Shown here in pieces: positions 1 to 47,765 of a DNA stretch of 47,765 nt. The DNA lies in the NCBI GenBank assembly GCA_031280235.1, contig JAITHA010000021.1:1-47765 (forward strand). The letters are read 5' to 3'. Both the position numbers and the translations under genes were made by a program. Within the stretch, counting starts at the first letter, position 1. Every line of letters starts with the position of its first letter. The notes below the pieces were generated by a model. That model was not told the DNA's origin, did not search any database, and worked only from the letters and a program-made list of their open reading frames with translations. Origin of the DNA: Puniceicoccales bacterium. Lineage in GTDB: Bacteria; Verrucomicrobiota; Verrucomicrobiia; Opitutales; UBA953.

Positions 1-32
1 CGCGGGCATCCCGCCCGCCCAAGACAAACAAC

Positions 33-2360
33 ATGAACCAGAAATACTCAGTAACCATCCCCGAGCTCGGCATCACCATCGCCACCGGCTCCATAGCCCG
101 CCAAGCCAACGGCTCCGTCACCATCTCAAAAGGAGAGACCACCGTCTTCGTCAGCGCCACAGCCGCCGAAGGACTGCGCTCCCCGGATCAGGACTTCTTC
201 CCCCTGACAGTTGACTATCGCGAGAAATTCGCCGCCGCAGGCCGTTTCCCCGGAGGCTATTTCAAGCGCGAAGGCAAACCCTCCGAAAAAGAGATCCTCA
301 CCTCGCGCCTCTGCGACCGCCCCCTGCGCCCGCTCTTCCAGGACGGCTTCCTCAACGAAGTCCAGGTCATCGGCCTCCTGCTCAGCACCGACCTCCAGAA
401 CGAGCCCGACATCCTCATGGTCAACGGCGCCAGCGCCGCCCTGCTCTGTTCCGACATCCCCTGGAACGGCCCCATCGCCGCCGTGCGCATCGGGCAAATC
501 GGCGACCAATTCGTCGTCAACCCCACCAACGAGCAAATGCAATCCACCACCCTCGACCTCATCTACGTCGGCAATGAGCGCGACATGATGATGATCGAAG
601 GCAGCGCCGACCAGATCCCCGACGAACGCTTCATCGAAGCCCTCGAATTCGCCCACAACGCCATCCAACCCATCCTCGCCGCCCAACGCCACCTCGCCAG
701 CCAATACGCCAAGGCCAAGCGCGAATACGCACTCGTCGTCGCCGACCCCACCGTGTTCGACATCTGTCAGGAAATCGCCAATAACGACAAAGCCCTCGCC
801 AAAGCCGTTTACCAAGAAAAGAAACAAGACCGCGAAAAAGCCGTCTCCGCGGTCAAGGCCGACGCCCTCGCAGCCGCCACCGCCAAGCTCGGCGAAGGCA
901 AATTCGACCCGCGCCACATCAACATCGCCTTCGAAAAACTGCAGGAAAAAGTTTACCGCGAAACCATCCTCAACGAAGGCCGGCGCGCCGACGGGCGCAG
1001 CCCCCAAGACCTCCGCCCCATCAGCGCCCAAGTGGACGTCCTCCCCCGCGTGCACGGCAGCGCCATCTTCCAACGCGGCGAAACCCAAGGCCTCGTCATC
1101 GCCACCCTCGGCACCAGCAAAGACTCCCAAGAGCTCGACGGACTCACCGGCGGACCCAAGAGCAAAACCTTCATCCTCCACTACAACTTCCCCCCATTCA
1201 GCGTCGGTGAATGCGGACGCTTCGGCGCCCCGGGCCGCCGCGAAATCGGCCATGGCGCACTCGCCGAACGCTCCCTCCTCCCCGTCCTCCCCGCCGAGGA
1301 CGCCTTCCCCTACAGCATCCGCCTCAGCAGCGAAATCATGGAATCCAACGGCTCCACATCCATGGCCTCCGTCTGCGGCGGCACACTCGCCCTCATGGAC
1401 GCCGGCGTGCCCATCACAGCCCCCGTCGCCGGAATCTCCTGCGGCCTCGTCACCGAGGAAAAAGACGGCGCCATCCAACGCCACATCATCCTCACCGACA
1501 TCATCGGCGCCGAAGACCACTTCGGCGACATGGACTTCAAAATCTGCGGCACCACCAACGGCATCACCGGCTTCCAGCTCGACCTCAAAATCCACGGACT
1601 CCCCATCGCCATCGCCCGCGAAGCCATCCAGCAAAACAAAATCGCCCGCGACAAAATCCTCGCCATCCTCGCCACCGCCAAACCCGAGCCCAGCGCCACC
1701 ATCAAGGAAAGCGCCCCACGCATCCACCCCATGCAAATCCCCCCCGACAAAATCGGCGCCCTCATCGGCCCCGGCGGCAAAAACATCAAACGCATCACCG
1801 AATTCTGCAACGTCCAGATCGACATCAACGAAGACGACAGCGGACGCCTCCTCGTCTTCGCCACCAACGCCGACGCCCTCCAGCGCGCCATCCACGAAAT
1901 CAACATCATCACCGCCCAAATCGAAATCGGCAAAACCTACAAAGGCATCGTCCGCAGCATCAAAGACTTCGGCTGCTTCGTCGAATGCCTCCCCGGACAG
2001 GAAGGCCTCGTCCACGTCAGCGAGCTCGCCGACTTCCGCGTCAACAACGTCGAAGACGTCTGCAAACTCGGCGACGAAATCATCGTCAAATGCATCGGCG
2101 TCGAGGAAAAGACCGGCAAAGTCCGCCTCTCACGCCGCGCCGCCATCGCCGAAAAAGAAGGCCGCCCCTACGAACCCAAGCCACGCAGCGACGGCGGAGA
2201 CCGAGGCGGACGCTTCGGCGACCGGGACCGCCGCGGAGGCCGGGGCTTTGATCGCGACCGCCGCGGACACGACCGTGGCGACCGTGGCGACCGTGGAGAC
2301 CGGCACAACGACAACCGGAACTTCGACGGTGGCCACGGCGAAAACGCCCCCTCCGAATAA
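33..2360 (+). CDS. pnp: Polyribonucleotide nucleotidyltransferase (PNPase) with RG/RD-rich tail
   Basis: PNPase is the phosphorolytic 3'-to-5' exoribonuclease of mRNA turnover and works in the cytoplasm as a trimer. Two RNase PH domains are visible. The second carries the catalytic [12 protein letters not shown] motif (about residues 492-503; D495 and D501 match the catalytic aspartates of the family). A KH domain with IGPGGKNI follows at about residue 568, then an S1 domain (about 633-708). At 775 residues it is longer than the usual ~700 because of a disordered tail (about 713-775) of repeated DRG, RGG and DRD units. Translation starts at ATG 33; the upstream bases (CCCAAGACAAACAAC) contain no Shine-Dalgarno sequence. 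An intrinsic terminator follows. In many bacteria pnp follows rpsO, which would lie just outside the window; this cannot be checked here. Identity is secure. Confidence 0.98.
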
Positions 2361-2381
2361 AAGCTCCCAACGGAACAAAAC

Positions 2382-2416
2382 AAAAAGCCCGGGCCATCAG
2401 CTCCGGGCTTTTTTTT
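2382..2416 (+). terminator. Intrinsic terminator of pnp
   Basis: The 9-bp stem AAAGCCCGG (2384-2392) pairs with CCGGGCTTT (2403-2411) around a 10-nt loop and runs into a T tract (2409-2416). It lies 22 bp after the pnp stop codon, so it should end the pnp transcript. On the minus strand an A tract precedes the stem but no strong T run follows the short-stem form, although the extended A/T pairs could give weak bidirectional activity for the converging autotransporter gene. Confidence 0.9.
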
Positions 2417-2430
2417 GAAAACGCCAAGTC

Positions 2431-2547
2431 CTACTTTGCCGCCATCCGAATCAGATGTTTCTTCATCTCATTCACCGTTTCATGACCACACTTATTTAGG
2501 CTGGTGCGGCCAAAGGCGGTTTTGGGGAATGTTTTCAGAATCTCCAC
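2431..2547 (-). other. Small ORF or gene remnant overlapping the autotransporter 3' end
   Basis: A minus-strand reading frame of 38 codons runs from a GTG at 2547 to a TAG at 2431-2433. It overlaps the last 13 bases of the autotransporter in another frame. Its C-terminal part is amino-acid diverse and looks protein-like, with FPKTAFGRTSLNKCGHETV followed by NEMKKHLIRMAAK. I recognise no family. It could be the 3' end of an older gene cut off when the autotransporter gene arrived or expanded, or chance. It has no ribosome-binding site and no independent support. Confidence 0.2.
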
Positions 2548-5500
2548 CGGTAGCCAGCGTTGAGAGTCCAGGGGGAGTTGGTTCTTGAGCCGTGGGTGGC
2601 TTCGTAGTCAAAATGCACTTGGTGGGCGGTGTCGGGAGATTGCCAGGTAAGTCCAAAGCCGAATTGGACGAGGGCGCCGTCAAAGTCGGGCGTCCAACGT
2701 TCGGTGGCGGCAGGAGAGAGGACACGAACGGCTCCGCCCTGCCCGCCTCGATATTCGGCACCAAGTTTAAGGTAGGGGACGAGGGTGCCGGAGCTTTCGA
2801 GGCTGAATGTTTTGCCTGCTCGGAGAATGGCTCCGAGGCGTTCGATGTCAGTATCGCTGTTGCGTACACGGAGGCTCTGGCGCGTGTTGTAGCTTTCGGC
2901 AAAGACGTGAGCGTAGGAGCCTTGGAGCGAGGGCTCGAGGAACCAAGGATTTTGGGCGTCACCAAAGGTGAGGTGCCAGCCGAGCTCAAGGGCGAAGCCA
3001 AGGGTGAAGTTGTCGAATTGGCTGCGGTCAGTAGTGGTTTTGAGGGTGGAGTCGTGGCACTCGGCTTGGGCTGTGGCTGAGGCGAAGAGGCCGTTCTTGT
3101 GCTGCCAGGCGGAATAGAGGCTGCTGGCAAAGGTGCTCGTCTCAGTCTTGCCTCGGCTGGCATTGAGGGTGCGCTGCGTGAGAGAGTAACCTGCGTGGAT
3201 ACCCACGAGGAAGGAGAAGGAAGCGTTGGGCTGGGTGAGCGTCTTGTCGCCGCCAATGTCTGCCCCGTATTGGTATTCGTGGAAGTTTGGCACCTCTCGG
3301 ATGCCGTGAGTGATGTTGGTGCGCTGTGCGCGTGCGCGGAACCAGAGGCTGTTGTCGAGGGCTTGCTGGGATGGCCTAACGCGAAGTTCGCCAAGACGTT
3401 TGTTGATGTTGTCGAGTTGGCCGAACCAGGCGGTGGCGAAGGTACCTGCGCCTGTGGCTCCGCCAATGGTCTGGGCGAGCTCACTCAGGCCCGTGGCGCG
3501 CAAGACGGCAGAACCGTCGCCTACGATGTCGAAGGTGTACAAGCCTGCTTCGACGGGAGCCTCGAGGGTGATACGGGCACCGGGGTCGATACGCCCGCCT
3601 TCGATGAGGTTGACGGTTGTCTGGCGCGTGGTGGTGGCGGCGTTAAAGGTTTTGCGGATGGCAAACTCATGTTGCCCAGTCGCATTGCCGCTGTCGGCGA
3701 GGTGGATGCGGTCGGAATGTTCGGGGTCGTTGAAATCGATCTCGAGGCTGTATTTGCCGATGCCTTCCGGGGTGGCGTTGGCGAGGCTTCCGATTCTGAG
3801 GCTCTGGCCGAATGCCCCGAAGTAAACGAGGCCGTCGTTGCGCAAGGTCCCGTCAACGATGTGCCGGGAGATTTCCTTTTTGAGAGCAACTGTGCCACTG
3901 GCGTTGTTGATGACGGTGCCATTGATTTCTGGGGCGATCAGAAGCCCGCTATTATGCACCTCGCGCGCCATGATGAGACCGTCTGCCATGAGCCTTGCAC
4001 CTGCGGTGTTGGTGACGATGGCAGCGCTACCCGGTGTGAGTGGCAGGGTAGCTGCGGTGATGTGGAGGTCGGCGTAGTTCTCTATGGTGTCTGCCTTCAA
4101 CTCGCCCTTGATAAGGAGAGTGCCTGCCTCGTTGCAAAGCTTGGTGAATTTATAGCTTTGGGTCGGATCTGCGAGAGTGAGCGTCGCGGCTCCCTGCTTG
4201 GTAAGCGTACCTGTGCCGATGATCCCGCCTGTGAGCACCTGGTCGTAAGCTTGCGCGAAGACAAGGCTTGAGCCGCCATCGAGAGATATTGGGGCATTGT
4301 AAACGCCGTTGGTTCCCAAAGTGCTGCACAGTTTCAGAGTACTGGAACGCACTACCGTGGAGCCCGTGTAAGTGGCGGCTGTGGTGAAAACAACTGTGCC
4401 ACTCGAGGCCGATATCTCGACAGAACCCGCGCCGGTGATGGGCATACGGATTTCGCCCGGCGTGATGATGCGCAATGCGCCGATGAGGGTGGGCTCCGGC
4501 CCGGTATCCACGGTGCCTGTGCCCAGTGCGTCAATAACGCCGTTGGTGGCGTGCGCGGCGACGAGAGTACCGCCCTCGATGCGGACGCCCCCTGAGAAAG
4601 TACTTGCGCCGGAGAGGGAGAGACTGCCAGAGCCTGTCTTCACCACAGCGCCGCCACCGGAAATGCGCCCCCCGTAGCTATCGGAGAAACCCGAGTTACG
4701 ATCAAAGACGACTGTACCGCTATTTGCGATGGCCGGGATGGCGATCACTCCGCCATTGCCGAAGGTCACCCGCCCGGCGACGGTGAAAGAATCTGCCGCG
4801 ACGTGCGTCCCAAAGGTTACCGTCCCAGCGATGTCCACGATTGGGAAATCTACCTCGTTGTTGAAGCGCGCGATGGCATTGGCATCCACGCGCAAACGCC
4901 CGTCTGCCACGATGAGGCCCGATGAAGCAGCGAGCAGGCCCGCGATTTTGTCGCCATTGAAGATGTAGGTGCTTTGCGAGAGAGTCATGCCGCCGACGAT
5001 GACGCCCGCGCCGCCTGTGTTGACGTGGATAGTCTGCGCGGTGTTAGGATCGCTGGAGAAACGGACGTTATCCCCGTCGTTGAAAAAGAGGCCGTGCACG
5101 TCGCCCTCGCGCCAATTGGCACTCGTGCCCTTATCCCACACGCCCGTGCTTGCCGGGCTGTCCCACGTGAGGGAGAGGTTGGCGCTAGCGTAGGTCTCGA
5201 CGACGAGCTGCTGCCCGTCCGGGCTGAAGACTTGGGCGCGCACGCGCGAGCTGACTCCATCCATCACGACGCCTCTGTACTTGAAGACTGTGGCGGCGAG
5301 ATTCCCTGTGGTGAGGGTGCCCGTGGCAGCGAGGAGCGGGAAACTTCCCGTGTGCCAGAAGTTCGCGCCGTTATCGGTAATGTTGATAGTATTTGGCGAA
5401 ACCACCCCGAAGCTGGCGTCGCCCTCCACGATGATGAAATCGCTGGCGCCCGGTGCGGCATCAAACAAAATCTCGACACCGTTGAGCGCCGTAGTAGTGC

Positions 5501-8500
5501 CGACCTGGCCGAGGGTGAGGGTGCCCACGCTGTTGCCGCCGTTGGCGCCCGGTGCGATGCGTGTACCCGGTTGGAAGGCAGGCTTGGCAACGAGCCCTGT
5601 GCCACTGAGTGTGCCTGAGCTCAACCTGAAAGCGGATGTGATTTGCCCGTTCACCTCAAGCCTGCCGCCTGCCGTAATGTCCACGGTACCAGCCCCATAC
5701 ACTTCGCCATCAAGGCGTCTGGCGCCAGCGGAGGCATCCCAGATGAACAACAGCGCTGCGCCTGTGCCCAGATGGATCCTGCCTCCCTCAGCCAAGGTAA
5801 TGGCATTTTCCACAGACTGGCTATACGTACCCAAATCGAGCAGTGCGCCCGCATGCACCTCAATGCTGGAGAGCGCGTTGAAGACGTTGGCTGCGCCAGC
5901 CTCCACTGTGCCTCGGGAGAGGGTGAGCGCACCAGTGAAATGCGTGCTATTGCCGAAGGTCAGCGTGCCGTCCCCCGCCTTTTCCAAGGCCGCGCCTGTG
6001 AGTGCACCGGAGAGTGTGGCGCTGTGCCCGTTGGTGTCCACAATGGCGCCTGTGGGTGCCGCCAAATGTATGGGGCGCGCGATATTGGCGTCGCCATTGA
6101 AGCGGAGAGTGGCAGCGGTGCCCACCACAGCATCGCCGAGAGTGAGCGTGGCAGCCGTCGCGCCAAGGGCTACATCAGAGTTGACGGCCAGCACGCCTTC
6201 AGCGGCGTACACGCCTCCAGAAAAAGTATTTGAGCCAGAGAGGATGAGCGTGTTAGACCCCGTTTTGACGAGGCTGCCCACGCCGCTGATGTCGCCGGAA
6301 AGCGTCTGCTCCGCAGGCTGAGCCAGTGCCAGCTCGCTCCCATTGGCCAAAGTGATTGAGCCGCCAAACACGTTCCCCGAGCCCAACTCCGAGCGCAAGA
6401 GGAGGGTGCCGCCAGAGATTTCAAGCGAAGTGCTTACCTCCGCCGCGCTACTCACAGTGAGAGTGCCCGCACCTACCTTGGCAAGGGATGTACCCGCGAG
6501 GCTGCCAGCTATCGTGACGGCATGCCCGTTGGTATCCACGCCACCGCCCTGACCTGTGAGGGTGATGGGACGCACGATCTGCGCGTCTGCGTCCAAGCGC
6601 AAAACACCGCGCGCCGCAGTGGAGCCCAATGTGAGCCTGGCATCTGGCGCGCTGAAGGCGTTGTAGGCCGCGCCGAGTGCGCCTTCAGCGGCGATGGCCA
6701 GCGTGCCCGCCTCCACTTGGACACCACCGGTGAACGCGTTGGCACCCGTGAGCAGCAACACGCCCGCGCCTTGCTTCACCACGCGCCCCTGGCCCGATAT
6801 GGGCGCGCCGAAGGCCTTCGTCGCTGTTTCGTTAAATACGACCAAGCTCTGGTTTACTATCCCTCTCAAGATCGCCGAAGCGCCATCTGTGAAACGCGCC
6901 CCGGTGTCGAACACCACCGTAGCTCCGTTGGAGACGACCATCGGTTCGCCCGCCGTGACCTCATTCGCAAAGGTAGCCATACCCTGCACGTTGATTTCCT
7001 TGAAATAGAGCGCATTTTCAAAACGCACCTCGCCCGTACTGGCGACGAACAAGGAGCCATCGGCGAAGCTGGAGATAGCACCAATGGACGCCGTGGACAC
7101 ACCGGCGATTTTTCCGCCCGTGAAAACATAGCCTTGGCCTGTGACGGTCATTTTCCCAGCGATCACGCCCCCGTTCGCTGTCTGCACCCGCACAGCACGC
7201 GTCAATGTCCCTGCATTGGCAAAGGTCACGAGGTCACCGTTTTGGAAACGCTCGCCACTCATGCCGCTTTCGGCCCAATTGGCTGTGGCCGCAAAACCGT
7301 TGTCCCAGATCGCCGATGGCTGACTGTGCACGTCCCACGCGATGTCTGCGCTGTAACCCGGGAGCGTCGTCAACACAAGGGTTTTCCCCACTAACGCGAG
7401 CGAGGCGCCCATGCGTGTGTTGATGTGGCCGATTTCCACGCCGTGATATTTGAAGACAGTGGCGGCCAAAAGATCAGGGTCTATGCTGAGTGTGCCGCCT
7501 GCCTCAAGGATGGTGTAAGTGCCTGCCTTCCACATGGAATTCACGTCGGAGACATTCACCGTGTTTTTCTCAAGGTTGGCGAACTCGGCATCTCCCGCGA
7601 CAAAGATTTTATCCGAGCTCGAACTCCCCGAGACAAAGATGTCCAGCTGCACGTCATTCAATGCGACCTGTGTCGCTACTTTGCCGAGCGTCAGCGTGCC
7701 GGTGCTGCCCAAGGCAATCGAGTCATCCATACCCGGCGCAATCTTGGAGCCTGCGTCGAACAGCGGACTCTCGACAGTCCCCGTGCCGCCGAGTGTCGAA
7801 CCCGCAGCCAAGGAGAGGGGAACGGCAACGGTGCCTGCGACTTTCAAGATGCCCGCGCCCGTCTTGACTACAGAGCCCGTACCCGTGATGTCGCCGGAAA
7901 GCGTTTGCGCGGAGCCCTGAGCAAAAGTGATTGTGGTGCCTGAAAGGGAAATATTGCCGCCATAACTGGCCGATGCGCCCAAGGTGCCCGTCACCTCCAG
8001 CGTGCCCGCAGAGACTGTCGTGTCACCTGCGTAGGTGCTGGCTCCGGCGAGAACTAACTTCCCTACGCCAGCCTTGGTCAGCCCGCCTGTGCCAGTTACT
8101 CGCGTGCTGAGGGTCACGTCGTTGCCGTTCGTGTCCAGCGTGCCGCCATTGCTACCGAGAGGAGCCAGCTTGTTGGAGATATCCACGCTGGAGCCCGAGG
8201 CCCATCGCAGTCCACCACCATCAAGAGTCACATTACCCGCGCCATTGCCCAAATTGGCGAGTGTGGTGAAATGGATGAAGCCGTTGCTAATGGTCGCGCC
8301 TCCCGTATGGGTGTTAGTGCCGGAAAGGGTCAACACACCCACGCCTGACTTGGCCAGTGTGCCGCCGCCGGAAATGACGCCGGAAAGCGTCTGCGCACCG
8401 GCTTGATTGAGCGCGAGTACGCCACCGGTAACGTGGATGGCGCCCGCATAGCTGCCGCTGCCCAAGCTGCCTGTCACCAGAAGCGTGCCGCCAGAAATAG

Positions 8501-11500
8501 CCATGTCGCCCGTATAGGTGTTGCTACCAGAGAGAGTCAGCACACCCGCGCCTGACTTGGCCAGCGTGCCGCCGCCGGAAATGACGCCGGAAAGCGTCTG
8601 CGCACCGGCTTGATTGAGCGCGAGTACGCCGCCGGTAACGTGGATGGCGCCCGCATAGCTGCCGCTGCCCAAGCTGCCCGTCACTTCCAACCTGCCAGCA
8701 GAGACTGTCGTGTCGCCTGAATAGGTGCTGGAGCCAGAAAGCGTCAGCGTTCCAGCATTGGCCTTGGTCAACGGTGCGCTGCCAGAGATTTCTCCCGAGA
8801 GCGTGCCGTTGGTGCCGTTGGTGTCGAACACGCCACCTGTGCCTGCGAGTACGACCGGGCGCGCCACGGTGGCGCCTGTGGCAAAACGCAAGGTGCCAGC
8901 TGTCGTATCGCCGAGGGTCAATTTCGCGTTGGGAGCAGTCGAGCTATCGTAGGCCACGCCAAGATTGGCATCTGCCGAGATGGCGAGCACGCCACCGTCT
9001 TTCACGATCATGCCGCCAGAGAGCATGTTGGTGCCAGTGAGTGTGAGCGCACCCGTGCCAGCCTTGGTAAAGCTGCCTGTGCCGGAGAGAGTTCCGGAGA
9101 GGGTTTGCGCGTCGGTCTGGTCAAATGTGATTGGGCCACCCGTGAGGGTGATGTTGCCTGCGTAGCTGCCGTTGCCGAGAATGCCCGTCACTTTCAGCGC
9201 GCCTGCGTCGACGGTCATATTGCCCGTGTGGGTGCTGGTGCCAGAGAGCGTGAGCGTGCCAGCACCAACCTTCGCCAACGCGCCTGCGCCTGAAATGCCC
9301 GAGGCGAGGGTGACGTCGTTGCCGTTCGTGTCCAGCGTGCCGCCGCCTGTGCCGACGGCCGCCAGGCGCGAAGAAATGTCCGCGCTGCTGGACGTCGCCC
9401 AACGCAACCCGCCACCGTTGAGGGTCACATTGGCACCTGTGCCACCGAAGTTTGTGGCGGCGGAAAACTCGATGGTGCCTGCTTTGACTTCTGTGCCGCC
9501 ACTGTAGGCATTGGTGCCCGAAAGGGCCAACGTGCCTACGCCGATTTTGGTCAATTTGCCTGTGCCTTGGATGTCCGAGGCGAGGATGACATCGTTGCCG
9601 TTCGTGTCCAGCGTGCCGCCGCCTGTGCCGACGGCCGCCAGACGCGAAGAAATGTCCGCGCTGCTGGACGTCGCCCAACGCAACCCGCCACCGTCGAGGG
9701 TCACATTGGCACCTGTGCCGCCGAAGCTCGTGGAATTGCTGAACTGGATGAAACCGCCCGTGATCTTTGTGCCGCCTGAGTAACTGTTGGAGGCGGATAG
9801 GATGAGCGTGCCCGCACCGGCCTTGGTCAACGCGCCTGTGCCCGAGATACTCGTGCCGAGGGTGATGTTGTTGCCATTCGTGTCCAGCGTGCCGCCGCCT
9901 GCGCCAAGGGCTGCCAGACGCGAGGAAATGTCCTCAGTAACGCCCGTCGCCCATTGCAGGCCACCACCGTTGAGGAGCACATTTGCCCCACCCGTGCCAA
10001 AATTGCTGGCGGCACGAAAATTGATGAGGCCACCTGTGACTTCTGTCCCACCCGTATAGCTATTCGTCACGTTGGAGAGCTGGAGAATACCCGCGCCTGC
10101 CTTGATGAGTTTGCCTGCGGATGTATCAGAGGCACGGTTTACCAGTTGCGCGGAAATGTTCAGCCGCGCTTTGGACTCTACATTAAAGGTGATCGCGCTG
10201 ACGTTATTCCCTCTCTGGTTTCCAAGGTGTATACCCCGAAGACCACTACCGGAAGTATCCGAGGTGATGGCGGAAATCGTCTCGGCGTCACCATCCGCAG
10301 CGTCATGGAGCACCGTCACATTTCCCAAGAGCCCGATGGCCTGCCACTTTTGATCAGTATAACCGCCTGTGGCGTGGATCGTCCCGCCCTTCATCGTGAC
10401 AACGCCCAGCTGGTTGTAGCCTGTGCCGGTGTTGTTCCACAGGGTACCCTCAATGATCATCGGGATGTTCATGTGAATCTCGGAACCACCGAAGATATCA
10501 GCCCTCCCGTATTCCAATGTCGCCCCGGACTTGATGGTGATCGTGTGGGTATTCACGTTGCTAAATGGGTATTGCCCATTTTCCAATCTCAGGGTTCCGC
10601 CTTCGATGGTGATGTTTCCAGCAAGATTGGCATTATTGGCCGGGCTGTATATTACCTTGGAACTGCCACTTTTGACGAGATTGCCTGCACCACTTATGCT
10701 CTGAACAACCGTGAGAGCGCTACTGCTGCGCGCAAATTCCAAAGTGCCTCCTGCACTGACGGTCACGTTGCCAAGGTTGGCACTTTTGAAGCTAAGCACT
10801 GCGCCGTCGCCGATGACTACTTTGCCCCCGTCAATTCTCAACGTCGTGGGCACGAAATTACCCGTAAAAATCTGCGTCCCAGCGCCAATTTTGACGAGAT
10901 CAAGCGGACTTCTTGGGTCCAAGACCATAGTCCCGACGCCACTATTTGTCCCCGTGATCGTCCCCGCAAAAGTGTGCGTCTTCTCCGCAGTGACGCCCCG
11001 GCCAATCGTGAGGGTGCTGGTACCGCTTTGGCTGCGGACAATGTATCCCGTTCCTGTAATTCCGCCGAAGGAGATATTGAGCCCACGCATGTCGAAACGA
11101 CCGTATGGCCCTACATTCAAGTCCGCCATGTTGTTTGCCGCGTTTGCAGCATTATCCGCTCCATTGATAGTACCCGAGCGAATATCGATCAGGGAACCAG
11201 CTCCAAACGCCACGGTGGAGCTACTGCCGAAGACAAGCGCCTGCACGTTGCCTGCATCCCCCGAAATACTCGTCCATCCGCTATCGACAATGAGGGTACC
11301 TCTCCCACTCAGGTTTATACTGCTGATATGACCATTGTTTTGGGCGTTGATTTCCAAAGTTCCCCCATCAAAGACATACTTTCTGTTGAGAAGGTTCGTG
11401 TCGCTGGCACGAGTCCAATAGATCCTGCCGCCTTCCTTGATGTCACACTGCGGGATGCCACTGGTGCTGGCGGTGAATTGTAGAGTTCCACCTTCCACAA

Positions 11501-12683
11501 CAATCTTTCCGGCGAAAGAACCTGCGCCGAAACTCAGTACGCCTGCGCCCGTCTTGGTGAGCGTACCGTTCCCAGAAGGCGACGCACTGAATGTGACGTT
11601 ATTGCCATTGGTATCGAGGTTTCCCCCGTTAGCACCAAAGGAAAGCCGGGAAGAGACATCCGCTGTGTTTCCCGTAGCCCATTGCAGGCCACCCCCGTCG
11701 AGAAGAATTGTGCCGACCGGACCCAAAGTGCCAATGGCTTTGAAGTTGATGTAACCACCTCTGATAGTCGTGCCACCCGCATAGGAGTTTGCTTCGTTGG
11801 TCAACGTAAGCGTGCCACTGCCAGCCTTGATGAGGGCAAAGGAAGTGTTGTTGGCCGCAGCGCCGAAAGACGACTCATCTCCCGTAGCCGGGCCTATTCT
11901 TCCGTGATAAGTCCCGCTTCCGCTCGTGGTCACATAGGTTTTGGCAGGTTCGGTGCCAAGGGTCGTGCTCCCCGCGTGGATACCAAATTCAGCGAGGGCA
12001 GCAACAGCATCTCCCGGAGAGGAAATCTGGGCAAGGTCGCCCGAACTGTTGAGATAGTAGCCGCTGGAAGTCGATGAAGTGACGTCACTGCCGACCGGAA
12101 GGCCCGAAGCGTCCAACAAGGGAAGTTGGGCGGCGAGTTCTCCCCCTATCTGAAGGGTACAGCTGGCGGAATTGGCGCCGATGACCGTTCCAGGCACGCC
12201 GTCCAAAGAAGCAATTTTTGTGACCTCGCCACCAGCACCACTATTCAGGCGAATTCCGCCGGAAAGGATGTTCAGACCGCCGACGCCAAGGATGCTGCCG
12301 TCGGCATTGACGCCAGCATCGGTCCAGCTCAAAAGGAGGCCACGCAAGCCCGTGCCTTGCCAGTCAACGGTGACCTTGCCAAAAAAGCCGCGACCATCGG
12401 AAGCAAAATCAATATGGTCATCGCTCTGCCTGATGATGATCTCCTTGGTAGAGTCGCCGATAAGGATGCCCCTAAAGGTGCTGCCGGAGCCCCCTGCATT
12501 AAAGGTGAGCAAGCCCCCCTGCAAAAGGACGAAAGTGTCGGAAGAATCATCAACGCTCCTCTCCGTCGGAGCACTGAGGGTAACGTCTGCAGCCTGAGAC
12601 GAACTGCCCGGGGCGAAAGCGACAGCGGCAGCAAATAGGACAGTCTTGGCAAGACCCCTATAGAGACGGGATGTATTTCTCAT
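2535..12683 (-). CDS. Giant autotransporter with PATR-type passenger repeats
   Basis: This 3,382-residue protein is a type V secretion autotransporter. A Sec signal peptide is visible at about residues 1-31 (basic start MRNTSRLYRG, hydrophobic stretch, cleavage near SSSQAA). The passenger consists of many beta-helix repeats of the autotransporter-associated beta-strand (PATR) kind, each with a core like GAGTLTLSGTNTYSGGT. The C-terminal ~272 residues (from NSLWFRARAQ) form the beta-barrel translocator, ending in the outer-membrane signature GYRWRF. The passenger should be displayed on the cell surface; an adhesive role is only a guess because no enzymatic domain is visible. The reading frame is open back to 13037, but I chose ATG 12683 because the signal peptide begins there. 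The bases before it (CTCCCTCCTTCCTC) are pyrimidine-rich with no Shine-Dalgarno sequence. The passenger contains near-identical tandem duplications and a diverged repeat of about 721 codons. Confidence 0.93.
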   Translation of the reverse strand: MRNTSRLYRGLAKTVLFAAAVAFAPGSSSQAADVTLSAPTERSVDDSSDTFVLLQGGLLTFNAGGSGSTFRGILIGDSTKEIIIRQSDDHIDFASDGRGFFGKVTVDWQGTGLRGLLLSWTDAGVNADGSILGVGGLNILSGGIRLNSGAGGEVTKIASLDGVPGTVIGANSASCTLQIGGELAAQLPLLDASGLPVGSDVTSSTSSGYYLNSSGDLAQISSPGDAVAALAEFGIHAGSTTLGTEPAKTYVTTSGSGTYHGRIGPATGDESSFGAAANNTSFALIKAGSGTLTLTNEANSYAGGTTIRGGYINFKAIGTLGPVGTILLDGGGLQWATGNTADVSSRLSFGANGGNLDTNGNNVTFSASPSGNGTLTKTGAGVLSFGAGSFAGKIVVEGGTLQFTASTSGIPQCDIKEGGRIYWTRASDTNLLNRKYVFDGGTLEINAQNNGHISSINLSGRGTLIVDSGWTSISGDAGNVQALVFGSSSTVAFGAGSLIDIRSGTINGADNAANAANNMADLNVGPYGRFDMRGLNISFGGITGTGYIVRSQSGTSTLTIGRGVTAEKTHTFAGTITGTNSGVGTMVLDPRSPLDLVKIGAGTQIFTGNFVPTTLRIDGGKVVIGDGAVLSFKSANLGNVTVSAGGTLEFARSSSALTVVQSISGAGNLVKSGSSKVIYSPANNANLAGNITIEGGTLRLENGQYPFSNVNTHTITIKSGATLEYGRADIFGGSEIHMNIPMIIEGTLWNNTGTGYNQLGVVTMKGGTIHATGGYTDQKWQAIGLLGNVTVLHDAADGDAETISAITSDTSGSGLRGIHLGNQRGNNVSAITFNVESKARLNISAQLVNRASDTSAGKLIKAGAGILQLSNVTNSYTGGTEVTGGLINFRAASNFGTGGANVLLNGGGLQWATGVTEDISSRLAALGAGGGTLDTNGNNITLGTSISGTGALTKAGAGTLILSASNSYSGGTKITGGFIQFSNSTSFGGTGANVTLDGGGLRWATSSSADISSRLAAVGTGGGTLDTNGNDVILASDIQGTGKLTKIGVGTLALSGTNAYSGGTEVKAGTIEFSAATNFGGTGANVTLNGGGLRWATSSSADISSRLAAVGTGGGTLDTNGNDVTLASGISGAGALAKVGAGTLTLSGTSTHTGNMTVDAGALKVTGILGNGSYAGNITLTGGPITFDQTDAQTLSGTLSGTGSFTKAGTGALTLTGTNMLSGGMIVKDGGVLAISADANLGVAYDSSTAPNAKLTLGDTTAGTLRFATGATVARPVVLAGTGGVFDTNGTNGTLSGEISGSAPLTKANAGTLTLSGSSTYSGDTTVSAGRLEVTGSLGSGSYAGAIHVTGGVLALNQAGAQTLSGVISGGGTLAKSGAGVLTLSGSNTYTGDMAISGGTLLVTGSLGSGSYAGAIHVTGGVLALNQAGAQTLSGVISGGGTLAKSGVGVLTLSGTNTHTGGATISNGFIHFTTLANLGNGAGNVTLDGGGLRWASGSSVDISNKLAPLGSNGGTLDTNGNDVTLSTRVTGTGGLTKAGVGKLVLAGASTYAGDTTVSAGTLEVTGTLGASASYGGNISLSGTTITFAQGSAQTLSGDITGTGSVVKTGAGILKVAGTVAVPLSLAAGSTLGGTGTVESPLFDAGSKIAPGMDDSIALGSTGTLTLGKVATQVALNDVQLDIFVSGSSSSDKIFVAGDAEFANLEKNTVNVSDVNSMWKAGTYTILEAGGTLSIDPDLLAATVFKYHGVEIGHINTRMGASLALVGKTLVLTTLPGYSADIAWDVHSQPSAIWDNGFAATANWAESGMSGERFQNGDLVTFANAGTLTRAVRVQTANGGVIAGKMTVTGQGYVFTGGKIAGVSTASIGAISSFADGSLFVASTGEVRFENALYFKEINVQGMATFANEVTAGEPMVVSNGATVVFDTGARFTDGASAILRGIVNQSLVVFNETATKAFGAPISGQGRVVKQGAGVLLLTGANAFTGGVQVEAGTLAIAAEGALGAAYNAFSAPDARLTLGSTAARGVLRLDADAQIVRPITLTGQGGGVDTNGHAVTIAGSLAGTSLAKVGAGTLTVSSAAEVSTSLEISGGTLLLRSELGSGNVFGGSITLANGSELALAQPAEQTLSGDISGVGSLVKTGSNTLILSGSNTFSGGVYAAEGVLAVNSDVALGATAATLTLGDAVVGTAATLRFNGDANIARPIHLAAPTGAIVDTNGHSATLSGALTGAALEKAGDGTLTFGNSTHFTGALTLSRGTVEAGAANVFNALSSIEVHAGALLDLGTYSQSVENAITLAEGGRIHLGTGAALLFIWDASAGARRLDGEVYGAGTVDITAGGRLEVNGQITSAFRLSSGTLSGTGLVAKPAFQPGTRIAPGANGGNSVGTLTLGQVGTTTALNGVEILFDAAPGASDFIIVEGDASFGVVSPNTINITDNGANFWHTGSFPLLAATGTLTTGNLAATVFKYRGVVMDGVSSRVRAQVFSPDGQQLVVETYASANLSLTWDSPASTGVWDKGTSANWREGDVHGLFFNDGDNVRFSSDPNTAQTIHVNTGGAGVIVGGMTLSQSTYIFNGDKIAGLLAASSGLIVADGRLRVDANAIARFNNEVDFPIVDIAGTVTFGTHVAADSFTVAGRVTFGNGGVIAIPAIANSGTVVFDRNSGFSDSYGGRISGGGAVVKTGSGSLSLSGASTFSGGVRIEGGTLVAAHATNGVIDALGTGTVDTGPEPTLIGALRIITPGEIRMPITGAGSVEISASSGTVVFTTAATYTGSTVVRSSTLKLCSTLGTNGVYNAPISLDGGSSLVFAQAYDQVLTGGIIGTGTLTKQGAATLTLADPTQSYKFTKLCNEAGTLLIKGELKADTIENYADLHITAATLPLTPGSAAIVTNTAGARLMADGLIMAREVHNSGLLIAPEINGTVINNASGTVALKKEISRHIVDGTLRNDGLVYFGAFGQSLRIGSLANATPEGIGKYSLEIDFNDPEHSDRIHLADSGNATGQHEFAIRKTFNAATTTRQTTVNLIEGGRIDPGARITLEAPVEAGLYTFDIVGDGSAVLRATGLSELAQTIGGATGAGTFATAWFGQLDNINKRLGELRVRPSQQALDNSLWFRARAQRTNITHGIREVPNFHEYQYGADIGGDKTLTQPNASFSFLVGIHAGYSLTQRTLNASRGKTETSTFASSLYSAWQHKNGLFASATAQAECHDSTLKTTTDRSQFDNFTLGFALELGWHLTFGDAQNPWFLEPSLQGSYAHVFAESYNTRQSLRVRNSDTDIERLGAILRAGKTFSLESSGTLVPYLKLGAEYRGGQGGAVRVLSPAATERWTPDFDGALVQFGFGLTWQSPDTAHQVHFDYEATHGSRTNSPWTLNAGYRWRF
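8343..8684 (-). repeat. Near-identical 135-bp direct repeat in the autotransporter passenger
   Basis: Bases 8343-8477 and 8550-8684 are nearly identical 135-bp units offset by 207 bp (69 codons), differing at only a few positions. Both encode the segment SGVISGGGTLAKSG and its flanks, including GSLGSGSYAGAIHVTGG. The in-frame spacing keeps the beta-helix register. Such close identity points to a recent duplication or gene conversion and makes the locus prone to copy-number change and assembly collapse. Confidence 0.85.
9301..9730 (-). repeat. Second near-identical direct repeat in the autotransporter passenger
   Basis: Bases from about 9301-9450 recur at about 9577-9726, offset by 276 bp (92 codons), with only scattered differences. 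Both copies encode RWATSSSADISSRLAAVGTG followed by GGTLDTNGNDV. A more diverged relative lies at about 9840-9990. This is a second in-frame tandem duplication, independent of the one at 8343-8684. Confidence 0.8.
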
Positions 12684-12914
12684 GAGGAAGGAGGGAGTTA
12701 AGATTTGATAAATAAGACCGGAGAGGGGTGGCATCCTGACGCGGTGCCCCGAATGTCCAAGCAAAAAGTTCTGACACCTCAAGAATGGAGATTCCGCCTC
12801 CGTTTTTTTGTGTGGAACTTTGGGAGACTTGCTTTGTTGTCCTCCAGAGAAATCCGTGCCTGCCCTTGGCGCAGCCACGCCATATTGCACAAACAATCCG
12901 ACCGGACCACGCAC
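12684..12914. promoter_or_regulatory. Divergent intergenic region between autotransporter and ECF S-component
   Basis: These 231 bp separate two divergently transcribed genes and must hold both promoters if the chosen starts are right. I see no convincing -35/-10 pair, riboswitch fold or operator. A purine-rich run (GGAAGGAGGGAG, 12686-12697) on the plus strand is the complement of the pyrimidine-rich leader of the autotransporter. It lies ahead of a TTG at 12705 that I do not think is a real start. Confidence 0.4.
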
Positions 12915-13448
12915 ATGACATCCTTCGCCGCCACCTCGTCCATCACACTGCCAACCCTGCGCTGGCGCCAACAGAGCCTGTATCTCTGGAGCGCCGCCTT
13001 TGTGGCAGGCAACCTCGCCCTGCCACAGCTGTGCCACCTCGCCAACAACGGGGGCCGCATGTTTCTGCCCATTTACTTCTTCACCCTCGTAGCGGCATCG
13101 GCCTTCGGCTGGCGGGCAGGCGTCTTGACGGCGCTGGCCTCACCGTTGCTCAACCACGCGCTCTTTGGGATGCCACCCTCTGCCACGCTGGTGCCCATCG
13201 TGGCCAAATCGCTATTGATCGCTGCGCTGGCGCCCGTGTTACTGCGCCGCTTCAAACTGCTGCCACTGGCGCTACTGGCCATCGTGCTGGGCTATCAGGT
13301 GCTCGGCGGCCTCTTTGAATGGGCATGGACGGGCAGCCGCGACGCCGCGCTACACGATTTCACCATCGGCTGGCCAGGTATGGCGCTGCAAGTGCTCGGC
13401 GCCTGGGCGGTGCTGTTTCTCGTGAACCAAACCCGCAAAAACCAGTAA
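12915..13448 (+). CDS. ECF transporter S component-like membrane protein
   Basis: This 177-residue protein is almost wholly hydrophobic, with about six membrane segments separated by short loops. The motifs FLPIYFFTLVAASAFGWR, ASPLLNHALFGMP and FEWAWTG resemble small substrate-binding S components of energy-coupling-factor vitamin transporters found in Bacteroidetes and Verrucomicrobia. The ligand cannot be read from the sequence. The frame is open from a TTG at 12705, but I chose ATG 12915 because the extra 70 residues are polar, arginine-rich and unlike a membrane protein. It ends 3 bp before the phosphoribosyltransferase gene, so the two are surely cotranscribed, which hints at a nucleobase-like or related substrate. 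No ECF ATPase or T component is in the window. Confidence 0.65.
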   Translation: MTSFAATSSITLPTLRWRQQSLYLWSAAFVAGNLALPQLCHLANNGGRMFLPIYFFTLVAASAFGWRAGVLTALASPLLNHALFGMPPSATLVPIVAKSLLIAALAPVLLRRFKLLPLALLAIVLGYQVLGGLFEWAWTGSRDAALHDFTIGWPGMALQVLGAWAVLFLVNQTRKNQ

Positions 13449-13451
13449 GAC

Positions 13452-13859
13452 ATGCCTACGCCACTGCGAAGCTTTGCCGACCTGCTGGAGCGCTTGCGCA
13501 AACTCGCCTTTGCCGAGCACTTCGACTGCATCGTCGCCATCGCCAACGGCGGCCTGCTCCCCGCAGCACTCTTGCACGAAAAACTCGGCATCGAGGTAAA
13601 CATCCTGCGCATCAACTGGCGCGACGCCGACAACAAGCCCAAGGGAACCGAGCCCACGCTCTTACGCGAGCCCGACTTTGACTGCGCCGGGAAAAACATC
13701 CTCATCGCAGACGACCGCATCAAAACGGGCACCACGCTCGCCCTCGCCCGCACAGTACTCTCCCGCGCCGCCCTCATCCGCAGCTTTGCCATCAACGGCA
13801 ATGCGGACTACGCCCTCTACAACGAGGCCTGCTTCCCCATGCCCTGGCGCCTCGCGTAA
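13452..13859 (+). CDS. Small phosphoribosyltransferase-fold protein
   Basis: The 135-residue product has a type I phosphoribosyltransferase fold. IVAIANGGLLPAALL near residue 28 resembles the N-terminal loop of xanthine/guanine-type enzymes, and NILIADDRIKTGTTL (about residues 81-95) is the PRPP-binding motif with its two acidic residues. The enzyme would move a phosphoribosyl group from PRPP to a base, but the hood region that sets specificity is very short, so the substrate is unknown. At 135 residues it is slightly shorter than Gpt-type enzymes. It follows the ECF S-component gene by 3 bp, suggesting that uptake and phosphoribosylation of one compound are coupled. The DUF362 gene begins 38 bp downstream. 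Confidence 0.75.
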   Translation: MPTPLRSFADLLERLRKLAFAEHFDCIVAIANGGLLPAALLHEKLGIEVNILRINWRDADNKPKGTEPTLLREPDFDCAGKNILIADDRIKTGTTLALARTVLSRAALIRSFAINGNADYALYNEACFPMPWRLA

Positions 13860-13897
13860 AAGAACCGCGCGCAATCACCACCCAACACCACACCACC

Positions 13898-14863
13898 ATG
13901 CTCCAAGACAGACGTACCTTCATCAAAGCCGGAGTCACCCTCGGCACCGCACTCTCCCTGGGCGATCCCGGCGACCTTTTCGCCGCGCCCGCCAAGACCA
14001 ACACCAAAGTAATAACGGGCCCCGACGGCAGGCCCGTGCTTGTGGCCGTGCGCGATGGCGAACGCGCCGCAATGCTCGACCGCGCTCTTGAAGCGCTGGG
14101 CGGCATCGAGCGTTTCGTCAAAAAAGGGCAGACAGTCGTCATCAAACCTAACGTGGCCTGGGACGTGCCGCCCGAACGCTCTGCCAACACGCATCCCGAC
14201 ATCGTCGGGCGCCTTGTCGAACTCTGCCTCAAAGCCGGGGCAAAAAAAGTCTCCGTGTTTGACCACACCTGCGACAACCCGCACGACAACTCACCCAGCT
14301 GCTATGACCGCAGCGGCGTGCGCCCCGCCGTATTGAAAGCCGGTGGCGAAATGGTGACAGGCAACGACCGCAGCCTCTACCGCAAAGTGGAGATACCCAA
14401 CGGCGTGCGCCTCAAGGAAACGGAGATACACTCCCTTATCCTCGACAGCGACGTCTTCATCAACGCACCCGTGCTGAAACACCACCACGGCACGACCATC
14501 ACCGCCGCCATGAAAAACCTGATGGGCGCCATCTGGGATCGCCGCTTCTACCACAGCAACGACCTGCACCAATGCATCGCTGATTTCTTCGCGCTACCCA
14601 AGCTCAGGCCCGCCCTCAACATCATGGACGCCTACGCGCCGATGAAGCAAAACGGTCCACGCGGCAAAAGCGAAAAAGATGTGCTCCCGGGCGTGAAAAC
14701 CCTGTTAGCCTCGCCCGACATCGTGGCGATAGACGCTGCCGCCTCCAAAATACTCGGGCACGCAGAAGACAGCATCCCACACGTGAAAATCGCCGCCGAC
14801 GCGGGCTATGGCGTGTGCCAGCTCGACACACTGAAAATCGAGCGCGTCCGTATGACGGCCTGA
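13898..14863 (+). CDS. Tat-exported DUF362 domain protein
   Basis: This 321-residue protein begins with a twin-arginine signal (QDRRTFIKAGVTLG, residues 3-16) and then a hydrophobic stretch, so it should be exported folded to the periplasm. The body matches the DUF362 family: VVIKPNVAWDVPPERSANTH, CLKAGAKKVSVFDHTCDNPH and APVLKHHHGTTITAAMKNLM are typical. The biochemical function of DUF362 is not settled. Some members are fused to ferredoxin domains, but no 4Fe-4S cysteine cluster is present here. It sits 38 bp after the phosphoribosyltransferase gene and 16 bp before the lptE-like gene, so the four genes from 12915 to 15437 probably form one transcript. The family call is firm; the role is unknown. 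Confidence 0.85.
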   Translation: MLQDRRTFIKAGVTLGTALSLGDPGDLFAAPAKTNTKVITGPDGRPVLVAVRDGERAAMLDRALEALGGIERFVKKGQTVVIKPNVAWDVPPERSANTHPDIVGRLVELCLKAGAKKVSVFDHTCDNPHDNSPSCYDRSGVRPAVLKAGGEMVTGNDRSLYRKVEIPNGVRLKETEIHSLILDSDVFINAPVLKHHHGTTITAAMKNLMGAIWDRRFYHSNDLHQCIADFFALPKLRPALNIMDAYAPMKQNGPRGKSEKDVLPGVKTLLASPDIVAIDAAASKILGHAEDSIPHVKIAADAGYGVCQLDTLKIERVRMTA

Positions 14864-14879
14864 CCCGAGTACACAAACG

Positions 14880-15437
14880 ATGGAAAAACTGACCCGAAGG
14901 CGCAGCCAGCAGCGACACCGCGCACATGTGAGGCGAGTGCGACTGCTGTTCTTCGCCTTGCCCCTCACGACCCTGCTGCTCGCGGCCTGCGCCCGCTACA
15001 CCCTCGGCACACGCACAAAGCCGCCCTTCTCCACGCTGGCCATCGCCCCGGTGAAAAACGAAACCTCCGCCGCGCAAATGCAGGCCCCTCTCTCGCAACA
15101 ACTCACCCAGCTGCTCTCCCAAGAAAACAACATCCACGTGGTGGGCGACAACAGCGACGTCACCCTGTACATCCACATCACGGGCTACGAGCACACCGTG
15201 GCTGCAACGGATCCGCACGACACCACTCTCGGCAACTCCTTCAACCTGCGCATCCGCGCCCTCTGTACCCTCGTGGACAACCGCACAGGAAAGACCCTCT
15301 TTGAGAAACGGGAAGTCCGCGCCACGACCGTCGCTCACGCCATGAGTGGCTTCACCGCCGTGGAATACCAGACGATGCCTGTGCTGACGCGAGCCCTCGC
15401 CCAAAAACTGCGCGACACTATCACCAGCACCTGGTGA
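14880..15437 (+). CDS. lptE: LptE-like LPS-assembly lipoprotein
   Basis: The 185-residue product has a basic N-terminus, a hydrophobic stretch and the lipobox LLLAAC with acylated Cys37, so it should be an outer-membrane lipoprotein. The mature part (TLAIAPVKNETS, then an alternating strand-helix pattern with TLYIHITGYEHT) fits the LptE / DUF4136-like fold seen in many non-proteobacterial LPS-assembly lipoproteins. LptE supports and plugs the LptD translocon that inserts LPS into the outer leaflet. An OstA/LptA-like protein is encoded about 30 kb away at 44753, and no lptD is visible. The unusually long basic N-terminus (22 residues before the hydrophobic core) might mean translation starts further in, but no other ATG lies close to the lipobox. 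Confidence 0.72.
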   Translation: MEKLTRRRSQQRHRAHVRRVRLLFFALPLTTLLLAACARYTLGTRTKPPFSTLAIAPVKNETSAAQMQAPLSQQLTQLLSQENNIHVVGDNSDVTLYIHITGYEHTVAATDPHDTTLGNSFNLRIRALCTLVDNRTGKTLFEKREVRATTVAHAMSGFTAVEYQTMPVLTRALAQKLRDTITSTW

Positions 15438-15459
15438 AATGCGCCGGAGCAGGGTATGT

Positions 15460-16608
15460 TCAGGCGATTTCCCAGCGGTAGGGATGTTTGGAAAGAAGCT
15501 GGTGGCCCGTCTCTGTGACCAATGCCACATCCTCGATGCGGCACCCACCAAGGCCAAGGTAATACAAGCCCGGCTCGACGGTCGTCACCATGCCGGCACG
15601 CAAGACCTTGGTGCCACGCGGGCTCAAGCTACGCTCCTCGTGGACGTCCAGCCCAAGACCATGGCCCAAGCCATGGAAGAACCCCTCGTGGTAACCATTG
15701 GCGGGGTTGAGGCCCGTGGCATAGCCTTGCGCTTCAAAGTAGGCCGCGACTGCCTTGTGAATACTGGCACCCACCACGCCCGGTTTTATCAGCGAAAGAG
15801 CCAGACGCTGTGCCTCACGAACCGTCTTCACGATACGCCGCTGCGCCGCCGAGGCGCGTCCCTTCAAATAAGTGCGCGTCATGTCACCGTAATAACCCGA
15901 GGCACTCATGCGCGGAAAAATGTCCACGACAATCAGGGCATTGGCCGGAATGGGCCCAGAACCGCTACAATGGCAATCCACAGCTTGATCCCCCGCTGCG
16001 GCAATGAGGCCCGAGACGTTGAGCGCCCCGTGCGCCAGGCAGGTCTGATCGATGGCCGCTCGCAAAAGCTCGGAAGTGAGCACCTTGCCGCCGTGCCAGA
16101 CGAAACCCTGACGGATCTCCGACGCGGCGAGGATTTGCTCCACGGCAGAAAAACCCGCCGAAGCCGCGCGATTCCCAGCACGAATATTCGCCTGCTCACC
16201 CGGGCCCTTGAGGATGCGCTGGGGAAAAAACGGAGCATCGCCGATTTCGAGATGCAGGCCGAGCGCCGTGATTTGCTGGTAAAGGCTGACAGGGAAATCC
16301 GGCGGCACCCGGAAGGTGCGCACCTTGTAGCGCACGGCCAGGGCGGCGATAATATCTGCGAGATTCGACTTGGCGCCCTGCCGCACAAGCGCCTCGCCCA
16401 ATTCCTGCAGGTTCAACACCTCGTCGAGGATGGACTCCTTGCGCGCTCGCGTGACCTCGAGCAACGACATGGCGGCGATGCGCCTGCCATTTGCAGAGAA
16501 GGCCAAAAAGGGATCGCTTGCGTGGAAACGAGAGAACCAAAGCATATCCGCATTGATACTCGGCGCAGCATAGAGCAGGATGTTTGGGGAAGAAGGGAAA
16601 GAAGCCAT
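15460..16608 (-). CDS. M24 family metallopeptidase (Xaa-Pro aminopeptidase-like)
   Basis: This 382-residue protein has a creatinase-type N-terminal domain and a C-terminal pita-bread M24 domain. The dinuclear metal ligands are visible: the aspartates in VVDIFPRMSASGYYGDMTR, the histidine in GLGHGLGLDVHE, and the glutamates in VTTVEPGLYY and CRIEDVALVT. It should remove N-terminal residues, typically before proline, in the cytoplasm. The frame is open to a GTG at 16620; I chose ATG 16608 (MASFPSSPN). It is the last gene of the minus-strand run that begins at 23348 and converges with lptE, with 22 bp between the stop codons and no obvious terminator. Confidence 0.88.
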   Translation of the reverse strand: MASFPSSPNILLYAAPSINADMLWFSRFHASDPFLAFSANGRRIAAMSLLEVTRARKESILDEVLNLQELGEALVRQGAKSNLADIIAALAVRYKVRTFRVPPDFPVSLYQQITALGLHLEIGDAPFFPQRILKGPGEQANIRAGNRAASAGFSAVEQILAASEIRQGFVWHGGKVLTSELLRAAIDQTCLAHGALNVSGLIAAAGDQAVDCHCSGSGPIPANALIVVDIFPRMSASGYYGDMTRTYLKGRASAAQRRIVKTVREAQRLALSLIKPGVVGASIHKAVAAYFEAQGYATGLNPANGYHEGFFHGLGHGLGLDVHEERSLSPRGTKVLRAGMVTTVEPGLYYLGLGGCRIEDVALVTETGHQLLSKHPYRWEIA

Positions 16609-16662
16609 CGGAGAAAACACAGATCATGCGCCCAAAACATGTTCCGCTTCAACCCTGAATCC

Positions 16663-17409
16663 TCAAAATGAATTTCCGTTTTTTCGGATAAGCCAGAAAC
16701 GCGTGTCATCGGAAAACTCGTGAACAGCTGCGTTTTCGACTGCGATGCTGGAGCGCATTTCGCTCAAAAGTATCTCAAATCCACAGCATAAAACAAGCGC
16801 GGCAGTTTCACTTTTTTGGGATGCATGGATGTACATTTTTCCCTCTGGAGTATGATGGTTATAATCGCCAAAAATTTCAAGTTCCGGGTCGTGTTTCCCC
16901 TGTTCCCAGCGTTCGCTCTCCTGGAGCCAGTGGGCGGCATTGCGCGCCGTATCTCGTTCATGGCCGGTGAAAAGCGCAACTCCTCCAAGACAAAGTACGC
17001 GCCACATTTCGCGCAAGACTTTTTTGCGTGATGCGAGGCTAGGAATCATCATTAAGCCGTTAAAACCGAAAATAACGGCATCGAACTCGGCATCAGCAAA
17101 CGGGAGTTGCGTGGCGTCGGCAACGGAGAAGATAATACCTGTTTTCCGGGCTTTATTTATCTCGTGCGCCATTTCGATCATGGGCCTAGAGAAATCCGTC
17201 GCGGTGATGTTTTTCCAGCCTTGCTGCCAAAGCCCGAAGGCGATGCGCCCGGCGCCACAGCCCAGTTCGAGAATGCGCGCTTCCTTGGGAATGTAGCGCT
17301 CGCCTAACAGTAGCTCGGACCTCCAGAGACCCACCTTCCCTACCATGCGTGCATAGGAAAGGACAGTCTCCGGATGGGAAAAATATGGAACGTTGGTAAG
17401 CGCTGACAT
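16663..17409 (-). CDS. Class I SAM-dependent methyltransferase
   Basis: The 248-residue product carries the SAM-binding motif I ILELGCGAGRIAFGL (about residues 45-59), the acidic motif II region ITATDFSRPMIEMAH, and DATQLPFADAEFDAVIFGFN as motifs III-IV of Methyltransf_11/25-type enzymes. The acceptor substrate cannot be inferred. It starts 18 bp after the stop of the exopolysaccharide kinase gene, so it is likely cotranscribed and could modify a polysaccharide precursor; this is inference from position only. ATG 17409 is preceded by GCCAGAAGCGTTC in the gene direction's complement context, with no clear ribosome-binding site. Confidence 0.85.
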   Translation of the reverse strand: MSALTNVPYFSHPETVLSYARMVGKVGLWRSELLLGERYIPKEARILELGCGAGRIAFGLWQQGWKNITATDFSRPMIEMAHEINKARKTGIIFSVADATQLPFADAEFDAVIFGFNGLMMIPSLASRKKVLREMWRVLCLGGVALFTGHERDTARNAAHWLQESERWEQGKHDPELEIFGDYNHHTPEGKMYIHASQKSETAALVLCCGFEILLSEMRSSIAVENAAVHEFSDDTRFWLIRKNGNSF

Positions 17410-17427
17410 CGCGCCAGAAGCGTTCGC

Positions 17428-19863
17428 TTATTTCTTCTTTTTCACCAAAACCGTGTCCGCAGCTTTTTGCTTTGGCTTACTAGCATCACTTTTCTTATTT
17501 GCCGGGGCCGGTTTGCGCTTCTTCCGCTTGGAACCCGGCTCAGAGTAATAGCGACCGTAGGCGCGATCATCCGCGTTGGTGTAGTAGCGGACGGAGCTCA
17601 TGCCGATTTGGTTGAGAACACCTCCGAAGATGGGAATCTTTGTTTCCCTCAAACGATTGAGGCTGGCCGCGATAAAGCGTTTTCTAACGGAGTTGAAACG
17701 AATCACATACAGAATGCCATCCACCTTGGGGATGAGGTTGAGCACATCACTGACAGCGCCAATCGGCGGCGAGTCCACGAGAATACGGTCGTAGCAAGAA
17801 CGCAATGTCAGGAGCATTTCTGCAAATTCCGGGCTGTTGAGCCAACGCATCGGATCCTCACCCCTGCGTATTTTCCCGGCAGGCAAGATGTCGAGATTCT
17901 TGACAAACTCGTAGTGAATGGCTTTTTCCAAGGTGCAGGTGCCGCGCAGGTGGGGTAAAATGCCCTGCGTTTCGTTCAGTTGGAGAGTCTCGGCGACAAC
18001 GGGCATGCGCAAGTCGGCGTCGACAACCAAAACGCGTTCGCCCTGCCGCGCATACATCATCGCCAAGTTAGTTGTGACAAATGACTTCCCCTCGCTTGGC
18101 GAAGTGCTGGTAGTGAGAAGGACGCGTGCCCTTTTAGCCGTCTCATTGATTTTCAATGCTGAGAAAAGAGAACGAAACGCCTCCGTTGTTGCGATATCCT
18201 TGCCTGTCGAGATGAGCTTAGCCTTAGCGTATGCATCGCGGCGACGAACTGTTGGCAGGATGCCGATGAGTTGAAGCCTGAGAAAACGCTCAATGTCGTC
18301 GACGGATTTCACGCGGTCGTCGAGAGTGGCGAGGGCGAAAACAAGGGCGAGGCCCAATGCCACGCCGGCGAGGAGGCCGAGGCCACCACCTTTCCAATAG
18401 TCTTTGTTGATGGCTTTCATCTGAACGAGACGTGCCTCTTCTTGAACGGCGATGTTGAGGAGCTGTGCACCCGTATGCCGCAAGCGCTCCGCTTCGAAGG
18501 CGGTACGCATTGCACGACGCTGCACCTCTTTCTCCTCAATCAGGCGGCGCACTTCTGTATATTCGTACTGAGCTTTTTGCAATTTCTCTCCGTCCTCGAT
18601 GACTTTGTCTCTTTCTTTTTTGGCGAGCTCCACTCGGCCTTCGGCAAGAGTCAACTCCTCCTTAAGTCTTGATTCCGCGTCCAAGACGGCACGCTCGAGA
18701 GCAGCCTCTTGCGATTGCAGCCTTCGACGCATCGCTTTGACTGATGCGTGCTCTTCGGTGTAGCGCTCAAGGAGCGCTGCGATGTCTGCCTTTAGCGTGT
18801 TGACCTGCCCAGCGCTATAAAGCACGTCGCTGACTTGGGCAATTTCCCGAAAGGACTCTTTGAGCCCTTCTGTTTGCTTGGTTCTCTTAATTTCTTCGAT
18901 TCGAGCGAGCACCTCTTTTCGTTCACCGTGCTCGGATTCTCGCAGGCGGACTTTAGCCTCGGCTTCCGTCAACAACAAAGCCTGACGGCCCGTCAATTCA
19001 TCGCGTACGAGCAGCTGCGGATATTGGGAGAGAATCTCGTTCCTCCGCCGATGCAGATCGCTCATCTGTCTCTCGGCATTGTCAAGTTCCGTCGCCGAAT
19101 GGTCCAAGGATTTGCCTGTCAACTTGAGACGGCTTTCATCTGCCTCTTCGCCTATTTCTTTGGCAAAGAGGTTGGCCATTTGGATGGCGATGACTGGATC
19201 TGGGTGGAAGTAAGTCACTTCCACCATCAGAGAACCGCGCTCGGGAACAATGGCCCGACATGCCGTGGCGACTTCTTCTGCTGTGAGTGGCCCGGAGAAG
19301 ACATTCCCAGCCTGATAGGGCTTGAGCACGGCATCGCGCAATTCAGTATCCATGTTCTTCAACACTCGCCTCACGACCGAGGAGCCTTTCATTATCGAAA
19401 CTTGTGTGTTCAAATCTTCCTGTGAACCAATGCCTTCGCTATCGATGTTCACAGAGCCACCAGTCAGGGCTGCCGTCGAGTAAGAACGGCGGAAGAGCCG
19501 CAACTTGGAAGACGCCATGTACTCCGGGGTGCGGTTGGCGATATATATCACACCACAAAGACAGCCGGTTAGGACGAAGAAGAAGAGTATCAGCCAGCGC
19601 TCGCGAATCATGAGCAGGTAGTCGCGCAGGGAATGAGCAGCAGTCGCCCCTTCAGCTTCGCCGTAGCCATGGTAATCTTCCTTCCCGTAGCCTCCGTACG
19701 ATGCCCCTTTGCCGTAACCGCCATAATTGCCGTGGCCGTAACCGCCATAATTGCCGTAGCCACCATAACCACCGTAATTTCCGTAGTTATTATGGACACC
19801 ATAGGCCTCTGGCTCCGAATGCTCGGAAGACGGCGGTGCATGATTTTCGTTTTTTTTCGACAT
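17428..19863 (-). CDS. Wzc-type polysaccharide co-polymerase / tyrosine autokinase with Gly/Tyr-rich N-terminus
   Basis: This 811-residue inner-membrane protein controls exopolysaccharide chain length and export. A Wzz-type domain is flanked by two membrane segments (about residues 88-108 and 491-511), with a long coiled-coil periplasmic part between them (ERQMSDLHRRR, EEHASVKAMRRRLQSQEAAL). The cytoplasmic BY-kinase domain has Walker A TSTSPSEGKSFVTTN (about 583-597), Walker A' VLVVDADLRMP and Walker B ILVDSPPIGAVSD. The C-terminus has a modest tyrosine set (RYYTNADDRAYGRYYSEP) and then a lysine-rich tail. The odd feature is residues 21-67: 13 tyrosines in 47 residues, mostly as YGG and YGN units, placed before the first membrane segment and so predicted cytoplasmic. 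BY-kinases normally carry their tyrosine cluster only at the C-terminus. The export lipoprotein and beta-barrel genes lie immediately upstream. Confidence 0.93.
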   Translation of the reverse strand: MSKKNENHAPPSSEHSEPEAYGVHNNYGNYGGYGGYGNYGGYGHGNYGGYGKGASYGGYGKEDYHGYGEAEGATAAHSLRDYLLMIRERWLILFFFVLTGCLCGVIYIANRTPEYMASSKLRLFRRSYSTAALTGGSVNIDSEGIGSQEDLNTQVSIMKGSSVVRRVLKNMDTELRDAVLKPYQAGNVFSGPLTAEEVATACRAIVPERGSLMVEVTYFHPDPVIAIQMANLFAKEIGEEADESRLKLTGKSLDHSATELDNAERQMSDLHRRRNEILSQYPQLLVRDELTGRQALLLTEAEAKVRLRESEHGERKEVLARIEEIKRTKQTEGLKESFREIAQVSDVLYSAGQVNTLKADIAALLERYTEEHASVKAMRRRLQSQEAALERAVLDAESRLKEELTLAEGRVELAKKERDKVIEDGEKLQKAQYEYTEVRRLIEEKEVQRRAMRTAFEAERLRHTGAQLLNIAVQEEARLVQMKAINKDYWKGGGLGLLAGVALGLALVFALATLDDRVKSVDDIERFLRLQLIGILPTVRRRDAYAKAKLISTGKDIATTEAFRSLFSALKINETAKRARVLLTTSTSPSEGKSFVTTNLAMMYARQGERVLVVDADLRMPVVAETLQLNETQGILPHLRGTCTLEKAIHYEFVKNLDILPAGKIRRGEDPMRWLNSPEFAEMLLTLRSCYDRILVDSPPIGAVSDVLNLIPKVDGILYVIRFNSVRKRFIAASLNRLRETKIPIFGGVLNQIGMSSVRYYTNADDRAYGRYYSEPGSKRKKRKPAPANKKSDASKPKQKAADTVLVKKKK

Positions 19864-19927
19864 CTTGAGTGAGTAGTATTACAGCCCTCTGCGGTGGGAA
19901 GAAGTGTACGATTATTTGCGGCCGTGG

Positions 19928-20548
19928 TTAGTAAAGACTTTCAGAGACATATATCCTGTCTCCTTCCTTGAGTGGGAAATCCTGAACATTCCCTTTTACG
20001 AGGTCATCATAATCGATGATATAAGTCTCGATCTGACCATTCTCTTCACGCAACAACTTGATGCCGCTCTTGGAACCTCTTGGAGAAATATCTCCCGCGA
20101 GAGAGAGAGCAGACATGAAAGTGATACCACCCAACTCATGCCTAAGCTCAACAGGGCCCGGCCTCACGACAAAACCGAAAAACGTTACATATCTCGGTCT
20201 TGTGCTATCAATACGCACAACGACTGTGGGATTTTTAAGAAACTTCTGGTAGATACTTTCCACCTTTACCTTGATTTCATCGAGCGTCATGCCCTCGACT
20301 TTCAAGAGCTGGTCATACATTTTCAGCTGTATCTCCCCCTTACTGGAGACGAGCAGCGCGTTCGTGGAGAGATCCGACTCGCCATGGAAGTCCAACGAGA
20401 CCCTGTCCCCCGGTCTCACCCGGTAGTTGTGCTTATTCTCGGCTTCGCCAGCTGGCGGATAGCGCGTTGACGTACAAGCCGTCAGTGAAAAGCAGAGCAG
20501 GCAGGCAAATAAGACATTCCTAAGAATTGAGTTACTTGAGTATCGCAT
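19928..20548 (-). CDS. Polysaccharide export lipoprotein (Wza/OPX family)
   Basis: The 206-residue protein has a signal peptide ending in the lipobox SLTAC (Cys25), then a poly_export domain (NYRVRPGDRVSLDFHGESDL, about residues 40-60) and a SLBB-like part (TFFGFVVRPGPVELRHELGG). It should form or contact the outer-membrane exit for exopolysaccharide. It is shorter than classical Wza (about 380 residues): only one SLBB-like domain is visible and there is no C-terminal amphipathic pore helix. The adjacent beta-barrel protein may therefore supply the outer-membrane channel, as proposed for OPX-barrel partnerships. The kinase gene starts 64 bp downstream in the same direction. Confidence 0.93.
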   Translation of the reverse strand: MRYSSNSILRNVLFACLLCFSLTACTSTRYPPAGEAENKHNYRVRPGDRVSLDFHGESDLSTNALLVSSKGEIQLKMYDQLLKVEGMTLDEIKVKVESIYQKFLKNPTVVVRIDSTRPRYVTFFGFVVRPGPVELRHELGGITFMSALSLAGDISPRGSKSGIKLLREENGQIETYIIDYDDLVKGNVQDFPLKEGDRIYVSESLY

Positions 20549-20597
20549 ATTCTTGATAGGAAGAAAGATAAAATGTTTTCGAACCTATGGCACGGTA

Positions 20598-21854
20598 TCA
20601 GTATTTGAACTTGGCCGAGAATTCCACCAAGTTGGCGCCATAGCCCTGAAACCTGTGCAAACCTTTGGAGTCGACCCCAAGGAAGCGGTACCCGAGGCTA
20701 AGCTGCCAGTACTTGTTGGCGACGTAGCTAAAGCCCGTGCCCACGGAGTAAACGTGATCCTCGCGATCCACTGGCTTGTTGAAATCCTGATAGGCATAGG
20801 AAGCCGTAAGGAGCCAATGCCAGCGAGAAAAGAGACTGACCTGCGTACCAATGTTCACAAAAGTGTTCGTCAAATCTTGGGCCTGCCCACCAACTTGGAA
20901 ACGACGCCCCGCAATCACTGACAAGCGCATGCGCGAGGAAACTTGGTAATTGGCGTTCAAACTGAAGTTAAAATTGGAACGCGTATAGTTGTCATCCGCA
21001 GCAGCGCCAAAAGTGCCGTTCCCGAGCTGGTCCAAGCTGTAGGAGCGCCCGTGCGTCTGGAGGAAACTGTAACCGACATCTGCGCGAACATTCAGCCGCT
21101 GGGAGACGTCACCTTTGATGTTCAGGCCGAAGTAATACTGGTCCATCGTGCCGGGGTCTTGAAACCAGTAGGAGCCAGTGCCGCTTTGGCTCTCGTTCTC
21201 GTGGATATCGGAGTAAGTGTAGGTAAAAGACAGACCAGCTTGGATTTTTTCAGTCATCGCATAGCTCAGCGAAATTGGCACCGAGTGCCCCTCCCTGTCG
21301 TTAAAGAACTGGCGGAAGTCCTCAAAGTGCTCTTGGGAATAGCGGTAGCCTGTGTTGAAGGAAAACTTGGTCGAAAATTGATAACTGAGATCCACGTTGG
21401 CACCCAACTCGTAGCGGTGGACGATGTCGCCGACAGCGTAAATGATGTTGTCGTTTTGGGCGCTCTGCCGGAAGGAACCGCTGATCCCCAAGCGTAAGCG
21501 CTTCTTGGGGTCGAAGGTGTAGGAGACGAACGCATCTGCGATTTGCGTGCTCATGTCGTCGTGTTCGATGTAGTTCTGAAATGTCTCCCTGAAAACAAGA
21601 TTGAACTGATTGATGCTGTCGCGCCCAGTCTCGAGGTGGATGCCGATGACGCCCGTCGCGAGGGTATCAGTGACTCGTTTTTTCGACGCGAAAATGTTGT
21701 CGGAATAAGCAAAACCTCCTTCCGCAGTGACGTATAGCAGCGAGTTATTCCCAAACTGAAGAAGGGGGGAATCAGCTTTAGCTTTGATACTACCGAGCAA
21801 TGGCACCATTGCCACCAGCCCAAGTATCGTTGTTGCCTGTGTAGTTGCTCTCAT
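20598..21854 (-). CDS. Outer-membrane beta-barrel protein (BBP2-like) of the exopolysaccharide module
   Basis: This 418-residue protein has a signal peptide (MRATTQATTILGLVAMVPLL, cleavage near KAKA) and a mature part made of alternating hydrophobic strands with aromatic girdles, such as YRYSQEHFEDFRQFFNDREG and WQLSLGYRFLGVDSKGL. It ends in FSAKFKY, an outer-membrane C-terminal signal. The pattern fits the putative beta-barrel porin 2 family (BBP2), often next to exopolysaccharide export genes. It would act in the outer membrane, probably as the polysaccharide channel partner of the short OPX lipoprotein encoded 49 bp downstream. A GTG at 21872 is possible; ATG 21854 gives a better signal peptide. 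Confidence 0.82.
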   Translation of the reverse strand: MRATTQATTILGLVAMVPLLGSIKAKADSPLLQFGNNSLLYVTAEGGFAYSDNIFASKKRVTDTLATGVIGIHLETGRDSINQFNLVFRETFQNYIEHDDMSTQIADAFVSYTFDPKKRLRLGISGSFRQSAQNDNIIYAVGDIVHRYELGANVDLSYQFSTKFSFNTGYRYSQEHFEDFRQFFNDREGHSVPISLSYAMTEKIQAGLSFTYTYSDIHENESQSGTGSYWFQDPGTMDQYYFGLNIKGDVSQRLNVRADVGYSFLQTHGRSYSLDQLGNGTFGAAADDNYTRSNFNFSLNANYQVSSRMRLSVIAGRRFQVGGQAQDLTNTFVNIGTQVSLFSRWHWLLTASYAYQDFNKPVDREDHVYSVGTGFSYVANKYWQLSLGYRFLGVDSKGLHRFQGYGANLVEFSAKFKY

Positions 21855-21890
21855 CTTTGTAGTCTTGTGCACTGTAAGTTGCTTAAAAAC

Positions 21891-21921
21891 ATTATTCTCG
21901 CACGGTTGTGTTCGTTTTCAA
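21891..21921 (-). promoter_or_regulatory. Candidate promoter of the exopolysaccharide operon
   Basis: On the minus strand, TTGAAA (21921-21916) is followed after 19 bp by AATAAT (21896-21891), a five-of-six match to a -10 box. Initiation near 21884 would give a leader of about 30 nt before ATG 21854. The spacing is longer than the ideal 17 bp, so this is only a candidate. No terminator separates it from the upstream nadK gene, so read-through is also possible. Confidence 0.3.
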
Positions 21922-22037
21922 CCAGCGCTTGGGAGGCACTCTGAACAATCTCCCCAGTCACGCAAGTAAAAACCCTCCGTTAAAGATCACATTTTTACCA
22001 ATGGGAACAAGGGGGAACACGATTCGTGGCGCATTAC

Positions 22038-22871
22038 TCAAGCCCAACGCAGCTTGTTGCGCAAGACTTTGAAGTGGGAGATTGTTGGTGGTTGAATGAG
22101 TCTGATCTTATTCACTGCAAGGGAGATTCGTAGCGGGAAACAACTTGCCGTCGCCTGAAAATGCGGTGTGCCATCGGCCACGACGTCCAGCCTTAAGTCA
22201 GCCCGCCCGGGCTCACGGTCGATGGTGAGTACGCGTTTATCTGAAAAAATCAGCGAGCGATTGGAAAGTGTGTGGGGACATATCGGCGTGAGCGCAAATA
22301 CACCGGCATGGGGTGCTATTAGCGGGCCTCCTGCGGCGAGGTTGTACGCAGTGGAACCGGTGGGCGTCGCCACGATCAAACCATCGCATGGGAAGGCGTT
22401 GACAAACTCATCGTCAAGCGAGACGTGCAGGCGCACCAAGTGCGTGTGTGCCGCCGGACGGATGACGACGTCGTTGAGCGCGATGGTACTGGAGCCGCAC
22501 TGGGACCTGGCCTCCAACAAAACACGCTCCTCCGCCTTGTAGTCGCCGCGCAATACGCCACGCAGGTCTTCTGCCGCGTTTTCCGAATCATAGCAGGCGA
22601 GAAAACCCAGCTTGCCACGGTTGATCCCGAGCACCGGTACGCGCGCCGCCACTGCCTCGGCAACAACGCCCAACAAAGTGCCATCTCCCCCAAGCACGAG
22701 GCACGCATCACAGCCAACGAGTGCGCCTGCGGGAAGGGGATAGGTGGGCGGCAAAACGACCTCCACCCCGGCTCCTTGGGCAACGCTAGCCAGGTCGCCA
22801 GCAAGGCCGTCCACGCCCGGTTTAGTGCGGTTGGCCACGATCGCAAGACGTCGGATGGGTTTGGGTGACAT
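22038..22871 (-). CDS. nadK: NAD kinase
   Basis: The 277-residue enzyme phosphorylates NAD to NADP in the cytoplasm. Diagnostic motifs are present: CLVLGGDGTLLG (about residues 58-69) with the catalytic GGDG, ALNDVVI, and the substrate-binding DGLIVATPTGSTAYNLAAGG. Length and order are normal for bacterial NadK. The frame is open to a TTG at 22880; I chose ATG 22871, which has GGTGAG a few bases upstream, one of the few Shine-Dalgarno-like sequences in the window. The phosphatase gene upstream ends 33 bp away in the same direction, so they are likely cotranscribed. Confidence 0.96.
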   Translation of the reverse strand: MSPKPIRRLAIVANRTKPGVDGLAGDLASVAQGAGVEVVLPPTYPLPAGALVGCDACLVLGGDGTLLGVVAEAVAARVPVLGINRGKLGFLACYDSENAAEDLRGVLRGDYKAEERVLLEARSQCGSSTIALNDVVIRPAAHTHLVRLHVSLDDEFVNAFPCDGLIVATPTGSTAYNLAAGGPLIAPHAGVFALTPICPHTLSNRSLIFSDKRVLTIDREPGRADLRLDVVADGTPHFQATASCFPLRISLAVNKIRLIQPPTISHFKVLRNKLRWA

Positions 22872-22904
22872 GCTCACCAAAGAAGTCCTGAAAGGCAGAA
22901 TGAC

Positions 22905-23348
22905 TCAACGCCTAAACGCAACCCGGCATACATCCAGCAAGGCAAACACAGCCTCTTGCACGCGCGGCAATTGGGTCTCTGGCGGCGCATCATCCGTGTC
23001 GTGGATGTCCCAATATTCCACGCGATCTTCCCAACCGGGATGGAGCCAGCGGAGCATCGCGTAATGCTCGTCGCGCTTGAGGGCGACGATGTGCTGCGCA
23101 GTGGCCAAATCCGTGTTGGATACCTGCTGCGGGTACGTCGCCGTGCACGTGAGCGGGATGCCCCTGGCGCGCAACGCCGCCACTGTGTCCGGCGAGATTC
23201 TGTCGGGGAAATCCTTCACCAAGTATGCCGCCACCCCTCGCGAGAATGCGCGCGCCGCGATACCCTCACGCTCGGCGTAGTAGTTGAAGATTGCCTCGGC
23301 AAAACGGCTGCGATAGTAATTACCTGTGCACAAAAAAAGTACCTTCAT
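22905..23348 (-). CDS. Low-molecular-weight protein tyrosine phosphatase family protein
   Basis: The 147-residue product starts with MKVLFLCTGNYYRSRFAEA, which holds the phosphatase P-loop C-x5-R (Cys7 to Arg13). The length and alpha/beta layout match LMW-PTP / arsenate reductase-like enzymes. The general-acid DP motif usual near residue 120 is not obvious; DIHDTDD is the best candidate. It could dephosphorylate the tyrosine kinase encoded at 17428-19863, as Wzb does for Wzc, but nadK and about 1 kb of other sequence lie between, so this is inference. ATG 23348 was chosen over upstream starts because the P-loop normally begins within ten residues of the N-terminus. Confidence 0.8.
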   Translation of the reverse strand: MKVLFLCTGNYYRSRFAEAIFNYYAEREGIAARAFSRGVAAYLVKDFPDRISPDTVAALRARGIPLTCTATYPQQVSNTDLATAQHIVALKRDEHYAMLRWLHPGWEDRVEYWDIHDTDDAPPETQLPRVQEAVFALLDVCRVAFRR

Positions 23349-23446
23349 GAGGACAAGGCATGGGAAAAACCGCGCCAAAAGGCAATGCGCCGCAAAGCCA
23401 AAACTCATGTTGACCACCCACGCTTCTTCCCCCACCCCTCGCAGCC

Positions 23447-23998
23447 ATGTCAGAAATGAAAGACGTCGCCCTCGTGCTCATCGCACTGTTCACAGTGGGA
23501 ATTGCCGCCACCGCCCTGTCCTTGCGCAACATTGTACACTGCACGTTGCTGTTGACGGTGAGCTGGCTCGGTGTCGCCGCCTTCTTCCTCTGGGCGGAGG
23601 TGCAGTTCGTCGCCTTTGCGCAAGCGCTCGTCTATGCGGGGGCGATTGCGATGGTAGTGCTCTTCGCCGTGCTGCTCACGCGGCGCGACGCACCGGCTGA
23701 CAACGCCATGGCGCGCAAGGCGACCTGGCTGCGTGGCCTCTCTGCGCTCAGCGCAGCCTTGCTCGTCGTCCTCCCCCTCTTTACGGGTATCCTCGCGACG
23801 CCTTTCTCTGGACGCGATTTCCCGTGGCCGGAAGACGGCGCGAAAACCCTGCCCGTCCGGGAAATTGGCCATCAGCTCCTCAGCTCCGCATACGTGCTCC
23901 CGCTGCTCATCACAGGAGTGCTGCTGACGGTGGCCTTGCTCGGCGCGATGGTGATCGCCGCGCCCGCAAGGGCAAATGACGGCGACGGCAAACAATAA
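23447..23998 (+). CDS. nuoJ: NADH-quinone oxidoreductase subunit J-like protein
   Basis: This 183-residue membrane protein has five hydrophobic segments and the NuoJ hallmark AEVQFVAFAQALVYAGAIAM (about residues 50-69), then VVLFAVLLTRRD. NuoJ is a core membrane subunit of complex I. It stands alone here: the phosphatase lies divergently upstream and hemH converges 16 bp downstream, with no nuoI, nuoK or nuoL nearby. Its partners must be elsewhere on the chromosome, or the gene is an orphan. ATG 23447 (MSEMKDV) is chosen; a second ATG three codons in is possible. Confidence 0.9.
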   Translation: MSEMKDVALVLIALFTVGIAATALSLRNIVHCTLLLTVSWLGVAAFFLWAEVQFVAFAQALVYAGAIAMVVLFAVLLTRRDAPADNAMARKATWLRGLSALSAALLVVLPLFTGILATPFSGRDFPWPEDGAKTLPVREIGHQLLSSAYVLPLLITGVLLTVALLGAMVIAAPARANDGDGKQ

Positions 23999-24013
23999 GC
24001 CACGCGGCGCGCA

Positions 24014-25039
24014 TCAAACCCGCCCGTCCCAAAATGCGCGGGCCTCTGCCGCGAGAAAACGCACATACGCCGGGTGCGCATTCAAGCACGGGATCTGCTC
24101 AAAAGACTCTCCACCCGCCTCAAGGAAAGTCTTCCGCCCCTGCATCTGGATTTCCTCCAGCGTCTCTAAGCAATCCGCCGTGAAGGCCGGGCACAGCACC
24201 AAGAGGCGCCTGACACCCTGCGCGGGCAGATTGCGCAACACGACATCCGTGTAAGGGCGGATCCACACCGCGCGCCCAAGGCGCGACTGGAAGGCAATGT
24301 CGCACTTCTCGCGCGGCACACCCGCCGCCCAGGCGAAAGCCTCAAGCGTGGCAAAACACTGGTGGCGGTAATCTCGCGCCTGCAGCGCCACATTTCCGGG
24401 GCAGCAATCCCGCGCCTCATGGCAGTCTGGATAATCGGGAATCTCGCGCCGCAAGTGCCGCAGAGGCACGCCGTGGAAAGAAAAGAGCAGTCGGTCAAAG
24501 GGTCTTCCAAGCCAAAGCTGCGCGGACTCCACAAGCGCCTCGATGTAGCCAGGCGCAGCATAAAACGGCTCATAGATATGCACACGCATACCCGGGGCTT
24601 GGCGCCGCAACTCCTCACGCACACGCACCACCGCCGTCTCGTAGCTCGACATCGCAAAGTGCGGGTATTGCGGGAACACCAGCAAATCCTCCACACCCGC
24701 GCGCACCAGCCCGGCAACCACGTCACGCGTCGATGGCTCCCCATAACGCATCGCCGCAAACACCCCAAGCCCAAGCTCCGCAGCCAAAGCCGCCCGCAAC
24801 TGCTCCGTGAACACCAGCAAGGGCGGACCATCCTTCATCCAGACCTTTTTGTATGCTTCGGCAGACACAGGCGGGCGCTTGCGCAAAATAACTCCGTGCA
24901 GCAAAAGCCACCGCGCCACAGGGTTGCCATCCAGAACGCGCCTGTCCCCAAGAAACTCTCGCAGGTACGCCCGCACATCCTCGACGTCATAGGATTTGGG
25001 AGACCCAAGGTTTAATAACAGCACAGCCCGTTTGCTCAT
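24014..25039 (-). CDS. hemH: Ferrochelatase with a cysteine-rich insert
   Basis: The 341-residue enzyme inserts ferrous iron into protoporphyrin (or coproporphyrin) in heme synthesis. It begins with the typical VLLLNLGSPKS, carries the catalytic-histidine motif LLFSFHGVPLRHL, and has the conserved glutamate in CPAFTADCLETLEEI. Between them is an insert with Cys206, Cys212, Cys213 and Cys228 (CHEARDCC and YRHQC). Ferrochelatases of several bacteria bind an internal [2Fe-2S] cluster through four cysteines in this region, so a cluster is plausible here. The frame is open to 25264 but ATG 25039 starts exactly at the conserved N-terminus. It diverges from the topoisomerase gene across 154 bp. Confidence 0.96.
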   Translation of the reverse strand: MSKRAVLLLNLGSPKSYDVEDVRAYLREFLGDRRVLDGNPVARWLLLHGVILRKRPPVSAEAYKKVWMKDGPPLLVFTEQLRAALAAELGLGVFAAMRYGEPSTRDVVAGLVRAGVEDLLVFPQYPHFAMSSYETAVVRVREELRRQAPGMRVHIYEPFYAAPGYIEALVESAQLWLGRPFDRLLFSFHGVPLRHLRREIPDYPDCHEARDCCPGNVALQARDYRHQCFATLEAFAWAAGVPREKCDIAFQSRLGRAVWIRPYTDVVLRNLPAQGVRRLLVLCPAFTADCLETLEEIQMQGRKTFLEAGGESFEQIPCLNAHPAYVRFLAAEARAFWDGRV

Positions 25040-25193
25040 ATGGTGATACGCAGACCTGCCTCCGCCACTTTGGTTGCCTTCATTTTCTTGCCAAGCAGCC
25101 CCCCCCCTCTCATTGAGGCGCCCCACACTGTCCACAGCCCTCAAAAAACCTTTCAAAACACAACGCCCGCTTGCACACGCGGCATCCAAATCA

Positions 25194-28121
25194 ATGAAGA
25201 CTCTCATTATCGCCGAAAAACCATCTGTCGCTGGTGACATCGCACGCGCTCTCAAAGTCTCCAAAAAGGGCGATTTTTTCGAAAACGACGCCTACCTCGT
25301 CACCTCCGCCATCGGCCACCTCGTCGAGCTTGAGATGCCTGAGGACATAGACCCCAAGCTCCGCTTTTGGCGCCTCGAAGCCCTTCCAATCCTCCCCGGG
25401 AAATTCGGCCTCAAGCCCAGCCCAAAGACCAAAGAACGCTTCCTGCTGCTCAAAAAACTCCTCCATCGCAACGACATCACCGAGGTCATCAACGCCTGCG
25501 ACGCCGGGCGCGAGGGGGAGCTCATCTTCGCCTACATCTACCAGCTCTCCAAGGCAAAGCTCCCCGTCAAACGTGCCTGGATGCAGACCATGACGCCTGA
25601 CGGCATCCGCACCGCCTTCGACTCCCTGCGCGATGGCACAAGCATGGCCGGCCTAGAAAACGCCGCACGCTGCCGCAGCGAGAGCGACTGGCTCATCGGC
25701 ATCAACGGCACCCGCGCCCTCACTAAACGCATGTTCGGCTCACGCGCTGGAAACGTCGCCACAGTAGGCCGTGTGCAGACGCCCACCCTCGCCATCGTCG
25801 TCAACCGCGAGCTCGAAATCCGAAACTTCATCCCACGCGATTTCTGGCGTATCACCGCCACCTTCCACCTCGCCAACGGCATATACGAGGGTGCCTACCA
25901 ACGCCCGGACTTCAAAAAACGCACCAACGCCAGCACTGACGAACACGACCGCGTGGACCGCATCTGGAGCAAAGAAGCCGCCACGGCCATCCACACCGCC
26001 CTCTGCGCCATCTCCTCTCCAGCCGCCGTGCACGACGAGAAAAAGGCCACCACGCAAGCCGCCCCACGCCTCTACGACCTCACAACCCTCCAGCGCGAAG
26101 CCAACTCGCGTCACGGCCTGCCCGCACGCACCACACTCCAGGTCGCCCAAGCCCTCTACGAACGCCACAAGGCCATCACCTACCCACGAACCGATTCGCG
26201 CGCACTCCCCGAAGACTACATCCCAACCTGCAAACAAACACTCGCCCAGCTCGCCGGAGACCTCGCCCCACACGCCCAAAAAGCCCTCGACTCTGGGTGG
26301 GTGCGCCCCAACCGCCGCATCTTCAACAGCGCACAGGTCAGCGACCACTTCGCCATCATCCCCACAGGCACACAGCCCAGCAACCTCAGCGACACCGAGG
26401 CCCGCATCTATGACATGATCGCGCGACGCTTCGTCGCCGCCTTTCATCCAGCCGCCGAATACGACGTCACCACTCGCACAAGCACCCTCCACAGCGACAC
26501 TGGGGCCGCCCTCCCCCCTTCCGCAGAAAACGACACCCCAACCCTTTTGCGAGACTTCGGCTTCAAGAGTGAAGGCAAGGTGCTCACATTCGCAGGCTGG
26601 CTCGCCGTTTACGGAAAAAGCGCGATAGACGAATTCCTTGAACCAGGAACCAAAACCACCCAAGCCACCTCGCGCGCCAATGCCCAGCTGCCTGCCATCT
26701 CCTCTGGCGACGGAGAACCACCCCGCGCACGCGCCTCTGACATCGCCCTCATCGCCGAGGCCACCAAACCGCCACCACGTTACAATGAAGCCACCCTGCT
26801 CTCTGCCATGGAGGGCGCAGGAAAACTCGTCAACGACGAGGAACTGGCCGACGCCATGAAAGAACGCGGCTTGGGCACACCCGCCACACGCGCCGAAATC
26901 ATCGAAGGTCTCGTCCATCAGAATTACCTCGAACGCTCCACCGACCGCGGCAAGCGGGATCTCACACCCACGACAAAAGCCGAAGCCCTCCTTGAATTCC
27001 TCGCCGCAGTAAAGGCGGACGCCCTCACCAAGCCAAATATGACAGGCGAGTGGGAATACAAACTCCGCCAAATGGAACACAACGCCTACCCACGGGATAA
27101 ATTCATGGACGAGATCGTCAGCGTCACCAAGGGCTTCGTCGAGCACACCAAGAATTTCTCCGAAGACGAGTACGAGACTCACACCACCACCATCCCCTCC
27201 CCCAGCGACAAAAAGCCTCTCCTCGAAACCCTCCGCTCCTACAAATCCCAAGACGGCATCATCACCATCTACAAAGTCATCAGTGGGCGAAAAATCGAAG
27301 AAGACGAAGTCCGCACCCTCGTCACCTCCGGCGAAATTGGCCCCCTCGACGGTTTTATCTCCGCACGCACAGGCAACCGTTTTCCGGCCAAACTGCGCCT
27401 CATCGACGATGAGAAAAAACAGGGCTGCAAAAAGGTCGAACTCGACTTCGGCAATAAAGTGGATCTCCAATCCCTCGAAGCTTTCTGGACAGACCCAGCC
27501 TCCAAGGCAGAGCTCTGCGAAAGCGCCACCAATTACATCCTCCGCCAACGCAACACCGCCAATACCGAATATAAAGAACTCTTCAAAGTGGGTCGCCTCA
27601 TGTGCCAGAAACCCATCACCCGCGAGCACGCCATCCAACTCGTCACCGCAGGGAAAACTGATCTCATCGAGGGCTTCATCTCTAAAAAAGGCCGCCCATT
27701 CAACGCATCCCTCCTCCGAAAAGGCGCCCGCATCAACTGGGAATTCCCACCGCGAGAAAAAACAAGTGCCAGCGGCAAGGAAGGCTCCAGAGAAAAAATC
27801 TCGCGCAACACCGTTCCCGACCTCTCCAAGGCCGAAGCCCTCGGCACCAGCAAATCCCACTCCGACGGCACTCTCTACCGCACAGACACGCACTTCGTCG
27901 TCACCAAACCCCGCGCCGACGACACTCCGCGCGTCGTCTTCAAAATCCAGCGCACTCTCTGCGGTCTTGAGCTCCCAAGCACAGAAATTCAACTCCTTCT
28001 CAACAAAGGCAAAACACATCTCCTCGAGGGTATGGTCTCTAAAAAGGGCAAAGCCTTCAGCGCTTTCCTCGTCCTCTCAAAAGACAAAACCAAGGCCGAG
28101 TTTGAATTCCCTCCGCGTTAA
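25194..28121 (+). CDS. topB: Type IA DNA topoisomerase, TopB (topoisomerase III)-like
   Basis: The 975-residue enzyme relaxes or decatenates DNA through a transient 5'-phosphotyrosine bond. A Toprim domain is visible (LIIAEKPSVAGDIARAL, then DACDAGREGE-type acidic motif at residues 103-109), followed by WLIGINGTRALTKRMFG, the NVATVGRVQTPTLAIVV motif of topoisomerase III, and the active-site Tyr330 in AITYPRTDS. After about residue 680 come three copies of the Toprim_Crpt C-terminal repeat (around DGFISARTGNRFPAKL, EGFISKKGRPFNASL and EGMVSKKGKAFSAFL). There are no zinc-finger cysteine pairs. The frame opens at 25074, but ATG 25194 matches the conserved start MKTLIIAEKPSVA. It converges with the alkaline phosphatase gene. 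Confidence 0.93.
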   Translation: MKTLIIAEKPSVAGDIARALKVSKKGDFFENDAYLVTSAIGHLVELEMPEDIDPKLRFWRLEALPILPGKFGLKPSPKTKERFLLLKKLLHRNDITEVINACDAGREGELIFAYIYQLSKAKLPVKRAWMQTMTPDGIRTAFDSLRDGTSMAGLENAARCRSESDWLIGINGTRALTKRMFGSRAGNVATVGRVQTPTLAIVVNRELEIRNFIPRDFWRITATFHLANGIYEGAYQRPDFKKRTNASTDEHDRVDRIWSKEAATAIHTALCAISSPAAVHDEKKATTQAAPRLYDLTTLQREANSRHGLPARTTLQVAQALYERHKAITYPRTDSRALPEDYIPTCKQTLAQLAGDLAPHAQKALDSGWVRPNRRIFNSAQVSDHFAIIPTGTQPSNLSDTEARIYDMIARRFVAAFHPAAEYDVTTRTSTLHSDTGAALPPSAENDTPTLLRDFGFKSEGKVLTFAGWLAVYGKSAIDEFLEPGTKTTQATSRANAQLPAISSGDGEPPRARASDIALIAEATKPPPRYNEATLLSAMEGAGKLVNDEELADAMKERGLGTPATRAEIIEGLVHQNYLERSTDRGKRDLTPTTKAEALLEFLAAVKADALTKPNMTGEWEYKLRQMEHNAYPRDKFMDEIVSVTKGFVEHTKNFSEDEYETHTTTIPSPSDKKPLLETLRSYKSQDGIITIYKVISGRKIEEDEVRTLVTSGEIGPLDGFISARTGNRFPAKLRLIDDEKKQGCKKVELDFGNKVDLQSLEAFWTDPASKAELCESATNYILRQRNTANTEYKELFKVGRLMCQKPITREHAIQLVTAGKTDLIEGFISKKGRPFNASLLRKGARINWEFPPREKTSASGKEGSREKISRNTVPDLSKAEALGTSKSHSDGTLYRTDTHFVVTKPRADDTPRVVFKIQRTLCGLELPSTEIQLLLNKGKTHLLEGMVSKKGKAFSAFLVLSKDKTKAEFEFPPR

Positions 28122-28251
28122 TGACACCCACGTGGAAATGCCTTCCGGATAAAACAATCAATCCGACTAACTCTTTGGATGGAAAGAAGATATTTTCTCG
28201 AAGCTTCTCAGAAAACTTTGTCTCCAAGTTCCTACATTCCCTTTCCCCAGG

Positions 28252-30276
28252 CTACTCTTGTGTGCCGCCGTATGAGGCCTGTATTGCAAGGAAAAAAACG
28301 TCCGTGTTTTCGATGACACCGCAAAAGAGATTAGCGCCCCTACCTGTGGCGGAAAGGGGGATATCAGTGCCGGTGTGAGAGGCGCCGTGGCCGGGAAGAT
28401 GGCCGGTGATTTTGAATCCGCCGGTGTGGTTTTTGCGATCGGCGGCATTTTGCGGGAGCATGGCTTTGATTTTGCCGTAAGGGGTATCTTTGCTGGGCTG
28501 CTGGCCGTCAGCAAGGGGGAGGGGGTTGGCACGCCAGCTTTCATAACGGTCGCCGTTGGCGGCATAGCTGATGAGGATTTTGTGGTCGATCTCGGTTGTC
28601 TGCGGGTAACCATCGGCGTGGATGGTGTAGTGTGGGAAACCGGCTCCGTCGTAAGTGCTCACAGCAGCTTGGAGCGGCTTGGTTTTGCCTTTCTTGGCGA
28701 GGCTTTCCAGCTTGTCCACTGTGGGGAGCGCGGTACCTAGGATACTCGCGCCAGAGCACTCGTGGTCGGCGGTAACGATGATAAGGGTATCGGGATTTGC
28801 CTTGGCAAATTTTTTTGCGACGCCGACGGCTTTATCGAATTCGATTGTGTCCAGAATCCAGCGTTCGCTGTCCATGCCGTGCGCTTGTTTGTCGATGGAG
28901 GCGGCTTCGACAAGGAGTGTGAAGCCGTTCGCATTGTCGTGGTTGAGAATGCGAAGCGCAGCGTGGGTCATTTCTTCGAGAAGAGGCTGGTTGGGAAAAC
29001 CGTAAGCGTTGACGACGGTCTTACCAAGGCCAGGTGGGACGACACCACGGCGTCCGTCGATCTTGTCCTTGGCAACGTTCATGTTGGAGTAGGCGAAAAG
29101 GCCAAGGAGGGGCTTGTCGTCGGGCGCAGCGGAGAGTCCCACGAGATCCTGCGCGTAGGTGAATCCTGCCTGTTCGAAAGCGGCGATGAGATCGCGCCCG
29201 GCGTCAACTCGCGCGCGCGTACGAAGGCCCCAGCCTTTGGCTAGTTCGGGGCGGATGATTGCGCCGCGAGAGGCATCACGCTGTGAGCCAAGGGCACCTT
29301 TGGGAAGAAACCATTTGCGCCCACCGCCCATGAGCACGTGGAGTTTGGAGCGCGGCACTTGCTCTTCAAAGAAACCGTCGCAGATGCCCGTGCCTGCGTT
29401 GCGCTGGGAAGAGTGGCTGCCGAAGGCGGCAGGCGTGGCGTCGGAAATATCGGCCGTAGTGACGATGCCGAGCCGCCGCCCAAGCGTCCGTGTGAGAAAT
29501 TCGCCGAGAAGCTCGATGCGTGGATTGTCGAAGGCATCCGTGGTGTCGTCAGGGAAAACGCCCAGCTGGTTATTGTTGTTCTTGTTACCCGTGGTGTAGC
29601 AGGCGGCGCCTGCAGCAGAATCGGTGATGATGGAATTGAGTGAAGCGGTTTTGACGAGCGCGATGTTGCGCATATCGTCCATCTCGAGCGGCACGATGGT
29701 TTTCCCCATGCGGATCCCGCAATACACGATACGCGCGGCAGTACGATGCGCGATGCCCATGCCGTCGCCTATCATGATGATGATGTTTTTCGCCGGGCGC
29801 ACCGTGGGCACGGGTAATGCGACAATCTCGAAGTTACCGGTCGCCACCGCTTGGGTGCCATCGCTCTGGGTCGCAATAACTTTGAGTGTGTGCACGCCGG
29901 GCGCCGTACTGGAGTAGGCGCGCAAGGTAGGCGCGACGGTGCCGGGTGGCAGGCCTTCCACATCACAGGGCAAAAGCGTGACAATACCCTGGGCTTCTTG
30001 GTCGTTGACGTAGAATTTCGCGCTACGAATTTCCTGCCCAGCGTCCGGGCGGATAGTGGCCTGCAGGTCGAAACGTTGGCCAGCGACGAAGCGTGCGACG
30101 TAGGGCGGCCCGTCGTAGTTTTCGCTGAACTTGAGGCTCGGTGGTGTGAGACGGGAAACGATGGGCGCGGCGGCGAGCGTGGCCGTGGAGAATGTGGCCG
30201 TGAAGATGACGAAGAATATCGCCAATACACCATGCCTGCGAAGCGCTGAGGCCTTGGTGCGAGAACATTGTGTCAT
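28252..30276 (-). CDS. Secreted alkaline phosphatase with N-terminal Ig-like domain
   Basis: This 674-residue protein has a signal peptide (LAIFFVIFTATFSTATLAAA, cleavage near residue 36), an N-terminal domain of about 125 residues resembling bacterial Ig-like or Big folds, and an alkaline phosphatase domain. Active-site motifs are IIIMIGDGMG (about 162-171), ITDSAAGAACYTTG with the nucleophilic serine (about 218-231), IVTADHECSG (about 497-506) and the late histidine in SHTGTDIPL. It should hydrolyse phosphate monoesters in the periplasm or outside the cell. It follows the phosphodiesterase-like gene by 49 bp, so the two are likely cotranscribed. No Pho-box could be recognised. Confidence 0.93.
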   Translation of the reverse strand: MTQCSRTKASALRRHGVLAIFFVIFTATFSTATLAAAPIVSRLTPPSLKFSENYDGPPYVARFVAGQRFDLQATIRPDAGQEIRSAKFYVNDQEAQGIVTLLPCDVEGLPPGTVAPTLRAYSSTAPGVHTLKVIATQSDGTQAVATGNFEIVALPVPTVRPAKNIIIMIGDGMGIAHRTAARIVYCGIRMGKTIVPLEMDDMRNIALVKTASLNSIITDSAAGAACYTTGNKNNNNQLGVFPDDTTDAFDNPRIELLGEFLTRTLGRRLGIVTTADISDATPAAFGSHSSQRNAGTGICDGFFEEQVPRSKLHVLMGGGRKWFLPKGALGSQRDASRGAIIRPELAKGWGLRTRARVDAGRDLIAAFEQAGFTYAQDLVGLSAAPDDKPLLGLFAYSNMNVAKDKIDGRRGVVPPGLGKTVVNAYGFPNQPLLEEMTHAALRILNHDNANGFTLLVEAASIDKQAHGMDSERWILDTIEFDKAVGVAKKFAKANPDTLIIVTADHECSGASILGTALPTVDKLESLAKKGKTKPLQAAVSTYDGAGFPHYTIHADGYPQTTEIDHKILISYAANGDRYESWRANPLPLADGQQPSKDTPYGKIKAMLPQNAADRKNHTGGFKITGHLPGHGASHTGTDIPLSATGRGANLFCGVIENTDVFFLAIQASYGGTQE

Positions 30277-30325
30277 AAGCTGGGAGGATGCCTCGTTTGC
30301 GTGGCAAACGGATGATCGCTATGTT

Positions 30326-31327
30326 TTATTTCCCGCTCACGACAAAGGCCTCGGTGATCGGGCGTCCACGCCAAACTTGGGGTATTTGCAGGCCAAGAAT
30401 GTGCGCGACTGTCGCGGCGGTATCGAAATGCACGACATTGGACTCGATATTGTGGCCACGCTTCACGCCCGGGCCAGCGATGATCCATGGAGTCTGGTAA
30501 ACAACGAGACGTGCCTCATTGTGCCCCTTCTTGTAGCCGCCATGGTCGGCGATGAGGATGATCACCGTTTCCTGCTCGATCCCCGCCTGCCTCAAGGCTC
30601 CGATGAGGCTGCCCACATGAGCGTCGACTTTTTGCAACGTGGCATAGTAGTGCGGAGTGTCGTGACCCAAGATGTGACCCGTCTCATCAACAGCGCTGAA
30701 ATAGACGAAGGTGAAAAACGGCTTCTTCTGTGCGATGTATTCCACAGCTGCCTCCGCGACCTCAGCTGTGGATTTTTCGTAGGCATCCACCTTTTCATGA
30801 GGCTTGGTGTCTTTGCTAAAAGGCGCGTGCTTGAATTCCTTGGCGAAGCTCACCGCCTTGTCTTCGACAAGATCGTGAATGCGCTCCCAGTCGTAAAAGA
30901 GACCGGTCCTGGCTTGGGGATAGGCGTCGCGTATGAGGCCATAGATCCCCGGAAAACGCCCGTATTTGGAAAGTGTATATGGAGGCAAGGCAGATTCCTT
31001 TGCATTTGAAATACGCCCGTGTGTCTCAGGGCCAGCGCCCATCAAGTGGCTTCCCCAATTGGGTGCACTAACGCTCGGCGAAACAGAACGTGCGCGCAGC
31101 GACAAAGCCCCGCGACTGGCAAGCGCCTTGATGTTGGGAATATCAGCCTTTTCCCAAGAATAGGCGCCGAAGGCATCAATGCCCACGAGGAGAACATGCT
31201 GTACGCCAGGCAAGGGCTTGGCAGGAGGCTGGGTTGGGATCTCTACAGCGTGGCTCGCGCAAATGAGCGACAAGCAGGAAACGACGGTCAATACACGGCG
31301 CAACAAAGGGGATGTAGCAGGGAGCAT
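30326..31327 (-). CDS. Secreted alkaline-phosphatase-superfamily phosphodiesterase/pyrophosphatase-like protein
   Basis: The 333-residue protein has a signal peptide (VLTVVSCLSLICASHAV) and the type I phosphodiesterase / nucleotide pyrophosphatase fold. Metal ligands are suggested by VLLVGIDAFGAY, VDETGHILGHD and ILIADHGGYKKGHNE, and the nucleophile is probably a serine in SVSAPNWGSHLMGAGPE, where many family members have threonine. It is exported and could hydrolyse nucleotide or phospholipid diesters, or act on surface glycopolymers; the substrate cannot be read. It lies between a glycosyltransferase-like gene (66 bp upstream) and the alkaline phosphatase gene (49 bp downstream), which suggests a shared envelope or phosphate-scavenging role. 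Confidence 0.85.
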   Translation of the reverse strand: MLPATSPLLRRVLTVVSCLSLICASHAVEIPTQPPAKPLPGVQHVLLVGIDAFGAYSWEKADIPNIKALASRGALSLRARSVSPSVSAPNWGSHLMGAGPETHGRISNAKESALPPYTLSKYGRFPGIYGLIRDAYPQARTGLFYDWERIHDLVEDKAVSFAKEFKHAPFSKDTKPHEKVDAYEKSTAEVAEAAVEYIAQKKPFFTFVYFSAVDETGHILGHDTPHYYATLQKVDAHVGSLIGALRQAGIEQETVIILIADHGGYKKGHNEARLVVYQTPWIIAGPGVKRGHNIESNVVHFDTAATVAHILGLQIPQVWRGRPITEAFVVSGK

Positions 31328-31393
31328 CGGCGTACCGACAAAGCCTCGCGCGCAAAGTTCCCTGCCGCCGCGCCCATGGCAACACCTTACGGT

Positions 31394-32110
31394 TCAGCGC
31401 CAATGCTCGGCAATCCAAGGCGTAGGGCGGATATGTCGCAGCAGCCCGTGCCCTTTCCCGATGAGCGCCTCGTCCGGGTTCGGCAAGCCATGAAACACGA
31501 CAACGCGCGCACCAATAGGCAGGCTGGGAGCCCTCCAAAAATTGCTGGGGAAACATGGGATGCAACCGTACTTGAAGCTCACACACCACTCCTTGGGCCA
31601 GTAGATGAGTTTGCCCTGACTATGAATCTCGCGCGTCAAGTAGGCCTGCTCGTTGCGCACCTCGCACTTGATGCGGTCAATGTTGGCCATGAAGTTTTCC
31701 AAGATGTCGGGATGCGCGCCCGCTTCAAAGCGGTACACGGAGGAATTGCCCGTGATGCGCCAAGGCTTTTGCCAATCGTGAATGATGCAAAATTCACCCG
31801 GGTGCTCAAAGAAGCAGTCCAGCTCGCCAACGATGACGACGTCGATATCCAAAAAGAGCGTCGGCCCCGAAAGGTCCGCCAGTGGTGCGTTGAATGTGGA
31901 GAGCTTGCGCCAGCCGCGCTCCTTCCCATCGGGAAGATCCATCGGCGGGAGCGGCATAGCCTCGATGCCCTCGCCAAGCCCCGAAGCGTCGTCCGTGAAG
32001 CACACAAAACGGTGCTCGCGTGCCAGATTGCGCCGTACCATGCCGTGCAGCTTGTTGACGAACTCGGGGCCGTACTTCGTACCCCACTTCATGCAAATCA
32101 CGTTGACCAC
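31394..32110 (-). CDS. Glycosyltransferase-like protein with DXD motif
   Basis: The product (about 238 residues) has a GT-A-like pattern: an N-terminal strand VNVICMKWGTKYGPEFVNKL, HRFVCFTDDASGLGEGI, and the metal-binding DxD motif in TLFLDIDVVIVGEL, then the conserved CEVRNEQAYLTREI and VVFHGLPNPDEA. It should transfer a sugar in the cytoplasm, possibly for cell-surface glycans; donor and acceptor are unknown. The start is uncertain. GTG 32110 keeps the first conserved strand, ATG 32092 would remove it, and a TTG at 32137 adds nine residues. None has a clear ribosome-binding site. Confidence 0.75.
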   Translation of the reverse strand: MVNVICMKWGTKYGPEFVNKLHGMVRRNLAREHRFVCFTDDASGLGEGIEAMPLPPMDLPDGKERGWRKLSTFNAPLADLSGPTLFLDIDVVIVGELDCFFEHPGEFCIIHDWQKPWRITGNSSVYRFEAGAHPDILENFMANIDRIKCEVRNEQAYLTREIHSQGKLIYWPKEWCVSFKYGCIPCFPSNFWRAPSLPIGARVVVFHGLPNPDEALIGKGHGLLRHIRPTPWIAEHWR

Positions 32111-32185
32111 GAGAGGGGCGTCTAAGCAATACCCCAAGCTTGTAAACGGGAAAGCTCGCGCGCTCGCGCAGCTCCCGGCAAATGC

Positions 32186-32223
32186 AAAAAAAGAGACGGG
32201 CTGCCTACCCCTAAGCAGCCCGT
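32186..32223 (-). terminator. Intrinsic terminator downstream of nspC
   Basis: On the minus strand, the 9-bp stem ACGGGCTGC (32223-32215) pairs with GCAGCCCGT (32204-32196) around a 10-nt loop and is followed by CTCTTTTTTTGC. It should stop leftward transcripts from nspC and the genes upstream of it, which leaves only about 75 bp in which a promoter for the glycosyltransferase gene could lie. On the plus strand the same stem is not followed by a T run. Confidence 0.85.
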
Positions 32224-32473
32224 CATGTTTTATGTTCTATCTTATCTCGTTATTACCCCATCTCCCATTAGGAGAAACAATCATGAGTCGAAACTCACTC
32301 TTGTCAGGTATGCACAGTGAAGATTTTGCCGCCCTTGGCAAGCGATTTCTTTAAAAAAAAATTGTCCACAACATATTCCTACTCAACGAATTGCGAAAAA
32401 TTCGATTTTGCGGGCGAAAAAAATTCACATTTTCTCAGTGAAATTGCGCGAAAATACACCTCGCCACAAGGCC
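32224..32473. other. AT-rich spacer without a clear gene
   Basis: This 250-bp stretch is clearly richer in A and T than its surroundings. It contains a possible small ORF (32283-32354), an A9 run ending in TTGTCCACA (32362-32370; one mismatch from the TTATCCACA DnaA-box consensus), and a short inverted repeat CGAATT-6-AATTCG (32387-32404). A second overlapping open frame on the plus strand (ATG 32317 to 32520) would run into the 3' end of nspC. I cannot tell whether the stretch is an RNA gene, a small-protein gene or plain spacer. Confidence 0.5.
32283..32354 (+). CDS. Possible 23-residue small protein
   Basis: An ATG at 32283 is preceded by TTAGGAGAAACAATC, which puts AGGAGA at a good Shine-Dalgarno distance; almost no other gene in this window has one. 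The frame encodes MSRNSLLSGM followed by HSEDFAALGKRFL and ends at TAA 32352-32354, next to an A9 run. I recognise no family. It is antisense to nothing and lies between the 3' end of nspC and its terminator. It could be a leader peptide or small protein, or chance. Confidence 0.3.
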   Translation: MSRNSLLSGMHSEDFAALGKRFL

Positions 32474-33640
32474 TCACGATAGGCGGCGCCTATAGTCCTC
32501 GTAGCCAAACTCGCGGATGACGCGCAGCTCGTTGCCCTCGGGGAAATAGGACGCGATGGCTGGCAGCTTGATACCGTTGAAGGTCGTGTTCTTGACCATC
32601 GTGTAGTGCGACATATCGAGGAAGACCACCTTGTCGCCGCGCTTCAGTGGCTTTGGGAATGAGTAATCTCCCATGACGTCGCCTGCGAGACACGTCGCAC
32701 TACCAAGGCGAAACGTGTGAGCAAATTCGCCCGGTTGCCCGGCACCGAGAATCTCTGCGCGATAAGGCATCTCAAGGGTGTCCGGCATGTGCGCAGAAGC
32801 GGATGTGTCGAGAATGGCAATGGGCATCCCGTTGTGAATGACGTCGAGCACCGTCGAGACAAGGACGCCCGTGCCCAGCGCTATGGCTTCACCAGGTTCG
32901 AGGTAGAGCATATGCCGCCCGCCCCAGTATTCGCGGAAACGCAGCAGCGTTTCGCAGAGCAGGTCGAGGTCGTAGTCAGCTCGCGTGATGTGATGGCCAC
33001 CACCGAAGTTGATCCAGCTCATGCGCGGGATGAACTCGCCAAACTTGTCCTCAAAATGAGGGATGGTGCGCGCAAGCGTGTCGCTGTTTTGCTCACACAT
33101 GGTGTGAAAGTGGAGCCCCTGGAGGCCGTCGAGATCCGAGGCAGAGCCTATCGCCGCACGCGGTGTGCCGAGGCGCGAGAACGGTGCACACGGGTTGTAG
33201 AGCGGCACGGCCACTTCGGCATACTCCGGGTTGACGCGCAGGCCGCAGGAGAGCTTGCGCGGCGCGGCTTCGAGCTGCGCGCGGTGGCGCTGCCACTGGC
33301 CTGGGTGGTTAAAGGAAAGGTGATCTGCAATGTGCGCCAGGGCGTCGATTTCCTCCTGCGAAAAAGCAGGTGAGTAGGCGTGCACCTCGCCACCAAAGTA
33401 CTCGCGCCCAAGCCGCGCCTCATGCAGCCCGCTCGCTGTCGTCCCAGAGAGATAACGGCTGATGAGCGGGAACTCGCTGAACTGGGCATAGCCTTTCAGG
33501 GCCAGGAGGATCTTGCAACCCGTGCGCTCCATGACGGAGCGGAGCTTGCGGCAATTGCGCTCAAGCAGGCCTCGATGGACGATGTGGCAGGGGCTGCTTG
33601 GGAGCTGCGAAAAATCAAACTGTGAGAAGGCATCGCGCAT
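32474..33640 (-). CDS. nspC: Carboxynorspermidine decarboxylase
   Basis: The 388-residue PLP enzyme makes norspermidine or spermidine by decarboxylating carboxy(nor)spermidine, the alternative bacterial polyamine pathway. It belongs to the alanine-racemase-fold decarboxylases. The PLP-binding lysine is in KILLALKGYAQF, the glycine-rich phosphate loop in WINFGGGHHIT, LEPGEAIALG is conserved, and SATCLAGDVMGDYS carries the active-site cysteine. HFHTMCEQNSDTL is typical of NspC. The partner carboxynorspermidine dehydrogenase is not in the window. An ATG at 33688 would add 16 residues; I chose ATG 33640 because the family begins near FSQLPSSPCHIVH. It follows the AddB-like gene by 67 bp. Confidence 0.93.
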   Translation of the reverse strand: MRDAFSQFDFSQLPSSPCHIVHRGLLERNCRKLRSVMERTGCKILLALKGYAQFSEFPLISRYLSGTTASGLHEARLGREYFGGEVHAYSPAFSQEEIDALAHIADHLSFNHPGQWQRHRAQLEAAPRKLSCGLRVNPEYAEVAVPLYNPCAPFSRLGTPRAAIGSASDLDGLQGLHFHTMCEQNSDTLARTIPHFEDKFGEFIPRMSWINFGGGHHITRADYDLDLLCETLLRFREYWGGRHMLYLEPGEAIALGTGVLVSTVLDVIHNGMPIAILDTSASAHMPDTLEMPYRAEILGAGQPGEFAHTFRLGSATCLAGDVMGDYSFPKPLKRGDKVVFLDMSHYTMVKNTTFNGIKLPAIASYFPEGNELRVIREFGYEDYRRRLS

Positions 33641-33707
33641 GTGAGGAAAGTGTGTGGGAAAAACCCGTTTGGGCCGCTGCCTCTGCATGGGAATACGCGC
33701 ATGCGGT

Positions 33708-36587
33708 TCAACTCACAAAAGACGTGCCGGATAACAAAGCAGAGGCCCGGGGGTCGATGACGCTTTCCGGATGCAGCGCAAGCAACTCTTCCAAATCATC
33801 ATACTGCGGGTGCGGATTGGGTGGCCAAAAACAACCGTGGGCAATAGCGCGCTGCACACCTCTCGCACACCCAAGCATGGCATCTTCGAGCTCACGCGAA
33901 TAATCCACCCACTCCTGGACACCCGCTTCTGAGGCAATTTGCGGCACGTTGAAGTAGGCAAGACGCGTCTGCTTGAACGAGGCGCCAAGCGCGAGCCCGG
34001 CCACGTAGCGATAAAGCGGCAGTTGCAGATCCACCCAACGACGCGAGCGCACCTTGGCGGGTTCAGGCGCGACGTGGGCAAACTCTGGCGGCCACGACGC
34101 ATTCTTGCGCAAAAAGGCCAAATGCGCCTCCTCCGGGTTGGCCGCCTTGGCAGACGTCTTATAGTCCAGCACACACCAACCCAGCTCTTCATGAAAATCC
34201 AAACGATCGATTTTTCCGGAAATTTCAGGGCCCTCAAGGTCGAGGCAAAAGGGCTTCCCAAGCAATTCCTGAAAGGGCACCTCGACGTGCCGTATCTGCC
34301 AGCCAGCCTTGCGCCACTCGCCCTGGCAACTGGCAAAAGCCGTCAGGCGCATGCGTGCCGCTTCTGCCCAGATGGAGACCGGTAGCGGCCAGCGCGCACC
34401 GTATTGCTTTTCAAGAAGCGCCTCCAGCCGGGCTTGGGCAAAGCGAGCAATGGCATCCGCATCCGTGCTTTCCCGCAAAACAGTGTCCCGCGCGAAGGCC
34501 TCCAACACAGTGTGCAAAAAGCCGCCCGTCTCGCGCGGATCCGGCTCCATCTTCCACGCGTCGAAAGGCACCATGCCAGCAACATGGCGGATGAAAAAGC
34601 GGAAGGGACAATCGAGATAATCGCGAAATTGCGTCGCACGCATGTGCCCGGCAAGCCCAGCCAAGCGGGACGCATTCACCTCTGGTGAGAACATCCAACC
34701 AGCCTGCCAGGGGGGTGGCGGAGAAGGGGCTTCGGGCTCGGCAAAGAGGAGGCGAACACGCCCGGGCAACACAGTGTTTTCCGCGAGAAAAAGCAGACGC
34801 GAAGGGCTGAGCGAATTGCCTCGCGTATCGCACTGCGGCACAAACGCAAACAACTGCCCGTTGCCACCCCGGCGTTGTGCCAGCATCGCCTGCAGGGTGT
34901 AGGCCGCTGTCGCAAAGCGCTCCGCATTGGAGGTCAACCCGAGTTTCTCGCGCATTTTCCCGGAAAGAAAAGGGTCGGCGGAAATGTTCTCCGGCACATT
35001 GCCCTCATTCAGGCCGGCGAGGATGAGCTGGGGCGCATCCACCCAAAGTAACTCAAGCCAGCCAAGCAGAGGCACGGCACCAGGTCTCCTCGCGGCAGTG
35101 GTGCGCTCGCCAGCCAGCCTTCGCAACACCAAGGCAAGCCAGTCCTCAGCCGGGCGCGCATGCTGGCGGGATAAGGGCTCAAGCACGGATAGCTCATGGA
35201 GGATGTTCTCCCGCGCCTCGTGCGCAACTGGTGAAATGCCCGGCGAGACGACTCCCAACAGCTTGCGAAGGGCCGCCGCCCAGTCCTCTCTAAAATGCTG
35301 CCGCCAGGCATTGAGCACACCAAGCACATGGGCGAGCAAAGGCGCATCCGGGCTATCGCTCGTATCGAGGAATTCGTGCATGTCGCGCAACGTGTCCGGA
35401 AGATGCTTCTCACACAGCCTGTCAAAGAGGCGAAGCACGGTGCTCACAGAAATTTCCGGAGCGATGGCCTTCAGAAAAAAAGGGAGGCGGAGAAGATTGG
35501 TCACGGCGCGCATTTCATCTCCCGCAAGCAGCTCGCGAAACAAACGCAACAAAAGGCCGGGCTCACTGCAAGTTTGCGGCTTTCCCTCTGGATTGTAGGG
35601 CTCGGCCCGCGCGCACTTCACCGCCCGCTCCAAAGCCAGAGTAAGGTCGCTGGAGAGCACACCAATGGTTGTCTGCTGTCTTGCCTTGGTGCGCGAGTTC
35701 AAGAGCTCCGCCACCTTGTCCATCATCACGTTGGGCGAAGAAACACGGAGGACTTGTTCATCAAAATTTTCCCACTCGATGTTGCGCCTCCGCCAAAACT
35801 CGGTCTTGGGACAACCCCATGCATTAAAACCGAGGCGCAAATTTCCAGGGGCGGCGACGAGGATCGAGACACGCTGTTGCCCGCCATCGGGCAGAGAGCC
35901 AAGCGCCCTGAGCAGCGCTGGGGCGGGAGCGGGTGTGGCCGCGAGCCAGATGTGCTGCCATGAGTCCGGGAAACCGGGCTTACTCGCGACGGCGTGCCGT
36001 TGGTCACATGCGTCTTCAAGAGACATCTCCTGCAGGCGTTCGCGGTAGCGTTGCTCAATGAGCGCGAGATCTTCCCAACGCTCTGGCTCCAAGTTATCGG
36101 GGTGCCGTGAGATACTGGCAAAGTCCAGGCGCGCCGGGGCGTTGGAAAGTGTCTCGCGAATACCAAGAAGAAGCTCCGCCAAGCCTTCCGCCCAGTACCA
36201 ATCCCGGATGGGCAGGGTGAGTGTCTCCGGCAAAAGAGCGCGGCAGTCATCCGCCTTCAGTGCGTGCAACACAGTCGCCATGGCAAGCGTTGCCACAGCG
36301 GGCGGCGCGACGGCAGCTGCCCCTTGCGGCACCAGCAAGCGTAGGCACTCAGCGGGCGTACACACGATGGGCAGCTCTAATCTGAGGCGGCGGCCACTCG
36401 CCTCGCGGGTGAGTGCTGCGATGAGGCTCCGCCCCGCCTGACGCGTCGGCACGATGACACAGTGCCCCGAAAAATCCGCCCCTGCCCTGACACTGACACG
36501 CGCCGCCCGATCCAGCAGGAATCGGGCAACACTCCAAGGAACGGAGCGTTCCCAGCCGAGAAAGTGTATTGCATGTGGAGTCCGCAT
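33708..36587 (-). CDS. AddB/RecB-like PD-(D/E)XK nuclease family protein
   Basis: This 959-residue protein has an inactive-helicase-like N-terminal half (CVIVPTRQAGRSLIAAL near residue 45, PIVCTPAECLRLL) and a C-terminal PD-(D/E)XK nuclease domain that begins near FRDYLDCPFRFFIRHV. The nuclease core is GKIDRLDFHEELGWCVLDYKTS, with the catalytic D, D and K in order. This arrangement resembles AddB, which works with AddA in double-strand break processing. There is no Walker A P-loop at the N-terminus, and the set of four Fe-S cysteines of Bacillus AddB is not evident (only the LDC cysteine is clear). No AddA is encoded nearby. It begins 12 bp after the methyltransferase gene. Confidence 0.82.
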   Translation of the reverse strand: MRTPHAIHFLGWERSVPWSVARFLLDRAARVSVRAGADFSGHCVIVPTRQAGRSLIAALTREASGRRLRLELPIVCTPAECLRLLVPQGAAAVAPPAVATLAMATVLHALKADDCRALLPETLTLPIRDWYWAEGLAELLLGIRETLSNAPARLDFASISRHPDNLEPERWEDLALIEQRYRERLQEMSLEDACDQRHAVASKPGFPDSWQHIWLAATPAPAPALLRALGSLPDGGQQRVSILVAAPGNLRLGFNAWGCPKTEFWRRRNIEWENFDEQVLRVSSPNVMMDKVAELLNSRTKARQQTTIGVLSSDLTLALERAVKCARAEPYNPEGKPQTCSEPGLLLRLFRELLAGDEMRAVTNLLRLPFFLKAIAPEISVSTVLRLFDRLCEKHLPDTLRDMHEFLDTSDSPDAPLLAHVLGVLNAWRQHFREDWAAALRKLLGVVSPGISPVAHEARENILHELSVLEPLSRQHARPAEDWLALVLRRLAGERTTAARRPGAVPLLGWLELLWVDAPQLILAGLNEGNVPENISADPFLSGKMREKLGLTSNAERFATAAYTLQAMLAQRRGGNGQLFAFVPQCDTRGNSLSPSRLLFLAENTVLPGRVRLLFAEPEAPSPPPPWQAGWMFSPEVNASRLAGLAGHMRATQFRDYLDCPFRFFIRHVAGMVPFDAWKMEPDPRETGGFLHTVLEAFARDTVLRESTDADAIARFAQARLEALLEKQYGARWPLPVSIWAEAARMRLTAFASCQGEWRKAGWQIRHVEVPFQELLGKPFCLDLEGPEISGKIDRLDFHEELGWCVLDYKTSAKAANPEEAHLAFLRKNASWPPEFAHVAPEPAKVRSRRWVDLQLPLYRYVAGLALGASFKQTRLAYFNVPQIASEAGVQEWVDYSRELEDAMLGCARGVQRAIAHGCFWPPNPHPQYDDLEELLALHPESVIDPRASALLSGTSFVS

Positions 36588-36599
36588 GGCATCTCACGT

Positions 36600-37766
36600 T
36601 TACTCGACCTGAAGTATCGCACCTTTGAGATAGTGGCTCTCCGGGAAATTCAGCAGCACGGGGTGATCCATCGGTTGCCCAGTCACCTCCAGCACACGGA
36701 CCGTGCGCCGCGTATCCACAGCAGCTTCACCAAGCATACCCATAAACATGCCCGTGTTGACGCGTTGGGAACACGAGTACGTCGCCAAAATTCCACCAGG
36801 CGCCAGCATGTGCATGGCGCGCAGGTTGATTTCCTTGTAGCCGCGCAACGCGCCATCCATCGCTTCGCGGTTGCGCGCAAATGGGGGAGGGTCGAGCACG
36901 ATAAGGTCAAACACAACGCCATCGCGTCCGGCGCGCTGCTGCGTGAACCAATCAAACATGTTGGCCCGCAGCGGGCGGATGCGCTCGTCCAAACTGTTCC
37001 GCGAAGCATTTCGCGCAACGGCAAGCGTGCAATCCTCCGAGCTATCGATGGCCAGCACCGACGACGCCCCCATACGCGCTGCCTGCAACGCAAAACCACC
37101 CTGATTACAAAAACCGTCGAGAACGCGACGTCCTTGGGCCAGGCGCGCCACGCGCAAATGTTGCTCGCGCTGGTCAAGGTAGAACCCCGTCTTCTGGCCT
37201 CCCGCGAGATCGAGCAGATATTCCACACCCTCGATGCGAAACCAGTCCGGCGACAAAAGCCTGCCACTCAACGTGCGCACACCAAGCGCAAGGCCATCGT
37301 GCACACGCGACGGAGCATCGTTGCGCAAGATGATCTCCTCTGCCCCAAGGTTTTTGGAAAGCCAGCTCGTGATTATCGGTAGAGCGCGATCCACCCCGGC
37401 GGTGAGCGCCTGCACGGCGAGTACGCCATCAAACTGGTCCACGACGAGGCCAGGCAAATGATCCGCCTCCGACCAGACAAGGCGGCGAAAGCGCCCGGGC
37501 AGACGCCGCTCGACAGCCTTGCGCAACGCCTCGGCAATAAACACCTCATCAAAAGGCCGACTCGCGAACGAGTAGCGCCGCCAGGCGATCTGCGAACGCC
37601 CGCTCCACAAGCCACTGCCGAGCAACCGTCCCTGCGCGTCGTATAACTCGGCGCAATCGCCGTCGGCAAGCGAATGCCTGTGCGGGAGTATCTCGCCAGC
37701 AAACGCCCACGGATGCCCGGACAGCACACGACCTTGGCCCTGTGATTTCAGCCTGATGGTTATCAT
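36600..37766 (-). CDS. RlmI-like class I SAM-dependent rRNA methyltransferase
   Basis: The 388-residue product has an N-terminal PUA-like domain (IRLKSQGQGRVLSGHPWAFA) and a C-terminal SAM-dependent methyltransferase domain. These are motif I VLDGFCNQGGFALQAARMGA, LAIDSSEDCTLAVARNA and the catalytic-type motif DLIVLDPPPFARNRE. TYSCSQRVNTGMF matches the conserved cysteine region of 23S rRNA m5C methyltransferases of the RlmI type. The probable target is a cytosine in 23S rRNA, inferred from the family. Starts at ATG 37775 (with GAGGGTGG just upstream) or 37766 are both possible. An open frame extends to 37844, but its N-terminus does not match the family. Confidence 0.9.
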   Translation of the reverse strand: MITIRLKSQGQGRVLSGHPWAFAGEILPHRHSLADGDCAELYDAQGRLLGSGLWSGRSQIAWRRYSFASRPFDEVFIAEALRKAVERRLPGRFRRLVWSEADHLPGLVVDQFDGVLAVQALTAGVDRALPIITSWLSKNLGAEEIILRNDAPSRVHDGLALGVRTLSGRLLSPDWFRIEGVEYLLDLAGGQKTGFYLDQREQHLRVARLAQGRRVLDGFCNQGGFALQAARMGASSVLAIDSSEDCTLAVARNASRNSLDERIRPLRANMFDWFTQQRAGRDGVVFDLIVLDPPPFARNREAMDGALRGYKEINLRAMHMLAPGGILATYSCSQRVNTGMFMGMLGEAAVDTRRTVRVLEVTGQPMDHPVLLNFPESHYLKGAILQVE

Positions 37767-37833
37767 GCAGCTCATTTCCACCCTCAGACGAAACTTTTCA
37801 AGGATTTCGTGGCAAAGCAGCCCGAGCGTGTAC

Positions 37834-37866
37834 AAAAAAAGCACCTGTCATGAAATCGACAGGTGC
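37834..37866 (-). terminator. Terminator of tRNA-Glu
   Basis: On the minus strand, GCACCTGTC (37866-37858) pairs with GACAGGTGC (37849-37841) around the 8-nt loop GATTTCAT and is followed by seven Ts (37840-37834). It lies 12 bp past the tRNA 3' CCA and should end that transcript before the methyltransferase gene. Confidence 0.92.
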
Positions 37867-37878
37867 CCTTGTTGGATA

Positions 37879-37956
37879 TGGCGCCCCCTTGGGGATTCGA
37901 ACCCCAGTACCCAGGATGAAAACCTGGTGTCCTAGACCGGGCTAGACGAAGGGGAC
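37879..37956 (-). tRNA. tRNA-Glu (anticodon UUC)
   Basis: The minus strand folds as a full cloverleaf. The acceptor GTCCCCT pairs with AGGGGGC (one G-U pair), followed by the discriminator G and an encoded CCA (37881-37879). The anticodon stem CCAGG/CCTGG holds the loop TTTTCAT with anticodon TTC at 37920-37918. The T arm carries GGTTCGAATCC. The sequence is close to typical bacterial tRNA-Glu (start GTCCCCTTCGTCTAG). It is a single gene with its own terminator and a possible promoter just upstream. Confidence 0.97.
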
Positions 37957-37977
37957 TCAAAGAACGAAAGGCCGCGC

Positions 37978-38005
37978 ACCATGGAGATACGCAAAAGCAC
38001 GTCAA
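37978..38005 (-). promoter_or_regulatory. Candidate promoter of tRNA-Glu
   Basis: On the minus strand TTGACG (38005-38000) matches a -35 box well and is followed after 16 bp by CATGGT (37983-37978), a weak -10 box. Transcription would begin about 14 nt before the mature tRNA 5' end at 37956. The position is right but the -10 match is poor. Confidence 0.35.
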
Positions 38006-38104
38006 GATGTTTTTCCCGAGCTTTTTTGGCAATGAGACCAAACGCCGAAGACTCATTAGACGTTCAACCCCACAGGTGCATACGTTTGTTGGGTCGCCCC
38101 GTCT

Positions 38105-41100
38105 TTACGGTTCAGTTTCGGCGGTGGGGAGTGTGGGTTCTGGCTCAGGCGTTGTGGGTATTTGTGCGGCGTTGTGTGGCGCTGGGTTAGGCACAGCGCT
38201 GGTTGGTGTGGATATTTGGTTGGAGGCATCTTGTTGATTTTGGATTTGTTCTTGAGTCATGAAGGTAAAGCGTAGCCAGCCGTCTCGTGGGGTGGGCACG
38301 TCGTCCGGAAACTGGGTTGCTCTGGCGGCTTGGTCGGGCAGAAAAGGGAGCATGAGGATAGGAGAGTGTTCGGCAAAAAGCTCGGGTGTGCGCAGGGTTC
38401 GCAGGCGGCTTCGTTGGTCGCTTGCGGGTTCGAGGGCTTCATCCAAGGGCAGGAAGGTGAGGTAGCCTTCTGGTGTGATGCCGACGATGCCACCCGTGAG
38501 TGGGCGTGTGGTGGTAATTCGGAATTTTTTTGCGGCTGTGATGTGGCCTACGAAGGTGAAGCCTGGGCGGGTCATGCGTTGGAAGACTCGCAGCCATGCT
38601 TCGGCTTCCCTTTTGTAGTTTGCAGTGGAGTTGTCGTAGAAGTTGCGCAGGGCGGGGATGCGATCTGCCCAGCGTTCGGGTTGCAGCCAGTCGAGGTACG
38701 TGAGTGCGCCCTGTGTGAGTTGGGGGAGTTGCCCGGCAGCTGCTTGGGCGGAGGGCGAGAAGAGGATGCCCCATTCGGCTGGGCGGGCCTCGATTATTTT
38801 GAGGATTTCCAGATGTAGGTAGGCTTTGAGGAGGAGAGAGATGTTCGCGGCGCGAAGGCGGCCAAGGGTGTCGAGGAGGGGTTCCGAGATTTGGCCTGTT
38901 TTGATGTCGTAGAAACGGGAGAATTGCACGAGAAAGAGGCTTTCCGGGGCTTTCCGACTATCCAGAAGGACTTCGCCGTTGGCGCCAAGGTTGCCAAACT
39001 GTCGCAGGGAGTAGGTGCGTTTCTCGGTGGTGCCGTCGAGCTTGAAGACTTGGGCTGCCTGGCGGCGCTCGTACCCGGCGCCGTAGGGGATGCGTTCTTC
39101 CCGCACCTGCCCGATCGTGTGGATGACGCTACCCGTTGCCTTGGGCGCAATGGGGTATTTGTGATGGGTGTGGCGGTAGAGGATTTCAATGGTTTTGCCT
39201 TGTTGGGCGAGGCGCGCGGCGGCGAGGTTTTCCTCGGGCAATATCTCGGCTGGGCGGAATGCGATGGTGGTGTCGATGGGTGTTGTTGCCGCAACTTGCC
39301 AGAGCTGGCGTGCGGTGGGGGTGAGCAGAACGTTGACGGGGTCTCTGAGCGCGGTTTCGCAAGCGAAGATGCGCGCAAAGGGTTTGCTCTGCGACTCGGG
39401 CACACCAACGATGCTGGTGCGGATGACTTCGATATAGCTATCCAGGGTACGCGCGGCAGCGAGCGCTTCCCCGGCGCGTTCTGAGATAAGCCACTGCGCG
39501 TGCGTGTCGGCAACTTCCGTGGCAAAGCTTTTCCAACGCTGTGCGAGCTCGCTTGGCATGAGGAACTGCAGGGGCTCTCCTGTCGCATTGAGTTTGCTGA
39601 GGGTGGCCTTGAAGGCGGTGGAAGCGGCGAGGCGTTTTGGAAGTTCTCCGATGATGCGTATGCCTGCGAAGGTGATGCTGGCGGCTTCGAGTTGGTGCGC
39701 AAAATCGGGGAGCACGCTGGCAGCGACGTTGGCCCGGAAGGTGTTGAAGCGTGTCGTAGTCTCGGCGAGGCGTTGTTGGACGATGGCGTTGATGTCCACG
39801 GGGAGGGTCTCAGCTTGCTGTTTGAGTCTTCCCAATGCGGCGACTTCCCACTGGAGGGTGGCGGGGTCTTGGATGTCCATCAAGGCAACGAGGCGCGCGG
39901 ATTCGGCGAGTGCGTTGTCTGCGCCAACCCGGTTTGTGGCGATCCATGTGGCGAATTTTTTCTTTGCGGCGGCAAAGTCTGGCTCGCTGTCCCAGTGTGG
40001 ATTAAGGCTTGCGAGGCATATCTCTGCCTGGCCGAGGCGATTTTCGGAGAGGGAAACTTCCATACGGGCCATGGCTTCCTTGCGCTGCTGGATGCCACCA
40101 AAGTGCGCCTGGATGAAAAAGGTGGCGATGCTTGCCAAGCAGAAGATTACGACGAAGGCCGAGGCCAGCAGGAGATTGTGCAGGCGGATGCGTTGCTTGA
40201 GTTTTCGAAGCAACTGGGTGGCTTGGTGGAGCAGGGCTGCGTCGATGGCTGCAGTGGCACTGGGCTTGGCGGCAAGGCTTTGTGCTCGTTGGATGATGCT
40301 CCCAAGGTGCCCTATCCCGAGCTTAAGCTGGCTGCGCGTGTTGCGGCTACCCTGAGTCCAGGCGATGGTACTCTCAAGCTTCTGATTTGCCAAGACGATG
40401 TTCTTTTCGTGGGCAATGCGTGCGTTTTGCGCGTTCTCGCAATCGGTGGCCCATTTCTCAAGGGCGGCGAGTTGCTGGCGTGAGGCTTCGTCCAGTTCGA
40501 GTTTGAAATGGTGCTCCAGCGCCCGGCAGCGGCCTATCCACGGGATGACGGCCTGCCAATCTCCAGCCTCGTGCAAGGGCAAGGCTTGCTGGAGAGCTGT
40601 GAGGGCGTCGTCGTGTGCTTTTTCGCGCTCGGCGATTTCGCGGCGTTCGCGTGCGCGCAAAAGGGCAGGGGCATTGGCGAAGGCATGCAAGCGGAGGTTT
40701 TCCAAAGTCTCCGCGAGGGCAAAGGCTGCGGCGTCATCGTGCGCATCGAGAAGATTCTCAAGACGGCGCAGATGGGTATTGCGCACTTTTTCGCCGAGGC
40801 GGATGAATTCCTGACGTGCGTTTTTGTCATCCGGGTTGATGCGAATGATGGAGGCGAGAATGAGAAGGGCCCTCAACTCGTCGCGCTCGCGGATGGCCGT
40901 GCGGTAATCCCGGTAAAGAGGGTGAGACTCGCTGATGCGTTGCCCGTAGAGGCTATTGATGAGGTCGATGTTGCGCTGCTCAAGCGGCGGCGGCCATGGG
41001 ATGTTCCGCTCGCGGCAAAACTCAAGCCACTGGGGAGACTCGGCAAAAGCAAGTTTGGCGGCTGTGTCGAGCAGCGGCGGCGGAGACTCGGCAACTTGCA

Positions 41101-41269
41101 GCGCAGCGTAGTTGTCTCCCGCGCGAATGAGGGTGACGCACTGGTCTATACGGTCCCGCACGTTCATCACGAGTTCGGAGTACTCCAACGCAAGCCCCTG
41201 GACTTCGAAGTGCCCTGTGTCCCCGCTGAGGACGGCTTTGATTCGGCTGACGAGCTTGTCGGGATGCAT
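38105..41269 (-). CDS. Large single-pass membrane protein of unknown function
   Basis: I do not recognise this 1,054-residue protein. The first ~360 residues are charged, helical and rich in paired segments like TALQQALPLHEAGDWQAVIP, suggesting TPR-like or coiled-coil helices. One clear membrane segment follows (about 361-388: NLLLASAFVVIFCLASIATF). There is no signal peptide, so the N-terminal part is probably cytoplasmic and the large C-terminal part periplasmic. That part is mixed alpha/beta and includes GFTFVGHITAAKKFRITTTR near residue 900; a proline/threonine-rich tail ends the protein. The gene follows the PstS-like gene by 66 bp in the same direction, and it is the last gene of the group before tRNA-Glu. 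Confidence 0.85.
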   Translation of the reverse strand: MHPDKLVSRIKAVLSGDTGHFEVQGLALEYSELVMNVRDRIDQCVTLIRAGDNYAALQVAESPPPLLDTAAKLAFAESPQWLEFCRERNIPWPPPLEQRNIDLINSLYGQRISESHPLYRDYRTAIRERDELRALLILASIIRINPDDKNARQEFIRLGEKVRNTHLRRLENLLDAHDDAAAFALAETLENLRLHAFANAPALLRARERREIAEREKAHDDALTALQQALPLHEAGDWQAVIPWIGRCRALEHHFKLELDEASRQQLAALEKWATDCENAQNARIAHEKNIVLANQKLESTIAWTQGSRNTRSQLKLGIGHLGSIIQRAQSLAAKPSATAAIDAALLHQATQLLRKLKQRIRLHNLLLASAFVVIFCLASIATFFIQAHFGGIQQRKEAMARMEVSLSENRLGQAEICLASLNPHWDSEPDFAAAKKKFATWIATNRVGADNALAESARLVALMDIQDPATLQWEVAALGRLKQQAETLPVDINAIVQQRLAETTTRFNTFRANVAASVLPDFAHQLEAASITFAGIRIIGELPKRLAASTAFKATLSKLNATGEPLQFLMPSELAQRWKSFATEVADTHAQWLISERAGEALAAARTLDSYIEVIRTSIVGVPESQSKPFARIFACETALRDPVNVLLTPTARQLWQVAATTPIDTTIAFRPAEILPEENLAAARLAQQGKTIEILYRHTHHKYPIAPKATGSVIHTIGQVREERIPYGAGYERRQAAQVFKLDGTTEKRTYSLRQFGNLGANGEVLLDSRKAPESLFLVQFSRFYDIKTGQISEPLLDTLGRLRAANISLLLKAYLHLEILKIIEARPAEWGILFSPSAQAAAGQLPQLTQGALTYLDWLQPERWADRIPALRNFYDNSTANYKREAEAWLRVFQRMTRPGFTFVGHITAAKKFRITTTRPLTGGIVGITPEGYLTFLPLDEALEPASDQRSRLRTLRTPELFAEHSPILMLPFLPDQAARATQFPDDVPTPRDGWLRFTFMTQEQIQNQQDASNQISTPTSAVPNPAPHNAAQIPTTPEPEPTLPTAETEP

Positions 41270-41335
41270 GGAGTAAGAGGGTGCGCGAATGGTTGTATGA
41301 AATCCCTTGAAGTGCCAACGGCCCGAGGTTGGTGC

Positions 41336-42268
41336 CTACTTTGGCGATCCGAGGATGGCCGCTCCGGGAGCCGGGTCTGTCGATGCGGCGTCGCGGATGA
41401 TGTTAGCGCGAAGATTTTCCGGGATGGGCATGAGCCCGACACTTGGCAACGCCCTGGCAAATTCGTCGCCGAAGATTAGCGGAAGTAGGCCCATAGCTGC
41501 CTTGCTGTTTTTTTTCGCGAAGACGAAACACATCGGGACAGCGAGGGGATAATCGCCGTTGTGAAGATTTTCGGCTGTGGGCAGATAGGCGTTCTTCTTG
41601 CCGGGTGCACGTAGGGCAAGGATCTTGGCTCGCGGGTGCGTGGGCCGGGTGGCGAGGATGGCGATGGCATTGGTATGCATGAGGACTTGTTCCTCGGCGA
41701 TGGTGTCTGATGCGCGAAAAGCGACCTCTTCCTGAAAATCCACGCCTCCCATCACCTTGTCGCGAAAGAGCGGCGCAACGATGCCGAGGTCGTAGTGCGT
41801 CGAGAGTGCGAAGATGACGGAGTCCATCTTGCTGTCGCTCAGTTGTGCCCAGTTGCGATAACTCTCCTTTTGCCCCCTCCCGTAGATGGCAGCCAACGAG
41901 GGCAGGTCTATGGTTTCGAGCTTGTTCATCTCGTTGATGATGACGACGACCGTCTGGTAGGCTACGGGGCGCGCAACCCACTCTCCAGAGAGGAGTTCGC
42001 GCACCTTTGCTTTTTGGGGAATGATGAGCAGGGCGGCATCTGCCGAGCCTTCGCGCAGACGGCGTTCGCCATGCAAGCTGCCGTCAAAGACGAACTCAAC
42101 GCCACCCGGGAGGCTTGCCGCGTTTTTTTTCAGATTCTCAGCTGCGCCACCCTGCAGCAAATCGGAGCCTGCAAGCGTTATGCTCTTCACAGCACCCGCA
42201 GCCTGCCCCCAGGCTTGGGCGGCACAGCCAAGCGTGAACAAGACGAGAGAAAGGAGCCGGAGAATCAT
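41336..42268 (-). CDS. PstS-like periplasmic substrate-binding protein
   Basis: The 310-residue protein has a signal peptide (LLSLVLFTLGCAAQAWGQ) and a periplasmic-binding-protein fold of the PstS-like type: ITLAGSDLLQGGAAENLKKN at the start of the mature part and VARPVAYQTVVVIINEMNKL, then LPSLAAIYGRGQKESYRNWA, a typical PBP-like hinge segment. Classical PstS binds phosphate for PstCAB, but no ABC permease or ATPase is present here. The downstream gene encodes an unknown single-pass protein, so a non-transport or sensory role is possible. The recA stop lies 24 bp upstream, so read-through from recA is likely. Confidence 0.82.
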   Translation of the reverse strand: MILRLLSLVLFTLGCAAQAWGQAAGAVKSITLAGSDLLQGGAAENLKKNAASLPGGVEFVFDGSLHGERRLREGSADAALLIIPQKAKVRELLSGEWVARPVAYQTVVVIINEMNKLETIDLPSLAAIYGRGQKESYRNWAQLSDSKMDSVIFALSTHYDLGIVAPLFRDKVMGGVDFQEEVAFRASDTIAEEQVLMHTNAIAILATRPTHPRAKILALRAPGKKNAYLPTAENLHNGDYPLAVPMCFVFAKKNSKAAMGLLPLIFGDEFARALPSVGLMPIPENLRANIIRDAASTDPAPGAAILGSPK

Positions 42269-42292
42269 GGAGGGGGAGCAAAAAAAATAGTC

Positions 42293-43366
42293 CTACTCGG
42301 CAGACGTTGCCGAAGTCGTGTCCTCGACGTTTTCGCCGAGCGTCGTACCCCCGACGACCTGCACCCTGCTGAGGATTTCTTTGTAAATCTCGCTCATCAC
42401 GGCGGCGTTTTTGGAGAGATATTCCTTGGCAGCCTCGCGGCCCTGCCCAATGAGTTGACCTTTGTAAGCAATCCAAGCGCCCTTCTTTTCGAGAATCTTA
42501 TTTTCCACCCCCAGGTCGAGGATAGAGCCCGTGCGGGAAATGCCTTCACTGTACATGATGTCGAACTCGCATTCGGTAAACGGCGGAGCGACCTTGTTCT
42601 TAACGACTTTGACGCGCGTACGGTTGCCTGTGACTTTACCCGAAGGCTCCTTTATTTGCCCGATGCGCCGGATGTCGAGGCGGACGGAAGCGAAGAATTT
42701 CAGGGCGCGCCCACCCGGGGTTGTTTCAGGACTACCGAACATGACACCAATTTTTTCGCGAATCTGGTTCGTGAACACGCACAAACAACTGGTCTTGTTA
42801 ATAGCCGCAGTGAGGCGGCGCATGGCCTGGCTCATCATGCGTGCCTGCACGCCCACGGTGGCGTCGCCCACCTGGCCATCAAGCTCTTGCTTTGAGACGA
42901 GGGCGGCCACCGAATCCACCACCACCACATCCACCGCGCCACTCCGGATGAGAGTTTCGGCGATGTTGAGGGCGTCCTCGCCGCTCTCGGGCTGCGAGAC
43001 GAGCAAGTTATCAAGATCCACCCCGACGACTTTCGCATAGCGCGGATCAAGGGCGTGCTCGACATCGACGAAGACCGCGTTGCCGCCCTGACGTTGGATC
43101 TCGGCAATGATGCTGAGGCAGAGTGTGGTCTTGCCCGAGGACTCGGGACCGTAAACCTCGACAATGCGCCCCTTGGGAAGCCCGCCCACGCCGAGTGCGA
43201 GGTCAAGGGCGACGGAGCCCGTGGAGACGGCGGCGACGTTCATCTTGGTCGCATCGCCCATGCGCATCAGGGTGCCTTCGCCGTACTGTTTATTAATGGC
43301 GGAGAGGGCAAGGTTGAGTGCCGCCTTGTCGTTTTTCTCAGAGCGTGCAGGGATTTCTTTGGCCAT
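42293..43366 (-). CDS. recA: Recombinase RecA
   Basis: The 357-residue protein catalyses ATP-dependent strand exchange and activates SOS. Walker [10 protein letters not shown] is at residues 73-81, Walker B is [12 protein letters not shown], and the DNA-binding loop regions include [20 protein letters not shown]. Length and motifs are typical. The open frame extends to 43498, but ATG 43366 ([12 protein letters not shown]) matches the family. The leader before it (CACTTTCCCTCAAAACC) has no Shine-Dalgarno sequence. The C-terminal tail is acidic and Thr/Ser-rich, as usual. It is followed at 24 bp by the PstS-like gene. Confidence 0.99.
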
Positions 43367-43533
43367 GGTTTTGAGGGAAAGTGTACGATGTCTTTGCGCA
43401 TCCAGCGCCGCGCAAAAGCACGGGCGCGACGAGTCGCGCAGGGCAGGCTTTCCAAGCAGACTGCATTGGCAAGAGGAAAACAGGCATGGCAGCCCCATTA
43501 CGACATGTCGCCCCAGCCTCCATGGCTCTGGGC

Positions 43534-43559
43534 TGTTCGAAACGTATTATTTGTGAACA
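43534..43559. promoter_or_regulatory. Inverted repeat TGTTC-N16-GAACA upstream of recA
   Basis: Bases TGTTC (43534-43538) and GAACA (43555-43559) form an inverted repeat in the 236-bp space between recA and the DUF2752 gene, about 170-190 bp upstream of the recA start. It is suggestive of a regulator-binding site, possibly SOS-related given its position. The 16-bp spacing is wider than in well-known LexA operators, so the link is weak. I see no clear recA promoter elsewhere in the space. Confidence 0.25.
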
Positions 43560-43602
43560 TGATTTCCCGGGGGCTGGAGATGCGCGGGAAGCCCACCTTC
43601 TC

Positions 43603-44073
43603 CTACGGAGCCAGCAGACAGAATGGCCACCAGGGTAAATTGCGCGCCACAGTGAACAACAGGACGACGATGAGCACAATTCGCGCCATCCCGACAGGCA
43701 GTGCCAATGGCAGTTGGTTATGGGCTAGGGCGCGCCAAAAAGTCACCGCGCTCCAAATGAACAGGAGAGGGGCCATGCAAGCCAGGAGCAGGTTTCGACC
43801 CACTGCTTCTGCAAACAGCCCGTGCGCCACAGCATGAACAGCCCGCCCTGTGCCACAACCGGGGCAGTACAAGCCCGTCAACCAATACACGATGCAACGC
43901 GGATACCAAGCTGGCGGTTTGGGGCCAGCGTAGAGCGCCCACGCAAACCCAACAGCGATCCCGGCCAAGACGAGCAAAGCCAGCGTGCGCGGTGCCCAAC
44001 ACTCGCGCTTCCACGTCGCTTGCGTCGCCCCCGGCAGCGGAGGTGGTTTCACATCAATGGCCTGATCTCTCAC
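43603..44073 (-). CDS. DUF2752 domain membrane protein
   Basis: The 156-residue protein has about four hydrophobic segments and the DUF2752 signature GLYCPGCGTGRAVHAVAHG (about residues 68-86), where two cysteines and an arginine are conserved. The function of the family is not known. The start is a GTG at 44073, with no ATG available before the first membrane segment. It lies 22 bp after the GYF_2/dispanin gene, so the pair is cotranscribed. Such small membrane proteins often sit side by side in bacterial genomes. Confidence 0.88.
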   Translation of the reverse strand: MRDQAIDVKPPPLPGATQATWKRECWAPRTLALLVLAGIAVGFAWALYAGPKPPAWYPRCIVYWLTGLYCPGCGTGRAVHAVAHGLFAEAVGRNLLLACMAPLLFIWSAVTFWRALAHNQLPLALPVGMARIVLIVVLLFTVARNLPWWPFCLLAP

Positions 44074-44095
44074 AGTGGGTGTTTGGGGTACATGC

Positions 44096-44617
44096 TCAGG
44101 ATTTTATGCTGACGGCGACGATGCCGTAGGCAAAAACAACAATCAAGTTCAGCACGACGCCGAGCACTGCTGTGACGATCACCCAAGTTCGTGCACTCTT
44201 TGAGGCCGCGAGAGCCTCGGCATGTCTTCCCGAAATCCATAGAGACTCCACCTTGGACGCGTAAATAATGCTGACGATTCCGAAAGGTATGCAGCAAAAC
44301 ATCGTCCCAAGAATCGCCCACACCAAATAGGTCTTGGGCAAGGGAACAGGGTTTGCCGCGCTTATTCCCACCACCACAGCAGGACTGCTCAGTGGCGCCT
44401 CTGGCTTGGTTCCGCTCGTGGTAGGCAAGGGCGGTGGCACGTCGTTGTCTATCGGAGGAAAGATCCGCGCCACGGGTTGCCAATCCGCCATGCCGCTCGC
44501 CCACGTAAGATCTGTGGGCCGTATCTCGCCTGAGGCGATTTTTGCCGGGATATCTTGCTTGGGAAAATCGCCGATACGCTGCCCATCGCGTGCGAAGAAG
44601 AAGAGTCGAGATTCCAT
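44096..44617 (-). CDS. GYF_2 / CD225-dispanin domain membrane protein
   Basis: The 173-residue product begins with a GYF_2 domain (FFFARDGQRIGDFPKQDIPA, then LTWASGMADWQPVARIF), followed by a proline-rich linker. Two membrane segments follow in the CD225/dispanin arrangement (LVWAILGTMFCCIPFGIVSI, then ESLWISGRHAEALAASKSAR and a second helix near VIVTAVLGVVLNLIV). The cytoplasmic loop after the first segment carries the family's small-residue/basic pattern. GYF_2 is thought to bind partners; the role of bacterial dispanins is unknown. ATG 44617 is chosen over ATG 44626 and a TTG at 44704 because the domain starts at once. It is divergent from the LptA-like gene. Confidence 0.85.
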   Translation of the reverse strand: MESRLFFFARDGQRIGDFPKQDIPAKIASGEIRPTDLTWASGMADWQPVARIFPPIDNDVPPPLPTTSGTKPEAPLSSPAVVVGISAANPVPLPKTYLVWAILGTMFCCIPFGIVSIIYASKVESLWISGRHAEALAASKSARTWVIVTAVLGVVLNLIVVFAYGIVAVSIKS

Positions 44618-44752
44618 GCCATTCATGGAATAGCGGGGATCTAGCGGAGCAACCGTCTTTCTCACAACGGCGGCGGGGCGCCAAAGGTTCAGCCAGAGGT
44701 TCAATTAGACGTTTTCAAAAAGCGGTGAAACCACAGATTTCGGTCTCTTCTG

Positions 44753-47398
44753 ATGCTTTTTCCGATGCGCCTGCAAATCCTCTTCAACTTTCTTTGCCTC
44801 CTCCAGGCTCTGTGCGCCTTGCCCATGTTTACTCGGGCCAATACGCCCTCCGATACCACCTCAGCGAGCAACAACAAAAGCAACATCCGCATCGGCCTTT
44901 CAAAAAATCTACTCTTCTCGGGATTCACAGACGACGGCCTTCTCAAATACGAAATGAGCGCCGCAAGCGCGACACCTCGGGCCGATGTGGTTTCGTCCGT
45001 CGGCGTGGCGGGCACATGGGCCTTGAATACCGTGCAGCTGCGCCTCTTCCACGGGGGCGTTCCCTTCGCCACTGTCACTGCGGCAGACTGCCTCTTCTCC
45101 AACCGCTCGCGTTCCGAAAGAACGGCGAACTCGCCCAACGAATTGGCGATGGACAGCGCGGCCTTTCGCGTAAACGGCAAAAACTGGATCTGGCAAAACA
45201 TGCCCCAGGCCCAGATCATCAAATTGCAGGATGAGGCCACCATGACCTTGAAGGCGCGCCCTTCGGCCGGGCGCGTTGACATTTTCAGCAAACAATTGGA
45301 GGCCACCAAGCACGAGCAGGGTGCAGAGGCGGGCCGCGTCATCTTTGTCTTCTCGGGCGACGTCCGCGTCATCATGGAAAATCTCAACGGGGGCGGGGAC
45401 ACCACCATCACAGGAGAGCAGCTCATCGTGCGCTTGAAAAACACCGGGAGAGGCACAGAAAAAATAACCGAGCTCGCCGCCACAGCCAACGCACCCGCAA
45501 AAGACAAAACCGCCAAGAAAAAATCGGGCAAAAATGAAAAAACGCCGGGCACTCCTGGCGTGCGTGCCAACAGCCAAACGAGCCATTTGCCCGACATCCT
45601 TGAGAACATCGAAATCCTGGGAAATGTGCGCATCAGCGCCCGAAACCGACAGATGAGCGGCGACCGCACAATCTACGACCACGCGAGCCAGACCCTCACC
45701 ACGCTCGGCAACGCCCGGATAGAAGACCCCGCGCCCAAGGTCAGCGTCGCCGGAGGGAAAATCGTCTATCACCACGCCAATGCCCGGGCGGAAGTCTCCC
45801 GCGCCGACGCCAGCCCCAACAGCGAAGAGCCTCCGCAAGTGCACCTTTCCATCCCCTCTTTCACAACCCGCACCGAGACGGACAAAGACACCGAGCGACC
45901 CCCTGCCGACGTTTACGGCGACACGCTCACACTCTCCATGAGCGAGAAGACCAACCACATCACAATGTCCGGCAGGGTGCGCGTTCAGGACCCCAAGTTT
46001 GCCTCCAGCTCACAGCGCATCTCCGTGGAAACCCCGCACGACGCGCGGCTCTTTGCCGGCTTTGCTCCCGGCGCGCCCGCGCTCGTCGTCAACCATGTCA
46101 TCACCGAGGGAGATGTACACGCCAGCTACGAAGGGAGCGCACTGCACTGCGAGAAAGTCACCCTGCACCCGGCTCCGGGCAACTCTACTCTCGAAACCGC
46201 CGTCCTCACGGGCACACCCGTGCTGGACTTCGGGAACGTCAAGCTGCGCGGACACACCATCACCCTCAACGCCCAGAAGCACCAAGCCAACGTCACCTCC
46301 GAGCCCGACGAGGCCACAGAGCGGCAACGCGTGCAAGTCTTCCTCCCTGCGTTAAAAGGCGGCAGCAGCAACACTGCCACCATCATCAGCAGCGACAAGC
46401 TCTTCGTGGCCGAGACAGCCGGACGCGAGAAGGCCAAGTTCGATTTCACGGGCGACGTCCGCCTCAAGGGTTTTGAGCTTGAGGGGCAATGCGATTATCT
46501 GGGCCTACTCGCCGACATCCGTGCTCCGTTAGAAACCGCCAAACAGCGCAATCGCCCCCAAGGCGAACACCTCGCCCACATCCACAACATGACGGCCACC
46601 GGGAACGTCCGCCTCGCCACGCCGCAATATATCGCAGAGGGGGGCGAGGCCGTCATGCTCCCACGCGTCGCACTCACGGAGAAAAACACTCTGGATGACA
46701 ACGGGCTGGACGGCGCCGCACCGCAATTTTTCACCCTCCGCCCGCATGACTCCACGCCCGGCAAACGCCCGCGCCTTACCTTCCGCCCAGCCCGCGCCTT
46801 CAAGCTTGATTCCTTCATGCCAACGACCCCGCCATCCGACAAGGCCCGCCCCGCCTCCACATCCGGCACCATGCAGCAAGGCCCCATCCACATGGATTGC
46901 GATTTCCTGGAAATCATCGGCGGAGCCATGCGCTCGCGTTTCTTCCTCCGAAATAATGTCACCCTCGAAGGGCCTGACATACACGGCGGATGCGACATCG
47001 TCGAAGGCAGCATCATTGAGGAAAAAGTCCCCCGCAACAAACAGCCAGCCACAGCCAGGAAAAGCGGCGCACAAGACCTGCTCCCCGATTATTCCCTCAA
47101 CTCCATCTCGCGTATCATCGGGCGCGAAAACGTCCGCCTGCACATCAAGGAGAGCGAAGCCACTGGGCACCAATTTGAGATTTTTCCACAGAAGAAAGAA
47201 ATTCACCTCACCGGAGACCCGCAGGTCACCAACAACGAAGGCGTGCGCGTCACCCCGGGTAAGGCGTTCATCTACAACTGGGGCACACGAAACTGGGAAA
47301 TGAAAGGCGAAAACACCGCCACAGGCACACCCATCTCTCGGCCTACCATCCACATCCCGATGGACGAGCCTCTCGACATGAAAACTTCCGGTTTATGA
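44753..47398 (+). CDS. Oversized OstA/LptA-like LPS-transport protein
   Basis: This 881-residue protein has a signal peptide (LQILFNFLCLLQALCALP) and a mature body of many beta-strand segments in the OstA/LptA pattern: ILGNVRISARNRQMSGDRTI, ITMSGRVRVQDPKFASSSQR, FTGDVRLKGFELEGQCDYLG, ATGNVRLATPQYIAEGGEAV and FPQKKEIHLTGDPQVTNNEG. LptA normally has ~185 residues and forms the periplasmic bridge that carries LPS from LptC to LptD. Here several OstA-like units seem to be strung together, and the N-terminal part may be LptC-like. The LptE-like lipoprotein is at 14880. A second ATG at 44765 is possible. The low-complexity linker near residue 245 (KDKTAKKKSGKNEKTPG) separates the first part from the OstA-like repeats. 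Confidence 0.78.
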   Translation: MLFPMRLQILFNFLCLLQALCALPMFTRANTPSDTTSASNNKSNIRIGLSKNLLFSGFTDDGLLKYEMSAASATPRADVVSSVGVAGTWALNTVQLRLFHGGVPFATVTAADCLFSNRSRSERTANSPNELAMDSAAFRVNGKNWIWQNMPQAQIIKLQDEATMTLKARPSAGRVDIFSKQLEATKHEQGAEAGRVIFVFSGDVRVIMENLNGGGDTTITGEQLIVRLKNTGRGTEKITELAATANAPAKDKTAKKKSGKNEKTPGTPGVRANSQTSHLPDILENIEILGNVRISARNRQMSGDRTIYDHASQTLTTLGNARIEDPAPKVSVAGGKIVYHHANARAEVSRADASPNSEEPPQVHLSIPSFTTRTETDKDTERPPADVYGDTLTLSMSEKTNHITMSGRVRVQDPKFASSSQRISVETPHDARLFAGFAPGAPALVVNHVITEGDVHASYEGSALHCEKVTLHPAPGNSTLETAVLTGTPVLDFGNVKLRGHTITLNAQKHQANVTSEPDEATERQRVQVFLPALKGGSSNTATIISSDKLFVAETAGREKAKFDFTGDVRLKGFELEGQCDYLGLLADIRAPLETAKQRNRPQGEHLAHIHNMTATGNVRLATPQYIAEGGEAVMLPRVALTEKNTLDDNGLDGAAPQFFTLRPHDSTPGKRPRLTFRPARAFKLDSFMPTTPPSDKARPASTSGTMQQGPIHMDCDFLEIIGGAMRSRFFLRNNVTLEGPDIHGGCDIVEGSIIEEKVPRNKQPATARKSGAQDLLPDYSLNSISRIIGRENVRLHIKESEATGHQFEIFPQKKEIHLTGDPQVTNNEGVRVTPGKAFIYNWGTRNWEMKGENTATGTPISRPTIHIPMDEPLDMKTSGL

Positions 47399-47564
47399 TG
47401 CGCTGCCCATAACACGGAACTTTCGGAATCAACACACCGTCGACGCCACTTGCCATAAAAACGATCTCGTCACGTTGTAATTTTCTTCTAAACACCAGCT
47501 AAAGAAATACGACCACCGGTTTCCACCCCTGACAAGTGGCGGCGCAGCCAGAGCGAGGTGCGGC

Positions 47565-47594
47565 TTGCGCGCGGAACCCCGCCCGGAACATAAT
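47565..47594 (+). promoter_or_regulatory. Candidate promoter of the Tat-oxidoreductase gene
   Basis: TTGCGC (47565-47570) is followed after 18 bp by CATAAT (47589-47594), five of six bases of a -10 box. Initiation near 47601 would give a leader of about 28 nt before ATG 47629. The rest of the 230-bp space from 47399 shows no gene or clear terminator. Confidence 0.35.
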
Positions 47595-47628
47595 TTGCTC
47601 CCCAGTGTAGACCACGATTTCAAAGACC

Positions 47629-47765
47629 ATGAAAACACAGCTGAAAACACTTTCCCGGAGAAATTTTCTCAAGAACGCCAGCCTCGCCTCGGGCTTGTTG
47701 ATCCTGCCCGCAGGCTTTTTGCGCGGGCAAAACGCGCCCAGCAACCGCATCAACGTCGCCGCCGT
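47629..47765 (+). CDS. Tat-targeted Gfo/Idh-type oxidoreductase, 5' part only
   Basis: Only the first 45 codons are inside the window. The start shows a twin-arginine signal (SRRNFLKNASLASG, residues 9-22), a hydrophobic stretch and then NRINVAAV, which matches the beginning of the Rossmann fold in Tat-exported Gfo/Idh/MocA-type dehydrogenases common in Verrucomicrobiota and Planctomycetota. The substrate cannot be read. The gene is truncated by the window end. Confidence 0.7.
   Translation, partial: MKTQLKTLSRRNFLKNASLASGLLILPAGFLRGQNAPSNRINVAA

Follow-up and report, generated by a model that had tools for sequence, protein, structure and literature searches.

The question raised by this locus is what a segment crowded with tyrosine and glycine is doing at the N-terminus of a kinase belonging to a polysaccharide export system. 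In the window, by which we mean the whole analysed stretch of 47,765 nucleotides, the protein that bears this segment combines a polysaccharide co-polymerase of the Wzc type with a BY-kinase domain. It scores 127.9 bits against TIGR01007 in a profile search (cut-off 108.05), and its nearest solved kinases by sequence in the PDB are VpsO, BceF, Wzc, CapB and Etk. The AlphaFold model, numbered from Ser2, has a mean pLDDT of 76, exceeding 90 over most of the kinase domain, and Foldseek finds structural matches to Wzc (9r64, 7nhr) and to the CapAB kinases (4jlv, 3bfv); the full-length match to Wzc has an E value of 1e-24, yet a global TM of only about 0.35-0.4. Two predicted membrane helices, at model residues 89-108 and 488-513, flank a periplasmic domain (113-484), and the kinase lies on the same polypeptide. 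The Walker A, A' and B motifs are present, and the invariant kinase columns of the ortholog alignment, whose numbering is one lower than that of the protein, are E590, G591, K592, D614, D616 and D696. A profile search of the contigs of its own genome returned one such BY-kinase match, the window protein itself, and the named relatives closest to it are Verrucomicrobiota MAGs of the Puniceicoccales/Opitutales. The gene and the parts of it discussed below are:

17428..19863, minus strand: Wzc-type BY-kinase / PCP-2 co-polymerase, 811 aa (TIGR01007; AlphaFold model with Foldseek)
19663..19803, minus strand: Tyr/Gly-rich arm, residues 21-67, 13 Tyr, predicted disordered (sequence and pLDDT)
19537..19629, minus strand: equivalent of helix alpha-1 (RDYLLMIRER) and first membrane helix, residues about 79-109 (AlphaFold model)
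18001..18111, minus strand: Walker A (TSTSPSEGKS) to Walker A' (VVDADLRMP) (invariant alignment columns)
17545..17589, minus strand: C-terminal tyrosine cluster RYYTNADDRAYGRYY, Tyr 760, 761, 769, 772 and 773 (ortholog alignment)
17431-17544, minus strand: C-terminal extension rich in Lys, behind the tyrosine cluster (sequence)

An earlier note on this DNA had counted 13 tyrosines within residues 21-67, mostly as YGG/YGN units, and had placed them before the first membrane segment; our count agrees, and so does the position of the first predicted membrane helix. These tyrosines (positions 21, 27, 30, 33, 36, 39, 42, 47, 50, 56, 59, 64 and 67) make up 13 of the 35 in the whole kinase, and no phenylalanine or tryptophan occurs among them. 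Residues 1-75 of the model have pLDDT values below 50, so that the N-terminus is predicted to be disordered, and directly after it model residues 78-87 and 89-108 are predicted to form helices, with a DYLxMxRERxW motif conserved among the orthologs at the alpha-1 helix. The two-helix topology, together with the C-terminal kinase, would place the arm on the cytoplasmic side of the membrane. The segment is neither an annotation artefact nor an accident of composition. Within the first 100 residues the only in-frame ATG, GTG or TTG codons are those of M1 and M85, and since M85 lies inside the conserved helix, any protein with the whole helix ahead of the first membrane segment must contain the tyrosine patch, which rules out a wrong start codon. 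None of 20,000 shuffles of the window kinase reached 13 tyrosines in any 47-residue window, and seven of the 11 matches to YGxYG-type DNA in the genome fall inside the kinase gene, the other four being single and scattered; chance or biased composition as the origin of the arm is thereby ruled out. Its codons are mixed for both tyrosine (TAC 9, TAT 4) and glycine (GGC 9, GGT 6, GGA 2, GGG 2), which shows that the arm is not a pure DNA repeat.

The arm is not peculiar to this protein. Orthologs were picked by their score against a whole-alignment model and by an RERxW-type motif before the first membrane helix, the presence of an arm not being a criterion, and a Y/G-rich N-terminal arm with at least 3 Tyr was found in 96/96 distinct Opitutales (Verrucomicrobiota) orthologs, all of which have intact catalytic motifs. 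The earlier note had proposed a search for homologous N-terminal extensions and named their absence from all close relatives as what would speak against its idea; with an arm in every ortholog, that objection clearly fails. The arms range from 25 to 107 aa (median 55) and from 3 to 19 tyrosines (median 8.5), and they do not align with one another, their composition being what is kept. Outside the ortholog clade, the arm was absent from all kinases sampled, namely Opitutales paralogs, 40 loci of other orders or classes of the phylum, ten plasmid-borne BY-kinases whose starts are annotated (of Pseudomonadota, Deinococcota, Bacteroidota, Actinomycetota and Cyanobacteriota) and Wzc and Etk of E. 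coli, the plasmid-borne and E. coli proteins representing the phyla beyond Verrucomicrobiota. In a FastTree phylogeny of 103 kinases, computed with the arm left out, the 34 arm-bearing proteins form one side of a single branch with a support of 100, and the presence of the arm changes once, as one gain with no loss needed. It therefore appears from these sequences that the arm arose a single time, in the ancestor shared by the Opitutales orthologs. A second arm-bearing copy of the kinase was seen in a genome of the same genus (locus L031, genome G002), where a reduced tyrosine patch lies behind a long His/Arg/Pro-rich N-terminus and no adjacent OPX gene was detected.

What has been conserved in the arm seems to be tyrosine itself. 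Between the first and the last tyrosine of the arms, the 96 orthologs hold 871 Tyr, 3 Phe and no Trp, while the protein body contains 3.3% Tyr and 3.4% Phe. Across 40 sister pairs without overlap, tyrosine is retained at 93% of aligned arm positions versus 70% for other arm residues, a gap part of which could stem from the alignment matrix. Replacement of tyrosine by phenylalanine between sister species is free of this weakness, because the matrix rewards Tyr-Phe matches, and it accounts for 1/46 replacements in the arm versus 80/178 in the body (p = 2e-9). Moreover, arm tyrosine codons show synonymous differences at 28% and amino-acid differences at 7%, the corresponding figures for other non-glycine arm codons being 25% and 18%. 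The rarity of phenylalanine and the codon pattern together indicate that tyrosine as such, and not just an aromatic ring, is kept, whereas position and order drift.

The C-terminal end of the kinase bears on the same question. The modest C-terminal tyrosine set described in the earlier note is present, and across 32 aligned orthologs (alignment numbering one lower) Tyr 769 is invariant and Tyr 761, 772 and 773 are found in at least 90%. The conservation of this cluster rules out that the arm has replaced it; with both the cluster and the catalytic motifs intact, the arm is an addition. The lysine-rich tail that the note had seen behind the cluster was found in the window protein but in none of the relatives aligned with it, and it is thus no part of the conserved feature. 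For comparison with the part of BY-kinases established as phosphorylated, we took 66 distinct C-terminal tails from outside the clade, counting tails with at least 3 Tyr, and from the first to the last tyrosine these hold 534 Tyr and neither Phe nor Trp. The arm shares this hallmark of acceptor tails, tyrosine being kept with phenylalanine and tryptophan excluded (Tyr:Phe:Trp of 871:3:0 vs 534:0:0). However, the arm is 41% Gly and 30% Tyr, versus 44% Tyr and 4.5% Gly in the outgroup tails; it does not have the dense YY/YS make-up typical of most acceptor tails, and it is N-terminal where they are C-terminal. The likeness is therefore limited to the signature of tyrosine without phenylalanine and to a subset of tails built on YG repeats, which outside the clade occur in part of Etk (AYSYGYNYYGYSYSEKE), in a Bacteroides plasmid kinase (YGYRYGYRYGYHYGYGSGYH), in a Sphingomonas plasmid kinase and, as (YG)n, at locus L148. 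The tail at L148, from a genome of the same phylum (G215), consists purely of (YG)n units, with a Lys/Arg-rich end behind them. The number of tyrosines in the arm correlates negatively with that in the C-terminal tail (rho -0.44 overall, -0.36 and -0.31 within two groups), a relation that is confounded by shared ancestry.

The kinase gene belongs to an export locus with the following neighbours:

19928..20548, minus strand: polysaccharide export protein of the OPX type, directly next to the kinase on its upstream side (PF02563 Poly_export, 53.2 bits)
20598..21872, minus strand: putative outer-membrane beta-barrel protein (weak DUF2490 and BBP2_2 matches)
22905..23435, minus strand: low-molecular-weight protein tyrosine phosphatase (PF01451, 53.4 bits; P-loop CTGNYYRS)

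An OPX homolog adjoins the kinase at 80/82 ortholog loci. A homolog of the outer-membrane-like protein lies upstream at 52/82, as well as at 8/8 of the larger loci of the same genus or family, and this protein is probably the third part of the export cassette. The phosphatase gene is 3 kb from the kinase gene, with an NAD kinase gene between it and the cassette, and its product is a candidate eraser of the marks set by the kinase; the genome encodes a second low-molecular-weight phosphatase on contig C57. A conserved linkage of phosphatase and kinase is unsupported, the position of the phosphatase near the kinase varying among the loci of relatives. Elsewhere in the genome there are three Wzy_C proteins and one Glycos_transf_4 enzyme; in this assembly, which is 83% complete, a Bac_transf (PF02397) initiating sugar transferase was not found and a flippase (PF01943) gave a sub-threshold match only. 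The window also contains a very large autotransporter-like open reading frame of about 3500 aa (2535-13037, minus strand), which has a barrel-like C-terminal end and long tandem DNA repeats at 8302-8748 and 9251-9933.

Our preferred reading, to which we would assign a probability of roughly 0.45, is that the arm may serve as a second multi-tyrosine phospho-acceptor that tunes the assembly of the kinase ring. In Wzc of E. coli K30, the C-terminal tail inserts into the active site of the neighbouring subunit, and alpha-23, at the base of this tail, is packed against helix alpha-1; none of the tail tyrosines is by itself required or sufficient, and the octamer fraction drops as Tyr-to-Glu changes accumulate (PMC8285477; PMC11986026). 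Phosphorylation outside the kinase tail also has a precedent in L. rhamnosus, where Wze is reported to phosphorylate the membrane modulator Wzd (PMC4340800). On this model, a disordered cytoplasmic Tyr/Gly arm would have been gained once ahead of a Wzc-type BY-kinase in the common ancestor of these Opitutales orthologs. Because the disordered N-terminus of the predicted structure runs straight into the alpha-1 equivalent and the first membrane helix, the arm would depart from alpha-1 within the ring, beside the base of the C-terminal tail, from where it could reach the active site of a neighbouring subunit. The kinase would then phosphorylate arm tyrosines, the low-molecular-weight phosphatase would clear them, and the number of phosphates rather than their exact position would shift the balance between assembled and dissociated rings, a balance that may in turn gate polymer growth and export. 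A switch that counts phosphates would be expected to keep its tyrosines while their positions drift. Against an acceptor role we count the glycine-dominated composition of the arm and the variable position of the phosphatase; moreover, with a normal C-terminal cluster already in place, there is no a priori need for a second acceptor. To the wider proposal we give an even chance: that Opitutales BY-kinases carry two acceptor clusters, one C-terminal and the other the N-terminal Y/G arm before the first membrane helix, and that phosphorylation count, possibly along with a self-association that phosphorylation dissolves, adds a second regulatory layer to export.

The main rival, which we regard as unlikely, holds that the arm is a low-complexity segment of tyrosine stickers whose weak contacts, Tyr-Tyr and Tyr-Arg, would cluster rings at the membrane independently of phosphorylation. 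Predicted disorder and tyrosines set apart by glycine or small polar spacers, the hallmark of sticker domains, are found in the arm, as are a near-zero net charge and few hydrophobic residues. However, sticker domains commonly tolerate phenylalanine and tryptophan, which the arms nearly lack; some orthologs have only 3 to 5 tyrosines, which amounts to low valence; and the segment belongs to a tyrosine kinase, in which use as an acceptor is the simplest reason for a specificity for tyrosine. Since tyrosine reportedly outdoes phenylalanine as a sticker in condensates (PMC12677899), the exclusion of phenylalanine does not by itself decide between acceptor and sticker. Of the two readings offered in the earlier note, the phospho-acceptor is favoured by the selection for tyrosine over phenylalanine and by the match to the signature of acceptor tails, and self-association through tyrosine stickers stands as a competitor that can coexist with it. 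A combined model, in which the unphosphorylated arm would self-associate and phosphorylation would dissolve the clusters, the kinase thereby controlling the clustering of its own export machine, unites the points made for both and fits all the data, and by analogy it may parallel the way in which phosphorylation drives the Wzc octamer apart (PMC8285477); as an account in its own right we hold it to be rather improbable.

Two further explanations were weighed. The arm could be a docking site at which another cytoplasmic protein, such as a polymerase, a glycosyltransferase or a phosphatase, binds the unphosphorylated Tyr/Gly repeats, and a composition conserved without order would suit a multivalent, fuzzy kind of docking; we find this very doubtful, as the only genes seen travelling with the kinase are those of the OPX and outer-membrane proteins, whose products lie outside the cytoplasm. 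The least probable explanation, in our opinion, is that of a low-complexity spacer that evolves neutrally or under weak constraint, is spread by slippage of repeats and has no specific function. The wide range of arm lengths and the frequent indels between sisters are what such a spacer would produce, but its retention in every ortholog, the near absence of changes from tyrosine to phenylalanine, the mixed codons and the excess of synonymous over amino-acid change at tyrosine sites, stronger there than at other non-glycine sites of the arm, argue against it. The last two observations likewise disfavour DNA slippage without constraint on the protein.

Among known systems, the CapAB, CpsCD and Wzd-Wze pairs of Gram-positive bacteria resemble the window protein in the fold of the kinase domain (4jlv, 3bfv), but they are split over two polypeptides whereas the window kinase is one, and no Y/G-rich arm of this kind was described for them in the literature searched. 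FUS-type prion-like domains, with tyrosines spaced by glycine, serine and asparagine, few phenylalanines and a disordered state, belong to eukaryotic RNA-binding proteins. The arm, which is carried by a membrane tyrosine kinase, resembles them in these features, and no homology is claimed. In the open-licence literature searched we found no description of an N-terminal tyrosine-rich region in BY-kinases and no phosphotyrosine study of Verrucomicrobiota; the arm is thus apparently an undescribed, clade-wide extra module on a member of a known family. Its natural variants, with their different lengths and numbers of tyrosines, provide material for asking whether such a segment acts as acceptor, as sticker or as both. 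Another close parallel is with Wzc and Etk of E. coli (PCP-2a), which share with the window protein the kinase fold, two membrane helices, the Walker motifs, a C-terminal tyrosine cluster and an OPX neighbour, but which differ in having a short N-terminus before the first membrane helix, with no tyrosine in the E. coli version. In E. coli Wzc it is the extent of tail phosphorylation, and not any one tyrosine, that sets octamer stability and polysaccharide output, and the Opitutales kinases, with a second segment in which tyrosine is the only aromatic kept beside the helix that couples tail to membrane, would provide a testable prediction of this reading by phosphate count.
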